Of a stretch of 64,000 bases of DNA, positions 1 through 64,000 are shown piece after piece (within the stretch, counting starts at the first letter, position 1; every line of letters starts with the position of its first letter). This DNA is from Desulfobulbaceae bacterium (GTDB taxonomy: Bacteria; Desulfobacterota; Desulfobulbia; Desulfobulbales; Desulfocapsaceae): NCBI GenBank assembly GCA_011390165.1, contig JAABSV010000001.1, positions 97,890 through 161,889 on the forward strand, in the 5' to 3' direction. The translations under genes and the position numbers were made by a program. Under the pieces are notes generated by a model. That model was not told the origin of the DNA and made no database searches. It worked only from the letters and a program-made list of their open reading frames with translations.

Positions 1-1
1 T

Positions 2-445
2 AATTTTACCACCAGCAACTGCCTGGTCTACACCGGCACCCACGACAACAACACCACTGTTGGCTGGTTTCTGGGCGACATCCAGAGCGAGGAGCGGCGC
101 GACGAAATCCGCCGTCTGACCAACCGCCGCCCCGGTGACCGGGAGGATATCCACCGCGACCTGATCTATCTTGCCCAGGCCTCCATCAGCCGCCTGTGTA
201 TCTTTCCGTTGCAGGATATCCTCGGTTTCGGTGGCGACTGCAAGATGAACAGCCCTGGGGTGGCAACAGGCAACTGGCGCTGGCGCTGTCCGGCAGATCT
301 TCTCTCCAGCGACAGGGCTGAAGAACTCCGGATCAGCACTCGTCTTTTCGGACGGGGCCGGCGGGCGGCGGAAACAGAAGCGGCGACTGGCCAAAAAGAG
401 GAAGCGGCCGGCAGCGAGTTCTCCCTGCCGACCGCTCCGGACTGA
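2..445 (+). CDS. malQ: 4-alpha-glucanotransferase (MalQ), 3' end only
   Basis: C-terminal 147 residues of a GH77 4-alpha-glucanotransferase (amylomaltase), a cytoplasmic enzyme that moves alpha-1,4-glucan segments during glycogen and maltodextrin metabolism. The partial frame opens at the window edge. It carries the family signature YTGTHDNNTT followed by GW (visible residues 11-22), and further on LGFGGDCKMNSPG and NWRWR, which match the conserved GH77 C-terminal region. After the last conserved block there is a tail of about 50 residues rich in Arg, Ala and Glu, longer than usual. The start lies outside the window, so completeness cannot be judged. The next feature is a tRNA gene with its own promoter, so malQ probably ends its transcription unit here. 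Confidence 0.93.
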   Translation, partial: NFTTSNCLVYTGTHDNNTTVGWFLGDIQSEERRDEIRRLTNRRPGDREDIHRDLIYLAQASISRLCIFPLQDILGFGGDCKMNSPGVATGNWRWRCPADLLSSDRAEELRISTRLFGRGRRAAETEAATGQKEEAAGSEFSLPTAPD

Positions 446-515
446 CGGGCAGGCGGATGTGCCGCCGCCGGACAGAAAGGCGACCCGTTCAGATACGACA
501 TTTTCATAGAAACTG

Positions 516-544
516 TTGACAGCGGCAAGAAGTTCAGGTATAAG
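516..544 (+). promoter_or_regulatory. sigma-70 promoter of tRNA-Glu
   Basis: A consensus -35 TTGACA (516-521) and a -10 TATAAG (539-544) are separated by exactly 17 bases. The mature tRNA 5' end is 14 bases downstream of the -10, leaving a very short 5' leader. This is the best promoter match in the window, as expected for a stable RNA gene. Confidence 0.85.
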
Positions 545-557
545 GCACATCAATTTT

Positions 558-633
558 GGCCCCATCGTCTAGTGGCCTAGGACACTGGCCTCTCACGCCG
601 GCAACAGGGGTTCGAGTCCCCTTGGGGTCACCA
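558..633 (+). tRNA. tRNA-Glu (anticodon CUC)
   Basis: A 76-nt cloverleaf. The acceptor stem is GGCCCCA paired with TGGGGTC (one G-T pair), discriminator A, and the CCA end is encoded. The anticodon stem CTGGC/GCCGG closes the loop CTCTCAC, which places CTC at positions 34-36, so it reads GAG (Glu). The T arm is CAGGGGTTCGAGTCCCCTT. It resembles bacterial tRNA-Glu in the TCGTCTAG start of the D arm and the GGACAC region. It stands alone, with its own promoter and terminator. Confidence 0.97.
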
Positions 634-643
634 GAAAAGATTG

Positions 644-680
644 AAGGGTTTACGGCACATGCCGTAAACCCTTTTTTTTT
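644..680 (+). terminator. intrinsic terminator after tRNA-Glu
   Basis: A perfect inverted repeat, AAGGGTTTACGGC (644-656) with GCCGTAAACCCTT (661-673), has a 4-base loop and runs into nine T residues (672-680). It lies 10 bases after the tRNA CCA and is a textbook Rho-independent terminator. Confidence 0.93.
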
Positions 681-790
681 GGATAAGCCAATGTGCTGAG
701 GTATTGGCTTGTTGGGGGCTGTAGGGATATGCCAACGCAGTTGGTCGTCCCCAGCCCAGACAGCGCCCATGCCGTTCAGGCGGCCTTGTG

Positions 791-1570
791 TCAGCTACAA
801 CTCCAGTTGGGGTTTCTCTTGCCGAGGAAAGCGGCCACCCCCTCCTTGGCATCAGCGGTGGTACAAAGGCGGGCAAAGACCTCGTTCATATACTGGAACT
901 GTTTCTGGTAGTCCATATCCTCGGACTGGTAGAAGGCACTCTTGGCAATCTGCACCGCCAGTGGACTCTTCGCCGCCAGTTCCTCAGCCCATTGCCGTGC
1001 CGCTTCCTCAAGTTCCTCGTGGGGAACCACCCTGTTGACCAGGCCCAGGGCCAGGGCCTCCTGGGCCTTCAGGAGGTTGCCGTACAGGAGCAATTCGAGA
1101 GCCTTTTTCCGGCCAACACAACGGGACACCGGCAGGATCGGGCCGACGCAGTTCAAACCGACATTAATCGCCGTCAACCCCATTTTTACCCGATCCGAGG
1201 CGATGACCAGATCTGCCGCCGCCACCAGCCCCATCCCGTTAGCGGTGGCAACGCCCTGTACCTGAGCGATCAACGGTTTTTTCATCAAAGATATGGCAAC
1301 CAGCGGATTCTCCATCCACTCTATCCACTCCCGGTACTGAACCGCCGACTTACCGGTCAGTTCGTTGACATCAATACCGGCACAAAAGGCCCGTCCGGAG
1401 CTTTTCAAAAGGATCACCCGAACGGCCTGGTCGGCCTCCATGGCCAGCAGCGCCGCATGGAGTTCCCCGGCCATCTCACTGGTAAAGGTATTTAACTGCT
1501 CCGGGCGGTTCAGGGTAACGATACCGAGATGGCTGGCGGTGGTTTCAACAAGGACGGTTGCATAGGCCAT
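791..1570 (-). CDS. enoyl-CoA hydratase/isomerase (crotonase) family protein
   Basis: 259 residues. The ATG at 1570 was chosen because GGAGG sits 7 bases upstream; an in-frame start 90 bases earlier lacks this support. Crotonase fold markers are NRPEQLN near residue 21 and the oxyanion-hole segment SGRAFCAGIDVNEL (58-71). The second hole segment reads VQGVATANGMGL (104-115). The two glutamates of classical enoyl-CoA hydratases are not evident: where they are expected I read ANGMGLV and LNCVGPILP. The C-terminal half, with EALALGLVNRVVP and AFLGKRNPNW, resembles the ECHDC3-like branch. Acyl-CoA binding is likely; hydratase activity is doubtful. It is monocistronic in this window, with no other beta-oxidation gene adjacent. 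Confidence 0.85.
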   Translation of the reverse strand: MAYATVLVETTASHLGIVTLNRPEQLNTFTSEMAGELHAALLAMEADQAVRVILLKSSGRAFCAGIDVNELTGKSAVQYREWIEWMENPLVAISLMKKPLIAQVQGVATANGMGLVAAADLVIASDRVKMGLTAINVGLNCVGPILPVSRCVGRKKALELLLYGNLLKAQEALALGLVNRVVPHEELEEAARQWAEELAAKSPLAVQIAKSAFYQSEDMDYQKQFQYMNEVFARLCTTADAKEGVAAFLGKRNPNWSCS

Positions 1571-1790
1571 AGGGCTACCTCCAGTATACGGGTTGGCGTG
1601 GGCAGGCTGAGGCTGCCGAAAGAGAGGGAGGCGCGGTTCATTTCCCCGGAACCGCGGCACCAGTTTCCAGGCAGGTTACCTCCGTGTTTTTATTTTCGCA
1701 AGGCGTAACACACTGTTGCCTTTCTGGGTCGTACTTAGGACAAGTCGCCAGGCCGGCCTGGTCGAAGAGGATGGAACACCGCCGTACTCA

Positions 1791-2852
1791 TCACTCTTTT
1801 GGGAGGGTAAAGACAAAGTTGGGATGGCCACCGAGCGCTGAAGGCTCGCACCACAAATCACCACCATGGCGGCGGACCAGATCACGGATGACCGGCAGGC
1901 CGATTCCGGAACTCACTTCGCTGTCGAACATTTCAAAGATAGACGACAACTTTGCCGCCGGGATCGGCGCGCCGTTATTAAAGACATTGAGACGGTACTG
2001 GTCGCCAAGATCTTCAAAACCGTAGGCGATTGTCCCCCCTTTCGGGGTGTAGCGGATGGCGTTGGAGAGAAGATTGCGGTAGACGATGCTCAACCAGTTC
2101 TTGTTGGCCGAAACGAGAATCTTGTCGCCGGGAATACCGCCAAGGTAGTTGTCGATCTGGATCTCCCCCGCTTCTATCTCCCGGGCAAATTCACCGAGGA
2201 TCGGGTCAATGATATCCGCCCGCAGATCAAGCCGTTCCTTACGGCCAATCTGGCTGGAGTTCATCACACTCGACTTGTTCAGGTAATCGCCGACAATCTT
2301 CTCCAACCTGCGCAGGCGGTTGAGTACGTCACGGAGGGTCTGGGCAACGCTTTCACTGACCGTCCCGAACCGTCCTCTGGCCAGCAACTGAATGGTGAGG
2401 ATAATCGACACCAAGGGCGATCGCATGTCGTGGGTGGCAATGGAGAGCATCTGCAGAATGTGTTGTTCCAGTTTTTTTCGCCTGGTGATATCCCGGGCAA
2501 TGCCGATCACCCCAACGATCTCGCCGTTGGCATCCTTCCAAGGGAATTTGGAAACCGATATCCACGATTTGTGCCCATCGGGGCGGGTCAGTTCCTCCTC
2601 CTTGTCAATGATGGAAGAGCCGGTTTCCATTATAAAGATCTCATCGTCACGACATTTCTGCGCTTCGGCAAGGGGGAGAAAATCAAAATCGGTTTTACCG
2701 ATCATTTCCTCCCAGTCAACCGCTGAGCGGCGGGCCTTGGCCGCACTGACCAGGGAAAACCTGCCATCCATGTCCTTAAAAAAAACAGAATCTTCGCTAT
2801 GGCGCAGCAGAGCCATCATTTCCGGACATCTTTTCAGGTATGTTCTCTTCAT
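1791..2852 (-). CDS. PAS-domain sensor histidine kinase
   Basis: 353 residues, soluble, no transmembrane segment. A PAS/PAC sensor occupies roughly residues 12-128, with DGRFSLVS and a C-terminal cap ending GVIGIARDITRRKK. The dimerisation/phosphoacceptor helix contains SIATHDMRSPLV, with H141 as the phosphorylated residue. The ATPase domain shows the N box YRNLLSNAIRYTP (N264), a G1-like VFNNGAPIP in which Asn replaces the usual Asp, and SSGIGLPVIRDLV as G2. The ATG at 2852 is used; the only upstream in-frame alternative is TTG. No response regulator lies beside it, so it is an orphan kinase, likely sensing a cytoplasmic signal. The ligand cannot be inferred. Confidence 0.9.
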   Translation of the reverse strand: MKRTYLKRCPEMMALLRHSEDSVFFKDMDGRFSLVSAAKARRSAVDWEEMIGKTDFDFLPLAEAQKCRDDEIFIMETGSSIIDKEEELTRPDGHKSWISVSKFPWKDANGEIVGVIGIARDITRRKKLEQHILQMLSIATHDMRSPLVSIILTIQLLARGRFGTVSESVAQTLRDVLNRLRRLEKIVGDYLNKSSVMNSSQIGRKERLDLRADIIDPILGEFAREIEAGEIQIDNYLGGIPGDKILVSANKNWLSIVYRNLLSNAIRYTPKGGTIAYGFEDLGDQYRLNVFNNGAPIPAAKLSSIFEMFDSEVSSGIGLPVIRDLVRRHGGDLWCEPSALGGHPNFVFTLPKE

Positions 2853-3236
2853 GTGAGACAAATCGTCAGTTGATCCTGAGGCAGGGATACATGGGGAGAA
2901 AGGGAAAAGGGTAAAGACAACGGTGCTGCCATGCTGTTGGCAGTTGGCGACCCAGGAAAAAAATGGGAATATGTTTTAATGCCGCAATTGTAGTGCAGCC
3001 ATTCTCCGCCGTCAATGGCAAAGCGGCGGCCAGCATGACTTGGTAGAGACGGCGTGCTGCCGGTGCCCGGTGCCCACAGTGCCCGGTACCCGCAGTGTCC
3101 GGTGCCCAGCGCCCGGTGCCATTCGGCAGACCACGCAAAAGGCTACTCCCGCGCCCCTTGTTGACAGTTCTGCAGGGACACTGGCGAAGTATGGTCGGGC
3201 ATCGGCAGGATTGCCGGGAAAAGAAGAACTAGGGGG
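2853..3236. other. intergenic region with a degenerate tandem repeat
   Basis: 384 bases between the kinase start and the cydC stop, with no convincing gene. The only structure seen is the 16-bp tandem repeat at 3063-3120. Short frames here have no recognisable domain or ribosome binding site. Confidence 0.6.
3063..3120. repeat. 16-bp tandem repeat, about 3.6 copies
   Basis: Units begin at 3063 (GTGCCCGGTGCCCACA), 3079 (GTGCCCGGTACCCGCA) and 3095 (GTGTCCGGTGCCCAGC), with a partial fourth (GCCCGGTGCC) at 3111. Copies differ at one to four positions and are themselves built from GGTGCCC heptamers. It lies downstream of cydC, between transcription units. Confidence 0.8.
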
Positions 3237-4985
3237 TCAGTATCGGCCATCGCCGACAAGATGCCGGTATCCAGGACAATTAGCGATGAGTTCCGGATGG
3301 CTGCCGGTGCCGACAATCCGGCCATTTTCCATAAAGCAGATCTGCTCCACCCGGTCCAGCGCCTCCTGACTGTGGCTGATCAACAGAGCACTCTTGCCGC
3401 TTAGATTGGCAAACAGGGTCTCGATGAAGCGGTGCCTGCTTCGATTGTCCAGCCCTTCGGTCGGCTCGTCAAGAATCCAGATCGGCGATTTCCTCAGTAG
3501 TGCCCGGGCAAGGACCAGCGCCCGCGCCTCGCCACCGGAAAGACGCGCCCCTCCCTCGCCGGCGACAGTCTCCAGCCGCTCCGGCAGACGGGCGACAAAC
3601 TCGGCCAATTGTGCCCGCTCCAGGGCATCCCAGAGGGTGTGGTCATCGGCCAGCGGATCGGCGAGGAGCAGATTCTCCCGCAGGCTGGCGTTGAAAATAT
3701 GCGACTTCTGCGAGACCAGGGTCACCATCTGCCGCAACTCTTCCTCGCTGTAGTGGGCAATATTTTCTCCTCCGATGCTGATCGTGCCCTGGTCTGGGTC
3801 CCAGAAACGGGTAAGCAGGTGGGCCAGTGTGGTTTTACCGGAGCCGCTTCGGCCAACCAGGGCACAGGTGCTGTGGGCCGGCAGCTGCAGATCAACCGCC
3901 ACCAGTGCCGGTGTCCCAGAGCTCCCCGGATACCTGAAACTGACCTGCTGAAAAATGACGGTACAGTCATCGGGTCTCCTTACCCCCTCCCCCTCGGCCG
4001 GGAAGGAGACGGATGGCGCGGCCTCGCTCACCGCCAGCAGCGAACGGGCGGCAGCACGGATTTTTCCCAGCATCTGGTAGGCCGCCGGCAATGGAAGAAC
4101 CGCCTCGAAGGCAGCCAGGACAGCAAAGGTGACCAGCGCCAGAATGGGGGGGGCAAAGCGCCCTTCCTGGGCCAGAGGAATGGCCAGAAAGAGAGCCGTG
4201 GTCGCCGCCAGGCCGCTCATCAGGGTGGCTAGGGCCGTGCTCAATCCGCCGATCCTGGCCATTTTCTCTTGCAGGCCCAGGAGCCGTTCATTCTCGGCCA
4301 GACGACACTGTCGGTGGCGCTCTGCAGCTCCGGCGATGGCCAGATCCGCCGCTCCCTGCAGGTCTTCCAGCAGTTGAACCCGCAGTTGTGCGGTCTTTTG
4401 CTGGATCTGCCCGCCAACCTGCCGGCCGAGACGGGCGGTGACAAGCGGTAGCAGCAGCCCGGCCGTCAGGGCAAAAAGGACAAATACTCCGGCCAGAGGT
4501 GGTGCCAGCCAGCAGAGAGCGCCGGCCACCACCCCGGTAACCAGCAGGGCAATCAGGGTTGGCGAGACAATCTTGATGAACAGGGTGTCAAGGCTGTCGA
4601 TATCGGCAACAATTCGGCTGAGCAGATCACCGCTGCGCTGGCGCAGGAGACCGGCCGGAGCCTGGGGTTCAACCTGCCGGTACAACCAGACCCGCAGGGA
4701 AGAGAGGAGCCGGAGGGTGGCTTCATGGGCAACCACCCGTTCACCATAGCGCCCAAGGGTTCGGAACAGGGCAAAGCCGCGGATGGCTGCACTGGGGGTG
4801 AAAATATCAAAAAAAAGGCTCGTTGCCAGGCCGAGACCGAACAGTGCCGCCGCCGACAGAAACCAGCCGGAAACCGCCAGCAGGCCGATACTGGCCAAAA
4901 GGGTGACGGTTCCGGCGATGACCGCCCAGAACAACCAGGGCCAATGGGGCCGGGCCAACCTCACAAAAGGGAGCAGTTCCCGCAT
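3237..4985 (-). CDS. cydC: thiol reductant ABC exporter subunit CydC
   Basis: 582 residues. With CydD it forms the heterodimeric inner-membrane ABC exporter that moves cysteine and glutathione to the periplasm, needed for assembly of cytochrome bd oxidase and c-type cytochromes. The N-terminal half is six transmembrane helices; the start (RPHWPWLFWAVIAGTVTLLA, then GWFLSAAALFGL) is typical of CydC. The C-terminal ATPase shows Walker A GRSGSGKTT, signature LSGGEARAL and Walker B IWILDEPTEGLD. The ATG at 4985 overlaps the cydD stop as ATGA, implying translational coupling; a GTG two codons earlier is possible. The length is normal for the family. The bd oxidase genes themselves are not in this window. 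Confidence 0.95.
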   Translation of the reverse strand: MRELLPFVRLARPHWPWLFWAVIAGTVTLLASIGLLAVSGWFLSAAALFGLGLATSLFFDIFTPSAAIRGFALFRTLGRYGERVVAHEATLRLLSSLRVWLYRQVEPQAPAGLLRQRSGDLLSRIVADIDSLDTLFIKIVSPTLIALLVTGVVAGALCWLAPPLAGVFVLFALTAGLLLPLVTARLGRQVGGQIQQKTAQLRVQLLEDLQGAADLAIAGAAERHRQCRLAENERLLGLQEKMARIGGLSTALATLMSGLAATTALFLAIPLAQEGRFAPPILALVTFAVLAAFEAVLPLPAAYQMLGKIRAAARSLLAVSEAAPSVSFPAEGEGVRRPDDCTVIFQQVSFRYPGSSGTPALVAVDLQLPAHSTCALVGRSGSGKTTLAHLLTRFWDPDQGTISIGGENIAHYSEEELRQMVTLVSQKSHIFNASLRENLLLADPLADDHTLWDALERAQLAEFVARLPERLETVAGEGGARLSGGEARALVLARALLRKSPIWILDEPTEGLDNRSRHRFIETLFANLSGKSALLISHSQEALDRVEQICFMENGRIVGTGSHPELIANCPGYRHLVGDGRY

Positions 4986-6790
4986 CAGCACACCCGTTGG
5001 CCGGCAGCAAGCAGCGCGGCATAGTTGCCACCGGCGGCCAGCAATGCATGGTGGCTGCCCGTTTCGACCAGGCGTCCCCGATCCAGAACGGCAATCCGGT
5101 GGGCAAGCCGGGCGGTGTCGAGGCGATGGGTTAACATCAGCACTGTTTTCTTTACTACCAGCTGCTGCAGACTGGCCATCACCAGCCGTTCGTTTTCCCG
5201 GTCAAGCCCGGCCGTCGGTTCATCCAACATGATCAATGGCGCATCTCTGGCAAAGGCCCGGGCCAGAGCCAGCCGCCGCGCCTCGCCACCGGAGAGCTGG
5301 TTGCCCTGCTCACCTATGGGACTGGCCAGCCCGGCGGGCAAGCGCTGGATCAGGTCGGTAAGCTGAGCACGTTTTGCGGCCACCGCCACCGCCTCTGCCG
5401 TGATCTTTGGGTCTCCCAGAGAGATGTTGTCAGCCAGGCTGCCGTAAAAGAGATTCGGTTGCTGGGGCACCCAGGCGATGGAGCCCTGCCAGGCAGTCAG
5501 GCGAAGATGCGACAGAGGGAGACCGTTGACCAAGATTTCCCCCCGCTGCACCGGCAGAAAACCAAGAAGCAGATTGAGCAGGGTGCTTTTCCCGGCCCCG
5601 CTTGCACCGACAATGGCCAGCCACTCGCCAGCCCCTACCTGCAGTGAGAACTCCTCGAGGGCGGCACTCGACCGTTGCGGATAGATGTATTCGACCTGAC
5701 GGAACTCCACGGCTAGCGGCTGACCGGAAGGCAGGATGAGGTCACCCCCGCGCGGCATCTCGGGAACTGGCTGGAAAAGGATCCTATGGAGTTCATCGGC
5801 CGCCCCCAGGGCCTCGGCGCGGGCATGATACTGGCTGCCCAGATCGCGCAGGGGCTGATAAAAATCGGGGGCGAGAAAGAGCAGGAAGAGACCGGTAGCA
5901 AGGCTCAGTTCACGGCCATAGAGACCAAAACCGAGATACTCCAAATAGCTGAGACCAAGAAATACCGCCGTCATGGCGATGGATATGGCAGTGAGAAACT
6001 CGAGGACGGCCGAAGAGAGAAAGGCGACCCGGAGAACTGCCATGGTCCCCCGACGGTAGCTTTCGGAGGAGGCGGCAAGGCGGCCCGATTCCTCCCGGGA
6101 TCGGGAGAAAAGCTTCAAGGTTGTCAGTCCCTGCAGGGTATCGAGGAAGTGAGCGCTCATCCGCGACAGGTGCTGAAAGTTTTTCTGGCTCAATGACTCG
6201 GCCCCGCGGCCAATCATCAACATGAAAAGGGGGATCAACGGCGCAGTACAAAGGAAAACCAGCCCCACCACCCAGCTGATACTCCAGGCAATGAGACCAA
6301 TCATCAGCGGCACGATCAAGGCGAGGGATTTTTGCGGCAGATAGTGGGCAAAATAGCCGTGCAAGGCCTCAATCCGTTCGAGTACGCTACTGGCCAGTGG
6401 AGCTGCTTGCTGTTCCTTGATGAAGATCGGTCCACAGGCAGCCAACCGCGCCAGCAACTGTTGCCGGACAGCACGACGGACCAGGCTGGAGGCACGTTGC
6501 CCGCAAACCTCTCGGCCAAAGACGAGCAGGGCCCGGAGCGGGATAACCACCACCAGGGCGCCAAAAAAAAACAGCAGGGTAGACCTTTCTCCACCTTCAA
6601 TGACGGCAGTGTGAATGATATGGGCAAAAAGGGCTGCCTGGACAATGGCGCAAAGACCGGCAACCGTTCCGAGGACGACGGTGCACCACCGCCAGCGGCG
6701 ACAACAGCGGGCTGTGGCGCGTAACCAGGCAAGCGGTGAGGAGGTATTTGTCGCTGGCCGACGGCCAGGGCTCTGATCGAGGGGTTTCAT
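4985..6790 (-). CDS. cydD: thiol reductant ABC exporter subunit CydD
   Basis: 601 residues; partner of CydC in the cysteine/glutathione exporter. Transmembrane helices fill about residues 35-320. The ATPase domain follows, with Walker A GASGAGKSTLLN, signature LSGGEARRLALARA and Walker B PLIMLDEPTAGLD. I start at the ATG at 6790 (MKPLDQSPGRRP), just before the first membrane segment. The longer reading, 43 residues upstream at 6919, would overlap the next gene by 35 bases and adds an Arg/Ser/Gly-rich stretch unlike the family. The gene ends in an ATGA overlap with cydC. It lies downstream of the cyclase/CNB gene on the same strand. Confidence 0.94.
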   Translation of the reverse strand: MKPLDQSPGRRPATNTSSPLAWLRATARCCRRWRWCTVVLGTVAGLCAIVQAALFAHIIHTAVIEGGERSTLLFFFGALVVVIPLRALLVFGREVCGQRASSLVRRAVRQQLLARLAACGPIFIKEQQAAPLASSVLERIEALHGYFAHYLPQKSLALIVPLMIGLIAWSISWVVGLVFLCTAPLIPLFMLMIGRGAESLSQKNFQHLSRMSAHFLDTLQGLTTLKLFSRSREESGRLAASSESYRRGTMAVLRVAFLSSAVLEFLTAISIAMTAVFLGLSYLEYLGFGLYGRELSLATGLFLLFLAPDFYQPLRDLGSQYHARAEALGAADELHRILFQPVPEMPRGGDLILPSGQPLAVEFRQVEYIYPQRSSAALEEFSLQVGAGEWLAIVGASGAGKSTLLNLLLGFLPVQRGEILVNGLPLSHLRLTAWQGSIAWVPQQPNLFYGSLADNISLGDPKITAEAVAVAAKRAQLTDLIQRLPAGLASPIGEQGNQLSGGEARRLALARAFARDAPLIMLDEPTAGLDRENERLVMASLQQLVVKKTVLMLTHRLDTARLAHRIAVLDRGRLVETGSHHALLAAGGNYAALLAAGQRVC

Positions 6791-6884
6791 ACCTGCCGGC
6801 CGCACTGACAAACACCGGGCAGCTGTGCGGCAAGAGTTGGAAAGGTGTTGCCCGGTGGCACCCTGCCGGCCTTCAGCAGAGGGT

Positions 6885-8228
6885 TCACCGTATTGGATCG
6901 ACCGGTTGTTTTTGGGCACCGGCCAACTGCGCAGACCTTTTCTGGTTCAACCGTTTACGGTTTTCCGCTATCCTTCGGAAAATTTTTTTGATCACCGGCA
7001 GCCTTTTCAGATCCTCACCGGAAATCTGCCTGAGCACCAGATCTGTCCTGGCGATAACCGTGGCACTGCGTCGCCCCATTTTTGGGAAATAGGCCATCTC
7101 CCCGAACACATCACCTGGATTCAAGGTGTTGATCAGTTCACCTTGTAGGTCAAGCACATCGACACTGCCCTGGTCAATGAAGTAGACCCCGTCCGGGTGA
7201 TCGGAATACTGGAGTACCATATCGCCTTTTTTCCGCCAGACCAGTTGAAACAGCCTCTCCCACTCGGTGTTCAGTACCAGGGTCTGGTAGAATTCGGTGT
7301 TCATCGCCTTGAACAGGCCATTGGAGAGATTAAGCAGTCGCACGCCGAGATTACGGCCGGTGGGGTTGCCGATCTGCATGCCGCTATTGACGAAATTTTT
7401 TTCCGGTTGCGGGTAGTTACCGATATATTCAAGTAGCCGCTCGGTGGCCAGGTCCTTCTTGCCGGTTATCTGGCAAAAGAGTTTCTGGGCCGTCAGCAGC
7501 TGCTGCCGTGCCAGAGGGAAATCAGGCAGTATCCCCTGCAGCACATTACCACAGAAGAACTCCACGGCAGAATTTTTTATCGCTATGAATTGTCTGAGCT
7601 TTTCCAGATCGATATCTGCCGGACACTGGTGGATGCCGGGCCGATAAACGGAAAAAATATGCACCGGGTGACTGAAATTTTTCGGCGTCACCTTGCCGAT
7701 GCTGGTGAGATAGGGGGCATGTTCGGTCTGCCAGAAGGCCACCTCCCGATCCATCAGGATGTTCGTGCCAAAAAAGCCGCACAGTTCCTCCAGCCGACTG
7801 GCCACCGAGAAACTGGAACCGAAGCGCATGGTTTTTCCGTCGAGGACCGCCTCGATGATAGTGCCAGTAAAGAGGCCGATACGGGTGGCGGGGATGATAC
7901 CCTGCTCCATTGCCGCCACCATTTTCAAAGCGACATCAAGGGCCTGACCGCACATCCGGTCTTTACCCTGCCCATTTTTTCGTTCAAAAAGGGCCAGGGC
8001 ACCATCGCCGGCAGACGATTCGATCCGCTGCTCCGGACCACAGACCGAACAGACTATCTCCTTGAGGTTATAATGGTACTTGAGCATGAACTGCTTAATC
8101 TCACTCGGCCGCATGTCCATAATCAAGCGAGAGTAGCCAATCATGTCGCTGAGGAGGATGACCACCTCCTTTTCAATACCGAGGAGATCGTCTGCTGCGG
8201 CAGGGGTTGTGGGCATGGTCGATTCCAT
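6885..8228 (-). CDS. class III cyclase-like domain fused to a cyclic-nucleotide-binding domain
   Basis: 447 residues. The N-terminal half (about 20-200) is a class III nucleotide cyclase fold with both metal-binding aspartates, VILLSDMIGYS (D28) and SSAGDGALALFE (D75). The transition-state Arg is kept (SRLEEL, R145), but the usual Asn is Ser (S141 in FGSSFSVAS). The C-terminal part (about 320-430) is a Crp-type binding domain whose phosphate cassette GEMAYFPKMGRRSATV keeps the Glu and Arg that contact cyclic nucleotides. No DNA-binding domain and no membrane segment are seen. The ATG at 8228 overlaps the stop of the upstream exonuclease gene (ATGA), with AGAAGGTG as ribosome site. It could make and sense a cyclic nucleotide, or be a catalytically weakened sensor. 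Confidence 0.85.
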   Translation of the reverse strand: MESTMPTTPAAADDLLGIEKEVVILLSDMIGYSRLIMDMRPSEIKQFMLKYHYNLKEIVCSVCGPEQRIESSAGDGALALFERKNGQGKDRMCGQALDVALKMVAAMEQGIIPATRIGLFTGTIIEAVLDGKTMRFGSSFSVASRLEELCGFFGTNILMDREVAFWQTEHAPYLTSIGKVTPKNFSHPVHIFSVYRPGIHQCPADIDLEKLRQFIAIKNSAVEFFCGNVLQGILPDFPLARQQLLTAQKLFCQITGKKDLATERLLEYIGNYPQPEKNFVNSGMQIGNPTGRNLGVRLLNLSNGLFKAMNTEFYQTLVLNTEWERLFQLVWRKKGDMVLQYSDHPDGVYFIDQGSVDVLDLQGELINTLNPGDVFGEMAYFPKMGRRSATVIARTDLVLRQISGEDLKRLPVIKKIFRRIAENRKRLNQKRSAQLAGAQKQPVDPIR

Positions 8229-8950
8229 CACCTTCTCTCAGATGTCTCGGTGGCGGCCAGGGCCCACTGGAAAAATCGACTTCTGGGCATCGGCGAATCC
8301 ATCCAGGACTGATCAGGTTCGGGGTCGGTGATCACCTCGGCCACCGTCTTCAGGCGCGGCATCGGTTTGGAACTGACCGACCCTCGAGCTGTCACCCAGC
8401 GGACCTGACCGGCCCGGGCAATGGCCTGCACGACCTGATTGGTCATCTGGCAGTCGCCCAGGCAATAATCCATAACCAGACGGCAGTTTCCCGCCCGCCA
8501 CTGTTTCGGTGCATCGGCTCCGTCCATCAGTTTTTCCTGGGCAATCCCCATAGCCTGTGCCACCTTGGCAAGGCTCACCGGAAAACCGGCCTGGGTGAAG
8601 AACTGAAACATCGGGTCGTAACTGCGCAGGGCGATCTCGGCGGCAAGGGAGACTGCATCGGCCTGGTGGCCGATCCATTTCAGATCGAAACCCAGTCCGT
8701 TCCAGGCACAGACCATATACCCCAGCTCCTGCATCTCCTTGAGATAGTCGAGGAGTTGACGAGCCCTTGCCGGACTCATATTCAAGGCAGGACGCCCCTG
8801 GCCATCTTCGGAGTACCAGATGCGCTCCTCACCGCCGGAAATGGCGGTTGCCGCCACCGAGATATGAAACGGGGCGTATTTCTCCATATCTTCATAGCGG
8901 GCCAGTTCAAAGATATCAGAGATTTCAATGTCAAAACTGAGCAGTTTCAT
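8228..8950 (-). CDS. DEDDy-type 3'-5' exonuclease (ribonuclease H-like)
   Basis: 240 residues. The three exonuclease motifs are visible: Exo I LSFDIE (D7, E9), Exo II CAWNGLGFDLKW (D89) and Exo III DYCLGDC (Y162 and D166, the YxxxD of the DEDDy class). This matches the proofreading-exonuclease-like fold found in stand-alone 3'-5' exonucleases. No polymerase or helicase domain is attached. The ATG at 8950 was chosen because conserved sequence begins at once; longer frames add an unrelated His/Pro-rich segment. It is translationally coupled to the cyclase/CNB gene and divergent from umuD. Substrate (DNA or RNA) is unknown. Confidence 0.85.
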   Translation of the reverse strand: MKLLSFDIEISDIFELARYEDMEKYAPFHISVAATAISGGEERIWYSEDGQGRPALNMSPARARQLLDYLKEMQELGYMVCAWNGLGFDLKWIGHQADAVSLAAEIALRSYDPMFQFFTQAGFPVSLAKVAQAMGIAQEKLMDGADAPKQWRAGNCRLVMDYCLGDCQMTNQVVQAIARAGQVRWVTARGSVSSKPMPRLKTVAEVITDPEPDQSWMDSPMPRSRFFQWALAATETSERR

Positions 8951-9081
8951 GGAGCGATCCCCAACAGCGAAGAGTGGGTGAGGGTGCCGGTGCACGATGG
9001 GCATGGTACCGCATCCCGTGGCTCTCCTCAAGGCGAATTTCTCGCTACAACTTTCCCAGCCGATATGCTAGGCTGGCGGCC

Positions 9082-9519
9082 ATGAAGAGAGACTCCTCCA
9101 TAGCGGCAGTGTTCGCCGTCGAACAGAAGAAAAAGATCCTGCGACCGCTCTTCACCTCCGGGGTTTCAGCCGGCTTTCCCTCTCCAGCCGAAGACCACAT
9201 TGACCGGAAACTGGACCTCAACGAGTTGTTGATCAGCCATCCCCTGACCACATTTTTCGTTCGGGTTGCTGGCGATTCGATGAAGGATGCCGGCATAGGC
9301 CACGGCGATCTTCTCGTAGTCGACCGCTCCCTGGAGGCCAGCAACGGCAAGGTGGTGATCGCCGTGGTCAATGGCGAGCTGACCGTAAAGAGACTGGAGA
9401 AGGGACATGATAGCTGCCGGCTGGTGGCGGCGAACGCCGCCTACCCCCCAGTGGAAATCGGCGAAGAGACCGATTTTACCGTCTGGGGGGTGGTAACCAG
9501 CGTCATCCACCAGTTATGA
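9082..9519 (+). CDS. umuD: UmuD-type self-cleaving S24 protein
   Basis: 145 residues, close to UmuD in length and sequence. In the SOS response RecA-stimulated self-cleavage yields UmuD', which activates polymerase V. The scissile site lies in SAGFPSP (A30-G31, equivalent to Cys-Gly in E. coli). The catalytic Ser is in AGDSMKDAGI (S66) and the catalytic Lys in GELTVKRL (K103), with the same Ser-to-Lys spacing as E. coli UmuD. There is no N-terminal helix-turn-helix, so it is not LexA. The ATG at 9082 was chosen; longer frames add 36 unrelated residues. No umuC follows: the next 155 bases lack a gene and the following gene is on the other strand. Confidence 0.92.
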   Translation: MKRDSSIAAVFAVEQKKKILRPLFTSGVSAGFPSPAEDHIDRKLDLNELLISHPLTTFFVRVAGDSMKDAGIGHGDLLVVDRSLEASNGKVVIAVVNGELTVKRLEKGHDSCRLVAANAAYPPVEIGEETDFTVWGVVTSVIHQL

Positions 9520-9674
9520 CGACCGATGTCGGCCTTTTACTGGGTGGTGGGAGTGTCCGCCACTGGCGGCACCCCCAGCTTTGCCCGACACCGGTTAGTG
9601 GCCTGCCTCAAATTCCCTGCTTCTCCGGCACGGGCGATTTTCAGGATGCAGCCGCCATGCCACAGACCGAGCCT

Positions 9675-10184
9675 TTACTGGCGGATCGGCTCGCCAAAGG
9701 GGTTGAGGCGATTGGCGGCAGCGACATCGACTGTAACGTAGAGGTTAGCCTGGGTCTTGCCCAGCATCCCGGCTGAATCCTCGGCAAGCACCACCATACA
9801 GGTCCGGTTCGGCTTGGTGAAGGCAAGCATCACATTTTTATACGAGGCCTCACCGACCAGTTTCCATTTGTTGTTGCGCATTGAGGCGATAATATAATCG
9901 CGCAGGGAAGCGATCTGGACCCGTCCCCGGTAGATATGGATCCCCCCTTGAAAGGAGTCGGTACGCATCGCCATGCTCTTATCCGATTCCAGAACCATGT
10001 CGATGGGCAACTCGATATCGCCGTAATTCTCCACCATGGTGGTCACCGGCGACAACTCGGTCTCTACTGCTGGTGTCTGGGCGCTGCTGTCTCCTCCACC
10101 CCGCATGCAGCCGGAAAAAAAAATCGGCAGCAGAAGGAGAAGACAAAACCATCCAAGCCTGGTACCAACTACAGTTGTTTGCAT
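9675..10184 (-). CDS. predicted lipoprotein of unknown function
   Basis: 169 residues. A type II signal peptide is clear: hydrophobic stretch FCLLLLLPIF, then a lipobox ending FSGC at about residue 27, followed by RGGGDSS. The mature part contains YGDIELPIDM, a segment ending SFQGGIHIYRG, and a compact mixed domain ending before NPFGEPIRQ. It probably sits on the outer membrane, as the residue after Cys is not Asp. The ATG at 10184 has GGGGG 8 bases upstream; a GTG one codon earlier is less likely. I do not recognise a characterised family. It is monocistronic, ending convergent with umuD. Confidence 0.8.
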   Translation of the reverse strand: MQTTVVGTRLGWFCLLLLLPIFFSGCMRGGGDSSAQTPAVETELSPVTTMVENYGDIELPIDMVLESDKSMAMRTDSFQGGIHIYRGRVQIASLRDYIIASMRNNKWKLVGEASYKNVMLAFTKPNRTCMVVLAEDSAGMLGKTQANLYVTVDVAAANRLNPFGEPIRQ

Positions 10185-10187
10185 CAC

Positions 10188-10545
10188 TCATACCCCCAAT
10201 GAAGTTTGCCAAAAAAACTATCCCGCTCACTGACGGTGTTGGTTTTTCCGGAAGAGAAGCCACCACCAGAGCAACTGTACATGCCCTGATGTATACCATA
10301 TCCGAACAAGTATTCGAACAATTTTACACCATCACAGCGATTGTCCGAAGCCCTGCCTGCCACCATCCCACCCCGAGGCCAGGCTCCTCCTTCCCTCGGG
10401 CAAAACATTGGTACTCCGGTGACTGGCAGCGACGGCCCGGCTGACCACTGCCAAATGTACCCTTCTCCCCCACGGGCCACCTCAGCCGATTGGGCTGCGA
10501 GGCAACCCACAACAAACCATCTGCCGGACAATCATGGAGCAGCCA
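10188..10545. other. intergenic region between divergent genes
   Basis: About 360 bases separate the lipoprotein start from the S4 gene start. I see no gene. A 12-bp direct repeat lies at 10298-10321. No promoter on either strand was convincing. Confidence 0.55.
10298..10321. repeat. 12-bp tandem direct repeat, two copies
   Basis: ATATCCGAACAA (10298-10309) is followed directly by GTATTCGAACAA (10310-10321), 10 of 12 identical. It lies about 115 bases upstream of the lipoprotein start, a position compatible with a tandem-site operator, but no regulator is known. Confidence 0.6.
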
Positions 10546-10809
10546 ATGCCCGATCAGACCATCAAGGTAGCAAAGCTTCCCATTCGTCTTGGCCAGTTTC
10601 TCAAACTTGCCGAACTGGTTCAAGACGGGATGGAGGCCAAGATTCGCATCCAGGCCGGAGAGGTATCGGTTAACGGATCTCTGGAAACGAGGCGTGGTCG
10701 ACAGCTGCACAACGGCGACCGGGTGCATTTCGCCGGCCGGCAATGGCTGGTGGACGAGGATACCTACCCTTGCCCACCTTCCCCAGCAGCGAGGATGGAG
10801 AGAGAGTGA
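10546..10809 (+). CDS. small S4-domain RNA-binding protein (YbcJ-like)
   Basis: 87 residues, essentially one S4 RNA-binding domain: KLPIRLGQFLKLAELVQDG, then EVSVNGSLETRRGRQLHNGD, typical of the YbcJ/YaaA group. This family is thought to bind structured RNA such as rRNA; the precise role is not established. The ATG at 10546 has GGAG 7 bases upstream, whereas the ATG at 10534 lacks a site. Its last 46 bases overlap the 3' end of the convergent cyclase gene, so the two transcripts are complementary at their ends. Confidence 0.88.
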   Translation: MPDQTIKVAKLPIRLGQFLKLAELVQDGMEAKIRIQAGEVSVNGSLETRRGRQLHNGDRVHFAGRQWLVDEDTYPCPPSPAARMERE

Positions 10810-12332
10810 ACGACAACTTCGCTGACCAGCCCGCGCAGGAGCATTTTGTTGCTGCCCTCGAAACGCAGGGGGAGATGCAAACGCCGGCAGACACTGTCGG
10901 TGATCAGAATTTGTCCGGAAGCAGCGGAGGAGCCGAGGCGCTGGGCGATATTGACATCTGTGCCGACCACGGTGTAGTCGAGTCGGCGTGGTGAGCCGAT
11001 ATTACCAAGGAAAACCGGTCCCCGGCTGATACCGATACCAAGCCCTATCCTGGCGAAAACCGGGCTATCCGCCACCGCCTGTGACTGGAGTCTGGCAAAG
11101 CCGGTCATCACCTCCACTGCCGCCTGTACCGCAGCGTCATCAGGGTTGGCGATCTCTACGGGGGCGCCAAAGATCACCAATGCGCCATCTCCCATGAACT
11201 TATCGAGCATCCCCCGGCGGGCAAAAACCACCGTGGTAAAGAGATCAAAAAAACTGTTCAGGAAGCGGCGCAGTTCTCTGGTGGCGAGTTGCTGAACCAG
11301 CAGGGTGAAATTGCGGATATCGGCGAAAAGGACGGTCAGGTCCTGAACACTGCCGGCAGTCATCATCTCCTCGCCACTCTCCATCAGCAGGGTGGAAACT
11401 TCCGGAGAGACATACTGGCCAAGGAGGGCAAGCATCCGGCTCTGTTCTTCCCGTTCCCTGATTACCCGCAGGTTCTCAATAGCCAGCATTGCCTGACCGG
11501 CGAGAATGGTCAACATCTCCACTTCGGCCTCGTCAAAGTGGGCACCCTCGACGGTATTGCTGACATTGACCACCCCGAGCATGGCCTCACGGCCGACAAT
11601 GGGCAGAGAGATCGCCGTGGCAATTTCACTGCGTTCCATCAGCCGACCAAAGGGGCTGGCTGGCCGGCTGTCGCGGTTTAGCAGAACCGGATGGCCACTC
11701 TGAAAAACCCGCCCGGCAATTCTCTCCCCCGGCTGGATCTGCAGATTCTCCAGAAATCGTTCATCCAGACCACGGCTGGCCACCACCCGCAGACTGCCGG
11801 TGGCCTTGTCGTAGAGCATCACCGAGACGGCAGTGACCGGCACCACCTGACCGACGGCGTCGATGAGGTCGGCACAGACCGCCTGTTCACTCTGGGCGAG
11901 AAGAAACTTTCGTCCGTAATCATAGAGCGGCAAGAGCGTTTGCAGGCGGATGGAATCGGCCCGGACTCTTGACTCTTCGCCAATAGCCGCCACTGCCGCC
12001 AGCAGATCAGCGGCGACAAGCGGTTTGCTGCAGACACGGGTAAAACCACTGTTCACCGCGGCGACCACCCGCTCGGCATCGTTGGCGGCACTGAGCAAAA
12101 CCCCGGCAAGTTCAGGTCGATTGGTCCTGAGACGAGGGAAGAAATCGATGCCGGCCTCGGCAAAGGCCTCATCGACCACGGCCAGGGAATACCCTGTCTC
12201 ACCGGCAAAATGGAGCGCTTCGGCCGGATTGCTGCACAAGCTGGGCAGATACCCTGCCCCAGCCAGCCATTCCCGGCAGCTGGCAGCAAGCTGTACATCG
12301 GCGGTTACGATGAGGATTTTCTCGGCGACCAT
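10764..12332 (-). CDS. REC-GAF-adenylate cyclase (class III)
   Basis: 522 residues. Residues 1-120 form a response-regulator receiver (likely phosphoacceptor D54 in AVVDEAF, Lys in CSKPL at 103). A GAF domain spans about 140-295, and a class III cyclase domain about 325-500. The catalytic set is complete: metal Asp in VLFADIRNFT (D338) and GDGALVIFG (D382), adenine-selecting Lys in LDKFMGDG (K378) with D459, and Asn/Arg in DVNIAQRL (N461, R465). Production of cAMP is therefore expected, controlled by phosphorylation and a GAF ligand. The ATG at 12332 has GGGGAG upstream. No partner kinase is adjacent. The gene lies 50 bases downstream of pepA on the same strand. Confidence 0.9.
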   Translation of the reverse strand: MVAEKILIVTADVQLAASCREWLAGAGYLPSLCSNPAEALHFAGETGYSLAVVDEAFAEAGIDFFPRLRTNRPELAGVLLSAANDAERVVAAVNSGFTRVCSKPLVAADLLAAVAAIGEESRVRADSIRLQTLLPLYDYGRKFLLAQSEQAVCADLIDAVGQVVPVTAVSVMLYDKATGSLRVVASRGLDERFLENLQIQPGERIAGRVFQSGHPVLLNRDSRPASPFGRLMERSEIATAISLPIVGREAMLGVVNVSNTVEGAHFDEAEVEMLTILAGQAMLAIENLRVIREREEQSRMLALLGQYVSPEVSTLLMESGEEMMTAGSVQDLTVLFADIRNFTLLVQQLATRELRRFLNSFFDLFTTVVFARRGMLDKFMGDGALVIFGAPVEIANPDDAAVQAAVEVMTGFARLQSQAVADSPVFARIGLGIGISRGPVFLGNIGSPRRLDYTVVGTDVNIAQRLGSSAASGQILITDSVCRRLHLPLRFEGSNKMLLRGLVSEVVVHSLSILAAGEGGQG

Positions 12333-12382
12333 CACATCTCCCCTCTTCTCTCTCGTCGCCAGGGCAGTCAGAAGCGTCTCGC

Positions 12383-13912
12383 TCACTCCAGACGACCGGG
12401 CCAACGCCGCAGCAATTCAAGCAGAGTCCGTACACCAATGCCCGATGGCCCTTTGGGAATATAGGATTTCTCAGTAAAATCCCAAGCTGTTCCGGCAATG
12501 TCGAGATGGGCCCAGGGTGTCTCACCAACGAACTTGTGAAGAAATTCGGCAGCGGTGATCGCCCCACCGGGGCGACCACCGATATTTTTCAAGTCGGCCA
12601 CCTGCGACTGCAGTTGTTTGGCGTACACCTTGCCAAGAGGCATCCGCCAGAGTGGCTCGGCAGCAATGTCGGCGCTGGCGAGGAGCCGTTCGGCCAATCG
12701 GTCATTGTTGCTCATCAGGCAACTGTAGTGGTGGCCGAGAGCGATCACCGCCGCCCCGGTGAGGGTGGCGATGTCGATAACGCAATCGGGGCGGTACTGC
12801 TCTATACCGTAGGCCAGGGCATCGGCCAGCAGCAGGCGCCCCTCGGCATCGGTATTTTCGATCTCCACCGTACGGCCGCCGTATTGACTGATCACGTCCC
12901 CCGGCTTTACTGCCGCACTGCCATTCATGTTATCGGTGGCCGGGACAATGGCGACCACCCGGAGCGGCGGTTTTTCCACGGCGATTGCGGCCATTGTCGC
13001 CAGAACTGCCGCCCCGCCACACATATCGTACTTCATCTCCATCATCTTTTCTGCCGGTTTCAGGCTTATCCCCCCGGAATCGAAGGTCAACCCTTTCCCG
13101 ACCAAGAGAACAGTCTCCAGATTTTCGGTGGGCGCATAGTCGAGAATCACCATCTTCGGGGCTTCCGCCGATCCCTGATTAACCGCCAAAATCCCGCCCA
13201 TGCCCAGTTTTTCCATCTCCTTTCTGGACAGAACAAAACAGCGCAGGCCAAATTTAGCGGCAGTTTTTTTCGCATAGTGGGCAAAATGGGTCGGAGTCCA
13301 GCCGTTCCCCGGTTCGTTGGCCATATCTCGGGCATCTGCGACACAGCGGGCAGTGTGGGCCCCCCGGTCAACCCCCTTACGAACCGTGGGCTGCCGACCA
13401 GCAGTGAGAAATTCAGCTCTTTTCAGACCGGGATAGCTCTCCTCGTCCGTTTCCGTCTTGTACCGCACAAACTGGTAGGCACCCAGCAGTACCCCTTCCG
13501 TCAGATACTCGGCAACTACCTCTTCCCGACAATCCAGAACCACCGGCAGACAGAGAGCGACTCTTTCAATCCGTCTTTTTCGACAATGGTCGGCAACTAC
13601 CCCACCAGCCAGGCGAAGACGCTCATAGATCTCTGCCTCGCGTAGTTCTCCACTCAATCGACCGATCCCGACCAGCAGCAGGCGCCGACAGCAAAGCTTT
13701 GTTCCGGACGACGGATAGGGAGGATAGAGAGCCAGAGTTTGTTCACTTTTGCCCTTGAACTCAGGAAACTTGGCAACTTCCTCGAGAAGTGGAGCGAACT
13801 GCGGGTCAGCAAGCAGACTGCCATCGGCAGCCTGCCCGACAAAGAGCACCAGAAGATCTTCCGTACACTCCGCCACTGTTTTGCTACCAACCACCATTTT
13901 TGTCATCTTCAT
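12383..13912 (-). CDS. pepA: leucyl aminopeptidase, M17 family
   Basis: 509 residues, the normal family length. PepA is a hexameric cytoplasmic aminopeptidase with two metal ions that removes N-terminal residues from peptides. The signature NTDAEGRLLLADAL is intact. The metal-binding segment GKGLTFDSGGISLKP and the conserved YDMCGGAAVLA follow the family order. The N-terminal domain is variable, as usual. The ATG at 13912 has GAGGTAAGTG directly upstream; a GTG one codon earlier is possible. It is divergent from the CNNM gene across a short promoter region. Confidence 0.95.
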   Translation of the reverse strand: MKMTKMVVGSKTVAECTEDLLVLFVGQAADGSLLADPQFAPLLEEVAKFPEFKGKSEQTLALYPPYPSSGTKLCCRRLLLVGIGRLSGELREAEIYERLRLAGGVVADHCRKRRIERVALCLPVVLDCREEVVAEYLTEGVLLGAYQFVRYKTETDEESYPGLKRAEFLTAGRQPTVRKGVDRGAHTARCVADARDMANEPGNGWTPTHFAHYAKKTAAKFGLRCFVLSRKEMEKLGMGGILAVNQGSAEAPKMVILDYAPTENLETVLLVGKGLTFDSGGISLKPAEKMMEMKYDMCGGAAVLATMAAIAVEKPPLRVVAIVPATDNMNGSAAVKPGDVISQYGGRTVEIENTDAEGRLLLADALAYGIEQYRPDCVIDIATLTGAAVIALGHHYSCLMSNNDRLAERLLASADIAAEPLWRMPLGKVYAKQLQSQVADLKNIGGRPGGAITAAEFLHKFVGETPWAHLDIAGTAWDFTEKSYIPKGPSGIGVRTLLELLRRWPGRLE

Positions 13913-13922
13913 CACTTACCTC

Positions 13923-13951
13923 GTTGTCACGATAGAAGTATGCTGGTATTA
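13923..13951 (+). promoter_or_regulatory. candidate sigma-70 promoter for the CNNM gene
   Basis: TTGTCA (13923-13928) and TATTAT (13946-13951) are spaced 17 bases apart, in the divergent region upstream of the CNNM/CBS gene. Both boxes match the consensus at five of six positions. Confidence 0.6.
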
Positions 13952-14044
13952 TTGTAAAGGATTACTCCACTTGGAATGCATTTTTTCGCTGCTGCCAAAA
14001 AAACTTTTCCCTGCCATCAGGATACGCCGGGGAGCCGGCCAACC

Positions 14045-15136
14045 GTGCTGCACACCTTGATCATCTCCGTCTCCCTGGCGGTCGTCGTCTCCGCACTCTG
14101 CTCAGTCTGCGAGGCGGTACTCTACTCCATCAGCCCCAGCCAGCTGGAAATGTTAAGAAAAAGCGGCAACAAAGCTGCCGCCAGACTCCAGCATCTGCGC
14201 ACCGACATCGAGGTGCCGATCACCGCCATACTGACCCTCAACACCATCGCCAACACCATCGGCGCCTCGGTTGCCGGGATGGCTGCGGGCAACATCTATG
14301 GCGACGAAAATATCCTGCTCTTTTCCGCCGCCTTCACCCTCACCATTCTTCTCTTTTCGGAAATTCTTCCCAAGACAATCGGCGTGACCTACGCCTACCG
14401 ACTGGTGCCACTGATCAGCCTCCCTCTGCAGTTGATGGTGGTCGGCCTCAAACCGATAACCTGGTTCAGCCGGGCGATTACCCGGCTCTTGCCGCTCCGG
14501 TCGGAAGAGAGCATTTCCGGTGAAGAAATCCAGACCATCGCCAGTCTCTCCCGGGTTTCCGGCGACCTCGAAGAGACCGAGGAGAAGGTTATCAACAATA
14601 TCATCGAACTGAAAAACCAGTTTGCCCGGCAGGTCATGACCCCACGGACGGTGACCTTCTCGATGAACGAACGAACCACAATTGGCAAGGCGATGTCTCG
14701 CCTCACTGAAATAAGCAGCCATAGCCGGATCCCGATTTACAACCTGGAACCGGACAACATCACCGGGATCGTACTCCTCAAAGATATCCTCCAGGCCGCT
14801 GCCGAGGGGAAAAACAGTCTCAACCTCATCCGTTTCAAACACTCGGCCCATTTTATCCCGGAAACCGCACCACTGAACCGCATCCTGATCGATTTTTTCG
14901 ACCGGCGCCAGCACCTGTTCATCGTCGTCGACGAATACGGCACCATGACCGGGATCATCTCTCTCGAAGATGTTCTGGAGGAGATTGTCGGTCGAGAGAT
15001 CATCGACGAGTCGGACAAGGCAAAAGATATGCGAGAGTTGGCCCGATCACGCAATATCGAATCGCGAAAAATCCAGGCAGCCGCTACTGCCGGAAAATCC
15101 CTGCCCCCAACCGATCAGAGCCCGGCAGCACCCTGA
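14045..15136 (+). CDS. CNNM/CorC-type membrane protein with paired CBS domains
   Basis: 363 residues from the GTG at 14045. The N-terminal CNNM domain has about four membrane segments (HTLIISVSLAVVVSALCSVCEAVLYS at the start; ILLFSEILPKTIGVTYAYRL is the family hallmark). It is followed by two CBS domains (about 205-330), including SRIPIYN and IVVDEYGTMTGIISLEDVLEEIVG. The family is linked to divalent cation homeostasis, often Mg or Co efflux. There is no C-terminal CorC/HlyC transporter-associated domain; instead there is a short tail of about 30 residues. GTG is preferred because GGGGAG is 10 bases upstream and the family starts at this point; the ATG at 13976 would add 23 atypical residues. 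Confidence 0.87.
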   Translation: MLHTLIISVSLAVVVSALCSVCEAVLYSISPSQLEMLRKSGNKAAARLQHLRTDIEVPITAILTLNTIANTIGASVAGMAAGNIYGDENILLFSAAFTLTILLFSEILPKTIGVTYAYRLVPLISLPLQLMVVGLKPITWFSRAITRLLPLRSEESISGEEIQTIASLSRVSGDLEETEEKVINNIIELKNQFARQVMTPRTVTFSMNERTTIGKAMSRLTEISSHSRIPIYNLEPDNITGIVLLKDILQAAAEGKNSLNLIRFKHSAHFIPETAPLNRILIDFFDRRQHLFIVVDEYGTMTGIISLEDVLEEIVGREIIDESDKAKDMRELARSRNIESRKIQAAATAGKSLPPTDQSPAAP

Positions 15137-15229
15137 GAGCGCACTGAAAACACCCTGAGCAACCCCGCCTGGGGGCAACAGCTTTGTCGATGCGATTTGG
15201 CAGCACTGCCAGTGAGGGCAGGCGGCTCT

Positions 15230-16318
15230 CTACAGGGCCTCCGGCCGGATAGTCAACTGCAGCTTCTCGCCTGCGCGAAGAATGGTACAGGTGACTTCCG
15301 CCCCAACCCCGACTTCTTCGAGAACGGTGCGTAACTCGTCGTAGGAGCGTACCGGTTTTCCAGCTACGCTGGTAATGATGTCGCCTAGGACAACCTCGCC
15401 ACGCAATTCTCTGGTCGGACGAAGACCGGCCGCCGCCGCCGGGCCACCCGGTTCGACATGGAGGATCAGCAACCCCTCAATCCCCAGCCGCCTCACCACC
15501 CTTTCGTCGACCAGAGTAACCCCGATCCCCGGACGAATCTCCCGGCCGTGTTTGATAATCTGGGGGACAACGGTATTGACGATGTCTACCGCCACCGCAA
15601 AGCCGATCCCGGCATAGGCCCCAGAAGGACTGTAGATGGCGGTGTTGACCCCGATCAGCCGACCAGCGCTGTCGAGGAGCGGCCCGCCGGAATTACCCGG
15701 GTTGATCGCCGCGTCAGTCTGGATGACTCCCCGGATCGATCGACCGGTAACCGCAGTTATTTCCCGGTTGATGGCAGAGATGATTCCCGAGGTAATGGTC
15801 TGGTCGAGGCCGAAGGGATTGCCGATGGCAAAGACCTTCTGGCCCACCTGCAGATCACCGGAACTGCCGACGGCAATCGGCCGCAACTGTCCAGCCGGGG
15901 CGTTGATCTGTAGCACCGCAAGGTCCTTGTCCGGAGCCGCCCCCACCAGCACCGCCTTCCAGGTGGTACCATCGGCCATGGTTACCTGCACCCGGTTCGC
16001 ATCACTGATCACATGATAATTGGTGACGATTCGGCCATACTGGTCCCAGACGAAGCCCGAACCGGTACCCTGGGGAATTTCCACCGCATTGAGGGAAAAA
16101 AAACCGCGGCGCAAAGCGATGCTGGTGACGTAGACCACCGAAGGTGAATTGCTTTTGAAGATGTCGATGGTGTTCTGCTCATCACCGGCCAGATCACCTC
16201 TGGCCGTAACCGCTCGAGGTTCAACATTTTTTATCGGAAAATAGCGTTCCAGCGGCTCAACCAACAGCCACAGGCCAAGGGCGATGACGACCAGAATGGC
16301 CAGTGATGAGGATCTCAT
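15230..16318 (-). CDS. DegS/HtrA-like membrane-anchored serine protease
   Basis: 362 residues. A single N-terminal membrane anchor (SLAILVVIALGLWLLV) places a trypsin-like domain in the periplasm, followed by one PDZ domain. The triad is intact: H102 (TNYHVI), D132 (PDKDLAVLQI) and S210 in NPGNSGGPL. One PDZ and a membrane anchor match DegS, which in E. coli cleaves RseA to start the sigma-E envelope response. No rseA or rpoE is in this window, so a general quality-control role is equally possible. The ATG at 16318 has GGAGAAAGAG upstream. It is 26 bases downstream of mgtE on the same strand and probably cotranscribed. Confidence 0.9.
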   Translation of the reverse strand: MRSSSLAILVVIALGLWLLVEPLERYFPIKNVEPRAVTARGDLAGDEQNTIDIFKSNSPSVVYVTSIALRRGFFSLNAVEIPQGTGSGFVWDQYGRIVTNYHVISDANRVQVTMADGTTWKAVLVGAAPDKDLAVLQINAPAGQLRPIAVGSSGDLQVGQKVFAIGNPFGLDQTITSGIISAINREITAVTGRSIRGVIQTDAAINPGNSGGPLLDSAGRLIGVNTAIYSPSGAYAGIGFAVAVDIVNTVVPQIIKHGREIRPGIGVTLVDERVVRRLGIEGLLILHVEPGGPAAAAGLRPTRELRGEVVLGDIITSVAGKPVRSYDELRTVLEEVGVGAEVTCTILRAGEKLQLTIRPEAL

Positions 16319-16344
16319 CGGCTGCTCTTTCTCCACAAGGTGCC

Positions 16345-17727
16345 TTACAGATGCAGAAGCAGCTTGGCAACCCAAAAGTACATCAAAACACCGAGAATAT
16401 CGATGGAGGTGGTGACAAAGGGGCCGGTGGCAATCGCCGCGTCGATGTCAAATCGTTTCAAAATGAGGGGAATGACCGCGCCGAGAGTAGCCGACATTGC
16501 CATACAGCAGAAGATCGATACCCCCACCACAACCCCCAGCATCTGAGGCTCGACAAAGCCGTAATAGGCGATGACTCCGAGAAAGAGTCCATAGGCCAGG
16601 CCGAGAATCAACCCTACCCGCATCTCTTTGAACACCACCCGCCAGAACTGGTCGAGGTTGACCCGGCCGGTGGCAATTCCCCGGACAATGATGGTCGATG
16701 ACTGGGTAGCGATATTACCGCCCATGCCGATGACCACCGGGATGAAGGAGGCAAGGGCGATCACCTTGGCCAGTTCCTGCTCGAAGGTGCCAATGATGAC
16801 CATTGCCATTACCCCGCCCAACCAGGAGGCAAAGAGCCAGGGGGCACGGATAAAAGCACTTTCCCGGGTCGATTTCAGCAGAATCTCCCGATCCTTGCCG
16901 GCACCAGCCATCTGCAGGAACTCTTCCGAAGCCTCTTCGCGAATCACGTCGATGATGTCGTCGACGGTGACAATCCCCACCAAGGTGTAGTTGGAATCAA
17001 CCACCGGTACCGCCAGGATATTGTATTTGGAGATGACATGGGCCACCTCCCCCTGATCGGTTTCCGTGGAGACCGAGATGACATTGGGGTTCATGATCTC
17101 CCGCAGTTTCCGCTCCGAAGGATGCATCAGCAGTTCCCGCAAAGAGATAACTCCGGAGAGTTTGTGGTCGCCATGGGTGATGTAGAGATAGAAGACCATC
17201 TCCTTCTCTTCACTTCGCTTCTGAACGCTGCGGATCGCCTCGGCAATGGTCAGCCCCTCATCGAGGTACATGAAGTCGGGCGACATCAGTCCGCCGGCCG
17301 TTTCCGGGTCATAACGGAGCAGTTCCTCAACCTCCTCCCGATCCTTCAACTCCATGTGGGCACGGATTTCATTGGCCAGATCGGCTGGAATAACCTCCAG
17401 GATATCAACCGCATCGTCGGAGGGCATCTCGGTGAGGATCTCCGCCATCGCCTGCGGCGTCAGCCCCTTGACCAGATTGGTAACCAGCAGGGTGTCCAAC
17501 TCGCTGAGGAATTCTCCCACTCCGGGTGTCTTGACCAGCAACGGAAAGACAGCGTTACGCTCGGTATCGGTGAGATGGCGGTAGACCCAGGCCATATCCA
17601 CCGGATGGGTCTTGCCGATCAACTTTGCCAGATGCTCGGTGGCACCGCGCCGGTTCAGCCTTCTGACCATATCGAGGATAACCATCCCCTCATTGCCAAA
17701 AAGTTCTTTTTTCCCTTTGTTTTCCAT
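16345..17727 (-). CDS. mgtE: magnesium transporter MgtE
   Basis: 460 residues, normal for MgtE, an Mg-gated inner-membrane magnesium channel. The N-terminal helical domain includes EILTEMPSDDAVDIL. A CBS pair follows (MSPDFMYLDEGLTIAEA to VTVDDIIDVIREEASEE). About five C-terminal transmembrane helices carry the family segments GMGGNIATQSSTI and RGIATGRV. The ATG at 17727 has GGAG 5 bases upstream; the longer frame would add 58 unrelated residues. It heads a likely operon with the DegS-like gene. The 5' leader is too short for a magnesium riboswitch. Confidence 0.94.
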   Translation of the reverse strand: MENKGKKELFGNEGMVILDMVRRLNRRGATEHLAKLIGKTHPVDMAWVYRHLTDTERNAVFPLLVKTPGVGEFLSELDTLLVTNLVKGLTPQAMAEILTEMPSDDAVDILEVIPADLANEIRAHMELKDREEVEELLRYDPETAGGLMSPDFMYLDEGLTIAEAIRSVQKRSEEKEMVFYLYITHGDHKLSGVISLRELLMHPSERKLREIMNPNVISVSTETDQGEVAHVISKYNILAVPVVDSNYTLVGIVTVDDIIDVIREEASEEFLQMAGAGKDREILLKSTRESAFIRAPWLFASWLGGVMAMVIIGTFEQELAKVIALASFIPVVIGMGGNIATQSSTIIVRGIATGRVNLDQFWRVVFKEMRVGLILGLAYGLFLGVIAYYGFVEPQMLGVVVGVSIFCCMAMSATLGAVIPLILKRFDIDAAIATGPFVTTSIDILGVLMYFWVAKLLLHL

Positions 17728-17804
17728 AGCATCTCCAATACAAGGGGGATCAGTCGGCTCTTCACGAGAGTTGAGCTGCAAGATGAGACAAGGCGAAACA
17801 GTAC

Positions 17805-17834
17805 AATTTACCTGGAACATCCGGCCAAGGTCAA
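17805..17834 (-). promoter_or_regulatory. candidate promoter for mgtE
   Basis: Read on the minus strand, TTGACC (17834-17829) and TAAATT (17810-17805) are 18 bases apart. Transcription would start about 70 bases before the mgtE ATG. Confidence 0.35.
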
Positions 17835-18000
17835 ATTCTATTTTCTTACTGCAACAGGTTTCAATCGGCAGAGGTGCCAGGTGCACCGGCCAGGAAGACA
17901 ACTCGGATAGGAAACAGGTTGTTGCTGGAATATCCGGCCGCTGCAGTCAGCGGTTACCGACGGGAGAGAGTCAGCGGTGCAACAGAGCACGGAGCGACTA

Positions 18001-18189
18001 TCATGTCTTCTGGACAGCAAAGCAGATGAAAAAGCCTACCGCCATGGCCAGCAGACCAACCAGGCGAAGGTGATTGGCCTCACATTCGGACAGTTTTATC
18101 AGCCAGTTCCGCATCGCCTCTGGCGCCGCAACATAGGGTAGTCCCTCAAGAACGAGGATAAGGCCGATAAGGAGAAGGAAGGTTTTCAT
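18001..18189 (-). CDS. small DUF2065 membrane protein
   Basis: 62 residues, two predicted transmembrane helices: FLLLIGLILVLEGLPYVAAP and LVGLLAMAVGFFICFA, joined by a loop with MRNWLIKL. This is the DUF2065 (YjeT-type) pattern. YjeT lies near hflKC in E. coli, but the function is unknown. The ATG at 18189 has GGAG upstream; longer frames have no support. It is transcribed alone, divergent from purM. Confidence 0.83.
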   Translation of the reverse strand: MKTFLLLIGLILVLEGLPYVAAPEAMRNWLIKLSECEANHLRLVGLLAMAVGFFICFAVQKT

Positions 18190-18273
18190 CGGCACCAGTC
18201 TCCCCAAAAAGATATCTGGTGTCAACAGGAATCGGCCATCGGCAGCAGCCTGTCACCCTTTTCCCGCGAGCAG

Positions 18274-18313
18274 ATGCAATTCCATTGCATTTTCGGCTCG
18301 TCGCTAATACTAT
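18274..18313 (+). promoter_or_regulatory. candidate purM promoter with overlapping palindrome
   Basis: TTGCAT (18285-18290) and TACTAT (18308-18313) are 17 bases apart, 55 bases before the purM ATG. The -35 is overlapped by a perfect inverted repeat, ATGCAAT (18274-18280), TCC, ATTGCAT (18284-18290), a possible operator. Confidence 0.45.
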
Positions 18314-18367
18314 ACAGCCTCACCTGCCTTTCACCGAAGCCGCCATCATTTCACCAGCAGACAATCC

Positions 18368-19420
18368 ATGAGTACAACCGCCAGAAGCAAGTACAGCGAA
18401 GCCGGGGTCGATATCGACAAGGGCAATGCCTTTGTCGACGAAATCAGAGACATAGTTGCCTCCACCCACCAGCGTGGGGTACTGGGAGGTATCGGCGGCT
18501 TCTCGTCCCATTTTGCCATCGACACCAACAAGTACCGCAAACCGGTTATCGTCACCTCCACCGACGGGGTCGGCACCAAACTGGCCATAGCCCAATACTG
18601 CCGAAGGCACGACACCATCGGCATCGACCTGGTGGCGATGTGCGTCAACGATCTGGTGGTCGGTGGAGCCACCCCCCTGTGCTTCCTCGACTATTTTGCC
18701 GTCGGCAAACTGGACTTGGCCGTGGCCAAAGAGGTGGTTACCGGTATTGCCGAGGGCTGCCGGCAGGCCAATTGCTCTCTGGTTGGTGGAGAGACGGCGG
18801 AAATGCCCGGACTCTACCGTGAAGGCGATTACGATCTGGCCGGTTTTGTCACCGGTATTGTCGATCGGGATGCGATCATCGACGGCTCGGATATCCGCGA
18901 CGGCGATGCCATCATCGGCCTTGCCTCAAGCGGCCTGCACTCCAACGGCTTCTCGCTGGTCCGCAAGATCTGCTTCAGCGACCACCAGTTCACTGTCGAC
19001 CAGCACTTCGATGAACTTGGCTGTTCTCTCGGTGAAGAACTTCTTCGACCAACCAGAATTTATGTGCAGTCAGTGCTGAACGTACTGAAAAGCTACCGCC
19101 TTAACGGCATGGTCCACAATACCGGCGGTGGCTTCATCGACAATATTCCGCGGATTCTGCCCAAAGGCTACAAGGCAATTCTCGACACTTCCCGGTGGCT
19201 GGAACCACCGATCTTCGGTTTTCTTCAGCGGCTGGGAGATATCCCGACTACAGAGATGTACCGGACCTTCAACATGGGGGTCGGCCTGCTGGTGGTGGTT
19301 GACGCGAACCAGGCCAGCGATATTCGCCACCACTTTGAAGCGCTCGGCGAGACGGCCTGGATTATCGGTGAAGTGGCGGCGATGAAGGAAGATGACCTCT
19401 CCGTTGAGATCATTTCCTAG
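18368..19420 (+). CDS. purM: phosphoribosylformylglycinamidine cyclo-ligase (AIR synthetase)
   Basis: 350 residues, family length. PurM catalyses ATP-dependent closure of FGAM to aminoimidazole ribotide, the fifth step of purine synthesis. Signatures seen: YSEAGVDIDKGN at the N terminus, GGIGGFSSHFAI, STDGVGTKLAIAQ, DLVAMCVNDL, LVGGETAEMPGLY and GLASSGLHSNGFSLVR. The ATG at 18368 follows a plausible promoter. The gene stands alone; other purine genes in the window (purD-purE) are 30 kb away. Confidence 0.96.
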   Translation: MSTTARSKYSEAGVDIDKGNAFVDEIRDIVASTHQRGVLGGIGGFSSHFAIDTNKYRKPVIVTSTDGVGTKLAIAQYCRRHDTIGIDLVAMCVNDLVVGGATPLCFLDYFAVGKLDLAVAKEVVTGIAEGCRQANCSLVGGETAEMPGLYREGDYDLAGFVTGIVDRDAIIDGSDIRDGDAIIGLASSGLHSNGFSLVRKICFSDHQFTVDQHFDELGCSLGEELLRPTRIYVQSVLNVLKSYRLNGMVHNTGGGFIDNIPRILPKGYKAILDTSRWLEPPIFGFLQRLGDIPTTEMYRTFNMGVGLLVVVDANQASDIRHHFEALGETAWIIGEVAAMKEDDLSVEIIS

Positions 19421-19626
19421 TCAGACTTTGCCTCAGGCGCACATCCCGGCCACCTTCCCACTTCGACAACACCTCTTCAGGGAGTAGCTATTCCACCAGC
19501 ACTCCCATTTTCGGCCGGTAAAAGACACTGTGAGCAAACCCTATCTCGACGGCCGGGGAGTGCTGGACAAACTACTGCAGATTCTGGTGGGTAGTCTGTT
19601 GTGCTGCGTACCGATCAACGATGACC

Positions 19627-20142
19627 TCAGGGAAGAGCGCCACAGTCGGCAGTCCCCCCTTTGATCTTCTCCAGGGCGTGGTCGATGACCGGCAGAACCA
19701 CCTCCAAATTCTCCCGGGCAGCCTTTACACTGCCGGGAAGGTTGATCAGTAGACTTCCCCGCCGGCTCCCGGCTCGTCCGCGAGAGAGCATCGCCCTGTC
19801 GGTCTTCATCAGGCTGGCACTCCGCATCGCTTCGGCAATTCCGGGAATTTCCCGTTCCAGCACCCGCCCCATCGCCTCCGGGGTTACGTCGCTGGGCGAG
19901 AGGCCTGTCCCTCCAGTGGTGACAACCAGATCGATACCCAGGGCATCGACCAGGTCGACGAGGGTCTCGACTATGGTCTCCAGGTCGTCCGGTACCAGCC
20001 GGTAGGCAGCGAAGGTATACCCCGCTGCCGCCAGCCTCTCCTGGAGATAGGCGCCACTGCTGTCCTCCCGTTCCCCACGCGACCCCTTGTCGCTCATGGT
20101 AACCACCGCAAAGGTGTAGCCACTGCCGGCCTCGCCTTCCAT
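19627..20142 (-). CDS. Mog/MoaB-family molybdopterin biosynthesis protein
   Basis: 171 residues. The family adenylates molybdopterin before molybdenum insertion. The conserved core is VVTTGGTGLSPSDVTPEAM (about 78-96), with AVVTMSDKGSRGEREDSSG near the N terminus and GSLLINLPGSVKAARENL near the C terminus. This is a single-domain protein, so Mog or MoaB rather than MoeA. The ATG at 20142 lies 16 bases after the EF-G-like stop on the same strand and is preferred to a start inside that gene. Cotranscription with the EF-G-like gene is likely; a functional link is not apparent. Confidence 0.88.
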   Translation of the reverse strand: MEGEAGSGYTFAVVTMSDKGSRGEREDSSGAYLQERLAAAGYTFAAYRLVPDDLETIVETLVDLVDALGIDLVVTTGGTGLSPSDVTPEAMGRVLEREIPGIAEAMRSASLMKTDRAMLSRGRAGSRRGSLLINLPGSVKAARENLEVVLPVIDHALEKIKGGTADCGALP

Positions 20143-20158
20143 GACCGTTCTTGGCCTC

Positions 20159-22222
20159 TCAACCGTTCTCTGTGTTCGCCGTAGCGACGATCTTTTCGGC
20201 AATCTGGGCCGGGACCTCCTCGTAATGGGAAAAGGCGACCGTAAAACTGCCCAGTCCACCGGTCATGGAGGTGAGATCATTGGCGTAGGAGAGGACTTCC
20301 GACTGGGGAACCTGGGCGTTGATTATTTCCATCCCATCCATCGAGTCCATTCCCATCACCTTGCCTCGACGGGAATTGAGGTCCCCCATCACATCACCGA
20401 CATTCTCCTTGCCAACCTTGATCTCCATATTGACATAGGGTTCGAGCAGAACCAGGCCAGCTTCCTGGGCCCCTTTTTTGAAAGCGAGTGAGCCGGCGAT
20501 CTTGAAGGCCATTTCTGAGGAGTCGACATTGTGGTAGGTCCCGTCGACCAGGGCGATCTTCACGTCGATCACCGGATAGCCGGCAAGAACCCCTTTTTCC
20601 ATCGCCTCTTGAATTCCCTTGTCCACTGCCGGTCGGTACTGGGCCGGAATCACCCCTCCGACGATCTGGTCGGCAAACTCGTAGCCGCCGCCGGGAAGCG
20701 GCGAGATTTCAATCCAGCAGTCACCGTATTGCCCGCGGCCACCACTCTGCTTCTTGTGACGGCCCTGTACCCGGGCAGAAGAGCGGATAGTTTCCATATA
20801 GGGGATCTTCGGGGTGGTAAGCTCCATTTCCACGCCGAATTTTCTCTTTATCCTTGAACTCACCACATCCAGATGCACCTTACCGACCCCGGAGAGGAGG
20901 ACCTGTCTGGTCTGGGTCTGACGGGTGAGACTGAGGGTCAGATCCTCGTCGAGCATTCGGGTGATTGATGAAAAGACCTTTTCTTCCTCACCTTTTTTGG
21001 CACTGACGGCATAGGAGATAACCGGTTTGAGCGGTTCCGGGGGGGTAATCAGCACTGGTCGGGCGGCATCGCAGAGGGTATCGCCGGTGGCGGTTTCCTT
21101 GAGTTTGGCGACGGCGATGATCATCCCGGGCCCGGCACTCTCCACCGGCTTCTGTTCTTTCCCCTCCATCACGTACAGTTGCCCGAAACGTTCGGCCGTC
21201 TTCTTGCTGGCATTGTAGGAACTGTCCCCTTTGAGGATACCGCTGAACACCCGGAAGATGGTCAGCCGACCGGCATAGGGATCGGCCATGGTCTTGAATA
21301 CCAGGGCGGAGAAGGGGGCCTCGGTTGTTGGTTGCAGCTCGATCTCCTCACCGCTGTCCGGTTTTTTGGCCAGGATCGGCTGCCGGTCGGCGGGTGAGGG
21401 GAGACAGGCGTTAATGGTATCGAGAAGGGGCACACTCCCCTTGTTGTGGGTGGCGGAACAGACACAGACCGGGGCTATGGCTGCCTTTGCCACCCCTCTC
21501 TGCAAACCGGTGACCAGTTCCTCCTGGCTGAGTTCGCCCTCCTCAAGAAATTTTTCGATCAATTCATCGTCGGTTTCAGCGACACTCTCCATCAAGCTCT
21601 CACGCAGGCTGGCTACCTCATCGGCCAGTTCCTCCGGCACCGGGCACGCCTTGACCCCGCCCTTGTCGCCATCGAAAAGATAGGCCTTGCCCTCGACGAT
21701 ATCGACATAGCCCCGGAAGTTGTCCTCCGCTCCAATGGGCAACTGGATAACCACCGGGGTGAGTGGCAGGGACTCCCGTATCTGCCCGAGAGTTCGCTGG
21801 AAGTCGGCGCGTTCCCGGTCCATCTTGCTGATGGCGATGACGGTGGGCAGGCCACGTTCCTTGATGATCCGGGCGAATTTGATCGTCTGTCCCTTCACCC
21901 CGAGAACCGCACCAATGACAAAGAGGGCGCTGTCACAGACATGCGAGGCGAAAATGGTCTCGTTGAGGAAGTTGTCATCACCGGGGGTATCGATCAAAAA
22001 GACACTGTGCTTCTTCCAGGTGTAGTTGTGAAAACTGGAATTGATGGAAATCTTTCTGGCCGTTTCCTCCTCCTCGAAATCCATTACCGCCGTGCCATCG
22101 TCAACCTTCCCCAGCCGGTTGACTTTCCCGGCAGCAAAGAGCAGCGCCTCGGCAAGGGATGTCTTGCCACAGTTTCCGTGACCGATGAGTGCGACATTTC
22201 TGACCATATTGGTATCCTGCAT
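20159..22222 (-). CDS. elongation factor G-like GTPase (EF-G paralogue)
   Basis: 687 residues with the full EF-G domain order. G1 is GHGNCGKTS; G3 is DTPGDDNF (78-85), where Asp replaces the catalytic His of EF-G (DTPGHVDF); G4 is SKMD (132-135) instead of NKxD. Domain IV has SGGRGQYGDCWIEI and the C-terminal domain has LLEPYVNMEIKVG and RRGKVMGM. These changes mark the EF-G-like subfamily found beside canonical EF-G in many bacteria. A role in translation or ribosome recycling is inferred, not known. The ATG at 22222 has GAGGAG upstream. It heads a two-gene unit with the Mog/MoaB gene. Confidence 0.9.
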   Translation of the reverse strand: MQDTNMVRNVALIGHGNCGKTSLAEALLFAAGKVNRLGKVDDGTAVMDFEEEETARKISINSSFHNYTWKKHSVFLIDTPGDDNFLNETIFASHVCDSALFVIGAVLGVKGQTIKFARIIKERGLPTVIAISKMDRERADFQRTLGQIRESLPLTPVVIQLPIGAEDNFRGYVDIVEGKAYLFDGDKGGVKACPVPEELADEVASLRESLMESVAETDDELIEKFLEEGELSQEELVTGLQRGVAKAAIAPVCVCSATHNKGSVPLLDTINACLPSPADRQPILAKKPDSGEEIELQPTTEAPFSALVFKTMADPYAGRLTIFRVFSGILKGDSSYNASKKTAERFGQLYVMEGKEQKPVESAGPGMIIAVAKLKETATGDTLCDAARPVLITPPEPLKPVISYAVSAKKGEEEKVFSSITRMLDEDLTLSLTRQTQTRQVLLSGVGKVHLDVVSSRIKRKFGVEMELTTPKIPYMETIRSSARVQGRHKKQSGGRGQYGDCWIEISPLPGGGYEFADQIVGGVIPAQYRPAVDKGIQEAMEKGVLAGYPVIDVKIALVDGTYHNVDSSEMAFKIAGSLAFKKGAQEAGLVLLEPYVNMEIKVGKENVGDVMGDLNSRRGKVMGMDSMDGMEIINAQVPQSEVLSYANDLTSMTGGLGSFTVAFSHYEEVPAQIAEKIVATANTENG

Positions 22223-22458
22223 CTGTATCTCCTCAAAAACGAGCAATTTTCAGTGCGCTGCCGTCTCGCAAAAGATCCCACGGCGGCCCGCCCACGGCCT
22301 GACCGACCGACCGAAAAACAGTACACATATATTCAATTACAAAACACAAAGTCAAGAGAGAATGAGCCGCCCCCGGGGATTGGCGGGAATTTCTTGCCGA
22401 CAGTCCACTTGCAGAAAATAAGCAGACGATTTTGTAGCACAATCCTCCTGGGCGGAGT

Positions 22459-24099
22459 ATGCTGAAGAGGCCACTGACTATTCTCTTTTTCCGACCGGCA
22501 CATCCCTTGACAGATCAGCAAGCCAGCAAAAACAGCATCGCCGGTTCGGCCGCCGCCGTCGCTATCGCGGTGATGTGCAGCCGGGTTCTCGGCCTGGTGC
22601 GGGAACAGGTCTTTGCCGCCCTTTTCGGGGCCGGCTACACCTACGATGCCTTTGTCGTCGCCTTCAGAATCCCCAATCTGTTACGCGACCTCTTTGCCGA
22701 GGGGGCCCTCTCGGCCGCCTTCGTCACCGTCTTCGCAGCCTACGGCAGCACCCGCACTACTGAAGAGACCTGGCGCCTGGCCAGTAACGTGCTCACCTTC
22801 ATCCTGGTCCTGCTCAGCGGCATCACCCTGTGCGGGGTTTTTTTTGCCGGTACGCTCGTCGACCTCCTTGCCCCTGACTTTGCCCTGGTGGCCGGCAAAA
22901 GCGAACTGACCGAAAAGCTGACCCGGATAATGCTCCCCTTTCTGGTGTTCATCTCCCTTTCGGCGGTGGTTATGGGGATACTGAACACCAGGGGCCGCTT
23001 TTTCGTTCCGGCCCTTGCCTCCAGTTTTTTCAATCTCGGTTCGATTATCGGCGGCACCAGCCTGGCTCTCGTCCTCCCGCACTACGGCCAGCCGGCCATT
23101 GTCGGCATGGCCATCGGCACCCTCATTGGCGGCATCCTCCAACTGGCGGTGCAGCTTCCCGCCCTCTTTGCTACCGGTTTTCGCTATCGCCCGGTCTTCG
23201 ATCTTGCCGACCCCGGCCTGCGGCGGATCCTTATGCTGATGGTGCCGGCAACGGTGGGTCTCTCCGCCACCCAGATCAACATCTTCATCAACACCAATTT
23301 CGCCGCCTCCTGTGTCGAAGGCTCGGTGTCGTGGCTCTATTATGCCTTTCGCCTGGTGCAACTGCCCATCGGGGTGTTCGGGGTGGCCCTGTCGGTGGCC
23401 ATCCTGCCGATACTCGCCCGCCAGGCGGCCGACAAGAATCTCGACCAGATGAAGGAGACCATGGTCTCCTCCCTGAGCATGGTCTTCGCCCTCTCGGTTC
23501 CGGCCACCGCCGGGCTGATCCTGCTCTCACAGCCCATCATCCGGCTGATCTTTGAGCATGGTGCCTTCACCGCCGCCGACACCCTGGCCACCGGCCAGAC
23601 CCTGGCCCTCTACGCCGTCGGTCTCTTTGCCTATTCGGCCAACAAGGTTCTGGTTCCGGCCTTCTACGCCCTCGACAAGACCCGTTATCCGGTGATTGCC
23701 AGCTTTCTCGCCATCGCCATCAACATCACCATCATCTCCCTGACCATCGACCGTTTCGGCCATCTGGCCATAGCCCTCTCCACCTCCTGCACGATGAGTA
23801 TCAACTTCCTTTTTCTGCTCACCGTACTGTACCGCAGCCTGCACGGCTTCTCGCTCGCTCTTTTGGCCAGAAACCTGAGTAAAATTTTCCTCGCCACCTT
23901 GGCCCTCGTCGTTCTGCTCGTTCTGGCGCTCCCCAGGGCCGAACCGTGGCTGCTGGGCCCGGTGCCCAAGCAGCTGGCGGCGTTGTCTGCCCTGATTCTC
24001 CCGGCAGCCGTTCTCTACGCCCTCATACTCCACCGTCTCGGCCTGCCGGAGTTGCTTCTGTTGAGCAAACGGATTCTCGGAGCCTTCCGCCGCCGCTGA
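22459..24099 (+). CDS. murJ: lipid II flippase MurJ
   Basis: 546 residues, about 14 predicted transmembrane helices. MurJ moves lipid II across the inner membrane for peptidoglycan synthesis. Family motifs include CSRVLGLVREQVFAALFGAG, DAFVVAFRIPNLLRDLFAEGALSAAF near the N terminus, and ARQAADKNLDQMKETMVSSLSM mid-protein. The start at 22459 (ATG) has a weak ribosome site very close to it; a TTG at about 22507, nearer the family's usual N terminus, is an alternative. It is divergent from the EF-G-like gene and convergent with the phasin-like gene. Confidence 0.94.
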   Translation: MLKRPLTILFFRPAHPLTDQQASKNSIAGSAAAVAIAVMCSRVLGLVREQVFAALFGAGYTYDAFVVAFRIPNLLRDLFAEGALSAAFVTVFAAYGSTRTTEETWRLASNVLTFILVLLSGITLCGVFFAGTLVDLLAPDFALVAGKSELTEKLTRIMLPFLVFISLSAVVMGILNTRGRFFVPALASSFFNLGSIIGGTSLALVLPHYGQPAIVGMAIGTLIGGILQLAVQLPALFATGFRYRPVFDLADPGLRRILMLMVPATVGLSATQINIFINTNFAASCVEGSVSWLYYAFRLVQLPIGVFGVALSVAILPILARQAADKNLDQMKETMVSSLSMVFALSVPATAGLILLSQPIIRLIFEHGAFTAADTLATGQTLALYAVGLFAYSANKVLVPAFYALDKTRYPVIASFLAIAINITIISLTIDRFGHLAIALSTSCTMSINFLFLLTVLYRSLHGFSLALLARNLSKIFLATLALVVLLVLALPRAEPWLLGPVPKQLAALSALILPAAVLYALILHRLGLPELLLLSKRILGAFRRR

Positions 24100-24235
24100 A
24101 GTTTTGCTCACTGGTCTCTGCCTGCTGTCAAAGGAGGGCCGAACTGCGTTTTGGCCTGGCTGCACACTGACAACTGCACCGACGGCTCCAGCCAGTCAGG
24201 CCGGCGCGAAAACTCCTGGTGGCAGCGACCACCCT

Positions 24236-24601
24236 CTACGACGACTGGCTGTTGGGCTGGCCATCCGCCCGGCTATCCTGGTCGCTGTCGGCCATCTTGC
24301 CGCGCAGCGTTTCAATTTCGGTACGCAATGTGGCGATTTCGCTGCGTAGCAGGTCGATATCGGCACTCCTTGCCAGTTGCATCCCGGACAAAGCCGATTC
24401 CACTATCTTTTCGGTCTGTTTTTTCAGTGCGGCCCGGGACTCATCCGCCCGGCTGAGCAGTTCCTGGATGAATTTTTCCCCCTCTTGCTCCCCCATCTTT
24501 CCCTTTTCGACCAGATCCCGAGCCAGTTCCTCGATACTCTCCTTGGCCAACGAGGCGACTCCTATTCCGGTTAGAACGGTCTTTTTCAACAGATCAATCA
24601 T
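24236..24601 (-). CDS. phasin-like coiled-coil protein
   Basis: 121 residues. The N terminus (MIDLLKKTVLTGIGVASLAKES) and EELARDLVEKGKMGEQEGEKFI match the PhaF/PhaI-type 'polyhydroxyalkanoate synthesis regulator phasin' family. A long helical segment includes IDLLRSEIATLRTEIETLRGK, a leucine-rich coiled coil that could mediate oligomerisation. No polyhydroxyalkanoate synthase is nearby, so granule association is uncertain. The ATG at 24601 has GGAGGATGTG upstream and overlaps the stop of the dihydrouridine synthase gene, implying coupling. Confidence 0.82.
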   Translation of the reverse strand: MIDLLKKTVLTGIGVASLAKESIEELARDLVEKGKMGEQEGEKFIQELLSRADESRAALKKQTEKIVESALSGMQLARSADIDLLRSEIATLRTEIETLRGKMADSDQDSRADGQPNSQSS

Positions 24602-25611
24602 CACATCCTCCTGTATGCTGCATCCCATGAGATTCCGGCAAAAAAGGCCGTGGCCCGGGCAAGAGCTTCGGCCATTCCGGTACTGCTCTGAATAGCCGCC
24701 GCCAGATGATGGCCAAAGGGGCAGACGGCGGCGAAATACTGCGTGAACTGCTTCAATCGACCCAGTTGCCGCTCCGGGGCAAACCGTTCGCCGAGCAGTT
24801 CGCTGAAACGAAAGTACACTTCGGTCGGGGTGCGGCCACTGCCGGCCACCGGAAGGCCGTACACCTCCCTGGCAATTGCTGCCGGCAGCCACGGCCTGGT
24901 TACCGCTCCACGGCCAAGCATCAGCCCGTCGGCCCCCGACTCGGCCAGACAGCGCCTTGCATCGGCCACCGAAAAGATACCGCCATTGGCGAGAATTGGC
25001 AGATCAACCACCTCCCTGACCGCCGCCACAGCCTGCCAGCGAGGCTTGCGACAGAACTTTTCCCCGTCGAGCCGGGCGTGGACGGTGAGGAGATCGACCC
25101 CCTCTCCCGCCAGTGTGCGGCAGAGTTCCTGAAGGGCTGGAATATCAAGATTTCTCCCCAGACGAATCTTCACCGTCAAAGGAAGTGTCGTCCGCCGACG
25201 AAGGAGTCGCAGGGTGGCAAGCAGAGTGGGCCGATCGGCAACCAGCTCTGTTCCAGCCCCCATCTTTCTGACCATCGGGGCGGGACAGCCGAGGTTGAGA
25301 TCGATCCCTTGGGCATCCAGGGAGTGGAGTGTGTCCACCGCCTCGGCAAGGTGTTCCGGCCCCGCCGCCACCAGTTGATAAAAGAGGGGCCACTCGCCGG
25401 TGCTGCGTGCCAGAAGGGGCGAACAACGAGGATTGTCGTGCGGCAGCCTCTTTACGGTCAGCATTTCGCTGTACAGGAGCCCGACCCCACCCTCCTCCTG
25501 AACCAGGCTGCGCAGGGCGGAGTGGGATAAACCCACCATCGGGGCAAGGGCAATGGGAGGGGTGACAGGGAGACTGCCTACCTGCAGGGTCTGTACAATG
25601 CCCATCACCAT
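24601..25611 (-). CDS. tRNA-dihydrouridine synthase (Dus family)
   Basis: 336 residues, FMN-dependent TIM barrel that reduces uridines in tRNA to dihydrouridine. The flavin site begins with ALAPMVGLSHSALR. The catalytic cysteine lies in DLNLGCPAPMVRKMGAG. The phosphate-binding end is LPILANGGIFSVADA and GADGLMLGRGAVTRPWL. It is nearest the DusB type by these motifs, but I do not assign a subclass. The ATG at 25611 has GAGGA 6 bases upstream. It is downstream of the HEAT-like/CNB/PilZ gene on the same strand, 55 bases apart. Confidence 0.93.
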   Translation of the reverse strand: MVMGIVQTLQVGSLPVTPPIALAPMVGLSHSALRSLVQEEGGVGLLYSEMLTVKRLPHDNPRCSPLLARSTGEWPLFYQLVAAGPEHLAEAVDTLHSLDAQGIDLNLGCPAPMVRKMGAGTELVADRPTLLATLRLLRRRTTLPLTVKIRLGRNLDIPALQELCRTLAGEGVDLLTVHARLDGEKFCRKPRWQAVAAVREVVDLPILANGGIFSVADARRCLAESGADGLMLGRGAVTRPWLPAAIAREVYGLPVAGSGRTPTEVYFRFSELLGERFAPERQLGRLKQFTQYFAAVCPFGHHLAAAIQSSTGMAEALARATAFFAGISWDAAYRRM

Positions 25612-25666
25612 TCGGTCCTCGAACGGCGCACCGGGGAAACCGCTGCGCCGGCATTTCTTGACCAGC

Positions 25667-28027
25667 TCATCGGGCTAGCACCATACGTTTGACAATCTGC
25701 TCGTCGAGAAGAGTTGCCATCTTGATGTGGAGAGTGAAAAGATCCGCACCTTGCCCCTGTCCCTTCACCCCGACAACCACCCCTCGACACTCCGGCAGTT
25801 CCTCGCCGTCCACGGAGAAGAGGGTGAGGATCTTTCGACCAAGAAGCAGCCGGGCACTGTCGGTGTTGGCGATCCGGACTGAAAAGGCCAGGCCGCCGCG
25901 GGAAATGTCCACCATTTGTCCTTTGAACAGCCGCCCGCTTTGTCGGCCGTAACGATCGAGAAGGATATGCCTGGTAGGCAGGTTCTGGCGGTGTCGGGGA
26001 AACTCCCGTCGGTCCTCACCAGCCATTTTCACCAGTTCCGGAATTTCGGCATGGCTGCGGCAGTAACCGGCGAGAGCGGTGGCAATCCCCGGAAAGGTAG
26101 CGGCGATATCCTGATAGACCGGCAGGGCAAGCACCTGCACCTGCACGTCGGAGAGGGCCCGGAGGCCATAGGTCCAGACCGAGCTGGCCAGGAACTGTTC
26201 CCAGCCGAGGATTCTCCCCGGCTGGACCCGTTTCAGAAATACCTCTTTGCCGGCTACCAGACAGTTGACTCCGATCTCACCGGTATTGAGAAAATAGAGG
26301 CTGGCATCGGTTTCACCAACCCGAACGATGGTCTCACCGGTCTGATAGCTCTCCGGGCGCAATTGAGAGAAGAGGGCGCTCGCCTCGTCGGCGCTCATCT
26401 CTTTGTGAAAGTCGTTCCAGATGGCCATCTCTCGAAAACCGCAACAACCGTGTTTTTTCTCCTCGATCAACTGTTCGAGGGCAATGACCTCGTCAAGGAG
26501 TTGCGGGTTCACCTCGAGAAGTCGGTCGCGGAGCATCTCGGCAAGAAGCAGTTCCTCATCCTGCACGGCGGCTCTGGCCGCCTGCTGAACCAGTTCGCCG
26601 GCAGCTGTCGACCCACTGCTGGCAAGCAGGCTTCGAACCTGTGCCTCAATCTCCTGCAGCCTTCGGTAGGCCCGTTGCTGGGCCGCCGGATCGGTACCGA
26701 AACAGACCCTCTCCTCCTCACCACTCTTTTTTTGGCGCCTATGGCGCCATTGTGGTTCAACTACCTTCAGGGCTTCGTCGATGGCAAAAAGAATACTTTC
26801 CGGGCCGGCGGCGCACTCGCCGCGGAGCAACAAGAGCAGATCCACCGTCTGCCGACCGGGGAATGAATGGAGGGCAGCGATAATGGTCTGCAGCAGTTCC
26901 GGCCCGGTATCGGGCGAAAAACCTTTCCGCCGACCAACCAGGTGACAGAGCCCCGCCAGGACCTCACTACCAAGAGGTGTTCCCTGCATGAGCAGGCGGA
27001 TGACCTCGATCTTCAACCGCTCGCTGACCAGCGGCAGGGCTTCAAGAAGCCGCTCCTGTCGCTCCTCGGCGACAAATTTTCTGGTAAAGTTGAGGACTTC
27101 ACGCTGGACCCGCTCATCTTTATGGCCAAGGTAGGGGAAGGCGTCAGCATACAGGTCAGGATCACCGATGGCTGCCAGGACAGCAAGTATATTGCGAAGT
27201 ACCGGCCAGGGCGGCATTCTCGCCAGTCTTTCCCGTACGGCCGGCACCACTGGTGCCCCCAGAGAAGCGGCCAGCCGGATCAACTGCAACCGTTCGTCAC
27301 GGTTCCGGCCGGCGGCGATCCCGTCTAGGATGTGGCCAACGGCGCAAGGACCAAGGGCGATGAGCAGGGCGATAATCTCCGGCTGCTGAGCCTCCTCACG
27401 AAAATAGCTGTCGGCAAGCCACTCGACGATCTTTTTCCCGGCCAGTTTTTCCAGGCTCCGCGCCGCCAGAATCCGCAGTGCCCTGCCCTGCTGACCGTCG
27501 CCATCCTGCAAAGTGGTCAAGGCCTGGATAGTCCGCTCCGCCTCCATCCAAAAACCGCGAAACAGCAGCCACTCTGTGATCTCCACCACCTGCTGAAACA
27601 TCGCCTCGCTGCCGGAGAGCATCTCAGTCTCGTTCTCCAGCCAATGCCAGCAAGCCGGACAGAGGAGGAGCAGATCACGGTCCTGCCGGCTGAGCAGTTC
27701 GCTGGCCGCCAGAGAAAAAATGGCCAGCAGGCGGCTGCGCAGGCGAGGATCGGCTGCCGTCACCGCGCCGGCCAGTGAAGCGAGTAGCTGCTGCCTTTCC
27801 GGACGCTCATCCGGTTCGGCGGAGAGCAGAAAAAGAGAGAGTTGTCGGGCAAACCGATCGCCGTACAACAGGGGGAGATGGCCGCTGAGAAAACGTTGCC
27901 TGTCATCGGCAAAACTGTCCGTTTCCTGTGGTCGGCGGTGGGGCAGGCAGTATTCCAGGGGTAAGTCCATCACAGTATCCCACAGCTTTCTATTCAAGGC
28001 TACCGTATCCGGCTGACACCATGACAT
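25667..28027 (-). CDS. HEAT-like, cyclic-nucleotide-binding and PilZ domain protein
   Basis: 786 residues. The N-terminal two thirds (about 60-520) is all-helical with HEAT-like repeats, for example LRNILAVLAAIGDPDLYADAF followed by LGHKDERVQREVLNF. A Crp-type binding domain covers about 540-660 (ETIVRVGETDASLYFLNTGEIGV), but its phosphate cassette lacks the usual Glu/Arg pair. A C-terminal PilZ domain (671-775) keeps both c-di-GMP motifs, RREFPR (R674, R678) and DISRGG (D707, S709, G712). No membrane segment or enzyme domain is seen. It may convert c-di-GMP and another ligand into protein-protein contacts. The ATG at 28027 has GAGGG upstream; ATG 27970 is an alternative. Confidence 0.82.
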   Translation of the reverse strand: MSWCQPDTVALNRKLWDTVMDLPLEYCLPHRRPQETDSFADDRQRFLSGHLPLLYGDRFARQLSLFLLSAEPDERPERQQLLASLAGAVTAADPRLRSRLLAIFSLAASELLSRQDRDLLLLCPACWHWLENETEMLSGSEAMFQQVVEITEWLLFRGFWMEAERTIQALTTLQDGDGQQGRALRILAARSLEKLAGKKIVEWLADSYFREEAQQPEIIALLIALGPCAVGHILDGIAAGRNRDERLQLIRLAASLGAPVVPAVRERLARMPPWPVLRNILAVLAAIGDPDLYADAFPYLGHKDERVQREVLNFTRKFVAEERQERLLEALPLVSERLKIEVIRLLMQGTPLGSEVLAGLCHLVGRRKGFSPDTGPELLQTIIAALHSFPGRQTVDLLLLLRGECAAGPESILFAIDEALKVVEPQWRHRRQKKSGEEERVCFGTDPAAQQRAYRRLQEIEAQVRSLLASSGSTAAGELVQQAARAAVQDEELLLAEMLRDRLLEVNPQLLDEVIALEQLIEEKKHGCCGFREMAIWNDFHKEMSADEASALFSQLRPESYQTGETIVRVGETDASLYFLNTGEIGVNCLVAGKEVFLKRVQPGRILGWEQFLASSVWTYGLRALSDVQVQVLALPVYQDIAATFPGIATALAGYCRSHAEIPELVKMAGEDRREFPRHRQNLPTRHILLDRYGRQSGRLFKGQMVDISRGGLAFSVRIANTDSARLLLGRKILTLFSVDGEELPECRGVVVGVKGQGQGADLFTLHIKMATLLDEQIVKRMVLAR

Positions 28028-28344
28028 CGACGCCCTCGCTGGCGAAAGGGTGAGCCGGCGGTGTGCCAGGCCTCCTTGCCGCTCTCCCGTCGGGGCAACA
28101 GGCAAATCGGATACCAGCTATCGGAGGGCAACGCGGCTCCATACTACCCGATATCCGGCTGTACCTCAAAATAAAAGGCATAGCCCCGGCAAGCAGAACA
28201 GGATCGGCGTCACCATCTTGTGGAGAAAAGGTGGTAGAGGAGACCGGGCACCACTTTTCTCTGACGCGATTGCCCTTGAATTTTTCTGGCAACTGCTCTA
28301 AACTTTGCGGCCTCCATTAACCTTTATGAACAGCACGAAACAAC
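28028..28344. other. intergenic region upstream of the lipid cluster
   Basis: 317 bases between divergent genes. No gene is seen. It contains a candidate promoter for the ketosynthase at 28276-28304. Around 28095-28155 there are C/G-rich complementary segments that might fold, but no riboswitch consensus fits. Confidence 0.5.
28276..28304 (+). promoter_or_regulatory. candidate promoter of the lipid cluster
   Basis: TTGAAT (28276-28281) and TAAACT (28299-28304) are 17 bases apart, each matching four of six consensus positions, 40 bases before the ketosynthase ATG. Confidence 0.45.
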
Positions 28345-29583
28345 ATGCTCCAGCGCAGGATAGTCCTCACCGGTGTCGGCCTCGTCGCCCCCAACGCCAC
28401 CTCGTATTCTGAATTTCGGCAAAAACTGGTCAACGGCCAGAGCGAGATCAGCGAAATTGATCTCCGCTACTTCGGCAAGGCGCCGGCCGGAGTCTGCACC
28501 TTTCCGGAAACCCTCTATCGGAAAAAGAAAGAGAACAAGAAAGGAACCCGGGCCGGTTGCCTCGGTGTCTACTGCGCCAACGAGGCCCTGCTCAACGCCA
28601 GGCTCGACCTCTCCAGCTACGACCGCTCCCGGGTCGGTGTGTATATCGGTCTGACCGAACACGGCACCGTCGAAACCGAAAACGAAGTATACAATATCAG
28701 CCGTTACGACTACAACGTCGACTACTGGACCCACCACCACAACCCCCGGACCGTCCTCAACAACCCGGCCGGCGAGATCACCATGAACCTTGGCATCACC
28801 GGCCCCCATTATGTGATCGGTGCCGCCTGTGCCGCCGGCAATGCCTCGCTCATTCAGGCGGTGCAGATGCTTCGCCTGGGAGAGGTGGAGATGGCCCTCG
28901 CCGGCGGCATTTCTGAATCGGTGGGTTCATTTGGCATATTTGCCAGTTTCAAGGCCCAGGGCGCCCTCGCCGAAGCAGCTGACCCAAGGGCGGCAAGCCG
29001 CCCCTTTGATAGCGCCAGGAACGGCATCGTCATCTCTGAGGGAGCCTGCATCTACACCATCGAATATCTGGAGCGGGCCCTGGAGCGAGGGGCGCCGATC
29101 CTTGGCGAAATCGTTGGCTACGGAATGAACTCTGATGCCCGTGACTTCGTCCTTCCCTACGGCCCCCGACAAGCCGAATGTATGCGCCTGGCCCTTGCCG
29201 GCGCCGAATTGCAGCCGGATGAGATTGACCTGGTCAACACCCACGCCACCGGCACCAGACAAGGGGATATTGAGGAGTGCAAGGCGATCCGGGAGGTGTT
29301 TCACCACTGCCCGACCACCTACGTCAACAACACCAAGAGTATCATCGGCCACGCCATGGGGGCGGCCGGGGTTCTCGAACTGGCCGGTAACCTCCCATCC
29401 TTCAACGACCATGTCATCCACCCCACCATCAATGTCGACCACCTCGACCCGGAGTGCCACCTTGACAATCTGGTGTTGAACCATGCGCGAACCGTGCCCA
29501 AGGTGGAAACAATCCTCAACAACTCTTTCGGGATGGTGGGGATCAATTCGACGGTGATCGTCAAGAAATGGCTCCAGGACTGA
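28345..29583 (+). CDS. beta-ketoacyl-ACP synthase (FabF-like)
   Basis: 412 residues, condensing-enzyme fold. The catalytic Cys-His-His triad is complete: C162 in GAACAAGNAS, H300 in VNTHATGTRQGD and H336 in KSIIGHAMGAAG (with K331). It therefore should decarboxylate malonyl-ACP and elongate an acyl chain rather than act as a chain-length factor. The segment 57-75 (YRKKKENKKGTRAG) is unusually basic, and 118-135 is rich in aromatic and His residues (WTHHHN), unlike housekeeping FabF. It heads a same-strand cluster of ACP, two flavoproteins, ketoreductase and dehydratase, so it likely serves a dedicated pathway. Spacing to the ACP gene is 149 bases, with a possible internal promoter. Confidence 0.9.
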   Translation: MLQRRIVLTGVGLVAPNATSYSEFRQKLVNGQSEISEIDLRYFGKAPAGVCTFPETLYRKKKENKKGTRAGCLGVYCANEALLNARLDLSSYDRSRVGVYIGLTEHGTVETENEVYNISRYDYNVDYWTHHHNPRTVLNNPAGEITMNLGITGPHYVIGAACAAGNASLIQAVQMLRLGEVEMALAGGISESVGSFGIFASFKAQGALAEAADPRAASRPFDSARNGIVISEGACIYTIEYLERALERGAPILGEIVGYGMNSDARDFVLPYGPRQAECMRLALAGAELQPDEIDLVNTHATGTRQGDIEECKAIREVFHHCPTTYVNNTKSIIGHAMGAAGVLELAGNLPSFNDHVIHPTINVDHLDPECHLDNLVLNHARTVPKVETILNNSFGMVGINSTVIVKKWLQD

Positions 29584-29633
29584 CTTTCTTCCCCTCAAGA
29601 CAAATAACTGTAAACAAGTGAACCAGGGTATGG

Positions 29634-29639
29634 TATAAA
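29634..29639 (+). promoter_or_regulatory. possible extended -10 element before the ACP gene
   Basis: TATAAA preceded by TGG forms an extended -10 (TGn-TATAAA) about 95 bases before the ACP start. No good -35 is present. It is followed by a small inverted repeat, GTTTTG and CAAAAC (29644-29662). Confidence 0.3.
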
Positions 29640-29732
29640 AAGCGTTTTGCCATTGACAAAACAGGTGCCCCCGGTATTTTCAGGAGGCCGTGTACCGATA
29701 CCACTTTTTTCACGTCGAATCCGGAGACCTTC

Positions 29733-29984
29733 ATGACAAGTACTGAGATACAAGAGCTGATTCTCGAGATCATTCAAGATATTGACGATGAGGCTGACTT
29801 TTCCGATCTTGACCCCGACCAGCCCCTGCGCGACCAGCTCGACCTCGATTCCATGGATTTTCTCGATATCGTCATGGAACTGCGCAAACGCCACAAGCTG
29901 CAGATTCCCGAGGAAGATTACCCCCGCCTGGCCACCCTCAACAGTTGTGTTTCTTACCTGACTCCCCTGCTGCACGACGCCTGA
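29733..29984 (+). CDS. acyl carrier protein
   Basis: 83 residues, acidic. The phosphopantetheine attachment Ser is S40 in LDLDSMDFLDIV, matching the DSL-type motif with Met in place of Leu. Helix I (IQELILEIIQDID) and the final helices fit the ACP fold. GGAGACCTTC precedes the ATG. It lies between the ketosynthase and two flavoproteins, so it probably carries the intermediates of this cluster rather than serving general fatty acid synthesis. Confidence 0.93.
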   Translation: MTSTEIQELILEIIQDIDDEADFSDLDPDQPLRDQLDLDSMDFLDIVMELRKRHKLQIPEEDYPRLATLNSCVSYLTPLLHDA

Positions 29985-29988
29985 GGCG

Positions 29989-31386
29989 GTGAAAACCCCT
30001 CTTCTGGTCATTGGTGGCGGCCTCTCCGGAATAGCTGCCGCCATTCGGGCCGCCCGCTTCATCCCAGATGTCCTGCTGCTGGAAAAACACCACCGCCTGG
30101 GTGGTCTGAACTCGTACTTTTATCGCCACGGTCTCCTCTTCGAAACTGGCCTGCATGCGATCACCAACTATGCTGAACCGAGGGATAAAAAGGCACCGCT
30201 GAACCGTCTGCTGCGCCAGTTGAAACTCCCCAGGGATACCTTTAACTTCTTGCCCCAGCGGCAAAGTGAGATCCTCTTTCACGGCTGCGCCAGCCTGCTC
30301 TTTTCAAACGACTTCAATCTGTTCCAAGAAGAAATCAAGCGGCAGTTTCCCGCCTCGGCGGATAATTTTGCCGCCCTGGTCGCCTTTCTTGACGGTTTTG
30401 ATCCCTTCGTTATTCGCCCCTTCCGCTCGACCCGCCAGTTTCTTGTCGAGCGGCTCCGCGAACCGCTGCTGCAGGAGATGCTCCTCTGCCCCCTCCTCTA
30501 CTATGGCTCAAGCCACAGCAACGATATCGACCTCAGCCAATTCGCCATCATGTTCCGGGCGATCTATCAGGAAGGGATGTTCCGACCCGGTGGGAATATC
30601 AAGGAGTTCCTCGATACCCTGCGCAACCACTACCTCTCCCTCGGCGGCTCTCTCCGCACCGGCTGCGGGGTGGCCCGAATCGTCTGTAGCGGTGAACGGG
30701 TGGAGCGAGTCATTCTGGCGGACGGTGAGGAACTGGAGTGTGACTACCTCCTCTCGACCATAGGCTACCACGAAACCCTTCGCCTCCTCGCCGAAAGTAC
30801 GGCAGCACCGCCGGCCGCCCTTGCCGGGCCACGGCTTGGCTTTATCGAAAATATCTACCTGCTAAAAACTCCGCCAACAGCACCGCCACTCAGTGACAAA
30901 ACGATCATTTTTTATAACAAGGGCGACACGTTCTCTTATCAGCGACCAGACCAGCCAGTGGACTTTCACAGCGGCGTGATCTGTTTACCGGGCAACTTTG
31001 CCCAGTTGCCGCCGCGGTTACACCAAGAGATTCGTTCTACCCATCTCGCCAGCTACCCTCTCTGGCGACAACTGGCTGACGACCCGGCCGCCTATCTGGC
31101 TGAAAAACAATCCTCCTCCCTCCGTTCCCTGGTTGAGCTCGAGTCTGTACTCGGTCCGTTCCGAGAAACTATTCTCTATGAAAACAACTTCACACCTGTT
31201 ACCATAGAGCGCTACACCGGAAAGCTGGAAGGTGCGATTTACGGCAACCCGGCCAAAATCAAGGATGGCGATATCGGCTACCGCAACCTCTTTCTCGCCG
31301 GCACGGACCAGGGTTTTCTCGGTATCGTCGGGGCCATGCTCAGCGGGGTCTCCATCGTCAACAGTCAAATTCTCCCCAACCTCTAA
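29989..31386 (+). CDS. FAD-dependent oxidoreductase, phytoene desaturase-like (first copy)
   Basis: 465 residues from a GTG start 4 bases after the ACP stop. The N-terminal dinucleotide-binding motif is VIGGGLSGIAAAIRAA, followed by LLEKHHRLGGLNSYF, the arrangement of CrtI/CrtN-type desaturases and isomerases. The C terminus has NLFLAGTDQGFLGIVGAMLSG, the usual flavin-contact segment. The family dehydrogenates or isomerises long hydrophobic polyenes. Here the neighbours are fatty acid synthesis enzymes rather than carotenoid synthases, so an acyl-ACP or lipid substrate is inferred. The second flavoprotein gene follows at once and has related motifs, suggesting an old duplication. Confidence 0.85.
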   Translation: MKTPLLVIGGGLSGIAAAIRAARFIPDVLLLEKHHRLGGLNSYFYRHGLLFETGLHAITNYAEPRDKKAPLNRLLRQLKLPRDTFNFLPQRQSEILFHGCASLLFSNDFNLFQEEIKRQFPASADNFAALVAFLDGFDPFVIRPFRSTRQFLVERLREPLLQEMLLCPLLYYGSSHSNDIDLSQFAIMFRAIYQEGMFRPGGNIKEFLDTLRNHYLSLGGSLRTGCGVARIVCSGERVERVILADGEELECDYLLSTIGYHETLRLLAESTAAPPAALAGPRLGFIENIYLLKTPPTAPPLSDKTIIFYNKGDTFSYQRPDQPVDFHSGVICLPGNFAQLPPRLHQEIRSTHLASYPLWRQLADDPAAYLAEKQSSSLRSLVELESVLGPFRETILYENNFTPVTIERYTGKLEGAIYGNPAKIKDGDIGYRNLFLAGTDQGFLGIVGAMLSGVSIVNSQILPNL

Positions 31387-31417
31387 GCGATTCTGTTTTG
31401 TAACCACTCTGTTATCT

Positions 31418-32821
31418 ATGCCGGTACCTTTTCCTCAACTGGCCCAAGCCTACGATGTGATCGTGGTCGGCTCCGGCCTCGGTGGACTGACCGCTGCCAA
31501 CCGCCTTGCCTACTGCGGCCACAAAGTCCTTCTCCTCGAACACCACCACCGCCTTGGCGGTCTGGCAACCTGGTTCAAACGCCGGGGGCACATCTTTGAT
31601 ATCAGCCTGCACGGTTTCCCCTACGGCATGGTGAAGACCTGCAAAAAGTACTGGAACCGGGCAATCATGGAGTCCATTGTCCAACTGCGTGACATCGTCT
31701 TCGACAATCCCCAGTTCTCTCTCCGCACCACCTTTGACAAGGAGGATTTCACCCGCCTCCTCCGCCAGCAGTTCAAGATCCCGGCTGACACCATCGACCG
31801 TTTTTTTGCCACCGTCGCCCGGATGAACTTCTACGACGACCAGTCGATGACCACCCGGGAGTTGTTCGAACGTTTTTTCCCCGGACGCTCCGATGTCCAT
31901 CGCCTGCTGATGGAACCGATCACCTACGCCAACGGCTCAACCCTTGATGACCCGGCAATCACCTATGGTATCGTCTTTTCCAACTTCATGAACAAGGGGG
32001 TCTACACCTTTTCCGGCGGCACTGACAGGTTGATCGGCCTGATGACCGATGAGCTGGAAAAAAACGGGGTGACAATCTGCACCTGCGCCAAGGTCGACAA
32101 GATTCTTGTCGAGCGGGGGGAGGTCCGGGGGGTGTCGGTGTTGGGTAAAACCATTACCGCCCGGGCAGTGGTTTCCAACAGTGGAATTACCAACACCGTC
32201 CACAACCTGACTGATCGGGAGGTCTACTCACCGGAATTCCTTGACAAGGCTGATCGGGTCCGGGTCAACAACTCGAGCTGCCAGGTCTACCTCGGCATCC
32301 GGGATGGCGAACATCTCGATGCGGTCGGCGACCTCCTCTTCACCTCCACCGCACCGCAGTTTGACTCGGAAGAGCTTCTTGATCTGCAAACCCGATCAAA
32401 AACCTTTTCCCTCTATTATCCGAAGACCCGTCCCGGCCAGAACCGCTATACGGTGGTGGCCTCAATGAACAGCCGCTATGACGACTGGGCGGCTCTCGAC
32501 GACATCCACTACCAGGAGGAAAAAAAGGCGATGATCAACCGTTCGATCTTCGACCTGGAACGTTACCTCCCCGGGGTGTCGGCCAAAATTGACTGGGCGG
32601 AGGCAGCCACCCCCAGGACCTTCAACACCTACACCCTGCACACCCGCGGCACCTCCTTCGGTACCAAGTTCGAGGGGCTGGATATCTCCCGTTCCATCTT
32701 CCGGGAGGTGGCCGGGTTGTTTCATGTCGGCTCGGTGGGTATAATCATGTCCGGCTGGCTTGGGGCAATAAACTACGGGGTCATCGTGTCCAACGATGTT
32801 GACCTCTACCTGCGATCCTGA
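31418..32821 (+). CDS. FAD-dependent oxidoreductase, phytoene desaturase-like (second copy)
   Basis: 467 residues. The N-terminal VIVVGSGLGGLTAANRLA and LLLEHHHRLGGLATWF parallel the preceding protein, and TFSGGTDRLIGLMTDEL is the conserved central segment of this superfamily. The C terminus GLFHVGSVGIIMSGWLGAINYG is diverged from the usual flavin-contact motif. The ATG at 31418 was chosen because the flavin fold starts there; the longer frame overlaps the previous gene by 155 bases. No strong ribosome site is visible, consistent with reinitiation. Two adjacent flavoproteins suggest successive desaturation or isomerisation steps on one substrate. Confidence 0.85.
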   Translation: MPVPFPQLAQAYDVIVVGSGLGGLTAANRLAYCGHKVLLLEHHHRLGGLATWFKRRGHIFDISLHGFPYGMVKTCKKYWNRAIMESIVQLRDIVFDNPQFSLRTTFDKEDFTRLLRQQFKIPADTIDRFFATVARMNFYDDQSMTTRELFERFFPGRSDVHRLLMEPITYANGSTLDDPAITYGIVFSNFMNKGVYTFSGGTDRLIGLMTDELEKNGVTICTCAKVDKILVERGEVRGVSVLGKTITARAVVSNSGITNTVHNLTDREVYSPEFLDKADRVRVNNSSCQVYLGIRDGEHLDAVGDLLFTSTAPQFDSEELLDLQTRSKTFSLYYPKTRPGQNRYTVVASMNSRYDDWAALDDIHYQEEKKAMINRSIFDLERYLPGVSAKIDWAEAATPRTFNTYTLHTRGTSFGTKFEGLDISRSIFREVAGLFHVGSVGIIMSGWLGAINYGVIVSNDVDLYLRS

Positions 32822-32832
32822 AAGAGGCAGAG

Positions 32833-33573
32833 ATGGAGAGTTTTGCAACCCAGACAATCCTGGTCAGCGGGGCCACCCGCGGCATCGGCAAGGCCGTGGC
32901 CGAGGCTTTCCTCCGGGCGGGGGCCACCCTCATTGGCATCTATGCCGGCAACAACGACGCCGCCAGCCGCTTTGCCGAGGAGAATCAGGCCTATGCCGAC
33001 CGATTTTCCCTCCACCGCTGCAATGTTGCCGATGAGCAGGAGGTCGGCAAACTTTTTACCTGGATCGAGGAGAACCATCAGGCCCTTGATGTCCTGGTGA
33101 ACAATGCCGGCATCCGCCGAGATGCCCTGTTGGCCATGATGCGCACAACTCACTGGCAGGAGGTGCTCGACACCAACCTCACCGGCAGTTTTCTGATGGC
33201 CAGGGCAGCGGTTCTGTTGATGCTGAAAAATCGCTATGGCCGGATCATCAATATCACCTCGCCAGTTGCCCACCTCGGTTTTCCTGGTCAAGCCAACTAC
33301 GCCGCATCAAAGGCCGGCCAGATGGCGATGACCCGCTCCCTGGCCAGAGAGGTTGCCCGGAAGAAGATCACCGTCAACTGTGTCTCACCCGGCTTTATCG
33401 CCACCGATTTTATCGCTGACCTGGCTGAGGAACAAGTCGCTGCCTACAAAAAAATGGTACCGATGCGCCGCTTCGGCACCCCGGCAGAGGTGGCTCAGGC
33501 GGTGCTCTTTCTTGCCTCACCGGGAGCCTCATATATCACCGGGACAACCCTTGATGTCCACGGTGGGCTGTAG
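32833..33573 (+). CDS. 3-oxoacyl-ACP reductase (FabG-like SDR)
   Basis: 246 residues, classical short-chain dehydrogenase. The nucleotide-binding motif is VSGATRGIGKAVAEAF, then VLVNNAGIRRD. The catalytic triad is S143 (NITSPVAHLGF), Y156 and K160 (YAASK). The C-terminal GTTLDVHGGL is the normal FabG end. It should reduce the keto group formed by the ketosynthase, using NADPH. GAGGCAG precedes the ATG; it starts 11 bases after the flavoprotein stop. Confidence 0.92.
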   Translation: MESFATQTILVSGATRGIGKAVAEAFLRAGATLIGIYAGNNDAASRFAEENQAYADRFSLHRCNVADEQEVGKLFTWIEENHQALDVLVNNAGIRRDALLAMMRTTHWQEVLDTNLTGSFLMARAAVLLMLKNRYGRIINITSPVAHLGFPGQANYAASKAGQMAMTRSLAREVARKKITVNCVSPGFIATDFIADLAEEQVAAYKKMVPMRRFGTPAEVAQAVLFLASPGASYITGTTLDVHGGL

Positions 33574-33587
33574 ACAAGGAAAAAAGA

Positions 33588-34037
33588 ATGGCGTTGTACC
33601 CGGAAGTCACCACCCTGATACCGCATCGACCACCCTTTCTCTGGGTAGACAGGATACTCTCCTTCACCGGCAAGGAGATCTCTACCGTAAAAAAGATACC
33701 CGAAAACCTGCCAGTTTTTGCCGGCCACTACCCGGGCAACCCACTGCTGCCGGGCGTGCTCCTCTGCGAGGTGGTTTTTCAGAGCGGAGCGGTCCTCATG
33801 GCCCTGCGAAGCGAGCAGGGGCCCAGGCAGGAAAGGGTACCGGTTCTCACCCGGATCCAGACCGCGCGCTTTAAACGGCCAGTCCATCCCGGTGATCATT
33901 TGCAGGTTTCAGTGCATCTCAGCGAAGAACTGGCCGGAGTGGCCTTTTTCAAGGGGAATATCAAGGTCGCCGGGCGGACGGTGCTGCAGGTGGAGTTTTC
34001 CTGTGCGATGGCCGCCGTGTCTACCGCCGACCGATAG
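33588..34037 (+). CDS. 3-hydroxyacyl-ACP dehydratase (FabZ-like hotdog)
   Basis: 149 residues, hotdog fold. IPHRPPFLWVDRI at the N terminus and FAGHYPGNPLLPGVLLCEVVFQSG (45-68) match FabZ, with the catalytic H47 and E61 both present. It should dehydrate the 3-hydroxyacyl-ACP to the 2-enoyl form. No enoyl reductase is in the cluster, so double bonds may be retained and a polyene product is plausible. AAGGA precedes the ATG by 9 bases. It is the last gene of the lipid cluster, 182 bases before tolQ. Confidence 0.9.
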   Translation: MALYPEVTTLIPHRPPFLWVDRILSFTGKEISTVKKIPENLPVFAGHYPGNPLLPGVLLCEVVFQSGAVLMALRSEQGPRQERVPVLTRIQTARFKRPVHPGDHLQVSVHLSEELAGVAFFKGNIKVAGRTVLQVEFSCAMAAVSTADR

Positions 34038-34069
34038 AATCGGATTCTTCTTTCCCTGCATTTGACCAT

Positions 34070-34097
34070 TTGATTTTTTTTCCGGAACAGGTAAGAT
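34070..34097 (+). promoter_or_regulatory. candidate tol operon promoter
   Basis: TTGATT (34070-34075) and TAAGAT (34092-34097) are 16 bases apart, about 120 bases before the tolQ GTG. A moderate match only. Confidence 0.35.
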
Positions 34098-34219
34098 GCC
34101 CTGTTTGTATTGCAGTTTTCCCATGGCCCTGCCTACAGCGGCCAGACAGCAAACCGAACTTTCGCCGTGGCCCGCTCGCCAGCAGACCCGGCCAGACAAC
34201 CAGAGAAGGAAGGACCATC

Positions 34220-34921
34220 GTGCAGTTATCCATTTCCGATATGATTATCCACGCCGGCCCGGTCGGCCAGTTGGTTATGCTGACTCTGCTGATCTTCTCG
34301 GTTGTCTCCTGGACCATCGTGATCATGAAGGCCCGCCTGTTTAAAAAGATCCAGCAGGAGTCCAGTGCATTTCTGGAAACCTTCTGGAACTCGACCAATC
34401 TCAACGAAGCACATGCCGCCGCCGGGGAGTACCAGTACAGCCCGCAGGCAGTGGTATTTATAGCCGGTTTTAACGAGTTGCAGAAGATCAACAAGATCCG
34501 TAACCGAATGGATGGCGGCGGGGGCGTGGAACGGCTTGATATGCAGCTGGCAACCATGGACAACCTGAAAAGGGCTCTGCGCAAGGCACAGTCGGAAACG
34601 ATCAACGAACTGGCCAGTAACCTCCCCTTTCTCGCCACAACCGGCAGCGCCACCCCCTTTATCGGCCTCTTCGGCACGGTCTGGGGGATAATGGCCTCCT
34701 TCCACGATATCGGCCAGCGCGGTTCAGCCTCCCTGGCCGTGGTTGCACCGGGGATTTCCGAAGCCCTGGTAGCCACCGCTGCCGGCCTGGCCGCGGCCAT
34801 ACCGGCGGTGATTTTCTTCAATTACTTTGCCAATAAACTTGACCGGGTCGACAATGAGGTGGGCAGCTTCAGCACCGATTTCCTTAATCTCGTCGAGCGC
34901 GACCTGCTCAGCCGGGTCTGA
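34220..34921 (+). CDS. tolQ: Tol system proton channel subunit TolQ
   Basis: 233 residues, MotA/TolQ/ExbB family. With TolR it forms the proton-driven inner-membrane motor that energises TolA for outer-membrane constriction. Membrane segment 1 is LVMLTLLIFSVVSWTIVIM; segments 2 and 3 flank LFGTVWGIMASF and ISEALVATAAGLAAAIPAVIFFNYF. The GTG at 34220 follows AAGGAAGGA and gives the family length. The longer frame from 34070 would run through the ribosome site and adds 50 unrelated residues. It is first in tolQ-tolR-tolA-tolB-cpoB; TolQ rather than ExbB is assigned by that order. Confidence 0.93.
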   Translation: MQLSISDMIIHAGPVGQLVMLTLLIFSVVSWTIVIMKARLFKKIQQESSAFLETFWNSTNLNEAHAAAGEYQYSPQAVVFIAGFNELQKINKIRNRMDGGGGVERLDMQLATMDNLKRALRKAQSETINELASNLPFLATTGSATPFIGLFGTVWGIMASFHDIGQRGSASLAVVAPGISEALVATAAGLAAAIPAVIFFNYFANKLDRVDNEVGSFSTDFLNLVERDLLSRV

Positions 34922-34933
34922 TCGAGCCGAACT

Positions 34934-35350
34934 ATGGGACCAAGCAACGGCTCAAGGAAAAAACTGGTTTCCGACATCAACGTCACCCCTCTGGTCGATG
35001 TGATGCTGGTGTTGCTGATCATCTTCATGATCACCGCGCCAATGATGACCGAAGGGATCGATGTCGATCTGCCGGAGACAACCGCAAAGTCCCTCCGGCA
35101 GGATGAAAACCCGATCACAGTGACCATTGCCGCCGACGGCGAGGTCAGCATCAACAGTATCCCGCTGGCCAGGCCTCTGATGGTGCAGGAACTGGCCAAA
35201 AACTACCAGGGCAACACCGAGCAGCTGGTTCTCCTCCGTGCCGACAAAAACGTCGCTTACGGTGAAGTGGTGACCGTGATGGCCGATATCAAGGCGGCAG
35301 GCTTTGATAAAATCGGGATGATAACGCAACCGCCGGAGCAAAGGCAGTAA
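34934..35350 (+). CDS. tolR: Tol system protein TolR
   Basis: 138 residues, ExbD/TolR family. A single transmembrane helix, LVDVMLVLLIIFMITAPM (20-37), carries the essential proton-relay Asp (D22 in TPLVDVML). The remainder is a periplasmic domain with LVLLRADKNVAYGEVVTVM, the conserved fold of the family. It starts 12 bases after tolQ and ends 25 bases before tolA. Confidence 0.94.
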   Translation: MGPSNGSRKKLVSDINVTPLVDVMLVLLIIFMITAPMMTEGIDVDLPETTAKSLRQDENPITVTIAADGEVSINSIPLARPLMVQELAKNYQGNTEQLVLLRADKNVAYGEVVTVMADIKAAGFDKIGMITQPPEQRQ

Positions 35351-35375
35351 CGTGGTCTGCAGGGAGCACTGTATC

Positions 35376-36239
35376 ATGTTTCCCAGCCAGTGGAAGATTT
35401 CGCTCAACCTGGCAATCGCCATCCATATCGCCCTCTTTTTGGGAACAGTCTATCTTCCCGGTTTTCTTCAGGGCAAACCGAAGTTTGCCGATATCTACAC
35501 GGTGAGTATCATCAACATCGCTGAACCGACCCCAGCCCCACCGGCCCCCACCCCTCCAGCCCCAAAACCGACGCCGGAACCGCAAACCAGTGTTGCCCCT
35601 CCGCCACAGAAGATGGCAATACCGGTTGAGACACCACCAGCCAGCCCGCAAGCCACCCCGGCAGCCCCGGAACAGCCGGCGATTTCCCTGAAGCCGCTGA
35701 AGAAAAAAGTGGTAAAGAAGACCCCACCGCCTCCCGACACCAGCCGCCAGAAGGCCCGGGAACAGATCAACAGGCAACGGCTTGCCGAGGCAATCCGCGA
35801 AGAGGAGCTTCTCGCGGAAAAGGCCCGACAGGCCCGGGAAGCCCTGGAGCAGGAGAGAGAGCTGCTCACCCCCCGACCGGAACCGGCAAGCAGCGAGGTC
35901 CGAACCGAGACACCGCGGAGGACAGCCACCCCGGGTGGTGGCTCCAGTTTGCTGGAAAACCAGTATAATGCGGCAATTGCCAATCGCCTGCAGCAGTTCT
36001 GGGCATTGCCCGAGTACCTCCAGAAGGCGCAGGAAATTCAGGCCACCGTGGTAATCACCATCAACCACGACGGCACCATTGCCAATATGTTTTTTGAAAA
36101 CCGGTCGGGCGACCGAAGCTATGACCAGTTCGTCAGCAAAACTGTTTCCGGCGCAGCTCCCCTGCCGCCTATCCCGCCCGCCTTGAAAAAGCAGCGCTAC
36201 GAAGTCGGCCTGGTATTCCGACCGGGCGGCATCCAGTAG
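35376..36239 (+). CDS. tolA: TolA-like protein with TonB-type C-terminal domain
   Basis: 287 residues. One N-terminal transmembrane helix (NLAIAIHIALFLGTVYLPGF) anchors it to the inner membrane. A Pro/Ala-rich stretch (55-120) is followed by a charged helical region rich in Arg, Glu and Ala (130-180), and a C-terminal TonB/TolA-like domain (ENQYNAAIANRLQQFWALPE, then ATVVITINHDGTI). This is the expected linker across the periplasm for TolQR-driven force. The ATG at 35376 has GGGAG about 10 bases upstream; the GTG at 35352 is less likely. The proline-rich section is more TonB-like than enterobacterial TolA, but the gene order supports TolA. Confidence 0.88.
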   Translation: MFPSQWKISLNLAIAIHIALFLGTVYLPGFLQGKPKFADIYTVSIINIAEPTPAPPAPTPPAPKPTPEPQTSVAPPPQKMAIPVETPPASPQATPAAPEQPAISLKPLKKKVVKKTPPPPDTSRQKAREQINRQRLAEAIREEELLAEKARQAREALEQERELLTPRPEPASSEVRTETPRRTATPGGGSSLLENQYNAAIANRLQQFWALPEYLQKAQEIQATVVITINHDGTIANMFFENRSGDRSYDQFVSKTVSGAAPLPPIPPALKKQRYEVGLVFRPGGIQ

Positions 36240-36343
36240 GGGCTGGCAGGAGAAGCAGTCCTCCTATCGCAATGGGTTTGTTATCCATCGCCCTCAATCC
36301 TCCGGGGGGTATCCCCGGGCAGCCACAGCCAACCAAGACGACC

Positions 36344-37618
36344 ATGCTTCGATTATTCCGTTCTTCCACTCTGTTTTTCTGCCTGCTCCTGATTCTACTG
36401 CCCGGGCTGGCCACCGGGCAACGAGTCTACCTGGACATTACCGCCCCGGAGGTGCGCAAAATAAACTTTGCCATCCCCTGGTTCGCCGGACAGCCCGGGC
36501 AAAACAATCTGGGGCAAGAACTTGCCGATACTCTCGGCAGGGCCCTCGCCTTCCATGGAATCATTGCAATCGTCAATCCGGAAAAATACCGTGGCAACCA
36601 TAACGCCGACTGGGGTGGACTCGGGGCCGACTACACCATTCTCGGCCAGTACAGCAAAAGCGGCGACAAGCTAAATCTGGAGATACGTCTTTTCGACGTT
36701 GCCGGCAAGGAGGTCATCCTGGGAAAATCCTTTTCCGGACCACAGAGCGAGGATGACCGGATGCTCTACAAGTACTGCGACGCGGTGATCGAAAATCTTA
36801 CCGGCCAACCGGGAGTCGCCGACAGCCGGATCGCCTTTGTCAGCAGTGACAGAAATGTCAAAGAGGTCTTTCTCACCGATATCCTGGGGAAGAAAGTCCG
36901 CCAGATCACCCGCCATCAGCATCTCACCGTCTCTCCCCGCTTCGTCCCGGGCGGCAACCTGCTCAGCTATACATCATACCACAGCGGCAACCAGAATCTC
37001 TACATCACCGATCTGCGGCAGGACAAGGTCACCCGGGCTCTCTCCCGCCGGAAGGGCCTCAATCTCGCCCCGGCCTGGTCGGCAGACGGCAAGACGATGA
37101 TTCTCACCCTCTCCACCGATGGTAACCCAGACCTGTACCTCCTCGACAACAAGGGGGAGATCATCGAACAACTCACCCATCGGGCCGGGATCAACGTTTC
37201 GCCGGCCCTCTCTGCCGACGGCAGGTACCTGGTTTTTGTCTCCGACCGAAGCGGCAAACCTCAACTCTACCTGATGGATATGCGAAGCAGAAAGACCAAC
37301 CGGCTCACCTTCGAAGGCAGTGAAAACGCCGAACCAAGCTGGTCACCAAACGGCGAGTTGATCGTCTATTCGAGTCTGCGCGACGGGGTATACCAGATCT
37401 TTATCATGAACCCGCTGAAAAACGACATGCCTCGGCAACTCACCTTCGACCCGAGCCACCACGAAGCGCCGAACTGGTCGCCGGATGGCAACCAGGTGAT
37501 TTTTGCAAAACGTGATGGCAATACCACCCACCTCTACGGTATATTACAGAATGGCTCCTTCCAGCGACGGCTGTTCCGTCTTCCCGGAAGCCAATCGTAC
37601 CCCCAGTGGTCGCGCTGA
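36344..37618 (+). CDS. tolB: Tol-Pal system beta-propeller protein TolB
   Basis: 424 residues. A signal peptide (LFFCLLLILLPGLATGQ) is followed by the N-terminal domain (ending about residue 140) and a six-bladed beta-propeller of WD40-like repeats, each with the pattern SPRFVPGGNLLSYTS, APAWSADGKTMIL, SPALSADGRYLVFVSD, EPSWSPNGELIVYSS or APNWSPDGNQVIFA. TolB is periplasmic and binds Pal and TolA. The ATG at 36344 places the signal peptide at the start; the frame from 36272 adds 24 residues without a ribosome site. No pal gene follows. Confidence 0.95.
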   Translation: MLRLFRSSTLFFCLLLILLPGLATGQRVYLDITAPEVRKINFAIPWFAGQPGQNNLGQELADTLGRALAFHGIIAIVNPEKYRGNHNADWGGLGADYTILGQYSKSGDKLNLEIRLFDVAGKEVILGKSFSGPQSEDDRMLYKYCDAVIENLTGQPGVADSRIAFVSSDRNVKEVFLTDILGKKVRQITRHQHLTVSPRFVPGGNLLSYTSYHSGNQNLYITDLRQDKVTRALSRRKGLNLAPAWSADGKTMILTLSTDGNPDLYLLDNKGEIIEQLTHRAGINVSPALSADGRYLVFVSDRSGKPQLYLMDMRSRKTNRLTFEGSENAEPSWSPNGELIVYSSLRDGVYQIFIMNPLKNDMPRQLTFDPSHHEAPNWSPDGNQVIFAKRDGNTTHLYGILQNGSFQRRLFRLPGSQSYPQWSR

Positions 37619-37656
37619 TACTGTTTACGAAAAACAATCCTAACGATGATACTCTC

Positions 37657-38730
37657 ATGAAAAAAGTCCTGCTCAACCTGCTGCTCCTACTCCTTGTTGC
37701 CCCTCTGCTTCAGCAGTGCGCCACCTATACCGAGGTCGACGAGATCCGCCGCCAGCTTCGCATTGTCAACAAAAAGATCGACGATATGCGATCGACCACC
37801 GTCAGTGAGTTGCAAAAAAATCAGGCGGCATCAACCGGCCAGATGGACCAGTTGGAACAGGAAATTCTCATTCTTAAGACCAGCTTGGAGGAGACCTACC
37901 ACCTCAATCAGCGTCTGCGTGAACAGAATAAGGAACTGGAAGTGGCAATCTCTTCGGTGGCCCAGGAAGAGGCCGCCAAGAGAGAACAGGCTCTTCGTCA
38001 GATGGAAGAGGTGCAGCGCGATCGAGAAGCCAAACTGGCAGATCTGAATCAGAAACTGCAACAACAGCAGGAAAATGTTCGGGCAATCCAGGAAGCACGC
38101 CTGCGTGAGATCGAACGCGAGGCCAAAGAAGCGGCCTTGGCCGCAGAAATGGCCAGAAAAAAAACCCAGGCCGCCAGCAATATCCTGCAGGGAGGAGGTA
38201 ACGGAACACCCCGCCTGCTTGCCGACCAGCAGAAGGTGAAGAAAGAGGTTACCGTGGCGCCGACACCACCACCCTCGGAACCGGCACCGCCCACCGTCAC
38301 CTCCACCCAGGAAACCGCCCCCAAGGCCGTTGCCCCACCCACCCCGGCAGTGGTCGTTGAGGATTCCGGACAGACGCTGTTTGCCCAGGCCCAGCGGTTG
38401 TTTACCGCCAATAATTTTTCTGCAGCGCTTCCCCTGTTTGAAAAAATTGCCGAAGAGTCTGCCAACCCACAGTCGGTAGAGGCGCGGTTCATGACCGGTG
38501 AGTCCCTGTTCAATCTGAAAGAGTATGACAAGGCGATCATGCAGTTTCAGAAAATCATCTCTCAGCAACCATCACACTCCCTTGCTCCATCTGCGATGCT
38601 CAAGCAGGGTATATCCTTTGAAAACCTTAATGACAAAGATACCGCTAAAGTGATTTACAGAAAACTGCTGAGCAGGCATCCTGAGGCGGCGGAGGCGGCA
38701 CAGGCCCAGGAAAGGCTTGGCAAACTCTAG
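37657..38730 (+). CDS. cpoB: CpoB/YbgF-like TPR lipoprotein
   Basis: 357 residues. An N-terminal lipobox (LLVAPLLQQC, Cys at about 22) suggests outer-membrane lipidation, whereas enterobacterial CpoB is soluble in the periplasm. An extended coiled coil spans 30-180 (many Glu, Gln, Arg; QMEEVQRDREAKLADLNQKL), followed by a Pro-rich linker (PTPPPSEPAPPTV) and C-terminal TPRs (AQRLFTANNFSAALPLFEKI, then ESLFNLKEYDKAIMQFQKII). CpoB links Tol to cell wall synthesis by PBP1B. The ATG at 37657 precedes the signal peptide; an upstream GTG frame overlaps tolB. The Pro-rich insert makes it longer than the E. coli protein (263). Confidence 0.85.
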   Translation: MKKVLLNLLLLLLVAPLLQQCATYTEVDEIRRQLRIVNKKIDDMRSTTVSELQKNQAASTGQMDQLEQEILILKTSLEETYHLNQRLREQNKELEVAISSVAQEEAAKREQALRQMEEVQRDREAKLADLNQKLQQQQENVRAIQEARLREIEREAKEAALAAEMARKKTQAASNILQGGGNGTPRLLADQQKVKKEVTVAPTPPPSEPAPPTVTSTQETAPKAVAPPTPAVVVEDSGQTLFAQAQRLFTANNFSAALPLFEKIAEESANPQSVEARFMTGESLFNLKEYDKAIMQFQKIISQQPSHSLAPSAMLKQGISFENLNDKDTAKVIYRKLLSRHPEAAEAAQAQERLGKL

Positions 38731-38760
38731 GCTCTACAAAACGGCGGGAATATCTGACCG

Positions 38761-39516
38761 GTGAAACTGCGCCTCGACCAGATGCTGGTCAACCGCGGTC
38801 TGGCCGAAAACCTCCAGGTAGCGGCGGGAATGATCCGTGCCGGTGAGGTCTATCTCGACGACCGGCTGGCGGACAAACCGGGCCGCTGCTACCCGGAATC
38901 GGCTTCACTGCGGCTCCGGCAGAAACCGCTCTATGTCTCAAGAGGGGGGGTAAAACTGGCAGCGGCGCTGGCCCACTTCAACATCAAGGTGGCCGGCAGT
39001 GTCTGTGCCGATATCGGTGCCTCAAGCGGCGGCTTCACCGACTGCCTGCTGCAGAACGGGGCACGGCAGGTATTTGCCGTCGATGTCAACTACGGCCAAC
39101 TTGCCTGGACAATCCGCCAGAACCCGCGGGTAACGGTACTGGAACGGTGCAATGCCAGAAACCTCACCGCCGAGGCGGTCGGCCACGCCTCTATTGATCT
39201 GGCGGTAATTGATCTCTCCTTCATCTCCCTGACGGCCGTCCTGCCGGCGATTATCGGGCTCTTCCCGGCCAGAGTATCCCTCCTCGCCCTGGTAAAACCG
39301 CAATTTGAGCTGGCCCGGGAAGAAATCGGGCCCGGCGGAGTAGTGGTCGACCCTGCCCTGCACAACCGGGCAATAGATAAAATCTCCGACTTTGTTACGC
39401 AGCAGGGTCTGGTCAGCAATGGCAGTGTGATTTCGCCGATCACCGGCCCGAAAGGGAATCGGGAGTTTTTCCTCCATGTCACCTCGCCCCCAGCTCATTC
39501 GGCGGAAAGTGGCTGA
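38761..39516 (+). CDS. tlyA: TlyA-family rRNA 2'-O-methyltransferase
   Basis: 251 residues from a GTG. An N-terminal S4 RNA-binding domain (LRLDQMLVNRGLAENLQVA) is followed by a FtsJ/RrmJ-like methyltransferase fold with the SAM loop ADIGASSGGFTDCLL and VDVNYGQLAW. TlyA methylates ribose in 16S and 23S rRNA; the 'hemolysin A' label in databases is historical. The gene starts 30 bases after cpoB and probably shares its transcript. It ends before a strong hairpin pair. Confidence 0.92.
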   Translation: MKLRLDQMLVNRGLAENLQVAAGMIRAGEVYLDDRLADKPGRCYPESASLRLRQKPLYVSRGGVKLAAALAHFNIKVAGSVCADIGASSGGFTDCLLQNGARQVFAVDVNYGQLAWTIRQNPRVTVLERCNARNLTAEAVGHASIDLAVIDLSFISLTAVLPAIIGLFPARVSLLALVKPQFELAREEIGPGGVVVDPALHNRAIDKISDFVTQQGLVSNGSVISPITGPKGNREFFLHVTSPPAHSAESG

Positions 39517-39542
39517 GGGAGGGGTTACCGTTTAATGACAAT

Positions 39543-39597
39543 CCCCCGAGATGCTGGAGCAGCACCTCGGGGGACAAGTATTGCCTATCGGGCAATA
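39543..39597. terminator. paired hairpins between convergent genes
   Basis: First hairpin: CCCCCGAG (39543-39550) with CTCGGGGG (39566-39573), extended inward by TGCT/AGCA. Second: TATTGCC (39579-39585) with GGCAATA (39591-39597). They lie between tlyA (plus) and ppaC (minus) and fit a bidirectional terminator, although there is no long T tract on either strand. Confidence 0.65.
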
Positions 39598-39618
39598 TGC
39601 AGCAGGATGAAGGGGCCC

Positions 39619-40548
39619 TTAGCAGCCAAAAGCCTTCTGCAGATTAGGAATGGTCTGCTTCTTCCGGCTCATCATGCCCGGAATCCACATAGAACCGTTG
39701 CTCAGTTTGCTGCCGAAGGCCTTCTCAATCAAGGCTGGGTCATCGGAGAGAACCACCAGATCGGTTCCTTCCTTGACGACATCGGTGAGCATCAACAAAA
39801 CGCTGTGGCGACCATCCGCCTTGACCGCTTCCATTGCCTTAACCAGATCGGCACGAACAGCTGCCACCTGGTCAAGGGCGGCGAGTTCCAACTGGCCGAC
39901 ACCCACCTTGCTGCCCTTCATATCAAAGTCTTTGTAGTCACGGAACAGCAGGTCCTTGGCCGGTACTCCGTCCACCGAAGACTTGGCTTTGAGCATCATC
40001 ATGAACAGCTCATCAGTGTCCTGTACGCCGGCAACCGCTTTCAATTCGGCCACTGCTGCCTTGTCATCATCAGTGCAGGTCGGGGATTTGAAGTTGACCG
40101 TGTCACTGAGAATTGCCGCCAGCATTCCACCCGCCACAGCCTTCGGGATGGCCACGCCGGCCTCCTTGAACATCTTGTTGAGAACAGTCCCGGTACAACC
40201 CACCGGTTCAGCACGGAAGAATATCGGGTTGTTGGTGGTCAAATCGCCGATCTTGTGGTGGTCAACCACCGCCAATACTGACGCGGAGGCCAGGTTTGCC
40301 GGCCCTTGGGCCAGATCACTGAAGTCGACGAGGGCGATCTCCTTGCCGGTAGCGTCAGTGAGCAGTTCCGGGGCGGTGAGGCCAAAATGTTTGAGCACCG
40401 TGGTCGACTCCGGGTTGAGGTCGGCGGCAGCGATCTGCATGCAGGCCATGGCCTCTTTGCCCTGGGCCTTGAGCAGGCTGGTGTATGCGATGGCAGACAT
40501 TACGGAATCGGTATCGGGGTTAGCGTGGCCTACTACACAAATTGTCAT
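39619..40548 (-). CDS. ppaC: manganese-dependent inorganic pyrophosphatase
   Basis: 309 residues, family II (DHH) pyrophosphatase. It hydrolyses pyrophosphate from anabolic reactions; in sulfate reducers it also pulls sulfate activation by ATP sulfurylase forward. Metal ligands: VGHANPDTDS (H8, D12, D14), DFSD (D75) and VDHHKIGD (D96, H97, H98). The C-terminal substrate motif MSRKKQ (R295, K296) is present. No CBS or DRTGG regulatory insert interrupts the two domains, so it is the short, unregulated form. GGAGGAG precedes the ATG. The apparent promoter is about 200 bases upstream, leaving a long leader. Confidence 0.96.
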   Translation of the reverse strand: MTICVVGHANPDTDSVMSAIAYTSLLKAQGKEAMACMQIAAADLNPESTTVLKHFGLTAPELLTDATGKEIALVDFSDLAQGPANLASASVLAVVDHHKIGDLTTNNPIFFRAEPVGCTGTVLNKMFKEAGVAIPKAVAGGMLAAILSDTVNFKSPTCTDDDKAAVAELKAVAGVQDTDELFMMMLKAKSSVDGVPAKDLLFRDYKDFDMKGSKVGVGQLELAALDQVAAVRADLVKAMEAVKADGRHSVLLMLTDVVKEGTDLVVLSDDPALIEKAFGSKLSNGSMWIPGMMSRKKQTIPNLQKAFGC

Positions 40549-40668
40549 CTGTACTCCTCCATTTTCTTTACATAGTAAGAAGATCAGGACTTCTCATGAA
40601 GATCCCGTTCAGTGTGTGCAGAAACAGGTTCCTTCCTCCCCTCTCGGCATGGCCAAGGTGTATCGGGG

Positions 40669-40698
40669 GCGGCAGCCGAAACATGCCTACGCTGCCGC
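40669..40698 (-). other. hairpin in the ppaC 5' leader
   Basis: GCGGCAGC (40669-40676) pairs with GCTGCCGC (40691-40698), eight perfect base pairs around a 14-base loop, about 120 bases upstream of the ppaC ATG. It could be part of a structured leader. It does not match the fluoride or manganese riboswitch consensus as I know them. Confidence 0.5.
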
Positions 40699-40749
40699 AT
40701 AATTCCAGAACAACCAGACATGCTGTCAAAGCCATAAAATTAACGAAGC

Positions 40750-40778
40750 ATGATAGTATTTTCAGCGATTTGAGTCAA
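40750..40778 (-). promoter_or_regulatory. candidate ppaC promoter
   Basis: On the minus strand TTGACT (40778-40773) and TATCAT (40755-40750) are 17 bases apart, both five of six to consensus. A start near 40743 would give a leader of about 195 bases before ppaC. Confidence 0.6.
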
Positions 40779-40919
40779 GCACTAAAAAAATGACGGCATG
40801 AGACCGGGAGAAAAAACTGTTCACTGATGACAGAGCCGACACCATGGGGTATCTTGCCGTCAGTGTACCCATTTTCTCCGCAAGCCGTCATTTTTACACC
40901 TCCATCAACCGTCACCAAA

Positions 40920-41951
40920 ATGAAAGAGAATCAGCCAGAGCCCCACCCCCGCAGCAAGACGCGCAGGGCCGCAAATGCGCCCCTCTACGTTATTGGGGTC
41001 GTCGTGCTCCTGCTGGTGGCCCTTTTCTATCTGTACCTGCAAAAGGGCACCATTGCCGAGTCCGCCCGCCACCAGGCAGAGAGCAGCGACGGTGGATCCG
41101 TTCATCCCTCCCCAGCACCAGGCAACATACTTTCTCAAGAGCACTCTCCTGCCAACCAGCAACCAGCAACTGGCCAGAGAGCATCAGACACGACGCTGAC
41201 CGCTACCATCTCCGACGAAAATTCCTCCGGACTGGATGGACCGAAATTGCAAGAATCGGAAGAGCCGGCACAAGGGGATCGTACTGTCCGGGACGGCGAC
41301 GATCCAGCTCAGTCGAAGGAAATCAAGATACTGCTGGAAACTCTGAACGACTTCTACAGCCACCTTGACCAACAGCCGTACATGGCGGCCTTTGCCCTTT
41401 CTGAACCGAGCCGAAACCACTTTTCCCAGCTGCTTACCAACTTGCTGGCCAATCCACCGGTGATCGCCCGGGAAACCGACGATCTCTACACCCTGCTCCG
41501 CAACACCGCCCATTTTTTTCGCGTTCTCGGCAAGAACAACATGCTGCTGCTCAAAGGGATTCTCGACCAGGAACGAGAGTCTCTGGAAATGCTTCTCAAA
41601 ACATTCTACGCCCTCACCTTCCACCCGGAAGCCCTTGAAAAGGAATTCGGGCTGATCATCCCCCCGGAAGCCCTCTATGACTACGGGGCCTTTTTCCTCC
41701 ACACCATCGGTGGCCGCCTCTATCTCTTTCGGCGTGATTCCACTTCGCGCATGGTGATCAGCTACTATGCCATACTGATCGTTGATCGAGCCAACAGCAG
41801 TGGCGAAGGTCGACACGGGATCGACCTGCTGCCACCAGTCGATGCCCTGATCGAAGAGATTGAAAACGGCGGCAGAAGACTTAAATTCCGAGAGGAATAC
41901 CTTGACACGCTCTACGATCTCAAGGAAAAATATCTCAACCGATCAGGATAA
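40920..41951 (+). CDS. membrane-anchored protein of unknown function
   Basis: 343 residues, not recognised. A short basic N terminus (PRSKTRR) precedes one transmembrane helix (PLYVIGVVVLLLVALFYLYL, 21-40), so the rest is probably periplasmic. Residues 45-130 are low-complexity and rich in Ser, Gln, Glu and Pro. A compact C-terminal domain (about 130-340) includes LETLNDFYSHLDQQPYM, LLRNTAHFFRVLGKNNMLLL and FFLHTIGGRLYLFRRDS, mostly helical. The start at 40920 sits just before the membrane segment; an ATG at 40827 in the same frame is possible. A conserved partner is not apparent from its neighbours. Confidence 0.7.
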   Translation: MKENQPEPHPRSKTRRAANAPLYVIGVVVLLLVALFYLYLQKGTIAESARHQAESSDGGSVHPSPAPGNILSQEHSPANQQPATGQRASDTTLTATISDENSSGLDGPKLQESEEPAQGDRTVRDGDDPAQSKEIKILLETLNDFYSHLDQQPYMAAFALSEPSRNHFSQLLTNLLANPPVIARETDDLYTLLRNTAHFFRVLGKNNMLLLKGILDQERESLEMLLKTFYALTFHPEALEKEFGLIIPPEALYDYGAFFLHTIGGRLYLFRRDSTSRMVISYYAILIVDRANSSGEGRHGIDLLPPVDALIEEIENGGRRLKFREEYLDTLYDLKEKYLNRSG

Positions 41952-42156
41952 AGAGGCTCGCCACTCTTCCTGGACATGTGTCACTCCTTTGCGACCTGTT
42001 TCAGACCATTGCAGACCACACCTTGCAGGCCCACTGGCAGTCACCTGAGGACCTTGAAATTCCGCGTTTTCCATGTCCCATACTGAGAGCAGGCAGAGCG
42101 GGTATACCACCACATTGAAACAGTACCGCCAACCAGCAGAACTGGGAGGAGAGACT

Positions 42157-43149
42157 ATGAACGACTGGTATGTAGCCGTGAACGGACAGCAGGAGGGCCC
42201 GCTGACCAGGGAGCAACTCCGGCAGAACCGTCTTGCCGGCATCTACACTGCTCAGACCCTGGTCTGGACACAGGGATTTGACAACTGGCGGGAGATTGAC
42301 CGTTGCCGGGAACTGAGCGAAGAGTCGCTTCCGCCTCCTCCGAAAGGGCAGGGTAGAGCAGACGAGATTGACTATGTGATCAACGGCAATGAAATGCAGT
42401 TTGTCGAGATCGAACTTGACCCCCGGGAGAGTGTTGTTGCCGAAGCCGGGGCAATGATGTACATGACCAACGAAATCCGGATGGAGACCGTCTTCGGTGA
42501 TGGCAGCGAAGCCGCCAATACCCCTTTTCTTGAGCGAATGCTCGGGGCTGGCAAACGTCTGATCACCGGGGAAGGACTGTTCACCACCCTCTTTACCCAT
42601 ACCGGGACAGGGAAAGGCCGGATTGCCTTCGCCGCCCCCTATCCTGGTAAAATCATCGCCCTTGATTTGAAAGAGTACCAGGGTAAACTGGTATGCCAGA
42701 AGGACGCCTTTCTCTGTGCCGCCAAAGGGGTCGCAATCGGTATTGAATTCCAGAAAAAGATCGGTACGGCCCTGTTCGGTGGAGAGGGCTTTATCATGCA
42801 GAAGCTGGAAGGAGACGGGATGATCTTTGTTCACGCCGGTGGCACAATTATCCAGCGGGAACTGAGCCACGGAGAGACTCTCCGTTTTGATACCGGTTGT
42901 CTGGTCGCCCTTACCCGTGACGTCGCCTACGATATCGAATATGTCGGCGGGGTGAAATCGGCAATCTTTGGCGGCGAAGGTTTCTTTTTTGCCAAGGTGA
43001 CCGGACCCGGCCATATCTGGCTGCAGTCAATGCCGTTTTCCCGACTGGCAGGGCGAATACATCGAGCCGCACCCCAAAACAACGCCGGTTTCTCCAGCAA
43101 AGGGGAAGGTTCGGTTCTTGGTGGACTGGGAAATATCTTCCAGCGCTAA
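42157..43149 (+). CDS. GYF_2 and AIM24/TIGR00266 domain protein
   Basis: 330 residues. The N-terminal 50 residues form a GYF_2-type domain ([18 protein letters not shown], then [12 protein letters not shown]). After a Pro-rich linker (PPPPKGQG), residues 75-310 are an AIM24/TIGR00266 beta-rich domain with [30 protein letters not shown] and [18 protein letters not shown]24 family proteins are of unknown function in bacteria; the mitochondrial member affects inner-membrane organisation. The ATG at 42157 has GGGAGGAG upstream, ruling out the 28-residue longer frame. The combination suggests a protein-binding module on a trimeric beta scaffold. Confidence 0.85.
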
Positions 43150-43168
43150 CCCTCCGGCCAGGTGACCC

Positions 43169-44161
43169 ATGGATCTCGCCTCCATCCTCCATACCGCCGG
43201 CACTTTGTTCGCAGCCAGCCATACTTCGACCGGTCGACCGGCCATGGTGCCTCCCCGTCCCGGCTCGGCCCCTCCCGGCCTTCCGGCTGTTGCCGGAAGT
43301 TCTAGCCACTCCGGCAGCGGCAACGGCGACAATACCGCCGGCAGATCCAACCCGTTCGGCCCGGCGGCGGTGGTCCACCTCTCCCCAGCCGGGATGGAAC
43401 GAAGCGGCATGTCTCCAACGGCAGCCACAACCTCAGGAAAAGAGACTGGTGCCGCTGGCGAGAACGAAGAGGTGGAGCGAGAACAACCCGTTGCCAAAGC
43501 TGGCGGGGTCGATGCCCGGCTGCAACTCAGTAGCCGGGATCTCGAACAGTTGCGTGACCTGCGCCAGCGTGACCGGGAAGTCCGTACGCACGAGCAGGCC
43601 CATTTGGCCGTGGCCGGTCGCTACGCCCGCGGCGGAGCCAGTTTCAGTTACCAGCGTGGGCCTGATGGCAACCCCTATGCCATCGGTGGCCGGGTAAACG
43701 TTGATCTGAGCCACGAATCGACCCCACAGGAAACCATCGTCAAGATGCAAACCATCCGTCGGGCAGCGCTTGCCCCGGCCAATCCCTCCCCTGCCGACCG
43801 CCAGGTAGCAGCGCGGGCCGCCCAGGAAGTGTCCCGGGCCCAGCAGGAGGTGGCGGCAGAACTCCTTGGAGAACAGAACCGGCCGCCACAAGCGGAACAT
43901 TCGCCGGTATCCACCGCCACTGCGCCCTCCCCGTCTGGATATCCCCAGATGAGCGGGAAGGTCGCCGGCAATTCCCCTGCCCCTGCCCACCAGGGAGGCC
44001 AAGTGGCCGGAACCGGCACCCTCCGCTGGCAGATTGGCGCCTATGCCAGGATGGCTGCTGTGGACACCGCCCATCTGGCAACTCCTCCTGTGGCAACGGC
44101 ACCAACTGACCGGTTGAACCGGTCCACTCTCATGCATCCCTTTGCCCCTGGAGCAGCGTGA
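43169..44161 (+). CDS. predicted metalloprotease, CJM1_0395/SprA-like family
   Basis: 330 residues. The zinc-binding motif HEQAH (141-145) lies in REVRTHEQAHLAVAG and is followed by GGASFSYQRGPDGNPYAIGG and NVDLSHESTPQETI, the conserved core of the 'putative metalloprotease CJM1_0395' family. Both flanks are low-complexity (Ala, Pro, Ser, Gly), about 110 residues before and 130 after. There is no signal peptide. Its role is unknown. It starts 19 bases after the AIM24 gene, and its stop overlaps the GTG of the next gene (GTGA), indicating coupled translation. Confidence 0.82.
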   Translation: MDLASILHTAGTLFAASHTSTGRPAMVPPRPGSAPPGLPAVAGSSSHSGSGNGDNTAGRSNPFGPAAVVHLSPAGMERSGMSPTAATTSGKETGAAGENEEVEREQPVAKAGGVDARLQLSSRDLEQLRDLRQRDREVRTHEQAHLAVAGRYARGGASFSYQRGPDGNPYAIGGRVNVDLSHESTPQETIVKMQTIRRAALAPANPSPADRQVAARAAQEVSRAQQEVAAELLGEQNRPPQAEHSPVSTATAPSPSGYPQMSGKVAGNSPAPAHQGGQVAGTGTLRWQIGAYARMAAVDTAHLATPPVATAPTDRLNRSTLMHPFAPGAA

Positions 44162-45468
44162 ACCCCAGCGACTACAACCAGAACCTGGTTGATTTTATCC
44201 AGGCCTCTCCCACCCCCTTCCATGCGGTTCAAAACATGGCCGATTTGCTCTGCAGCCATGGTTTTACTCCTCTGGCGGAAAATCGTCCCTGGCAACTTTC
44301 CCCTGGTGAGGGGTATTTCCTCCGCCGCGCCGACAGCGCACTCCTTGCCTGGATCATCGGCGATGACGAGGAGCTTACCTCCGGATTTCGTCTGCTTGCC
44401 GCCCACACCGACAGTCCCTGTCTCAAACTGAAACCACGCCCGGAAAGCAAAACCGGCAATTGTCGCCAACTGGCAGTGGAGGTCTACGGTGGACCGCTGC
44501 TCAACCCCTGGTTTGACCGGGATCTTTCCCTTGCCGGCCGTGTCTGCGGAGAGAGCAACAATGGCCAACTCGTTGTCCGCCTGGTCGATTTTGCCCGCCC
44601 CCTGCTCACCATCCCCAGTATCGCCATCCATTTTGACCGGGAGGCGAACAGTGGCCGCAGCATCAACCAGCAGCAGCACTTGCCGCCACTCTTTGGCCTT
44701 TCCGGCAATGACCACCCAGATGCCTTTGCCTCCCTGTTACTCAACCAGGCACGACTGGAGCACCCCGATGTGGGCTTCCAGGAGATCCTCTCTTTTGACC
44801 TCTTCTGTGCCGACTCGCAGCCGCCGGCTGTGGTTGGTGCGGAGGGGGAATTTCTTGCCGCCGCCCGCCTTGACAACCTGCTCAGCTGCCATGCCGGAAT
44901 CCAGGCCATGGTCGGTGCCGACCGGGGCCGGAACAGTCTGCTCTTTTGTGCCAACCACGAAGAAAACGGCTCTCGATCCAGCAGTGGCGCCCATGGTTCC
45001 TTTCTTGACGCCGCCTTGGAGAGGATTATCCCGAACCCGGAGAGCCGGCAAATCTGTCTGCGAAACTCCTTCCTGATCAGTATGGACAATGCCCACGCCA
45101 GCCACCCCAACCACCCCGACAAAATGGATGCCGGCCACCCGATCCGCCTCAATCACGGGCCGGTGATCAAATACAACGCCAACCAGCGCTACGCCACCAG
45201 TGGACTCAGTGCGGCGATCTTCAAGCGCGTCTGCCGCCAAGCCGCTGTTGAAGTGCAGGAGTTCGTCATGCGCAGCGACATCCTCTGCGGCAGTACCATC
45301 GGCCCAATCACCGCCGCCCGCCTCGGGGTTGAGACCATCGATATCGGAGCCGCCACCCTGGCGATGCACAGCATCCGGGAACTCACCGGCAGCAGCGACC
45401 CTCTCTTTCTCTACCGTGCCATCCGGCAGTTTCTCGCCAGCGACGACCACATCTGCAGCGACGAGTAG
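44158..45468 (+). CDS. apeB: M18 family aminopeptidase
   Basis: 436 residues from a GTG. M18 enzymes are dodecameric, two-zinc aminopeptidases preferring acidic residues. Metal and active-site segments: LLAAHTDSPCLKLKP, the segment from GGPLLNPWFDRDLSLAGRV, LLFCANHEENGSRSSSGAHGS, SMDNAHASHPNHPDKM and HGPVIKYNANQRYATSG. The length is typical. GTGA overlap with the preceding metalloprotease and the ATG of the next gene directly after the stop make a tight three-gene set. Confidence 0.94.
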   Translation: MNPSDYNQNLVDFIQASPTPFHAVQNMADLLCSHGFTPLAENRPWQLSPGEGYFLRRADSALLAWIIGDDEELTSGFRLLAAHTDSPCLKLKPRPESKTGNCRQLAVEVYGGPLLNPWFDRDLSLAGRVCGESNNGQLVVRLVDFARPLLTIPSIAIHFDREANSGRSINQQQHLPPLFGLSGNDHPDAFASLLLNQARLEHPDVGFQEILSFDLFCADSQPPAVVGAEGEFLAAARLDNLLSCHAGIQAMVGADRGRNSLLFCANHEENGSRSSSGAHGSFLDAALERIIPNPESRQICLRNSFLISMDNAHASHPNHPDKMDAGHPIRLNHGPVIKYNANQRYATSGLSAAIFKRVCRQAAVEVQEFVMRSDILCGSTIGPITAARLGVETIDIGAATLAMHSIRELTGSSDPLFLYRAIRQFLASDDHICSDE

Positions 45469-46104
45469 ATGAGACGGCTGGCTATCACCCTTCTCTTCGC
45501 CCTGACCGTCGTATCTTTGCCCCAATCGGCTGCCAGCGGCGAAAAAAGTACTGGCCTCCATACCTCGGTCAACAAACACCGGGGCACTGCAGTCAAACAG
45601 GATCAGATCGAGAAACTGCGAAAATTCGACCAACTGATCCGCTATTTCGCCAATTTCTCCTATATCGTCCCCCGTCACAAGGTAAATGCCGACTTTCTTC
45701 GGGCACTGATTCTCGCCGAATCCGGGGCTAACCCCAGGGCGGTCTCTCCCCGGGATGCCCTCGGTTTGGCCCAGATCATCTACCCCACCGGGAAAAAAGC
45801 GGCCAGCGACCTGGCCAACTCCGCCACCACCTTTCGCTATGTCAGCCGGGAAACCCTGCGCAATCTGCAGCGGGAAGATTTGTTCGACCCGGCGGTGAAC
45901 ATCCTCCTTGCCAGCTACCTCATTGCCCGCTACAACCACCGCTTTGATGGTCGACTGGAACTGGTGCTGAGTGCCTGGAATGCCGGAGAAAATACCGATT
46001 CCCTCAACTACGGCCGACACGCCCCCTACCGGGAAACAGAAAACCTGATCGGTCGGGTGAACGCCTACTACATCTATCTGCTCCAAAACCGCATCTTCCC
46101 ATAA
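45469..46104 (+). CDS. lytic transglycosylase (SLT domain)
   Basis: 211 residues. A signal peptide (LAITLLFALTVVSLPQSAAS) directs it to the periplasm. The goose-lysozyme-like SLT domain has the catalytic Glu in ILAESGANPRAVSPRDALGL (E84), then AQIIYPTG and the closing motif LVLSAWNAGE. It cleaves peptidoglycan glycan strands with anhydro-muropeptide formation. No membrane anchor or lipobox is seen. Its ATG follows the aminopeptidase stop with no gap. The small size resembles MltE or phage-like SLT proteins. Confidence 0.9.
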   Translation: MRRLAITLLFALTVVSLPQSAASGEKSTGLHTSVNKHRGTAVKQDQIEKLRKFDQLIRYFANFSYIVPRHKVNADFLRALILAESGANPRAVSPRDALGLAQIIYPTGKKAASDLANSATTFRYVSRETLRNLQREDLFDPAVNILLASYLIARYNHRFDGRLELVLSAWNAGENTDSLNYGRHAPYRETENLIGRVNAYYIYLLQNRIFP

Positions 46105-46149
46105 GAGGTGTAAGGGGGCGATCAGCAGCTCAACGCCAGCATTCTCCCC

Positions 46150-46179
46150 TTGTGCTCACCACCGGTTTTTGAGTATGAT
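46150..46179 (+). promoter_or_regulatory. candidate ettA promoter
   Basis: TTGTGC (46150-46155) and TATGAT (46174-46179) are 18 bases apart and 60 bases before the ettA ATG. Confidence 0.4.
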
Positions 46180-46239
46180 GGGCGGTTACAACAGCGACCG
46201 GGAACAATTTCTCTCTTTTTCAGCCAGCAAAGGTAGGCC

Positions 46240-47925
46240 ATGAGCACCGACGACAAGAAAATCATCTATTCGATGATCAAGGTAAGCAAATACTACGACA
46301 GCAAACCGATCTTAAAAGATATCTCCCTCTCCTATTTCTACGGTGCCAAAATCGGCGTTCTCGGTCTGAACGGCTCAGGCAAAAGCACCCTGCTCAAAAT
46401 TCTTGCCGGCATCGACAAGGAGTTTAACGGTGAAACCCACCTCGCCCCGGGTCTACGGATCGATTATCTTTCCCAGGAACCGGAACTGGATGCGGGGAAA
46501 ACCGTTCGCCAGATCGTCGAAGAGGGGGTACAGGATACCGTTGACCTCCTCAACGAGTTCAACCAGATCAACGAAAAATTTGCCGAGCCGATGAGTGACG
46601 ACGAGATGCAGAACCTCATCGACCGACAAGCGGATGTCCAGGAAAAACTGGACAACCTCTCAGCCTGGGATCTCGACAGCCGGCTGGAGATGGCAATGGA
46701 CGCCCTCCGCTGCCCCCCTCCGGAAAGCCTCTGCGGCCCCCTCTCCGGGGGGGAAAAGCGGCGGGTAGCGCTTTGCCGAATCCTCCTCAAGGCACCGGAC
46801 ATCCTCCTCCTCGACGAACCGACCAACCACCTGGATGCCGAATCGGTGGCCTGGCTGGAACAGCACCTGCACGGCTACCCCGGAACGGTGATTGCCGTCA
46901 CCCACGACCGCTACTTCCTCGATAACGTTGCCGGCTGGATCCTGGAACTGGACCGAGGCCTTGGCATACCCTGGAAGGGAAATTACTCGTCCTGGCTGGA
47001 ACAAAAGGAAAAACGGCTGGCCAAGGAGGAAAAAAAGGAGAGTGACCGACAACGCACTCTTCGGCGGGAGTTGGAGTGGATCCGGATGTCACCCAAAGGA
47101 CGACGGAGCAAATCCAAGGCCAGAATCAGTTCCTACGAACAACTGCTCAGTCAGGAGAACGAAAAGTTGGCCAGCGATCTGGAAATCTTCATTCCCCCCG
47201 GCCCACGCCTCGGCAAGGTGGTGATCGAGGCGGAAGAGGTGAGCAAATGCTTCGGTGACCGGCTTCTCGTGGAAAAGATGAACTTTGCTCTCCCGCCCGG
47301 CGGTATTGTCGGGGTCATTGGCCCCAACGGAGCCGGGAAGAGTACCCTGTTCAAGATGATTATCGGTCAGGAACGGCCGGACAAGGGGGAAATACGTCTC
47401 GGTGAAACGGTCAGACTGGCCTATGTCGACCAGAGCCGAGACCAACTCGATCCGGAAAAAACAATCTGGGAGGCCATCACCGACGGCCAGGACACCATCC
47501 TCCTTGGCAACCGTGAAGTGAACAGCCGGGCCTATGTTGGCAAATTCAACTTTTCCGGAACCGATCAGCAGAAAAAAGTGGGCCTGCTCTCCGGTGGCCA
47601 GCGCAACCGGGTCCATCTGGCCCGCACATTGAAAGAGGGGGGCAACGTCCTGCTGCTCGACGAACCGACCAACGACCTGGATGTCAACACTCTGCGGGCC
47701 TTGGAAGAGGCCCTGGAAAATTTTGGTGGCTGCGCAGTGGTGATAAGCCACGATCGCTGGTTCCTTGACCGGATTGCCACCCATATCCTCGCCTTTGAGG
47801 GGAACTCCGAGGTGCTCTGGTTTGAGGGCAACTACTCAGAATACGAAAAGGACCGCAAGGCCCGGCTTGGTGCTGCTGCCGACCAGCCGCACCGGATCAA
47901 ATACCGTCAGTTGACCAGGGTATAG
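46240..47925 (+). CDS. ettA: energy-dependent translational throttle protein EttA
   Basis: 561 residues, ABC-F family. Two ATPase domains: Walker [10 protein letters not shown] (42-50) and GPNGAGKST, signatures [13 protein letters not shown] and [13 protein letters not shown], Walker [16 protein letters not shown] and [15 protein letters not shown]. The linker (PtIM) carries the basic motif [11 protein letters not shown] that contacts rRNA. EttA binds the ribosomal E site and gates the first peptide bond when ADP is high. AAAGGTAGGCC precedes the ATG. The length and motifs are standard. Confidence 0.95.
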
Positions 47926-47949
47926 CGAAGAACGCCGGCGCTCTAGAAT

Positions 47950-48273
47950 TCACAGCCGGCATACCAGGGCCAACATCTGCCGCAGGGTCGGCAGTTCCGT
48001 TCGGGCTCTCGCCAGGGAGCCCGATCTGCTCTCCTCTTCGATGGCCATGGCCAGTTCTCTGATCCCCTCAAAACCGAGGCTTGCCGAGGCGCCCTTGATC
48101 GAGTGGGCAGCAGAGGATATGGTCGCTGCGGACGTATCGGCCAATCCCGCTTCGATCTGAGCCAGGTCCGCAGCCAGTGAGCCTTTGAAGATTTCCAGCA
48201 ATTCGGTCAGCAGTTCCAGGTCATCTGCCGCCTGATCCAGGGCAAATTGTCGGTTCCATTTCAATCGTTCCAT
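47950..48273 (-). CDS. stand-alone histidine phosphotransfer (Hpt) protein
   Basis: 107 residues, a single Hpt four-helix bundle. The phosphorylated His is in SSAAHSIKGASASLG. Such proteins pass phosphate between hybrid kinases and receiver proteins. No kinase or receiver is adjacent. The ATG at 48273 has GAGGAG upstream; the longer frame adds 22 residues with no support. It is downstream of the threonylcarbamoyl-AMP synthase gene on the same strand, separated by a hairpin. Confidence 0.85.
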   Translation of the reverse strand: MERLKWNRQFALDQAADDLELLTELLEIFKGSLAADLAQIEAGLADTSAATISSAAHSIKGASASLGFEGIRELAMAIEEESRSGSLARARTELPTLRQMLALVCRL

Positions 48274-48334
48274 ACACCCCGTCTCCTCAAACCACTCAAT
48301 TTGGGCCTGCCCCTCTGCCCCTTTTGCCTCTCCA

Positions 48335-48362
48335 CCCACCTCGGGTAACCGGCAGAGGTGGG
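48335..48362 (-). terminator. hairpin after the threonylcarbamoyl-AMP synthase gene
   Basis: CCCACCTC (48335-48342) pairs with GAGGTGGG (48355-48362) around a 12-base loop, 23 bases downstream of the synthase stop on the minus strand. No T tract follows, so termination is only probable. Confidence 0.45.
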
Positions 48363-48384
48363 CTGGCTTCCGGGGCAGCCCCTC

Positions 48385-49029
48385 TTACCGGCCGCCAGTT
48401 GCCACTTTTCCGATCAGGTGCGCGCAATGGCCGGTGAGATCAATCCGGCCGGGACGAACAACCACCAGTTTTCCCGCACGCAGACCACATACCGTGGAGG
48501 GCAGCCCACCCGGGACAACCCCGCCGTCGAGAAGAGCGTCCACATTCGCGCCAAACTGGGCCACCACCTCGGCTGGAGTGTTAGCCGGCAGCTGGCCGGA
48601 AAGGTTAGCGCTGGTGGCGGTTACCGGCCGACCAAACCGCCGCGCCAGTTCCCGTGCCAGGGGGTGGGGAGAAATGCGTACCCCCACCGTACCGGTACCA
48701 CCGGTTACCCGCTGGTCCAACTCCGGCCGAGCTGGGAAGATAAGGGTCAAAGGCCCTGGCCAGAACGCTTCCATCAGCGGAAGGTACAACTTCGGTACCG
48801 TCGTTACCACTTGTGCCAACTGCTTCCCATCGGCAGCCAGCAGCAGCAGCGGCTTCTCCGGCGGGCGCCGCTTCACAAGAAAGAGCCGGCCCACCGCCTC
48901 GGGGTTGGTGGGGTCCACCGCCAGACCATAACTGGTCTCGGTGGGAAAGGCCACCACTCCTCCCCCCTGGAGCACCGCCACGGCCCGATCCAAAGCCTGC
49001 TCAGGCAGACGTGCCAGCGGTTCAGACAT
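48385..49029 (-). CDS. L-threonylcarbamoyladenylate synthase (Sua5/YrdC family)
   Basis: 214 residues, YrdC fold. It makes threonylcarbamoyl-AMP from threonine, bicarbonate and ATP for the t6A37 modification of tRNAs reading ANN codons. Conserved segments: VVAFPTETSYGLAVDP, FLVKRRPPEKPLLLL, FWPGPLTLIFPA, VGVRISPHPLARELA and PVTATSANLSGQ. The Sua5 C-terminal extension is absent, so it is the TsaC-length form. The ATG at 49029 overlaps the purD-purE stop by 8 bases; a longer frame lies inside that gene. Confidence 0.93.
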   Translation of the reverse strand: MSEPLARLPEQALDRAVAVLQGGGVVAFPTETSYGLAVDPTNPEAVGRLFLVKRRPPEKPLLLLAADGKQLAQVVTTVPKLYLPLMEAFWPGPLTLIFPARPELDQRVTGGTGTVGVRISPHPLARELARRFGRPVTATSANLSGQLPANTPAEVVAQFGANVDALLDGGVVPGGLPSTVCGLRAGKLVVVRPGRIDLTGHCAHLIGKVATGGR

Positions 49030-50791
49030 GAATTCTGGCAGCCTTCTCCTCAACCTCCCGAACCATCTGCTGACGAAACTGCACCACCTTCCGTCCCAGT
49101 TCCGGGTCACTCAGGGCAAGGATTTTCACGGCCAGGACTGCGGCATTTTTTGCTCCCGGCTTACCGATACCCATGGTCGCCACCGGCACCCCCGGTGGCA
49201 TTTGCACCGTTGACAGAAGGGCATCAAGACCGTTCAGAGACGATCCGGCCAGGGGCACGCCAATTACCGGCAGATCGGTATGGGCGGCCAATACGCCGGC
49301 AAGATGGGCCGCCATGCCGGCACCGGCGATAATCAGTTTCAAACCACGGCCAGCGGCACTTCGAGCATACTCGGCAGCTTTTTCCGGAGTTCGGTGGGCT
49401 GAGGCAACGGTCAACTCGCAGCCAACCTCCATGGATCGAAGAAAATCGACCGCCGCCTGCATCTCCGGAAGATCGGAATCACTGCCCATTACCACCCCGA
49501 CCACAATTCCCGGCTCGGGACGGTCGTGTCGACGCAGGGCCTTCTCGCCGATGTCACGGCGAAAGAAGCACTGGGTCCAGCGAATCCGCTCCACTCCAGC
49601 ATAGGCCCTGGCAATAGCCTCCTTCAGGGTGTTGCCGACAGCGGTCACACCTAGAACCCGGCCGCCGCTGGTAACAATCCGCCCTTTCCGCCTGGCGGTA
49701 CCGGCATGGAATATCTCCACTCCGGGAGATTCCGCCCCTTTACGCAACCCTTTGATTACCTGTCCGCTCTCTACCTCGCCAGGATAGCCGTTTGCGGCCA
49801 TGACCACACAGACTGTCGGCCGTGGATCAATTTTCATCTCCACTCGATCCAGTCGTCCGTCGATGACAGCGTCAAAGATATCGACGATATCGCTTTTCAG
49901 CCGCATGAGCAGGGGTTGTGCCTCTGGATCACCAAAACGACAGTTGAACTCAAGAACATGGACCTTTCCCTTGTTGATCATCAGACCGGCATACAGCATC
50001 CCCTTGTACGGCCGCCCCTCACTCTCCAACCCTCGTACGGTAGGGCGCATCACCTGATTCATCACAAATTCAGCGATATCGGGGGTGACCACGGGGGCCG
50101 GGGAACAGGCACCCATGCCACCGGTGTTTGGTCCCTGATCCTGATCGTACGCCGCCTTGTGATCCTGTGAGGTGGGTAGAGGAAGTACGGTCTTACCGTC
50201 GGTAAAGGCAATGAACGAAGCTTCCTCTCCCGGCAGGCAATCTTCGATAACTATCTGGGCTCCGGCTTCGCCAAAACTTTGCATCAACTGATCCACTGCC
50301 GCTTTGGCCTCGGCAAGGGTGGCTGCCACCACCACCCCTTTGCCGGCAGCAAGGCCATCTGCTTTTATGACTACCGGCAGAGCACAGCTTTCCAGATATT
50401 TCCGGGCCTTCTTGCCGTCACTGAACACCTTGAAAGGGGCGGTGGGTATACCCTGCCGCTGCAGAAACTGCTTGGAGAAGACTTTGCTTCCCTCCAATTC
50501 TGCCGCTGCCTTGGTTGGCCCAAAAATCCTCAGGCCACTGGCAATGAAGAGATCGACGATTCCGGCAACCAGCGACGATTCCGGGCCGACCACGGTCAGG
50601 TCAATTTTCTCCTGAAGGGCAAAGGCGAGGAGTGCATCCACATCCGTCGGGGCGATGTCGACACATTCGGCCAACCGACTGATCCCGGCGTTGCCGGGAG
50701 CACAGAAGACCTTTTCCACTCTCTTGCTTTGCGCTATTTTCCAGACCAGCGCATGCTCCCGCCCACCACCACCAACAACCAGAATTTTCAT
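49022..50791 (-). CDS. purD-purE: PurD-PurE fusion: GAR synthetase and N5-CAIR mutase
   Basis: 589 residues, two purine enzymes in one chain. Residues 1-425 are phosphoribosylamine-glycine ligase (ATP-grasp) with LVVGGGGREHALVWKI, VVIKADGLAAGKGVVVA, NTGGMGACSPAPV and VLEFNCRFGDPE. Residues 428-589 are a class I PurE with GVVMGSDSDLPEM, SAHRTPE (H466, the catalytic His) and IAGAGMAAHLAGVLA. The two steps are not consecutive in the pathway. The join shows no long linker and no frameshift. The ATG at 50791 has GGAGACGATT upstream. No carboxylase subunit (PurK) is adjacent. Confidence 0.95.
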   Translation of the reverse strand: MKILVVGGGGREHALVWKIAQSKRVEKVFCAPGNAGISRLAECVDIAPTDVDALLAFALQEKIDLTVVGPESSLVAGIVDLFIASGLRIFGPTKAAAELEGSKVFSKQFLQRQGIPTAPFKVFSDGKKARKYLESCALPVVIKADGLAAGKGVVVAATLAEAKAAVDQLMQSFGEAGAQIVIEDCLPGEEASFIAFTDGKTVLPLPTSQDHKAAYDQDQGPNTGGMGACSPAPVVTPDIAEFVMNQVMRPTVRGLESEGRPYKGMLYAGLMINKGKVHVLEFNCRFGDPEAQPLLMRLKSDIVDIFDAVIDGRLDRVEMKIDPRPTVCVVMAANGYPGEVESGQVIKGLRKGAESPGVEIFHAGTARRKGRIVTSGGRVLGVTAVGNTLKEAIARAYAGVERIRWTQCFFRRDIGEKALRRHDRPEPGIVVGVVMGSDSDLPEMQAAVDFLRSMEVGCELTVASAHRTPEKAAEYARSAAGRGLKLIIAGAGMAAHLAGVLAAHTDLPVIGVPLAGSSLNGLDALLSTVQMPPGVPVATMGIGKPGAKNAAVLAVKILALSDPELGRKVVQFRQQMVREVEEKAARIHV

Positions 50792-50889
50792 AATCGTCTC
50801 CGAATTCCAGAAATTAACTTATTAACTTTCTGTACTATTACGATGTAAGCTGCCGACCAGAGGCCACCCTGCCGAGGTTGTATTGGTCG

Positions 50890-50918
50890 TTGACAAAGGT
50901 CTCGCAAATTATTAAATG
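50890..50918 (+). promoter_or_regulatory. candidate tetR promoter
   Basis: A consensus -35 TTGACA (50890-50895) is followed after 17 bases by TAAATG (50913-50918), or after 16 bases by TTAAAT. The -10 is overlapped by the palindrome at 50917-50934. Confidence 0.6.
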
Positions 50919-50934
50919 AATGAGTGACCATTCA
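50917..50934. promoter_or_regulatory. FadR-like TetR operator
   Basis: TGAATGAGTGACCATTCA is an 18-bp imperfect palindrome with perfect 6-bp arms. It agrees with the Bacillus FadR (TetR family) operator pattern TGAATGANTANTCATTCA except at two positions. It overlaps the putative -10 of the following tetR gene, which suggests autorepression. Confidence 0.7.
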
Positions 50935-50983
50935 CATACAGCCTTGGCCCCACTTCCCACTCCAGCGCGGTCTCTTGTTAAGG

Positions 50984-51607
50984 ATGAAAGCGGAAAACAA
51001 ACACGCCAAAATTATCGTGGCGGCCACCAAGGTCTTTGCTAAAAAGGGCTTCTTCACCGCTAGAATATCCGATATCGCCAAAGAAGCCAAGGTTGCTGAC
51101 GGGACAATTTATCTCTATTTCAACAATAAATACGATATCCTGCTCTCCGTCTTTCAGGAAGAAATTGGCAGAATAATTGAAAAAACAACCAGGCTTCTAG
51201 AGCAGGAGGAAGACCCGGAGCAGATGCTGGTGATCTACGCCAGCCAGCATCTGCTGGCGATGAAAAAAAACCGCCATCTGGCTGAGGTAATACAGATAGA
51301 ACTGCGGCAGCCGAACAAGCTGATCAAGGAGTATCGTGACACCGCCTTCAGCAAATACACCGGAATAATCGCTGAGATCATCAAGAAAGGTCAGGCGTCA
51401 AAGGTATTTCGCCCGGATATCAAACCCGCACTGGCTGCCCGCCTCTTTTTTGGGGCACTCGATGAAGTTTCCCGGGTCTGGAACAGCTCTCTGGAGACCC
51501 ACTACAGCGTCCATGAGGTCACCGACCAGCTTCTCACCGTTTTCCTTCGCGGGGTTTTTCATCCTGTCGACGAACCGCAACTGCTCAGGAAAAAGTCGAC
51601 GGAGTGA
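50984..51607 (+). CDS. TetR-family regulator, FadR-like
   Basis: 207 residues. The N-terminal helix-turn-helix is typical: AAKIF-type start (AKIIVAATKVFAKKGFFTARISDIAKEA, residues 8-35), then GTIYLYFNNKYDILLSVF. The C-terminal ligand domain is helical and includes AEVIQIELRQPN, a segment found in FadR-like regulators of fatty acid degradation that respond to long-chain acyl-CoA. The ATG at 50984 follows AAGG; an earlier in-frame ATG lies within the operator. Its 3' end overlaps greA by 23 bases on the opposite strand. Target genes are not adjacent. Confidence 0.87.
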   Translation: MKAENKHAKIIVAATKVFAKKGFFTARISDIAKEAKVADGTIYLYFNNKYDILLSVFQEEIGRIIEKTTRLLEQEEDPEQMLVIYASQHLLAMKKNRHLAEVIQIELRQPNKLIKEYRDTAFSKYTGIIAEIIKKGQASKVFRPDIKPALAARLFFGALDEVSRVWNSSLETHYSVHEVTDQLLTVFLRGVFHPVDEPQLLRKKSTE

Positions 51608-52070
51608 TCGCTATAACCTCAAACTCCCTGGTGCCACCAGGAGTTACGGTGCGGATTTCATCCCCCACCTCCTTGCCGATAATACTCCGGCCAAGGGGCG
51701 ACAGTACCGAGATTGACCCCTTTTTCACGTCTGCCTCTTCCGGCCCTAAAAGTTGATAGGTTATCTCCTCGTCGGTATCCAGGTCAAGCAGTTTCACCAC
51801 CGTCCCAAACACCACTGTACGGATATCGACCTTGGAACAGTCGATTATTTCCGCCCTGGCTAACTTATCCTTCAGTTCTTTGATCCGCCCTTCGATGTGA
51901 CCCTGACGATCCTTGGCGGCATGGTATTCGGCGTTCTCCTTCAGGTCGCCGTGGCCCCTGGCGGTCTCGATGGCCTTCACCACCTGGTTGCGTTCAACCC
52001 GCTCCAGGTGCAGCAACTCCTCGCGCAGCTTCTGGTTTCCGGTTTTGGACATCGGGATTCTCTGAACCAT
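51585..52070 (-). CDS. greA: transcription elongation factor GreA
   Basis: 161 residues, family length. GreA rescues backtracked RNA polymerase by stimulating transcript cleavage. The N-terminal coiled coil has MSKTGNQKLREELLHL, ETARGHGDLKENAEYHAAK (with the conserved tip acidic residues) and QGHIEGRIKELKDKL. The C-terminal FKBP-like domain ends with SPLGRSIIGKEVGDE. The ATG at 52070 has GGAGG upstream and fits the usual MVQRIPMS start. It lies downstream of the TPR porin-like gene on the same strand, 72 bases away. Confidence 0.95.
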   Translation of the reverse strand: MVQRIPMSKTGNQKLREELLHLERVERNQVVKAIETARGHGDLKENAEYHAAKDRQGHIEGRIKELKDKLARAEIIDCSKVDIRTVVFGTVVKLLDLDTDEEITYQLLGPEEADVKKGSISVLSPLGRSIIGKEVGDEIRTVTPGGTREFEVIAITPSTFS

Positions 52071-52142
52071 CTCATCCTCCATAAAAAAATCCTGCACGGC
52101 TCGAGAGATGAACCTGTGACAGGAGTTGGCGCAACAGAAAAA

Positions 52143-55100
52143 TTACCAGCGATAATGCAGGGAGAAGGCGAAGCCCTTCTCGTCATATTCGGCACTGGTT
52201 GTAAAGGCGAAGTTGCCTTTTAATAACAAATGCTGGTTGATTTCAAGGAAAAAATGAAAAAGGCCTGTATAGCTGATGTTCTCATGGTCTTCCAGGCCAA
52301 CAGCATTACTCAGCGAATAGGAACTTGTTCCAGTTTTGCTCCCCCTGCTGTAGCCGGGAAAATCGTGTCGGAAGTCGGCGGTCAATCGGTGTTCGTTGAA
52401 GCTGGCGGGACTCCAGTAGAGGGGGGCCATCTCAGCTCTGTATTCGTCCGTTTGCTGAACCTGTTCGGGCTCTATCTCTCTGTTGTTGTTCAGATACTCG
52501 AAATCATAGCGCAAGGCTAATTCAATCGATTGTGCAAACAGACTGTAGGAGCTGTAGCCATGAAAACGGTTCTGTGAATTACCGTCGTTGTACCCTCGAT
52601 GGCGAAGGTCGCCACCAAATGTCACCCCAAAAGATGTCTCCAGGTCAATACCGGTGCTCACTTGCTGGAAAGAGATATCATCGCGGATAGTCTGTACCGA
52701 ATCGTCAACGACTCTTTTGGTCAGTCGGGCATGCGCCATCACATAATCGTCGAGCTGCCCATTTACACCGGCCTCGTAACTAAATCTGGTGTCGCTGCTG
52801 CCGTTCAGTTTTTCCAACCCGGTAGCGAAAAAGAGTTCGTATCCGGTGCCGAATTCAGCGGTTGCCAGCCCGCTGATCCGGTTGCTGGCGAGGCTTGCAT
52901 CACTGTCAGTACTCCTGTAATGGGTATTCAAATAGCTGAAACGGATATCTTTTTTCAAATCTGGCGCTATCCAGAAGGAGGTGCCGATACTGCTCCTGGT
53001 AAGGTCGATCAGTCCTTCTCGACCGTTTTTACGCATATATTCGGCTTCGAGAATATTCTGTGGGCTGAGCTGCTGGCTGCTTCGTTCGATGGAGGCGATC
53101 AATTCCGGGTTCACTGTACCAGTGTTCTGGATTGCCTCATAGACCTGAGCCTCTTTGCGAATCTTGCCGATCCGACTGTAGATCGTGGCCAGATCAAGCA
53201 AGGCGTCTGCACTCTCTTCCTCTTCCAGCAATTTCCGATAACTTTTTTCGGCGTAGTAATAGCGCCGGTCAGCAATCGCCTTTCTCGCCTGATATTCGGA
53301 ATGGATCAGCCGCTGCCAGCTGAACCTTTCGAAGTAGCTGGCGACAATCGCACCGGCATCAGTACCGATATTTTCCAACAGAAATGGAGGGGCCATCAGT
53401 TCCGCCACCAGATCGGGCTGCGACTGCAGCAGACTGAGCAGGCTGTTCCAGATCGTACTCTCGCGGGTAAACGATCGATAACTGAGCTGCTTTTCGATGA
53501 ATTCGTGACGAAGTAGATCAACCACCGCCGGGTCAAGCAGTCGCTGATACAACTGCAGGGCCTGTTCTTCTTCTCTATCACCCCAGAGTAGCCTGGCCAG
53601 AGTAAGAAGCGACTCGGTTTCCTCGGCGGCAATGAGTCGATCGACCATTTCCGCCACAGTCTCCCCCCCTACATGCTGCTGCATCAGCGCCAGGCCCTGC
53701 TGGTAGCGGCCTCGCCGAATTTCAATTTCAATCATTTTTCTCTTGAACGAGGTCTCTTCCGGGAACCGCAGGGCCAGCCGCTGTAAACCCTCGGCGGCAT
53801 CGTCCAGACGGCCACGGGCAAGGTCGAGTTCAACCAGACCGAGACTGGCCGCCACCGACTGGCCGCAAGCATTCAGGACCGTGGCCAGACGCTGTTCCGC
53901 GGCGGAGTAGCGGAATTTTTCCAACTCCTCTTCGGCCAGGGCCAGCTGCCGGCTGAGAATCACTTTCTCACCCACGGTCAGCAGTTCTTCCGGATGCAGG
54001 GTGGCATCCGGGACCTCCCTGGCCAATTGCTGACGGATCAACACCGTCTGGGCGTCAAAACCGTAGTCGGCCAGCACCCGTCCACAGGTCTGCCAGGCAA
54101 GCAGATGGTCACCACTGCCATACTGCTGCCGACACAGCTCCTTATTGAGGAGACTTGCCATCTCATCCCGACGGTTTTCATCGACCAGTCCAGGATGGGG
54201 CGGGATCTCTCTTGCCTTCAGTTGCAGCAGGCGCAGGGAATAGTTGCCCTCCTCGCTTTGACGGGCGGCAATCGCTGCCATCCATACCTCGGCGGCTGGC
54301 AGGTTTTGGTCGCTGAGCGCATGGTCAGCCAGTTGAAAGAGAACCTTGTCGACCAGTATACCCTGGCTGAGCAGAAGGCGAAGAAGCTGTTCGGCCTTCC
54401 GCCGCCTGCCCTCCTGGAAAAGGGCCTTGGCCTGCTCGAGCTTCAATCTGGTGTCCATAACGGTATCGGTGGCAAAAAGCTGCCTGGCTGCGGCACTGAC
54501 TCTGGCGTGGGCGGTATAGAGCCCGTTCCGGCTGAGCTGTGCCAGATAACCGAGGTACAACTCTTCCAGATCACCACCGGAATCGAGCCCTTTCAGAAAA
54601 AGTTCTTCAACATTTTCCACCAGCCCAAGACTACCGGCCAGTTCGATGGCGGTCAAGCGCAGCGACAAGTCGTCTGGAGCCAGGGCTACCACCCGGTTAT
54701 AGGATACAAGGGCCTCCTGTTCTCGGCCAAGGATCCGCTCGGTTTCTGCCCGGAGGCGGTAGTATTCGAGGTTTCTGGCAGCCTTGGTAACCTCATCCAG
54801 ATAGGCCAGACTATCGGTTGGTTCCCCGGCCTGACGGTAGTGCCTGGCTATCCGAAGAGTTACCTGGTCATCGACCGGTGCGTGCCGATGGAGAATCAGC
54901 AAAATTTCCAGCAATTCCTCTTCCTTTCCTGCGCGTTCGAGGAGTTCTGCCATCTCCTGGTAGATGGCCAACCGGTTCGGGGCAATTTCGGCCAGATCGC
55001 GCCAGAGCTGCCAAGCACCGTCATTTTCAACGATCGCCAGAAAATCATTGGCCAGGATAGACTGGATATCCCGTATTCTCTTCATAATTGACTGATCATC

Positions 55101-56087
55101 CGGATACCGACTGTTATAGCGGGCAAAAAAGAAGAGGGCCTTGTCCGGACGATTTAGGCCGTAAAGGCAAAGCTCTCCGGCCTGCAGCAGATATTGGCGA
55201 TTATCGGCAGCATGATCAATGAGATACTGCAGTTGTTCAAGGGCCGCTTCGTTTTGTTTCTCAGCGATCAAGTCAGCAGCCAGTCTGGCCCGAAAAGGGA
55301 GATAATCAGGATGGCGTCGCAGGTACTCCTGCCACAGTTGACGGCGCCTGACCTCGTGACCGGGGCGGTCAAACAACTCCGCCGCCTGCAGAACCACCTG
55401 GTCATCTATATCCGAGAAGGCTAGCAGTCTATTGTAGAGTTGCCGGGCGAGCTGTTCTCTGCCCAGTTGGTAGGCATCGGTCGCCAGGGTACGGAGAATC
55501 TGCCGGTCATCAGGGCGACGCCGACTGAGTCCTTCGAGAAGGGGCAGGGCCAGGGAATTTTTCCCCTGGCGGCGAAGACTGTTCACCAAACCGGTGAGGG
55601 CGACCTCGGCATCTGGCCCGGCAGGATCTTTTTCCAGTACCTTGCCAAAATACCTGACTGCCCGCTCATCATCACCGGCCTCTTCAGCCAGACGGGCACC
55701 GGCCAGAAGATAGTCATTGCGGTGGGGAGTCTTTTCCAGCAGGGCAGCCAGTATTCTGGTTGCAGTCGCATTGTCGCCGATGCGCAAGAGCACTTGGCAG
55801 TACTCCCAGTTAGCCTCTTCGATGTTATCTTTTCGGCTGAGCAACTCGGCATACTGACGGGAGGCTTCGGTGTATCGTTCCTGGCGGGCCAGCTCGCGAG
55901 CACGGTCCCAGAGTACCCGCCACTCAGGAACCTCCGGCTGCGGTTGAACCAGGGAGATCTGCCGATTGGGGGCGATCGACTCAGCGGCAAACACAAAGGC
56001 CGGCAGCAGTGCCGAGGCAAGCACTGCAGAAAGAAGGAGAGGCAGAACAGAAAAGAGCAATGTCAGCCGGAGAAGGGCTCTGCGCAT
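52143..56087 (-). CDS. large TPR protein with C-terminal outer-membrane beta-barrel
   Basis: 1314 residues. A signal peptide (residues 1-34, ending AFVFA) is followed by a long superhelix of TPR-like repeats (about 55-960), for example ARQERYTEASRQYAELL and AGDDERAVRYFGKVLEKDP. The last 300 residues alternate polar and aromatic residues (SYEAGVNGQLDDYVMAHARL, then SIELALRYDFEYLNNN) and end in FSLHYRW, an aromatic terminus typical of barrels inserted by BamA. The same order, periplasmic TPR then barrel, is seen in exopolysaccharide export porins such as PgaA, BcsC and PelB. No synthase is adjacent. The upstream DegT aminotransferase, 14 bases away, is likely cotranscribed. Confidence 0.8.
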   Translation of the reverse strand: MRRALLRLTLLFSVLPLLLSAVLASALLPAFVFAAESIAPNRQISLVQPQPEVPEWRVLWDRARELARQERYTEASRQYAELLSRKDNIEEANWEYCQVLLRIGDNATATRILAALLEKTPHRNDYLLAGARLAEEAGDDERAVRYFGKVLEKDPAGPDAEVALTGLVNSLRRQGKNSLALPLLEGLSRRRPDDRQILRTLATDAYQLGREQLARQLYNRLLAFSDIDDQVVLQAAELFDRPGHEVRRRQLWQEYLRRHPDYLPFRARLAADLIAEKQNEAALEQLQYLIDHAADNRQYLLQAGELCLYGLNRPDKALFFFARYNSRYPDDQSIMKRIRDIQSILANDFLAIVENDGAWQLWRDLAEIAPNRLAIYQEMAELLERAGKEEELLEILLILHRHAPVDDQVTLRIARHYRQAGEPTDSLAYLDEVTKAARNLEYYRLRAETERILGREQEALVSYNRVVALAPDDLSLRLTAIELAGSLGLVENVEELFLKGLDSGGDLEELYLGYLAQLSRNGLYTAHARVSAAARQLFATDTVMDTRLKLEQAKALFQEGRRRKAEQLLRLLLSQGILVDKVLFQLADHALSDQNLPAAEVWMAAIAARQSEEGNYSLRLLQLKAREIPPHPGLVDENRRDEMASLLNKELCRQQYGSGDHLLAWQTCGRVLADYGFDAQTVLIRQQLAREVPDATLHPEELLTVGEKVILSRQLALAEEELEKFRYSAAEQRLATVLNACGQSVAASLGLVELDLARGRLDDAAEGLQRLALRFPEETSFKRKMIEIEIRRGRYQQGLALMQQHVGGETVAEMVDRLIAAEETESLLTLARLLWGDREEEQALQLYQRLLDPAVVDLLRHEFIEKQLSYRSFTRESTIWNSLLSLLQSQPDLVAELMAPPFLLENIGTDAGAIVASYFERFSWQRLIHSEYQARKAIADRRYYYAEKSYRKLLEEEESADALLDLATIYSRIGKIRKEAQVYEAIQNTGTVNPELIASIERSSQQLSPQNILEAEYMRKNGREGLIDLTRSSIGTSFWIAPDLKKDIRFSYLNTHYRSTDSDASLASNRISGLATAEFGTGYELFFATGLEKLNGSSDTRFSYEAGVNGQLDDYVMAHARLTKRVVDDSVQTIRDDISFQQVSTGIDLETSFGVTFGGDLRHRGYNDGNSQNRFHGYSSYSLFAQSIELALRYDFEYLNNNREIEPEQVQQTDEYRAEMAPLYWSPASFNEHRLTADFRHDFPGYSRGSKTGTSSYSLSNAVGLEDHENISYTGLFHFFLEINQHLLLKGNFAFTTSAEYDEKGFAFSLHYRW

Positions 56088-56101
56088 GCCCCTATGCTAC
56101 C

Positions 56102-57280
56102 CTACCGCCCATAAAACTGCACTATTTTCTCCACCACAAAGGCCTGCATCTCGGGGCGGAGTTCTGGGTAAATGGGCAGGGCGATTGTGGTTGCGGCGGC
56201 CAGTTCCGCCTCCGGGCAATGGCAACTGATACCGCTGGTGGCAAGACATTGCTGCTGGTGCAGGGGTACCGGATAATAGATTTCACAGCCGATTTCGGCC
56301 GCCAGCAGCCAGTCTCGCAGGGCATCCCGGCGTTGGACACGGAGAACGTACTGGTTGTAGATATGGGAGTTGCCCCCCTTGCCGCTGGCTGCAGCCTCAG
56401 AACGATACAGCTCCACCGGCAGAACCACTTCACCTCCGGCCACCAGGCCGGTCTCGCTAAAAAGCTGGTTGTAGCGGGCGGCGTTTTCCCGCCGTCGATG
56501 GTGCCACCCTTCCAGGTAGGGCAACTTCACTCTGAGAGCGGCGGCCTGAATGGGATCCAGGCGAAAATTCCCGCCAATGAGACTGTGGTAGTATTTCGGT
56601 TCGGCCCCATGGTTCCGGAGCATGGCAATTTTCCTGGCAAAGGCCTGGTCACTGCTCACCACCATGCCGCCATCACCGATCCCCCCCAGGTTCTTACTGG
56701 GGAAGAAGGAGAAACATCCGGCCAGCCCCATCGATCCGGCCCGGTACGCCTCACCTTTTCCCGGCCAGGGATACTGGGCGCCGATCGCCTGGGCGGCATC
56801 TTCGATAACCGGCAGATCGTATTGCGCAGCAAGGTCCATGATCGCCGCCATTGCCGCACACTGACCATAGAGGTGCACCGGGATAATCGCCTTGATCGTT
56901 TTCTGCCGATCTGCGGCCAGTGCCTCCGCCATCTTCTCCGGATCGATATTGAAACCGGCCGGTTCGATGTCGGCAAAAACCGGCAGGGCCCCGAGTCGAA
57001 GGATAACCCCCATGGTGGCAAAAAAAGAGTAGGGGGTGGTGAGGACCCGATCTCCGGGGCCTATCCCGAGAGCCATCAGGGCGACCAAGAGCGCATCAGT
57101 GCCGCTGGTGACCCCAATCCCCCATTCGGCTCGACAGTATGCGGCCACCTCACTTTCCAGGGCCTCCACCTCCGGGCCCTGGATGTAGCGGGTAGAACGA
57201 ACGACCCGGGTAACCGCAGCCAGGAGATCATTCTCAAGATATTCCAGTTGGGCCTGAAGGTCGAGCAAAGGCACTTTCAT
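56102..57280 (-). CDS. DegT/DnrJ/EryC1/StrS aminotransferase
   Basis: 392 residues, PLP-dependent sugar aminotransferase fold. The PLP lysine is K196 in FFPSKNLGGIGDGGMV, and the ring-contacting Asp is D161 in PVIEDAAQAIGA. Other conserved parts: GVTSGTDALLVAL, IIPVHLYGQCA and NFRLDPIQAAAL. Members transfer an amino group to nucleotide-linked keto sugars for surface polysaccharides. The ATG at 57280 has GAGGAATG upstream. The tight link to the TPR/beta-barrel gene suggests a shared surface-polysaccharide role; other sugar genes are absent from this window. Confidence 0.93.
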   Translation of the reverse strand: MKVPLLDLQAQLEYLENDLLAAVTRVVRSTRYIQGPEVEALESEVAAYCRAEWGIGVTSGTDALLVALMALGIGPGDRVLTTPYSFFATMGVILRLGALPVFADIEPAGFNIDPEKMAEALAADRQKTIKAIIPVHLYGQCAAMAAIMDLAAQYDLPVIEDAAQAIGAQYPWPGKGEAYRAGSMGLAGCFSFFPSKNLGGIGDGGMVVSSDQAFARKIAMLRNHGAEPKYYHSLIGGNFRLDPIQAAALRVKLPYLEGWHHRRRENAARYNQLFSETGLVAGGEVVLPVELYRSEAAASGKGGNSHIYNQYVLRVQRRDALRDWLLAAEIGCEIYYPVPLHQQQCLATSGISCHCPEAELAAATTIALPIYPELRPEMQAFVVEKIVQFYGR

Positions 57281-57504
57281 GACACATTCCTCACGCTGCA
57301 TCATCCCTGCTCTGCCGTAAATGGCGAGCACTGCCACCGGCACAGCAGAGGCGGCCAGTGTGGAGATGACGAATCAGTACGTTTTCGTTGCGGCCATCTT
57401 TTTCCGATCTGGCCATGGCGGTTAGAGCGAATTGACAATGTTCCGTTTCGGACGGTTGGCAGGGAATTATCGGGAAAGAGCGGTGGCCAGAGTGGGACAA
57501 AGTC

Positions 57505-58524
57505 TCAGGATGTGGAGTTGATGATGATTTTTTCACCGTCAAAATAATCGACAATATCAGGCATCTCTGCTTCGAGATACTTTTTCATCTTCTTCAGCAG
57601 ATTGACTTCGATTTGTCGTACCCGCTCCCGGGAAATATCGAAACGATCGGCAATATTCTGCAGGGTAAGCGGTTCATCGGTGAGCAGCCGTTCCTCCAGG
57701 ATCATTTTTTCCTTATCGTTCAGTTTGTCTTTCAACACCTCAAGCAACTCGGTCAGCTTCGCCTTGATCTCCTTGCCCGCTACGGTCGATTCGATACCCG
57801 GCCCATTGCTGGGCAGGAAGTTTTTCTGTTCATCATCGGAGTCGGAGCGGACCGGACTTTCCAGGGAGACATCCCAGTTGTCCATTCGCTGCCCCATCTC
57901 GATCACTTCCTTTTCCTTGACGTTGAGCCGCTCGGCAAGCAGTTTTGGCTCGGCCTGAAACCCCTGCCCTTCAAGAAGCTTACGCTCCTTGTTGAGGCTG
58001 AAAAAGAGTTTCCGCTGCGCCTGGGTGGTGCCGATCTTCACCAGCCTCCAGTTATCCATTATGAACTTCAACACATAGGCCCTGATCCAGTAGGCAGCGT
58101 AGTAGGAAAACTTTACGCCACGATAGGGGTCAAACTTTTTCGTCGCCTGCACCAGGCCGACATTACCTTCCTGAATGAGATCCATGAAATTCTGCATCCA
58201 GTACTTCTGAAAATCCATCGCCACCTTCACCACCAGACGGAGGTTAGCGCTCACCAGGCGATAGGCGGCATCCTGATCGCCATGCTCCCGGAAACGTACC
58301 GCCAGTTCGTCAGTCTCTTCCCTGCTCAGCAGCTCGTACTGGCTGATCTCCTGAAGATAGCGGTGCAAAGCGGGATTGCTGAGCGCCGGCAGGTTTTCAT
58401 CATCAGAGATGGCGACCAGTGGATTTTCGTAGGCCTCCTCAATTGCGACGACGTCACTGTCCAGATCGGCATCATCCAGAGGTTCGACTTCAACTTCGCT
58501 GTCAACAGCACTCTCTTTACTCAT
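57505..58524 (-). CDS. rpoH: heat-shock sigma factor RpoH (sigma-32)
   Basis: 339 residues. Region 2 is intact (ANLRLVVKVAMDFQKYW, DLIQEGNVGLVQATKKFDP, FSYYAAYWIRAYV). The RpoH-specific segment QRKLFFSLNKERKLL follows directly, and region 4 has LTLQNIADRFDISRERVRQIE. An acidic N-terminal extension (residues 1-40, many Asp and Glu) is longer than in E. coli RpoH (284 residues). The ATG at 58524 has GGAGAAGAGAG upstream. A candidate promoter lies about 175-200 bases upstream, with a 9-bp triple repeat between. Confidence 0.94.
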   Translation of the reverse strand: MSKESAVDSEVEVEPLDDADLDSDVVAIEEAYENPLVAISDDENLPALSNPALHRYLQEISQYELLSREETDELAVRFREHGDQDAAYRLVSANLRLVVKVAMDFQKYWMQNFMDLIQEGNVGLVQATKKFDPYRGVKFSYYAAYWIRAYVLKFIMDNWRLVKIGTTQAQRKLFFSLNKERKLLEGQGFQAEPKLLAERLNVKEKEVIEMGQRMDNWDVSLESPVRSDSDDEQKNFLPSNGPGIESTVAGKEIKAKLTELLEVLKDKLNDKEKMILEERLLTDEPLTLQNIADRFDISRERVRQIEVNLLKKMKKYLEAEMPDIVDYFDGEKIIINSTS

Positions 58525-58619
58525 GTACTCTCTTCTCCGGAGAAAAAAGCTGAAAAATTGAGAGTTCTGCGGGTATGCAAGCCGGCCTCTGTCGAACTGG
58601 CCAATTGCCCATCGGCACA

Positions 58620-58646
58620 ATTGACAATATTGACTGTATTGACAGT
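58620..58646. repeat. 9-bp tandem repeat, three copies
   Basis: ATTGACAAT (58620-58628), ATTGACTGT (58629-58637) and ATTGACAGT (58638-58646) abut without gaps. The period of 9 is shorter than a helical turn. It lies about 100 bases upstream of the rpoH ATG, inside the putative rpoH leader. Confidence 0.8.
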
Positions 58647-58698
58647 ATGCACGGCATAACCAAAAACACCCGGGCCCCTCAATTTACGAAAGACTATG

Positions 58699-58726
58699 AT
58701 AGTACTCCACCATAGAAAAAGTGCAA
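58699..58726 (-). promoter_or_regulatory. candidate rpoH promoter
   Basis: On the minus strand TTGCAC (58726-58721) and TACTAT (58704-58699) are 16 bases apart. It would produce an rpoH leader of about 170 bases. Confidence 0.35.
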
Positions 58727-58882
58727 TCATATTATCGCCCATCAGCATTCCTGCCAGAGCTGGCAGCCGGAGATGACTGGAGAAATCTATTTTCTTCCCG
58801 GCCAAGGTGTGCTACATATCACTCTTCTCTGAATTTGGTCCTCTTCCATACCGACCACCACCCCAGTGCCAGGCGAAACCCC

Positions 58883-60676
58883 ATGGACAACATAAGAAAT
58901 TTCAGTATCATTGCCCACATTGACCACGGCAAGTCGACCCTTGCCGACCGGATGATCCAGTTCTGCAAATTGGTCACCGACCGGGAGTTCAAGGACCAGC
59001 TCCTTGACAATATGGCCATTGAGCGGGAGCGGGGAATCACCATAAAAAGCCAGACCATCTGCCTTCCCTACACTGCCAGCGATGGCAGGGAATATTTTCT
59101 CAACCTGGTTGACACCCCCGGACACGTCGACTTCAGTTACGAGGTGTCCAGAGCGCTCAGTTCCTGTGAAGGGGCCCTGCTGCTGATTGACGCCGCCCAG
59201 GGTGTCGAGGCCCAGACCCTGGCCAACCTCTACCTGGCCATGGAAAACGACCTGGAAATCATTCCGGTGATCAACAAGATCGACCTCCCCTCCGCCGAAC
59301 CGGAACGGATCGCCCTGCAGATCGAGGAAGATCTGGGCCTTGACAGCAGCCATATCCAATACTGCTCGGCCAAACTCGGCACCGGCATCCCCGAGTTATT
59401 CGAGGCGATAGTTGCCATGCTGCCACCGCCCAAAGGTGACAACAAAGCTCCCCTGCAGGCATTGATCTTCGATGCCACCTACGACCCGTTTCGGGGGACA
59501 ATTATTTCGGTACGAATCATCAACGGCACCGTGAAAAGCGGTGAGGTGATCCGTTTCATGGCCAATGGCCGCGAATATCGGGTGGAGGAGGTCGGCCTGT
59601 TCAAACTGCACCGTGAAGCGGAGAAACAGCTCTCCGCCGGCCAGGTCGGCTACATCCTGGCTGGCATCAAAACGGTGGAAGATACCCGACCAGGCGACAC
59701 CATCACCCACCGCGACCGGCCAGCCGCCACCGCCCTGCCCGGCTTCCGCCCGGTTCAACAGGTGGTGTTTTCGTCCGTCTACCCGATCAGCACCGACGAC
59801 TACGAAGATCTCGCCGCCGCTCTGGAAAAGCTGAAGCTCAACGACGCCGCCCTCACCTTTGAAAAGGACAGTTCGGTGGCCCTCGGCTTCGGTTTCCGCT
59901 GCGGTTTTCTCGGCCTCCTCCACCTGGAGGTTATCCAGGAGCGGCTGGAGAGAGAGTTCGATATCTCGTTGATTCTCACCGTCCCGTCGGTACAGTACAT
60001 CTTCCATCTGGCCGATGGCAACACCAGCTACGTTGACAACCCGGCCCATTTCCCCGATCCGGGCCATATCCAGCGGATCGACGAACCGTTCATCAAGGCT
60101 ACCATCCTCATGCCGGAACGGTATATGGGGGCGGTCATGTCGTTGTGCATCGACCGCCGCGGCGAGAACACCACCTTTCACTACCCCACCCCCGGCCGGA
60201 TCGAATTGCAGTGCGAACTTCCCCTGGCCGAAGTGATTTACGATTTTTACGATCGGTTGAAATCTATTACCCAAGGCTACGGATCATTTGACTACAGCCT
60301 GCTTGACTACCGCAAAAGCGATCTGGTGAAACTGGATATCCTGGTCAACGGCGAATTTGTTGACGCCCTCTCACAGCTTGTTCACCGTAACAACGCCCGG
60401 GCTCGCGGCCTCCATGCCTGTGAAATGCTTAAGGAGGAGATCCCCAGGCAAATGTTCAAGATCGCCATCCAGGCCGCCATCGGCGGCACCGTCATCGCCC
60501 GGACCACCATCTCCGCTCTGCGCAAAGACGTTACCGCCAAATGCTACGGCGGCGACATCTCCAGGAAGCGAAAGCTGCTGGAAAAACAGAAGGCCGGCAA
60601 AAAGCGGATGAAGACGGTGGGCAATGTCGAGATACCGCAAACCGCCTTCCTCGCCGTATTGAAATCGGAGCAGTGA
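58883..60676 (+). CDS. lepA: elongation factor 4 (LepA)
   Basis: 597 residues, family length. LepA is a ribosomal GTPase that influences initiation and ribosome assembly. G1 AHIDHGKSTLAD, switch II DTPGHVDFSYEV and G4 NKIDLP are all intact, in contrast to the EF-G paralogue in this window. The C-terminal LepA-specific domain includes ARTTISALRKDVTAKCYGGD and SRKRKLLEKQKAGKKRM. The ATG at 58883 has AGGCG upstream and starts MDNIRNFSIIAHID, the standard N terminus; the longer frame adds 54 unrelated residues. Confidence 0.97.
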   Translation: MDNIRNFSIIAHIDHGKSTLADRMIQFCKLVTDREFKDQLLDNMAIERERGITIKSQTICLPYTASDGREYFLNLVDTPGHVDFSYEVSRALSSCEGALLLIDAAQGVEAQTLANLYLAMENDLEIIPVINKIDLPSAEPERIALQIEEDLGLDSSHIQYCSAKLGTGIPELFEAIVAMLPPPKGDNKAPLQALIFDATYDPFRGTIISVRIINGTVKSGEVIRFMANGREYRVEEVGLFKLHREAEKQLSAGQVGYILAGIKTVEDTRPGDTITHRDRPAATALPGFRPVQQVVFSSVYPISTDDYEDLAAALEKLKLNDAALTFEKDSSVALGFGFRCGFLGLLHLEVIQERLEREFDISLILTVPSVQYIFHLADGNTSYVDNPAHFPDPGHIQRIDEPFIKATILMPERYMGAVMSLCIDRRGENTTFHYPTPGRIELQCELPLAEVIYDFYDRLKSITQGYGSFDYSLLDYRKSDLVKLDILVNGEFVDALSQLVHRNNARARGLHACEMLKEEIPRQMFKIAIQAAIGGTVIARTTISALRKDVTAKCYGGDISRKRKLLEKQKAGKKRMKTVGNVEIPQTAFLAVLKSEQ

Positions 60677-60750
60677 ACAGGCATCCCAGCCCAGTCGCAG
60701 GTACTTTTTTTCACCATCCGCCCTCTCTGTTTCCTCTTTCTTGGCCGCAG

Positions 60751-61629
60751 TCATTTGCGTACAGTCGACTGAATGGCCAAGCCGGCCAGCACCAGGACCA
60801 GCCCCATCAGCGTTGACCGGACGATTTCCTCCCCCACCAGAAAATGAATGAAGAAAAGTGAGGAAAAGGGGGCGATAAAAATCAGGTTGGCAATCCTGGC
60901 GCTGCTGCTGGTCAATTTCATCGCCAGCAACCAGAGAACGAAGGCCAGCCCCATTTCGAAAAAACCGAGATAGGCGGCCCCGGCGAGCCCTGCCAGAGGC
61001 GGAAGGCGAAAGCCCTCGGTGCAGAACAGGTAGAGGCTTATACAGGGCAGGGCGCAGAGAAAATTGGCAAACAGGCCAAGGACCGGTTCGCGGCTGTCGC
61101 GGGTATTGAAAATCCAATAGAGGGCCCAGACCACCGTCGACAGTAAAGCAAGCGCAACCCCGGCCGGGTTGTCAAAATGGAGGGAGAACGGACGGCCATC
61201 GGTGGCGATCACCAACACCCCAGCATAACTGACCAAAATTGCCAGCCACTGCCTGCCGACCACCTTCTGGCCGAGCAGTGGAATGGCAAGCAACGAGAGG
61301 GTGATCGCCCAGGTATAGTTGATAATCTGGGCCTGTTGCGCCGGCAACAGATCGTAGGCCTTAAAGAGAATGAGATAGTAGACAAAGGGGTTGAGAATCC
61401 CGAACCCGGCGGAGAGCAACCACTCCCTTCTCCGCAACTGGCGCAGCCCGGCAAGCTTCTTCTGCTGGATGAGAATGGCCAGCAGGACCAAACAGGAGAC
61501 CGCAGCGGCATAAAAAACCACTTCCGCCGGGGTAAGATGGCGCAAGGTCAGTTTGCTGGCTGTAGCCACCGTCGACCACAAACCCACCGCACTCAAGGCA
61601 CAGAGATAGGCCTTCCGCTGTCGATTCAT
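60751..61629 (-). CDS. EamA/DMT family transporter
   Basis: 292 residues with about ten transmembrane helices in two EamA repeats (residues 1-140 and 150-290). Marker segments are LSAVGLWSTVATASKLTLR at the start, LLPAQQAQIINYTWAI at the end of the first repeat, and SSARIANLIFIAPFSSLFF in the second. The drug/metabolite transporter superfamily exports amino acids, nucleotides and other small molecules; the substrate cannot be inferred. The ATG at 61629 has GGAGAA upstream. It is divergent from the FapA gene and convergent with lepA. Confidence 0.9.
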   Translation of the reverse strand: MNRQRKAYLCALSAVGLWSTVATASKLTLRHLTPAEVVFYAAAVSCLVLLAILIQQKKLAGLRQLRRREWLLSAGFGILNPFVYYLILFKAYDLLPAQQAQIINYTWAITLSLLAIPLLGQKVVGRQWLAILVSYAGVLVIATDGRPFSLHFDNPAGVALALLSTVVWALYWIFNTRDSREPVLGLFANFLCALPCISLYLFCTEGFRLPPLAGLAGAAYLGFFEMGLAFVLWLLAMKLTSSSARIANLIFIAPFSSLFFIHFLVGEEIVRSTLMGLVLVLAGLAIQSTVRK

Positions 61630-61719
61630 GCCATATATTCTCCATCCATCCGGTCGGCCACCATCCCGGCCATCTTGCTGCGTAACGACCCGCCTGAACC
61701 TGCTATCGCTTTGGCGTCC

Positions 61720-61748
61720 TTGAATTATTCGGCAAAAAAACCTATGAT
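61720..61748 (+). promoter_or_regulatory. candidate promoter of the FapA gene
   Basis: TTGAAT (61720-61725) and TATGAT (61743-61748) are 17 bases apart, about 100 bases before the FapA-family ATG. Confidence 0.55.
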
Positions 61749-61847
61749 CTTGGCACCACCGCATCGTGCGGTCGAGGCAAAGGAGCAGCAACAACCCGGT
61801 CCGGAGCAGTCCCGAAACCCGGCGATAGTGCTCGAAAAGGAGGATTT

Positions 61848-63593
61848 ATGCAAGGAAAACCGCCGGAAAAGGAAGTTGCAAAGAAAAAACCCATTGAACC
61901 GACCCTCCATTTTCGCACCGAGCCGATAGCCATCGGTGAAGATGAAACGAGCGAACCGGTAACCGTTGCCGAACTGGTACCGGAAGGCCACCTTCTTGCC
62001 GATTTCCCCAATTTTGCCAAATTTGCCGCCCTGGGTTACTCCCGAGTACCCTTAGAACCTGGCGATTTTGCCTATCTCGGGGAGGATGAGTTCTCTGTTC
62101 TGGCTGCCGTCCCCGGCTACCCGAAAATACGGAAGATCCGCCGCAAGGATGTTGCCGAGATGATCACCGTCGTCTCCATAGAGCCGGTAGTGCTGATCTC
62201 CCCGGACAACATGAAGGCCAGCCTGGTAATCCACCCACCCCTGCAAGATGGCCACAGCCTGCAAAAGGAAACCCTCGAAGAGTTGCTTCACCGGCAGAAC
62301 ATCGTCTATGGGCTTAACCCGGATGCCATTGCCCATGCCAAGAACCTCATCGCCGAGGGGGCTAAAGAGTTCAACCGAGTGCTGATCGCCAGTGGTCAAC
62401 TGGTGGGGGAGAGCACCGACGCCTTTCTCCGTTTCGATCTGGAAATTGGCCCCATTGCCGGAATAGTTCTTCCCGACGGCTCCATCGACTTTCGCGAGCG
62501 GCGGGTGATGGTCGGGGTGAGTGCAGGTGAAATTATCGCCACCAAGATACCAGCCAGTCAGGGAAAACCGGGTATAAATGTCTTCGCTGAAGAGACCCCG
62601 GCCCGGGAAGGAAAGGACCTCAAGGTGGAGGTGATCAATGACGCCAGATACTCACCACAGACCATGCAGGTCACCGCCACCAGAGACGGCGTGCTGTCGG
62701 TCACTAACAATAAGGTGATCAAGGTCTGTTCGCACCAGGTGATCAACGGCGATATCGACTACGAGATCGGCAACGTTGACAGCCACAACAGCGTCACCAT
62801 CAACGGGTCGATCCAACCCGGTTTTCGCATCACTGTCGGCGGCGACCTAAAGGTCGGCGGCAGCGTCATGTCGGCCAAACTGCACTGCGGTGGCAATCTG
62901 GTGGTCCGCGGCGGCATAACCGGCAAGAACAGTGTCCTGAAAGTAACCGGCGATGCCGACATCAGTTTCATCGAACAGGGCAACCTGGAGTGTGGCGGCA
63001 TCGTCGTTATCCGCCGCCAGTGCTACTACAGCAGGATCATTGCCGGCGGTGATATCCGCTGTCAGCCGAGTTCGATCATCATGGGCGGCGAACTGGTCGC
63101 CGCTGGAAGTATCTCCCTAGGTGATGTCGGTGGCGAAAACAGCGAACCGGCAACCATCTCCGCCGGGGTCCTGGTGGAGAGGCTGGACGAGTTGATGGCT
63201 CTGAAAAAAGCGGCGGTCGAGCAGCAGGATGCCATCGTTCAGTGGCTGCAGCGCTACCGGGGCAGTTCCAGTTCCAAAAAGGTCCGGGAGATGGAAAAAC
63301 AGCTGGCCGAGACGAAGCTGCTGCTTCTGCGGGTCAACCTTATTCCCGGTACCGGCCGTTATTCCCGGGTGGCGGGGCCGGACGGTGCGGCTGTCGCCGA
63401 AGGGGACGACTACCGAAGTGATGGCGGCATTGCCATCGAAAGCATCAAGGTCGATGTCAACGGCACCATCCTCGCCGGCACCATGCTCCGTATCGGCAAC
63501 CGCCGACTGAAGCTGGAAAAGACTGTCTCTGCCAGAAGGTTCCGGCTGAACCCCAGTGGCAAACAGATCATTGCCACCCCGATTCGCCAGTAG
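61848..63593 (+). CDS. FapA/DUF342 family protein
   Basis: 581 residues. The central and C-terminal part is the FapA (DUF342) architecture: a beta-rich domain with VGVSAGEIIATKIPASQGKPG, then right-handed beta-helix-like repeats with SVTINGSIQPGFRITVGGD, LKVGGSVMSAKLHCGGNLVV and GGDIRCQPSSIIMGGELVA. A coiled coil follows (VERLDELMALKKAAVEQQ, about 445-500). FapA proteins are widespread and often associated with flagellar or polymer functions, but no activity is established. The N-terminal 130 residues are less conserved. AAGGAGGATTT gives a near-ideal ribosome site. Confidence 0.85.
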   Translation: MQGKPPEKEVAKKKPIEPTLHFRTEPIAIGEDETSEPVTVAELVPEGHLLADFPNFAKFAALGYSRVPLEPGDFAYLGEDEFSVLAAVPGYPKIRKIRRKDVAEMITVVSIEPVVLISPDNMKASLVIHPPLQDGHSLQKETLEELLHRQNIVYGLNPDAIAHAKNLIAEGAKEFNRVLIASGQLVGESTDAFLRFDLEIGPIAGIVLPDGSIDFRERRVMVGVSAGEIIATKIPASQGKPGINVFAEETPAREGKDLKVEVINDARYSPQTMQVTATRDGVLSVTNNKVIKVCSHQVINGDIDYEIGNVDSHNSVTINGSIQPGFRITVGGDLKVGGSVMSAKLHCGGNLVVRGGITGKNSVLKVTGDADISFIEQGNLECGGIVVIRRQCYYSRIIAGGDIRCQPSSIIMGGELVAAGSISLGDVGGENSEPATISAGVLVERLDELMALKKAAVEQQDAIVQWLQRYRGSSSSKKVREMEKQLAETKLLLLRVNLIPGTGRYSRVAGPDGAAVAEGDDYRSDGGIAIESIKVDVNGTILAGTMLRIGNRRLKLEKTVSARRFRLNPSGKQIIATPIRQ

Positions 63594-63612
63594 GGGCAGC
63601 AAAAAAACCAGC

Positions 63613-64000
63613 TCAGTAATCGCCCAGCCCTTCCCGGTCGAGCAGGGTGATCCGCCGGCCGTTGACCGCTATCAGCCGATCGTCACTCATCCGGGCAAAG
63701 ATCCGCGAGAGGGTCTCGGGAATCGTGCCGAGCAGGCTGGCCAACTGCCCCTTGGTGATCGGTAGTTCCACTGTCGCCACATCGCCCTGTTCCGCACTCA
63801 GGTAGAGCAGATAATCGGCCAGCCGTGCCGGCACCTCCTTGAGCGACAGATTTTCGATCTGGGCCGCGAAACGGCGGAGCCGTAGGGAAAGCACACCAAG
63901 CATGTTCAAGGCGATGGATGGGGTCTTTTCCACCAGGCGAATAAAGCGGTCCCGCGGGAAGTACATGGTCACACTCTTTTCCATCGCCTCAGCAGAGGCC
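63613..64000 (-). CDS. Crp/Fnr family regulator, 3' part
   Basis: The 3' 128 codons of a gene running off the window edge; the frame stays open to 64000, so the ATG at 63984 is internal. The visible part starts at the end of the sensor domain (ASAEAMEKSVTMYFPRD), continues through the dimerisation helix (PSIALNMLGVLSLRLRRFA) and ends with the winged helix-turn-helix (ITKGQLASLLGTIPETLSRI, then ARMSDDRLIAV). The recognition helix carries TIPETLSR, of the Fnr/Dnr type. Ligand-binding residues are outside the window. Confidence 0.9.
   Translation of the reverse strand, partial: ASAEAMEKSVTMYFPRDRFIRLVEKTPSIALNMLGVLSLRLRRFAAQIENLSLKEVPARLADYLLYLSAEQGDVATVELPITKGQLASLLGTIPETLSRIFARMSDDRLIAVNGRRITLLDREGLGDY

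Follow-up and report, generated by a model that had tools for sequence, protein, structure and literature searches.

A candidate c-di-GMP receptor family combining HEAT-like, cyclic-nucleotide-binding and PilZ domains in Desulfobulbales

The locus and the layout of the protein

The stretch of 64,000 nucleotides analysed here, referred to as the window, encodes on its reverse strand a protein in which a predicted HEAT-like superhelix, a helical linker, a cyclic-nucleotide-binding (CNB) fold and a PilZ domain follow one another in a single chain (Table 1). The open reading frame opens at TTG 28105, with a plausible start at ATG 28027; over its first ~40 residues, the window protein aligns poorly with its orthologs.

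Table 1. Coordinates of the gene, its domains and motifs, and the two genes that follow it
Feature	Residues	Position in window	Strand	Basis or remark
HEAT-linker-CNB-PilZ protein, 786 aa		25667..28027	-	stop within coordinates
HEAT/ARM-like helical superhelix	about 45-435	26723..27895	-	AlphaFold2 models, fold matches, HEAT_2 in orthologs
Conserved helical linker	about 447-535	26423..26689	-	alignment, AlphaFold2 model; mean pairwise identity 0.44
CNB fold	about 546-658	26054..26392	-	Pfam and structure match
Phosphate-binding cassette, apparently remodelled	606-622	26162..26212	-	canonical Glu and Arg absent
PilZ domain	about 666-784	25676..26032	-	Pfam
PilZ RxxxR motif, R674/R678	674-678	25994..26008	-	
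PilZ DxSxxG motif, D707/S709/G712	707-712	25892..25909	-	
Dus-family tRNA-dihydrouridine synthase gene, downstream		24601..25611	-	Pfam Dus E=3e-54
Third gene, 121-aa helical protein, weakly phasin-like		24236..24601	-	below Pfam cut-off

A preliminary description of this DNA had placed HEAT-like, Crp-type and PilZ domains in one protein, and the reading frame, Pfam, AlphaFold2 and sequence motifs all agree with that assignment. Pfam cNMP_binding matches residues 559-635 (E=2.8e-11, 43.6 bits against a cut-off of 27.5) and PilZ matches residues 672-783 (E=2.1e-7, 31.7 bits against a cut-off of 22.5). HEAT_2 stays under its cut-off in the window protein (18.9 against 27.7 bits) and exceeds it in some relatives (63.9 bits in L052 and 52.8 in L041). 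At E≤0.001, the numbers of matches among 30 orthologs are 30 for cNMP_binding, 27 for HEAT_2 and 25 for PilZ. At E≤0.1, the window protein has no Pfam match to a helix-turn-helix DNA-binding domain after the CNB fold or to the YcgR N-terminal domain, and no match to an EAL domain.

An AlphaFold2 model of the whole protein, computed from an input that included the 30 orthologs, has a pLDDT of 83.7 and consists of helices at residues 29-435, the helical linker at 447-528, and the strands of the CNB and of PilZ, from 557 and 684 respectively. Residues 29-436 modelled alone give a pLDDT of 90.3 and 24 helices. This model matches HEAT/ARM superhelices, for example the PP2A scaffold and importin alpha, at rmsd of 10-20 Å, so that these matches speak for the general arrangement only and not for membership. 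The predicted superhelix of helix pairs is in line with the helical repeat scaffold proposed in the preliminary description.

The gene is likely to share a transcript with dus, from which it is separated by 55 bases in the window. In a sample of 49 proteins of 760-860 aa that have the full architecture, drawn from 58 loci, dus is the next same-strand gene in 38 loci, the window included, with gaps of -44 to 191 bases; neighbours were called by a simple longest-ORF rule, and some may be missed. The ATG of the third gene overlaps the final base of dus, and in 18 of the 38 loci the gene after dus encodes the small helical protein. These conserved neighbours suggest no c-di-GMP output, which we count against reading the protein as a c-di-GMP receptor. 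Neither do the neighbours of the long paralogs (Maf and a primase-like protein, both named by eye) offer a functional lead. Divergently oriented, at 28345-34034 (+), Pfam finds a ketoacyl synthase, two FAD-dependent oxidoreductases, a short-chain dehydrogenase and a FabA-like protein, a set which we take to resemble an aryl-polyene-like lipid cluster.

PilZ signature and altered CNB cassette

The PilZ motifs had been described as intact, and R674xxxR678 and D707xSxxG712 are indeed in place. For a wider view, we collected 121 linker-CNB-PilZ modules and dropped one duplicate of the window protein, which left 120 distinct relatives; collection was based on profile matches to both linker and CNB, which under-counts more diverged relatives (L050, for example). 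Of the 120, 115 have both PilZ motifs intact; R674, R678 and G712 are the same in every one of the 120, and the five exceptions have S709 replaced by A or C, or D707 by E. Judging by these motifs, the window protein probably senses c-di-GMP through PilZ. Several observations were counted against this: one of the five damaged motifs belongs to a long paralog from the window's own genome, and in L050 neither motif is visible by eye. In the fold search with the whole model, matched rows spanned residues 437-673 only, with PilZ outside. Degenerate PilZ domains can act as protein-interaction modules, and the damaged motifs in five relatives would suit a purely structural scaffold, on which PilZ and CNB serve for docking and nucleotide sensing is absent. 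The retention of both motifs in the great bulk of the family, although flanking positions vary, argues against such a scaffold, and we consider it improbable.

The CNB fold is well supported by its match to the CNB domain of HCN2 (3bpz_C; VIA-align Z 16.4, rmsd 2.1 over 128 residues). Its phosphate-binding cassette is another matter. As the preliminary description had noted, the Glu/Arg pair is missing: W609 and W618 stand where the canonical Glu and Arg belong, and in a profile alignment with PKG and PKA structures the Glu position is taken by V, or by W in the window protein, and the Arg position by W. The Arg-position residue among the 120 relatives is W in 108, C in five, S in four and R in three; in two of these R rows, an indel puts Y in the column and the residue directly before the conserved Thr was counted instead. 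The cassette Arg is thus absent family-wide, in 117 of 120. All three R rows are stand-alone CNB-PilZ proteins from two genomes (G392 twice and G434), and they retain the Glu; the nine stand-alone CNB-PilZ relatives from outside the class have R in three cases, C in five and S in one. Among the HEAT-fused relatives within the class, 20 of 104 retain the Glu, "within the class" being assumed for every row outside the ten recovered from other classes. HEAT is absent from six in-class rows; two of them (L086 and L150) begin close to the end of a contig and are possibly truncated.

The altered cassette is strongly conserved. G608, F612, S616, W618 and T619 are invariant among the 30 orthologs, and mean pairwise identity is 0.66 in the cassette (606-622), compared with 0.49 in the CNB, 0.46 in PilZ, 0.44 in the linker and 0.37 in HEAT. 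The idea that the cassette is the single most conserved stretch was dropped, as it ranks fourth among 770 windows of 17 residues in the same orthologs, the first being linker residues 495-511 at 0.68. The pocket region nevertheless appears to be under strong constraint despite its non-canonical cassette, and conservation of the altered S-x-W-T makes the pocket look remodelled rather than decayed. Such a pattern would be compatible with a new ligand, with a plug from within the protein or with an interface that is fixed. In a separate comparison, the CNB part of three paralogs matched the NCBIfam model for family 2B encapsulins (E 2e-8 to 4e-9; 34-36 bits against a cut-off of 400); we rejected kinship and ascribe the match to the shared fold only.

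Since the cassette lacks both Glu and Arg, sensing of cAMP or cGMP by the CNB is unlikely, and the earlier suggestion that the ligand may not be cAMP is strengthened: it probably is not. The genome does contain parts of both messenger systems, as is evident from its GGDEF (15), HD-GYP-like (5), CNB (17) and class III cyclase (4) matches, next to six PilZ matches. Two of the four cyclase matches lie inside the window. One of these, at 6888-8231 (-), pairs a weakly matching class III cyclase domain (21.7 bits, slightly below cut-off) with a C-terminal CNB that has the canonical cassette FGEMAYFPKMGRRSA; the other, at 10767-12404 (-), joins a response-regulator domain to GAF and class III nucleotidyl cyclase domains. 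In genomes G098 and G105, too, cyclase matches lie about 13-14 kb away from the family gene.

The presence of these cyclases, and the Glu retained in a minority of HEAT-fused relatives, could be taken in favour of a classical crosstalk sensor, with cAMP or cGMP bound by the CNB despite its altered cassette and c-di-GMP by PilZ. With the Arg missing almost throughout the family and the Glu missing as well in the window protein, we regard this as very improbable; moreover, the canonical cassette is kept in several further CNB proteins encoded by this genome, for example that at 6888-8231, L250 and L254, though not in L249 and L257.

A second ligand of another kind is a more serious, if still doubtful, proposition. 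The CNB would take a new small molecule other than cAMP or cGMP; a nucleoside, a hydrophobic metabolite or, as in Clp, a cyclic dinucleotide could play this part. The HEAT scaffold would then integrate this input with c-di-GMP. The place of the cassette among the most conserved stretches would be explained in this way, and the Clp structure 3iwz does match the model (Z 15.0, rmsd 3.0 over 130 residues), as one CNB match of many; equally strong conservation, however, would be expected of a pocket plugged from within or of a fixed interface between domains. The claim that two inputs act on one scaffold holds in part: the intact PilZ signature, the predicted superhelix and the Crp-type domain are there, and the second ligand of the CNB is putative.

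Distribution, separate halves and possible origin

Near-full-length orthologs (E≤5.4e-93 over at least 624 of 786 residues) occur in 50 of the 192 genomes of the window's class, its own genome included, one of the 50 having an internal TGA; a family match at E≤0.001 is found in 139 of the 192. Relatives are present in cable bacteria as well, and the window's own genome has a paralog of 1115 aa on contig C53. The longest relative examined has 2223 aa (L043, 2134-8805, +), with about five near-identical tandem units of ~200 aa, delineated by eye, ahead of the HEAT part. In Desulforhopalus vacuolatus (L134), three HEAT-CNB-PilZ genes are found near each other (809, 790 and 793 aa). A search of genome contigs with the single window protein gave no relative; relatives were recovered with the alignment as query. 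No NCBIfam model above its cut-off describes any of the four family proteins examined.

Across the phylum, the family profile matches 97 of 395 genomes at E≤1e-15. Outside the class, the matches are mostly to separate halves, either CNB-PilZ proteins of ~330-365 aa or HEAT proteins of ~500-850 aa. One genome outside the class (G494) has a full fusion of 689 aa. Genome G512 has a CNB-PilZ protein and, on a separate contig, a protein matching the N-terminal domain described below and HEAT.

The HEAT-only genes are often found next to genes for HD-GYP proteins. We examined 50 loci of high-scoring HEAT-only rows, picked regardless of their neighbours, and recovered the HEAT gene in 46; an HD-GYP gene adjoins it in 27 of these, always downstream and on the same strand (18 of 29 in the first 30 loci, to which 20 were added for the total). 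HDxGK and GYP are present in 19 of 19 HD-GYP proteins, and the three neighbours checked by Pfam are all HD_5. None of the nine best-scoring HEAT-only rows (L216-L220 and L261-L264) has an HD-GYP neighbour, so that the link depends on more distant HEAT relatives; this too was counted against the receptor reading. A small control of ten loci around the modules from other classes contained no HD-GYP gene.

The same groups of proteins are tied together by an N-terminal domain. A profile covering the first 170 residues of nine long relatives matches 20 of 29 HEAT-only proteins (E≤4.6e-6), the five best-scoring ones most strongly, and 17 of 19 HD-GYP proteins (E≤3.8e-6), these E-values applying to the small sets searched. 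This 'YPxxHP' domain of ~150 aa (for instance in L223:5434-7032, L223:7022-8359 and L041:6869-9637) is common to long CNB-PilZ paralogs, HEAT-only and HD-GYP proteins, and has no Pfam match at E≤0.01 in the proteins examined. It is absent from the window protein, a further point counted against the receptor reading.

The family probably arose by the joining of a HEAT protein, of the kind that in other Desulfobacterota is often encoded upstream of HD-GYP, to a CNB-PilZ protein; an ancestral fusion that split repeatedly is also conceivable. Of the 121 module rows, 60 entered a midpoint-rooted quick tree (near-duplicates, short rows and the cassette columns having been dropped), in which all eight included stand-alone CNB-PilZ rows from other classes and the HEAT fusion L184 form one clade with support 99; as the tree has no outgroup, it leaves the order of fusion and splitting undecided. 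It is possible, and we put it forward tentatively, that the CNB was re-purposed along this path, from the stand-alone GE...RT or GE...CT to the HEAT-fused G-x...S-x-W-T, now with a new ligand as a second input. If true, the re-purposed CNB would make a two-input receptor on a HEAT scaffold related to HD-GYP phosphodiesterase operons.

Proposed mechanism and comparison with known systems

On balance, we favour, with moderate confidence, a role of the window protein as a c-di-GMP receptor scaffold or adaptor, in which the CNB acts as a coupling domain that is plugged internally or occupied by another ligand. By its motifs, the C-terminal PilZ would bind c-di-GMP via RxxxR and DxSxxG. Because PilZ directly follows the CNB fold and the helical linker, binding should reset the PilZ-CNB-linker arrangement, and the reset would alter the surface that the HEAT superhelix offers to a protein partner. 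The CNB, built around the invariant S-x-W-T, would be no sensor of cAMP or cGMP, its pocket being either self-filled or occupied by a non-canonical small molecule. As first candidates for the partner, we would name HD-GYP enzymes or a protein encoded by a neighbouring gene.

This is a conserved, often multi-copy family of candidate c-di-GMP receptors in Desulfobulbales, for which we found no curated family model. Its CNB cassettes form a natural series (R, C, S and W), in which the loss or change of cyclic-nucleotide sensing can be tested directly, and its study has exposed an unnamed N-terminal domain that ties together HEAT, HD-GYP and CNB-PilZ proteins.

In the portions of the open-access literature consulted, we found no description of a HEAT-CNB-PilZ or CNB-PilZ architecture. 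The single domains are known, and the joining of a CNB to a c-di-GMP domain is already known from Bd1971 (PMC6717892, in excerpt). Like the window protein, YcgR and other PilZ receptors have PilZ with RxxxR and D/NxSxxG after an N-terminal regulatory part; in place of the YcgR-type N-terminal domain, which was not found, the window protein has the HEAT superhelix, the linker and the CNB. In other Desulfobacterota, the HEAT-only proteins whose genes precede HD-GYP genes have a HEAT region related to that of the window protein and an N-terminal domain in common with the long paralogs, but are separate proteins without CNB-PilZ. In the CNB homology domain of KCNH channels, the pocket is filled by an intrinsic ligand (PMC7515569, in excerpt); a plug of this type is, by analogy, one option for the CNB of the window protein, which is itself no channel. 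Clp of Xanthomonas and Lysobacter, a CRP-like protein, has the same CNB fold and responds to c-di-GMP (PMC11139211, in excerpt), but it is a transcription factor, and a DNA-binding domain was not found in the window protein. Bd1971, the cNMP-EAL phosphodiesterase of Bdellovibrio, likewise has a CNB and a c-di-GMP domain in one chain; according to the excerpt cited above (PMC6717892), it has the consensus cassette, binds cAMP and is an EAL enzyme, whereas the cassette of the window protein appears remodelled and its c-di-GMP part is predicted to be a receptor domain.
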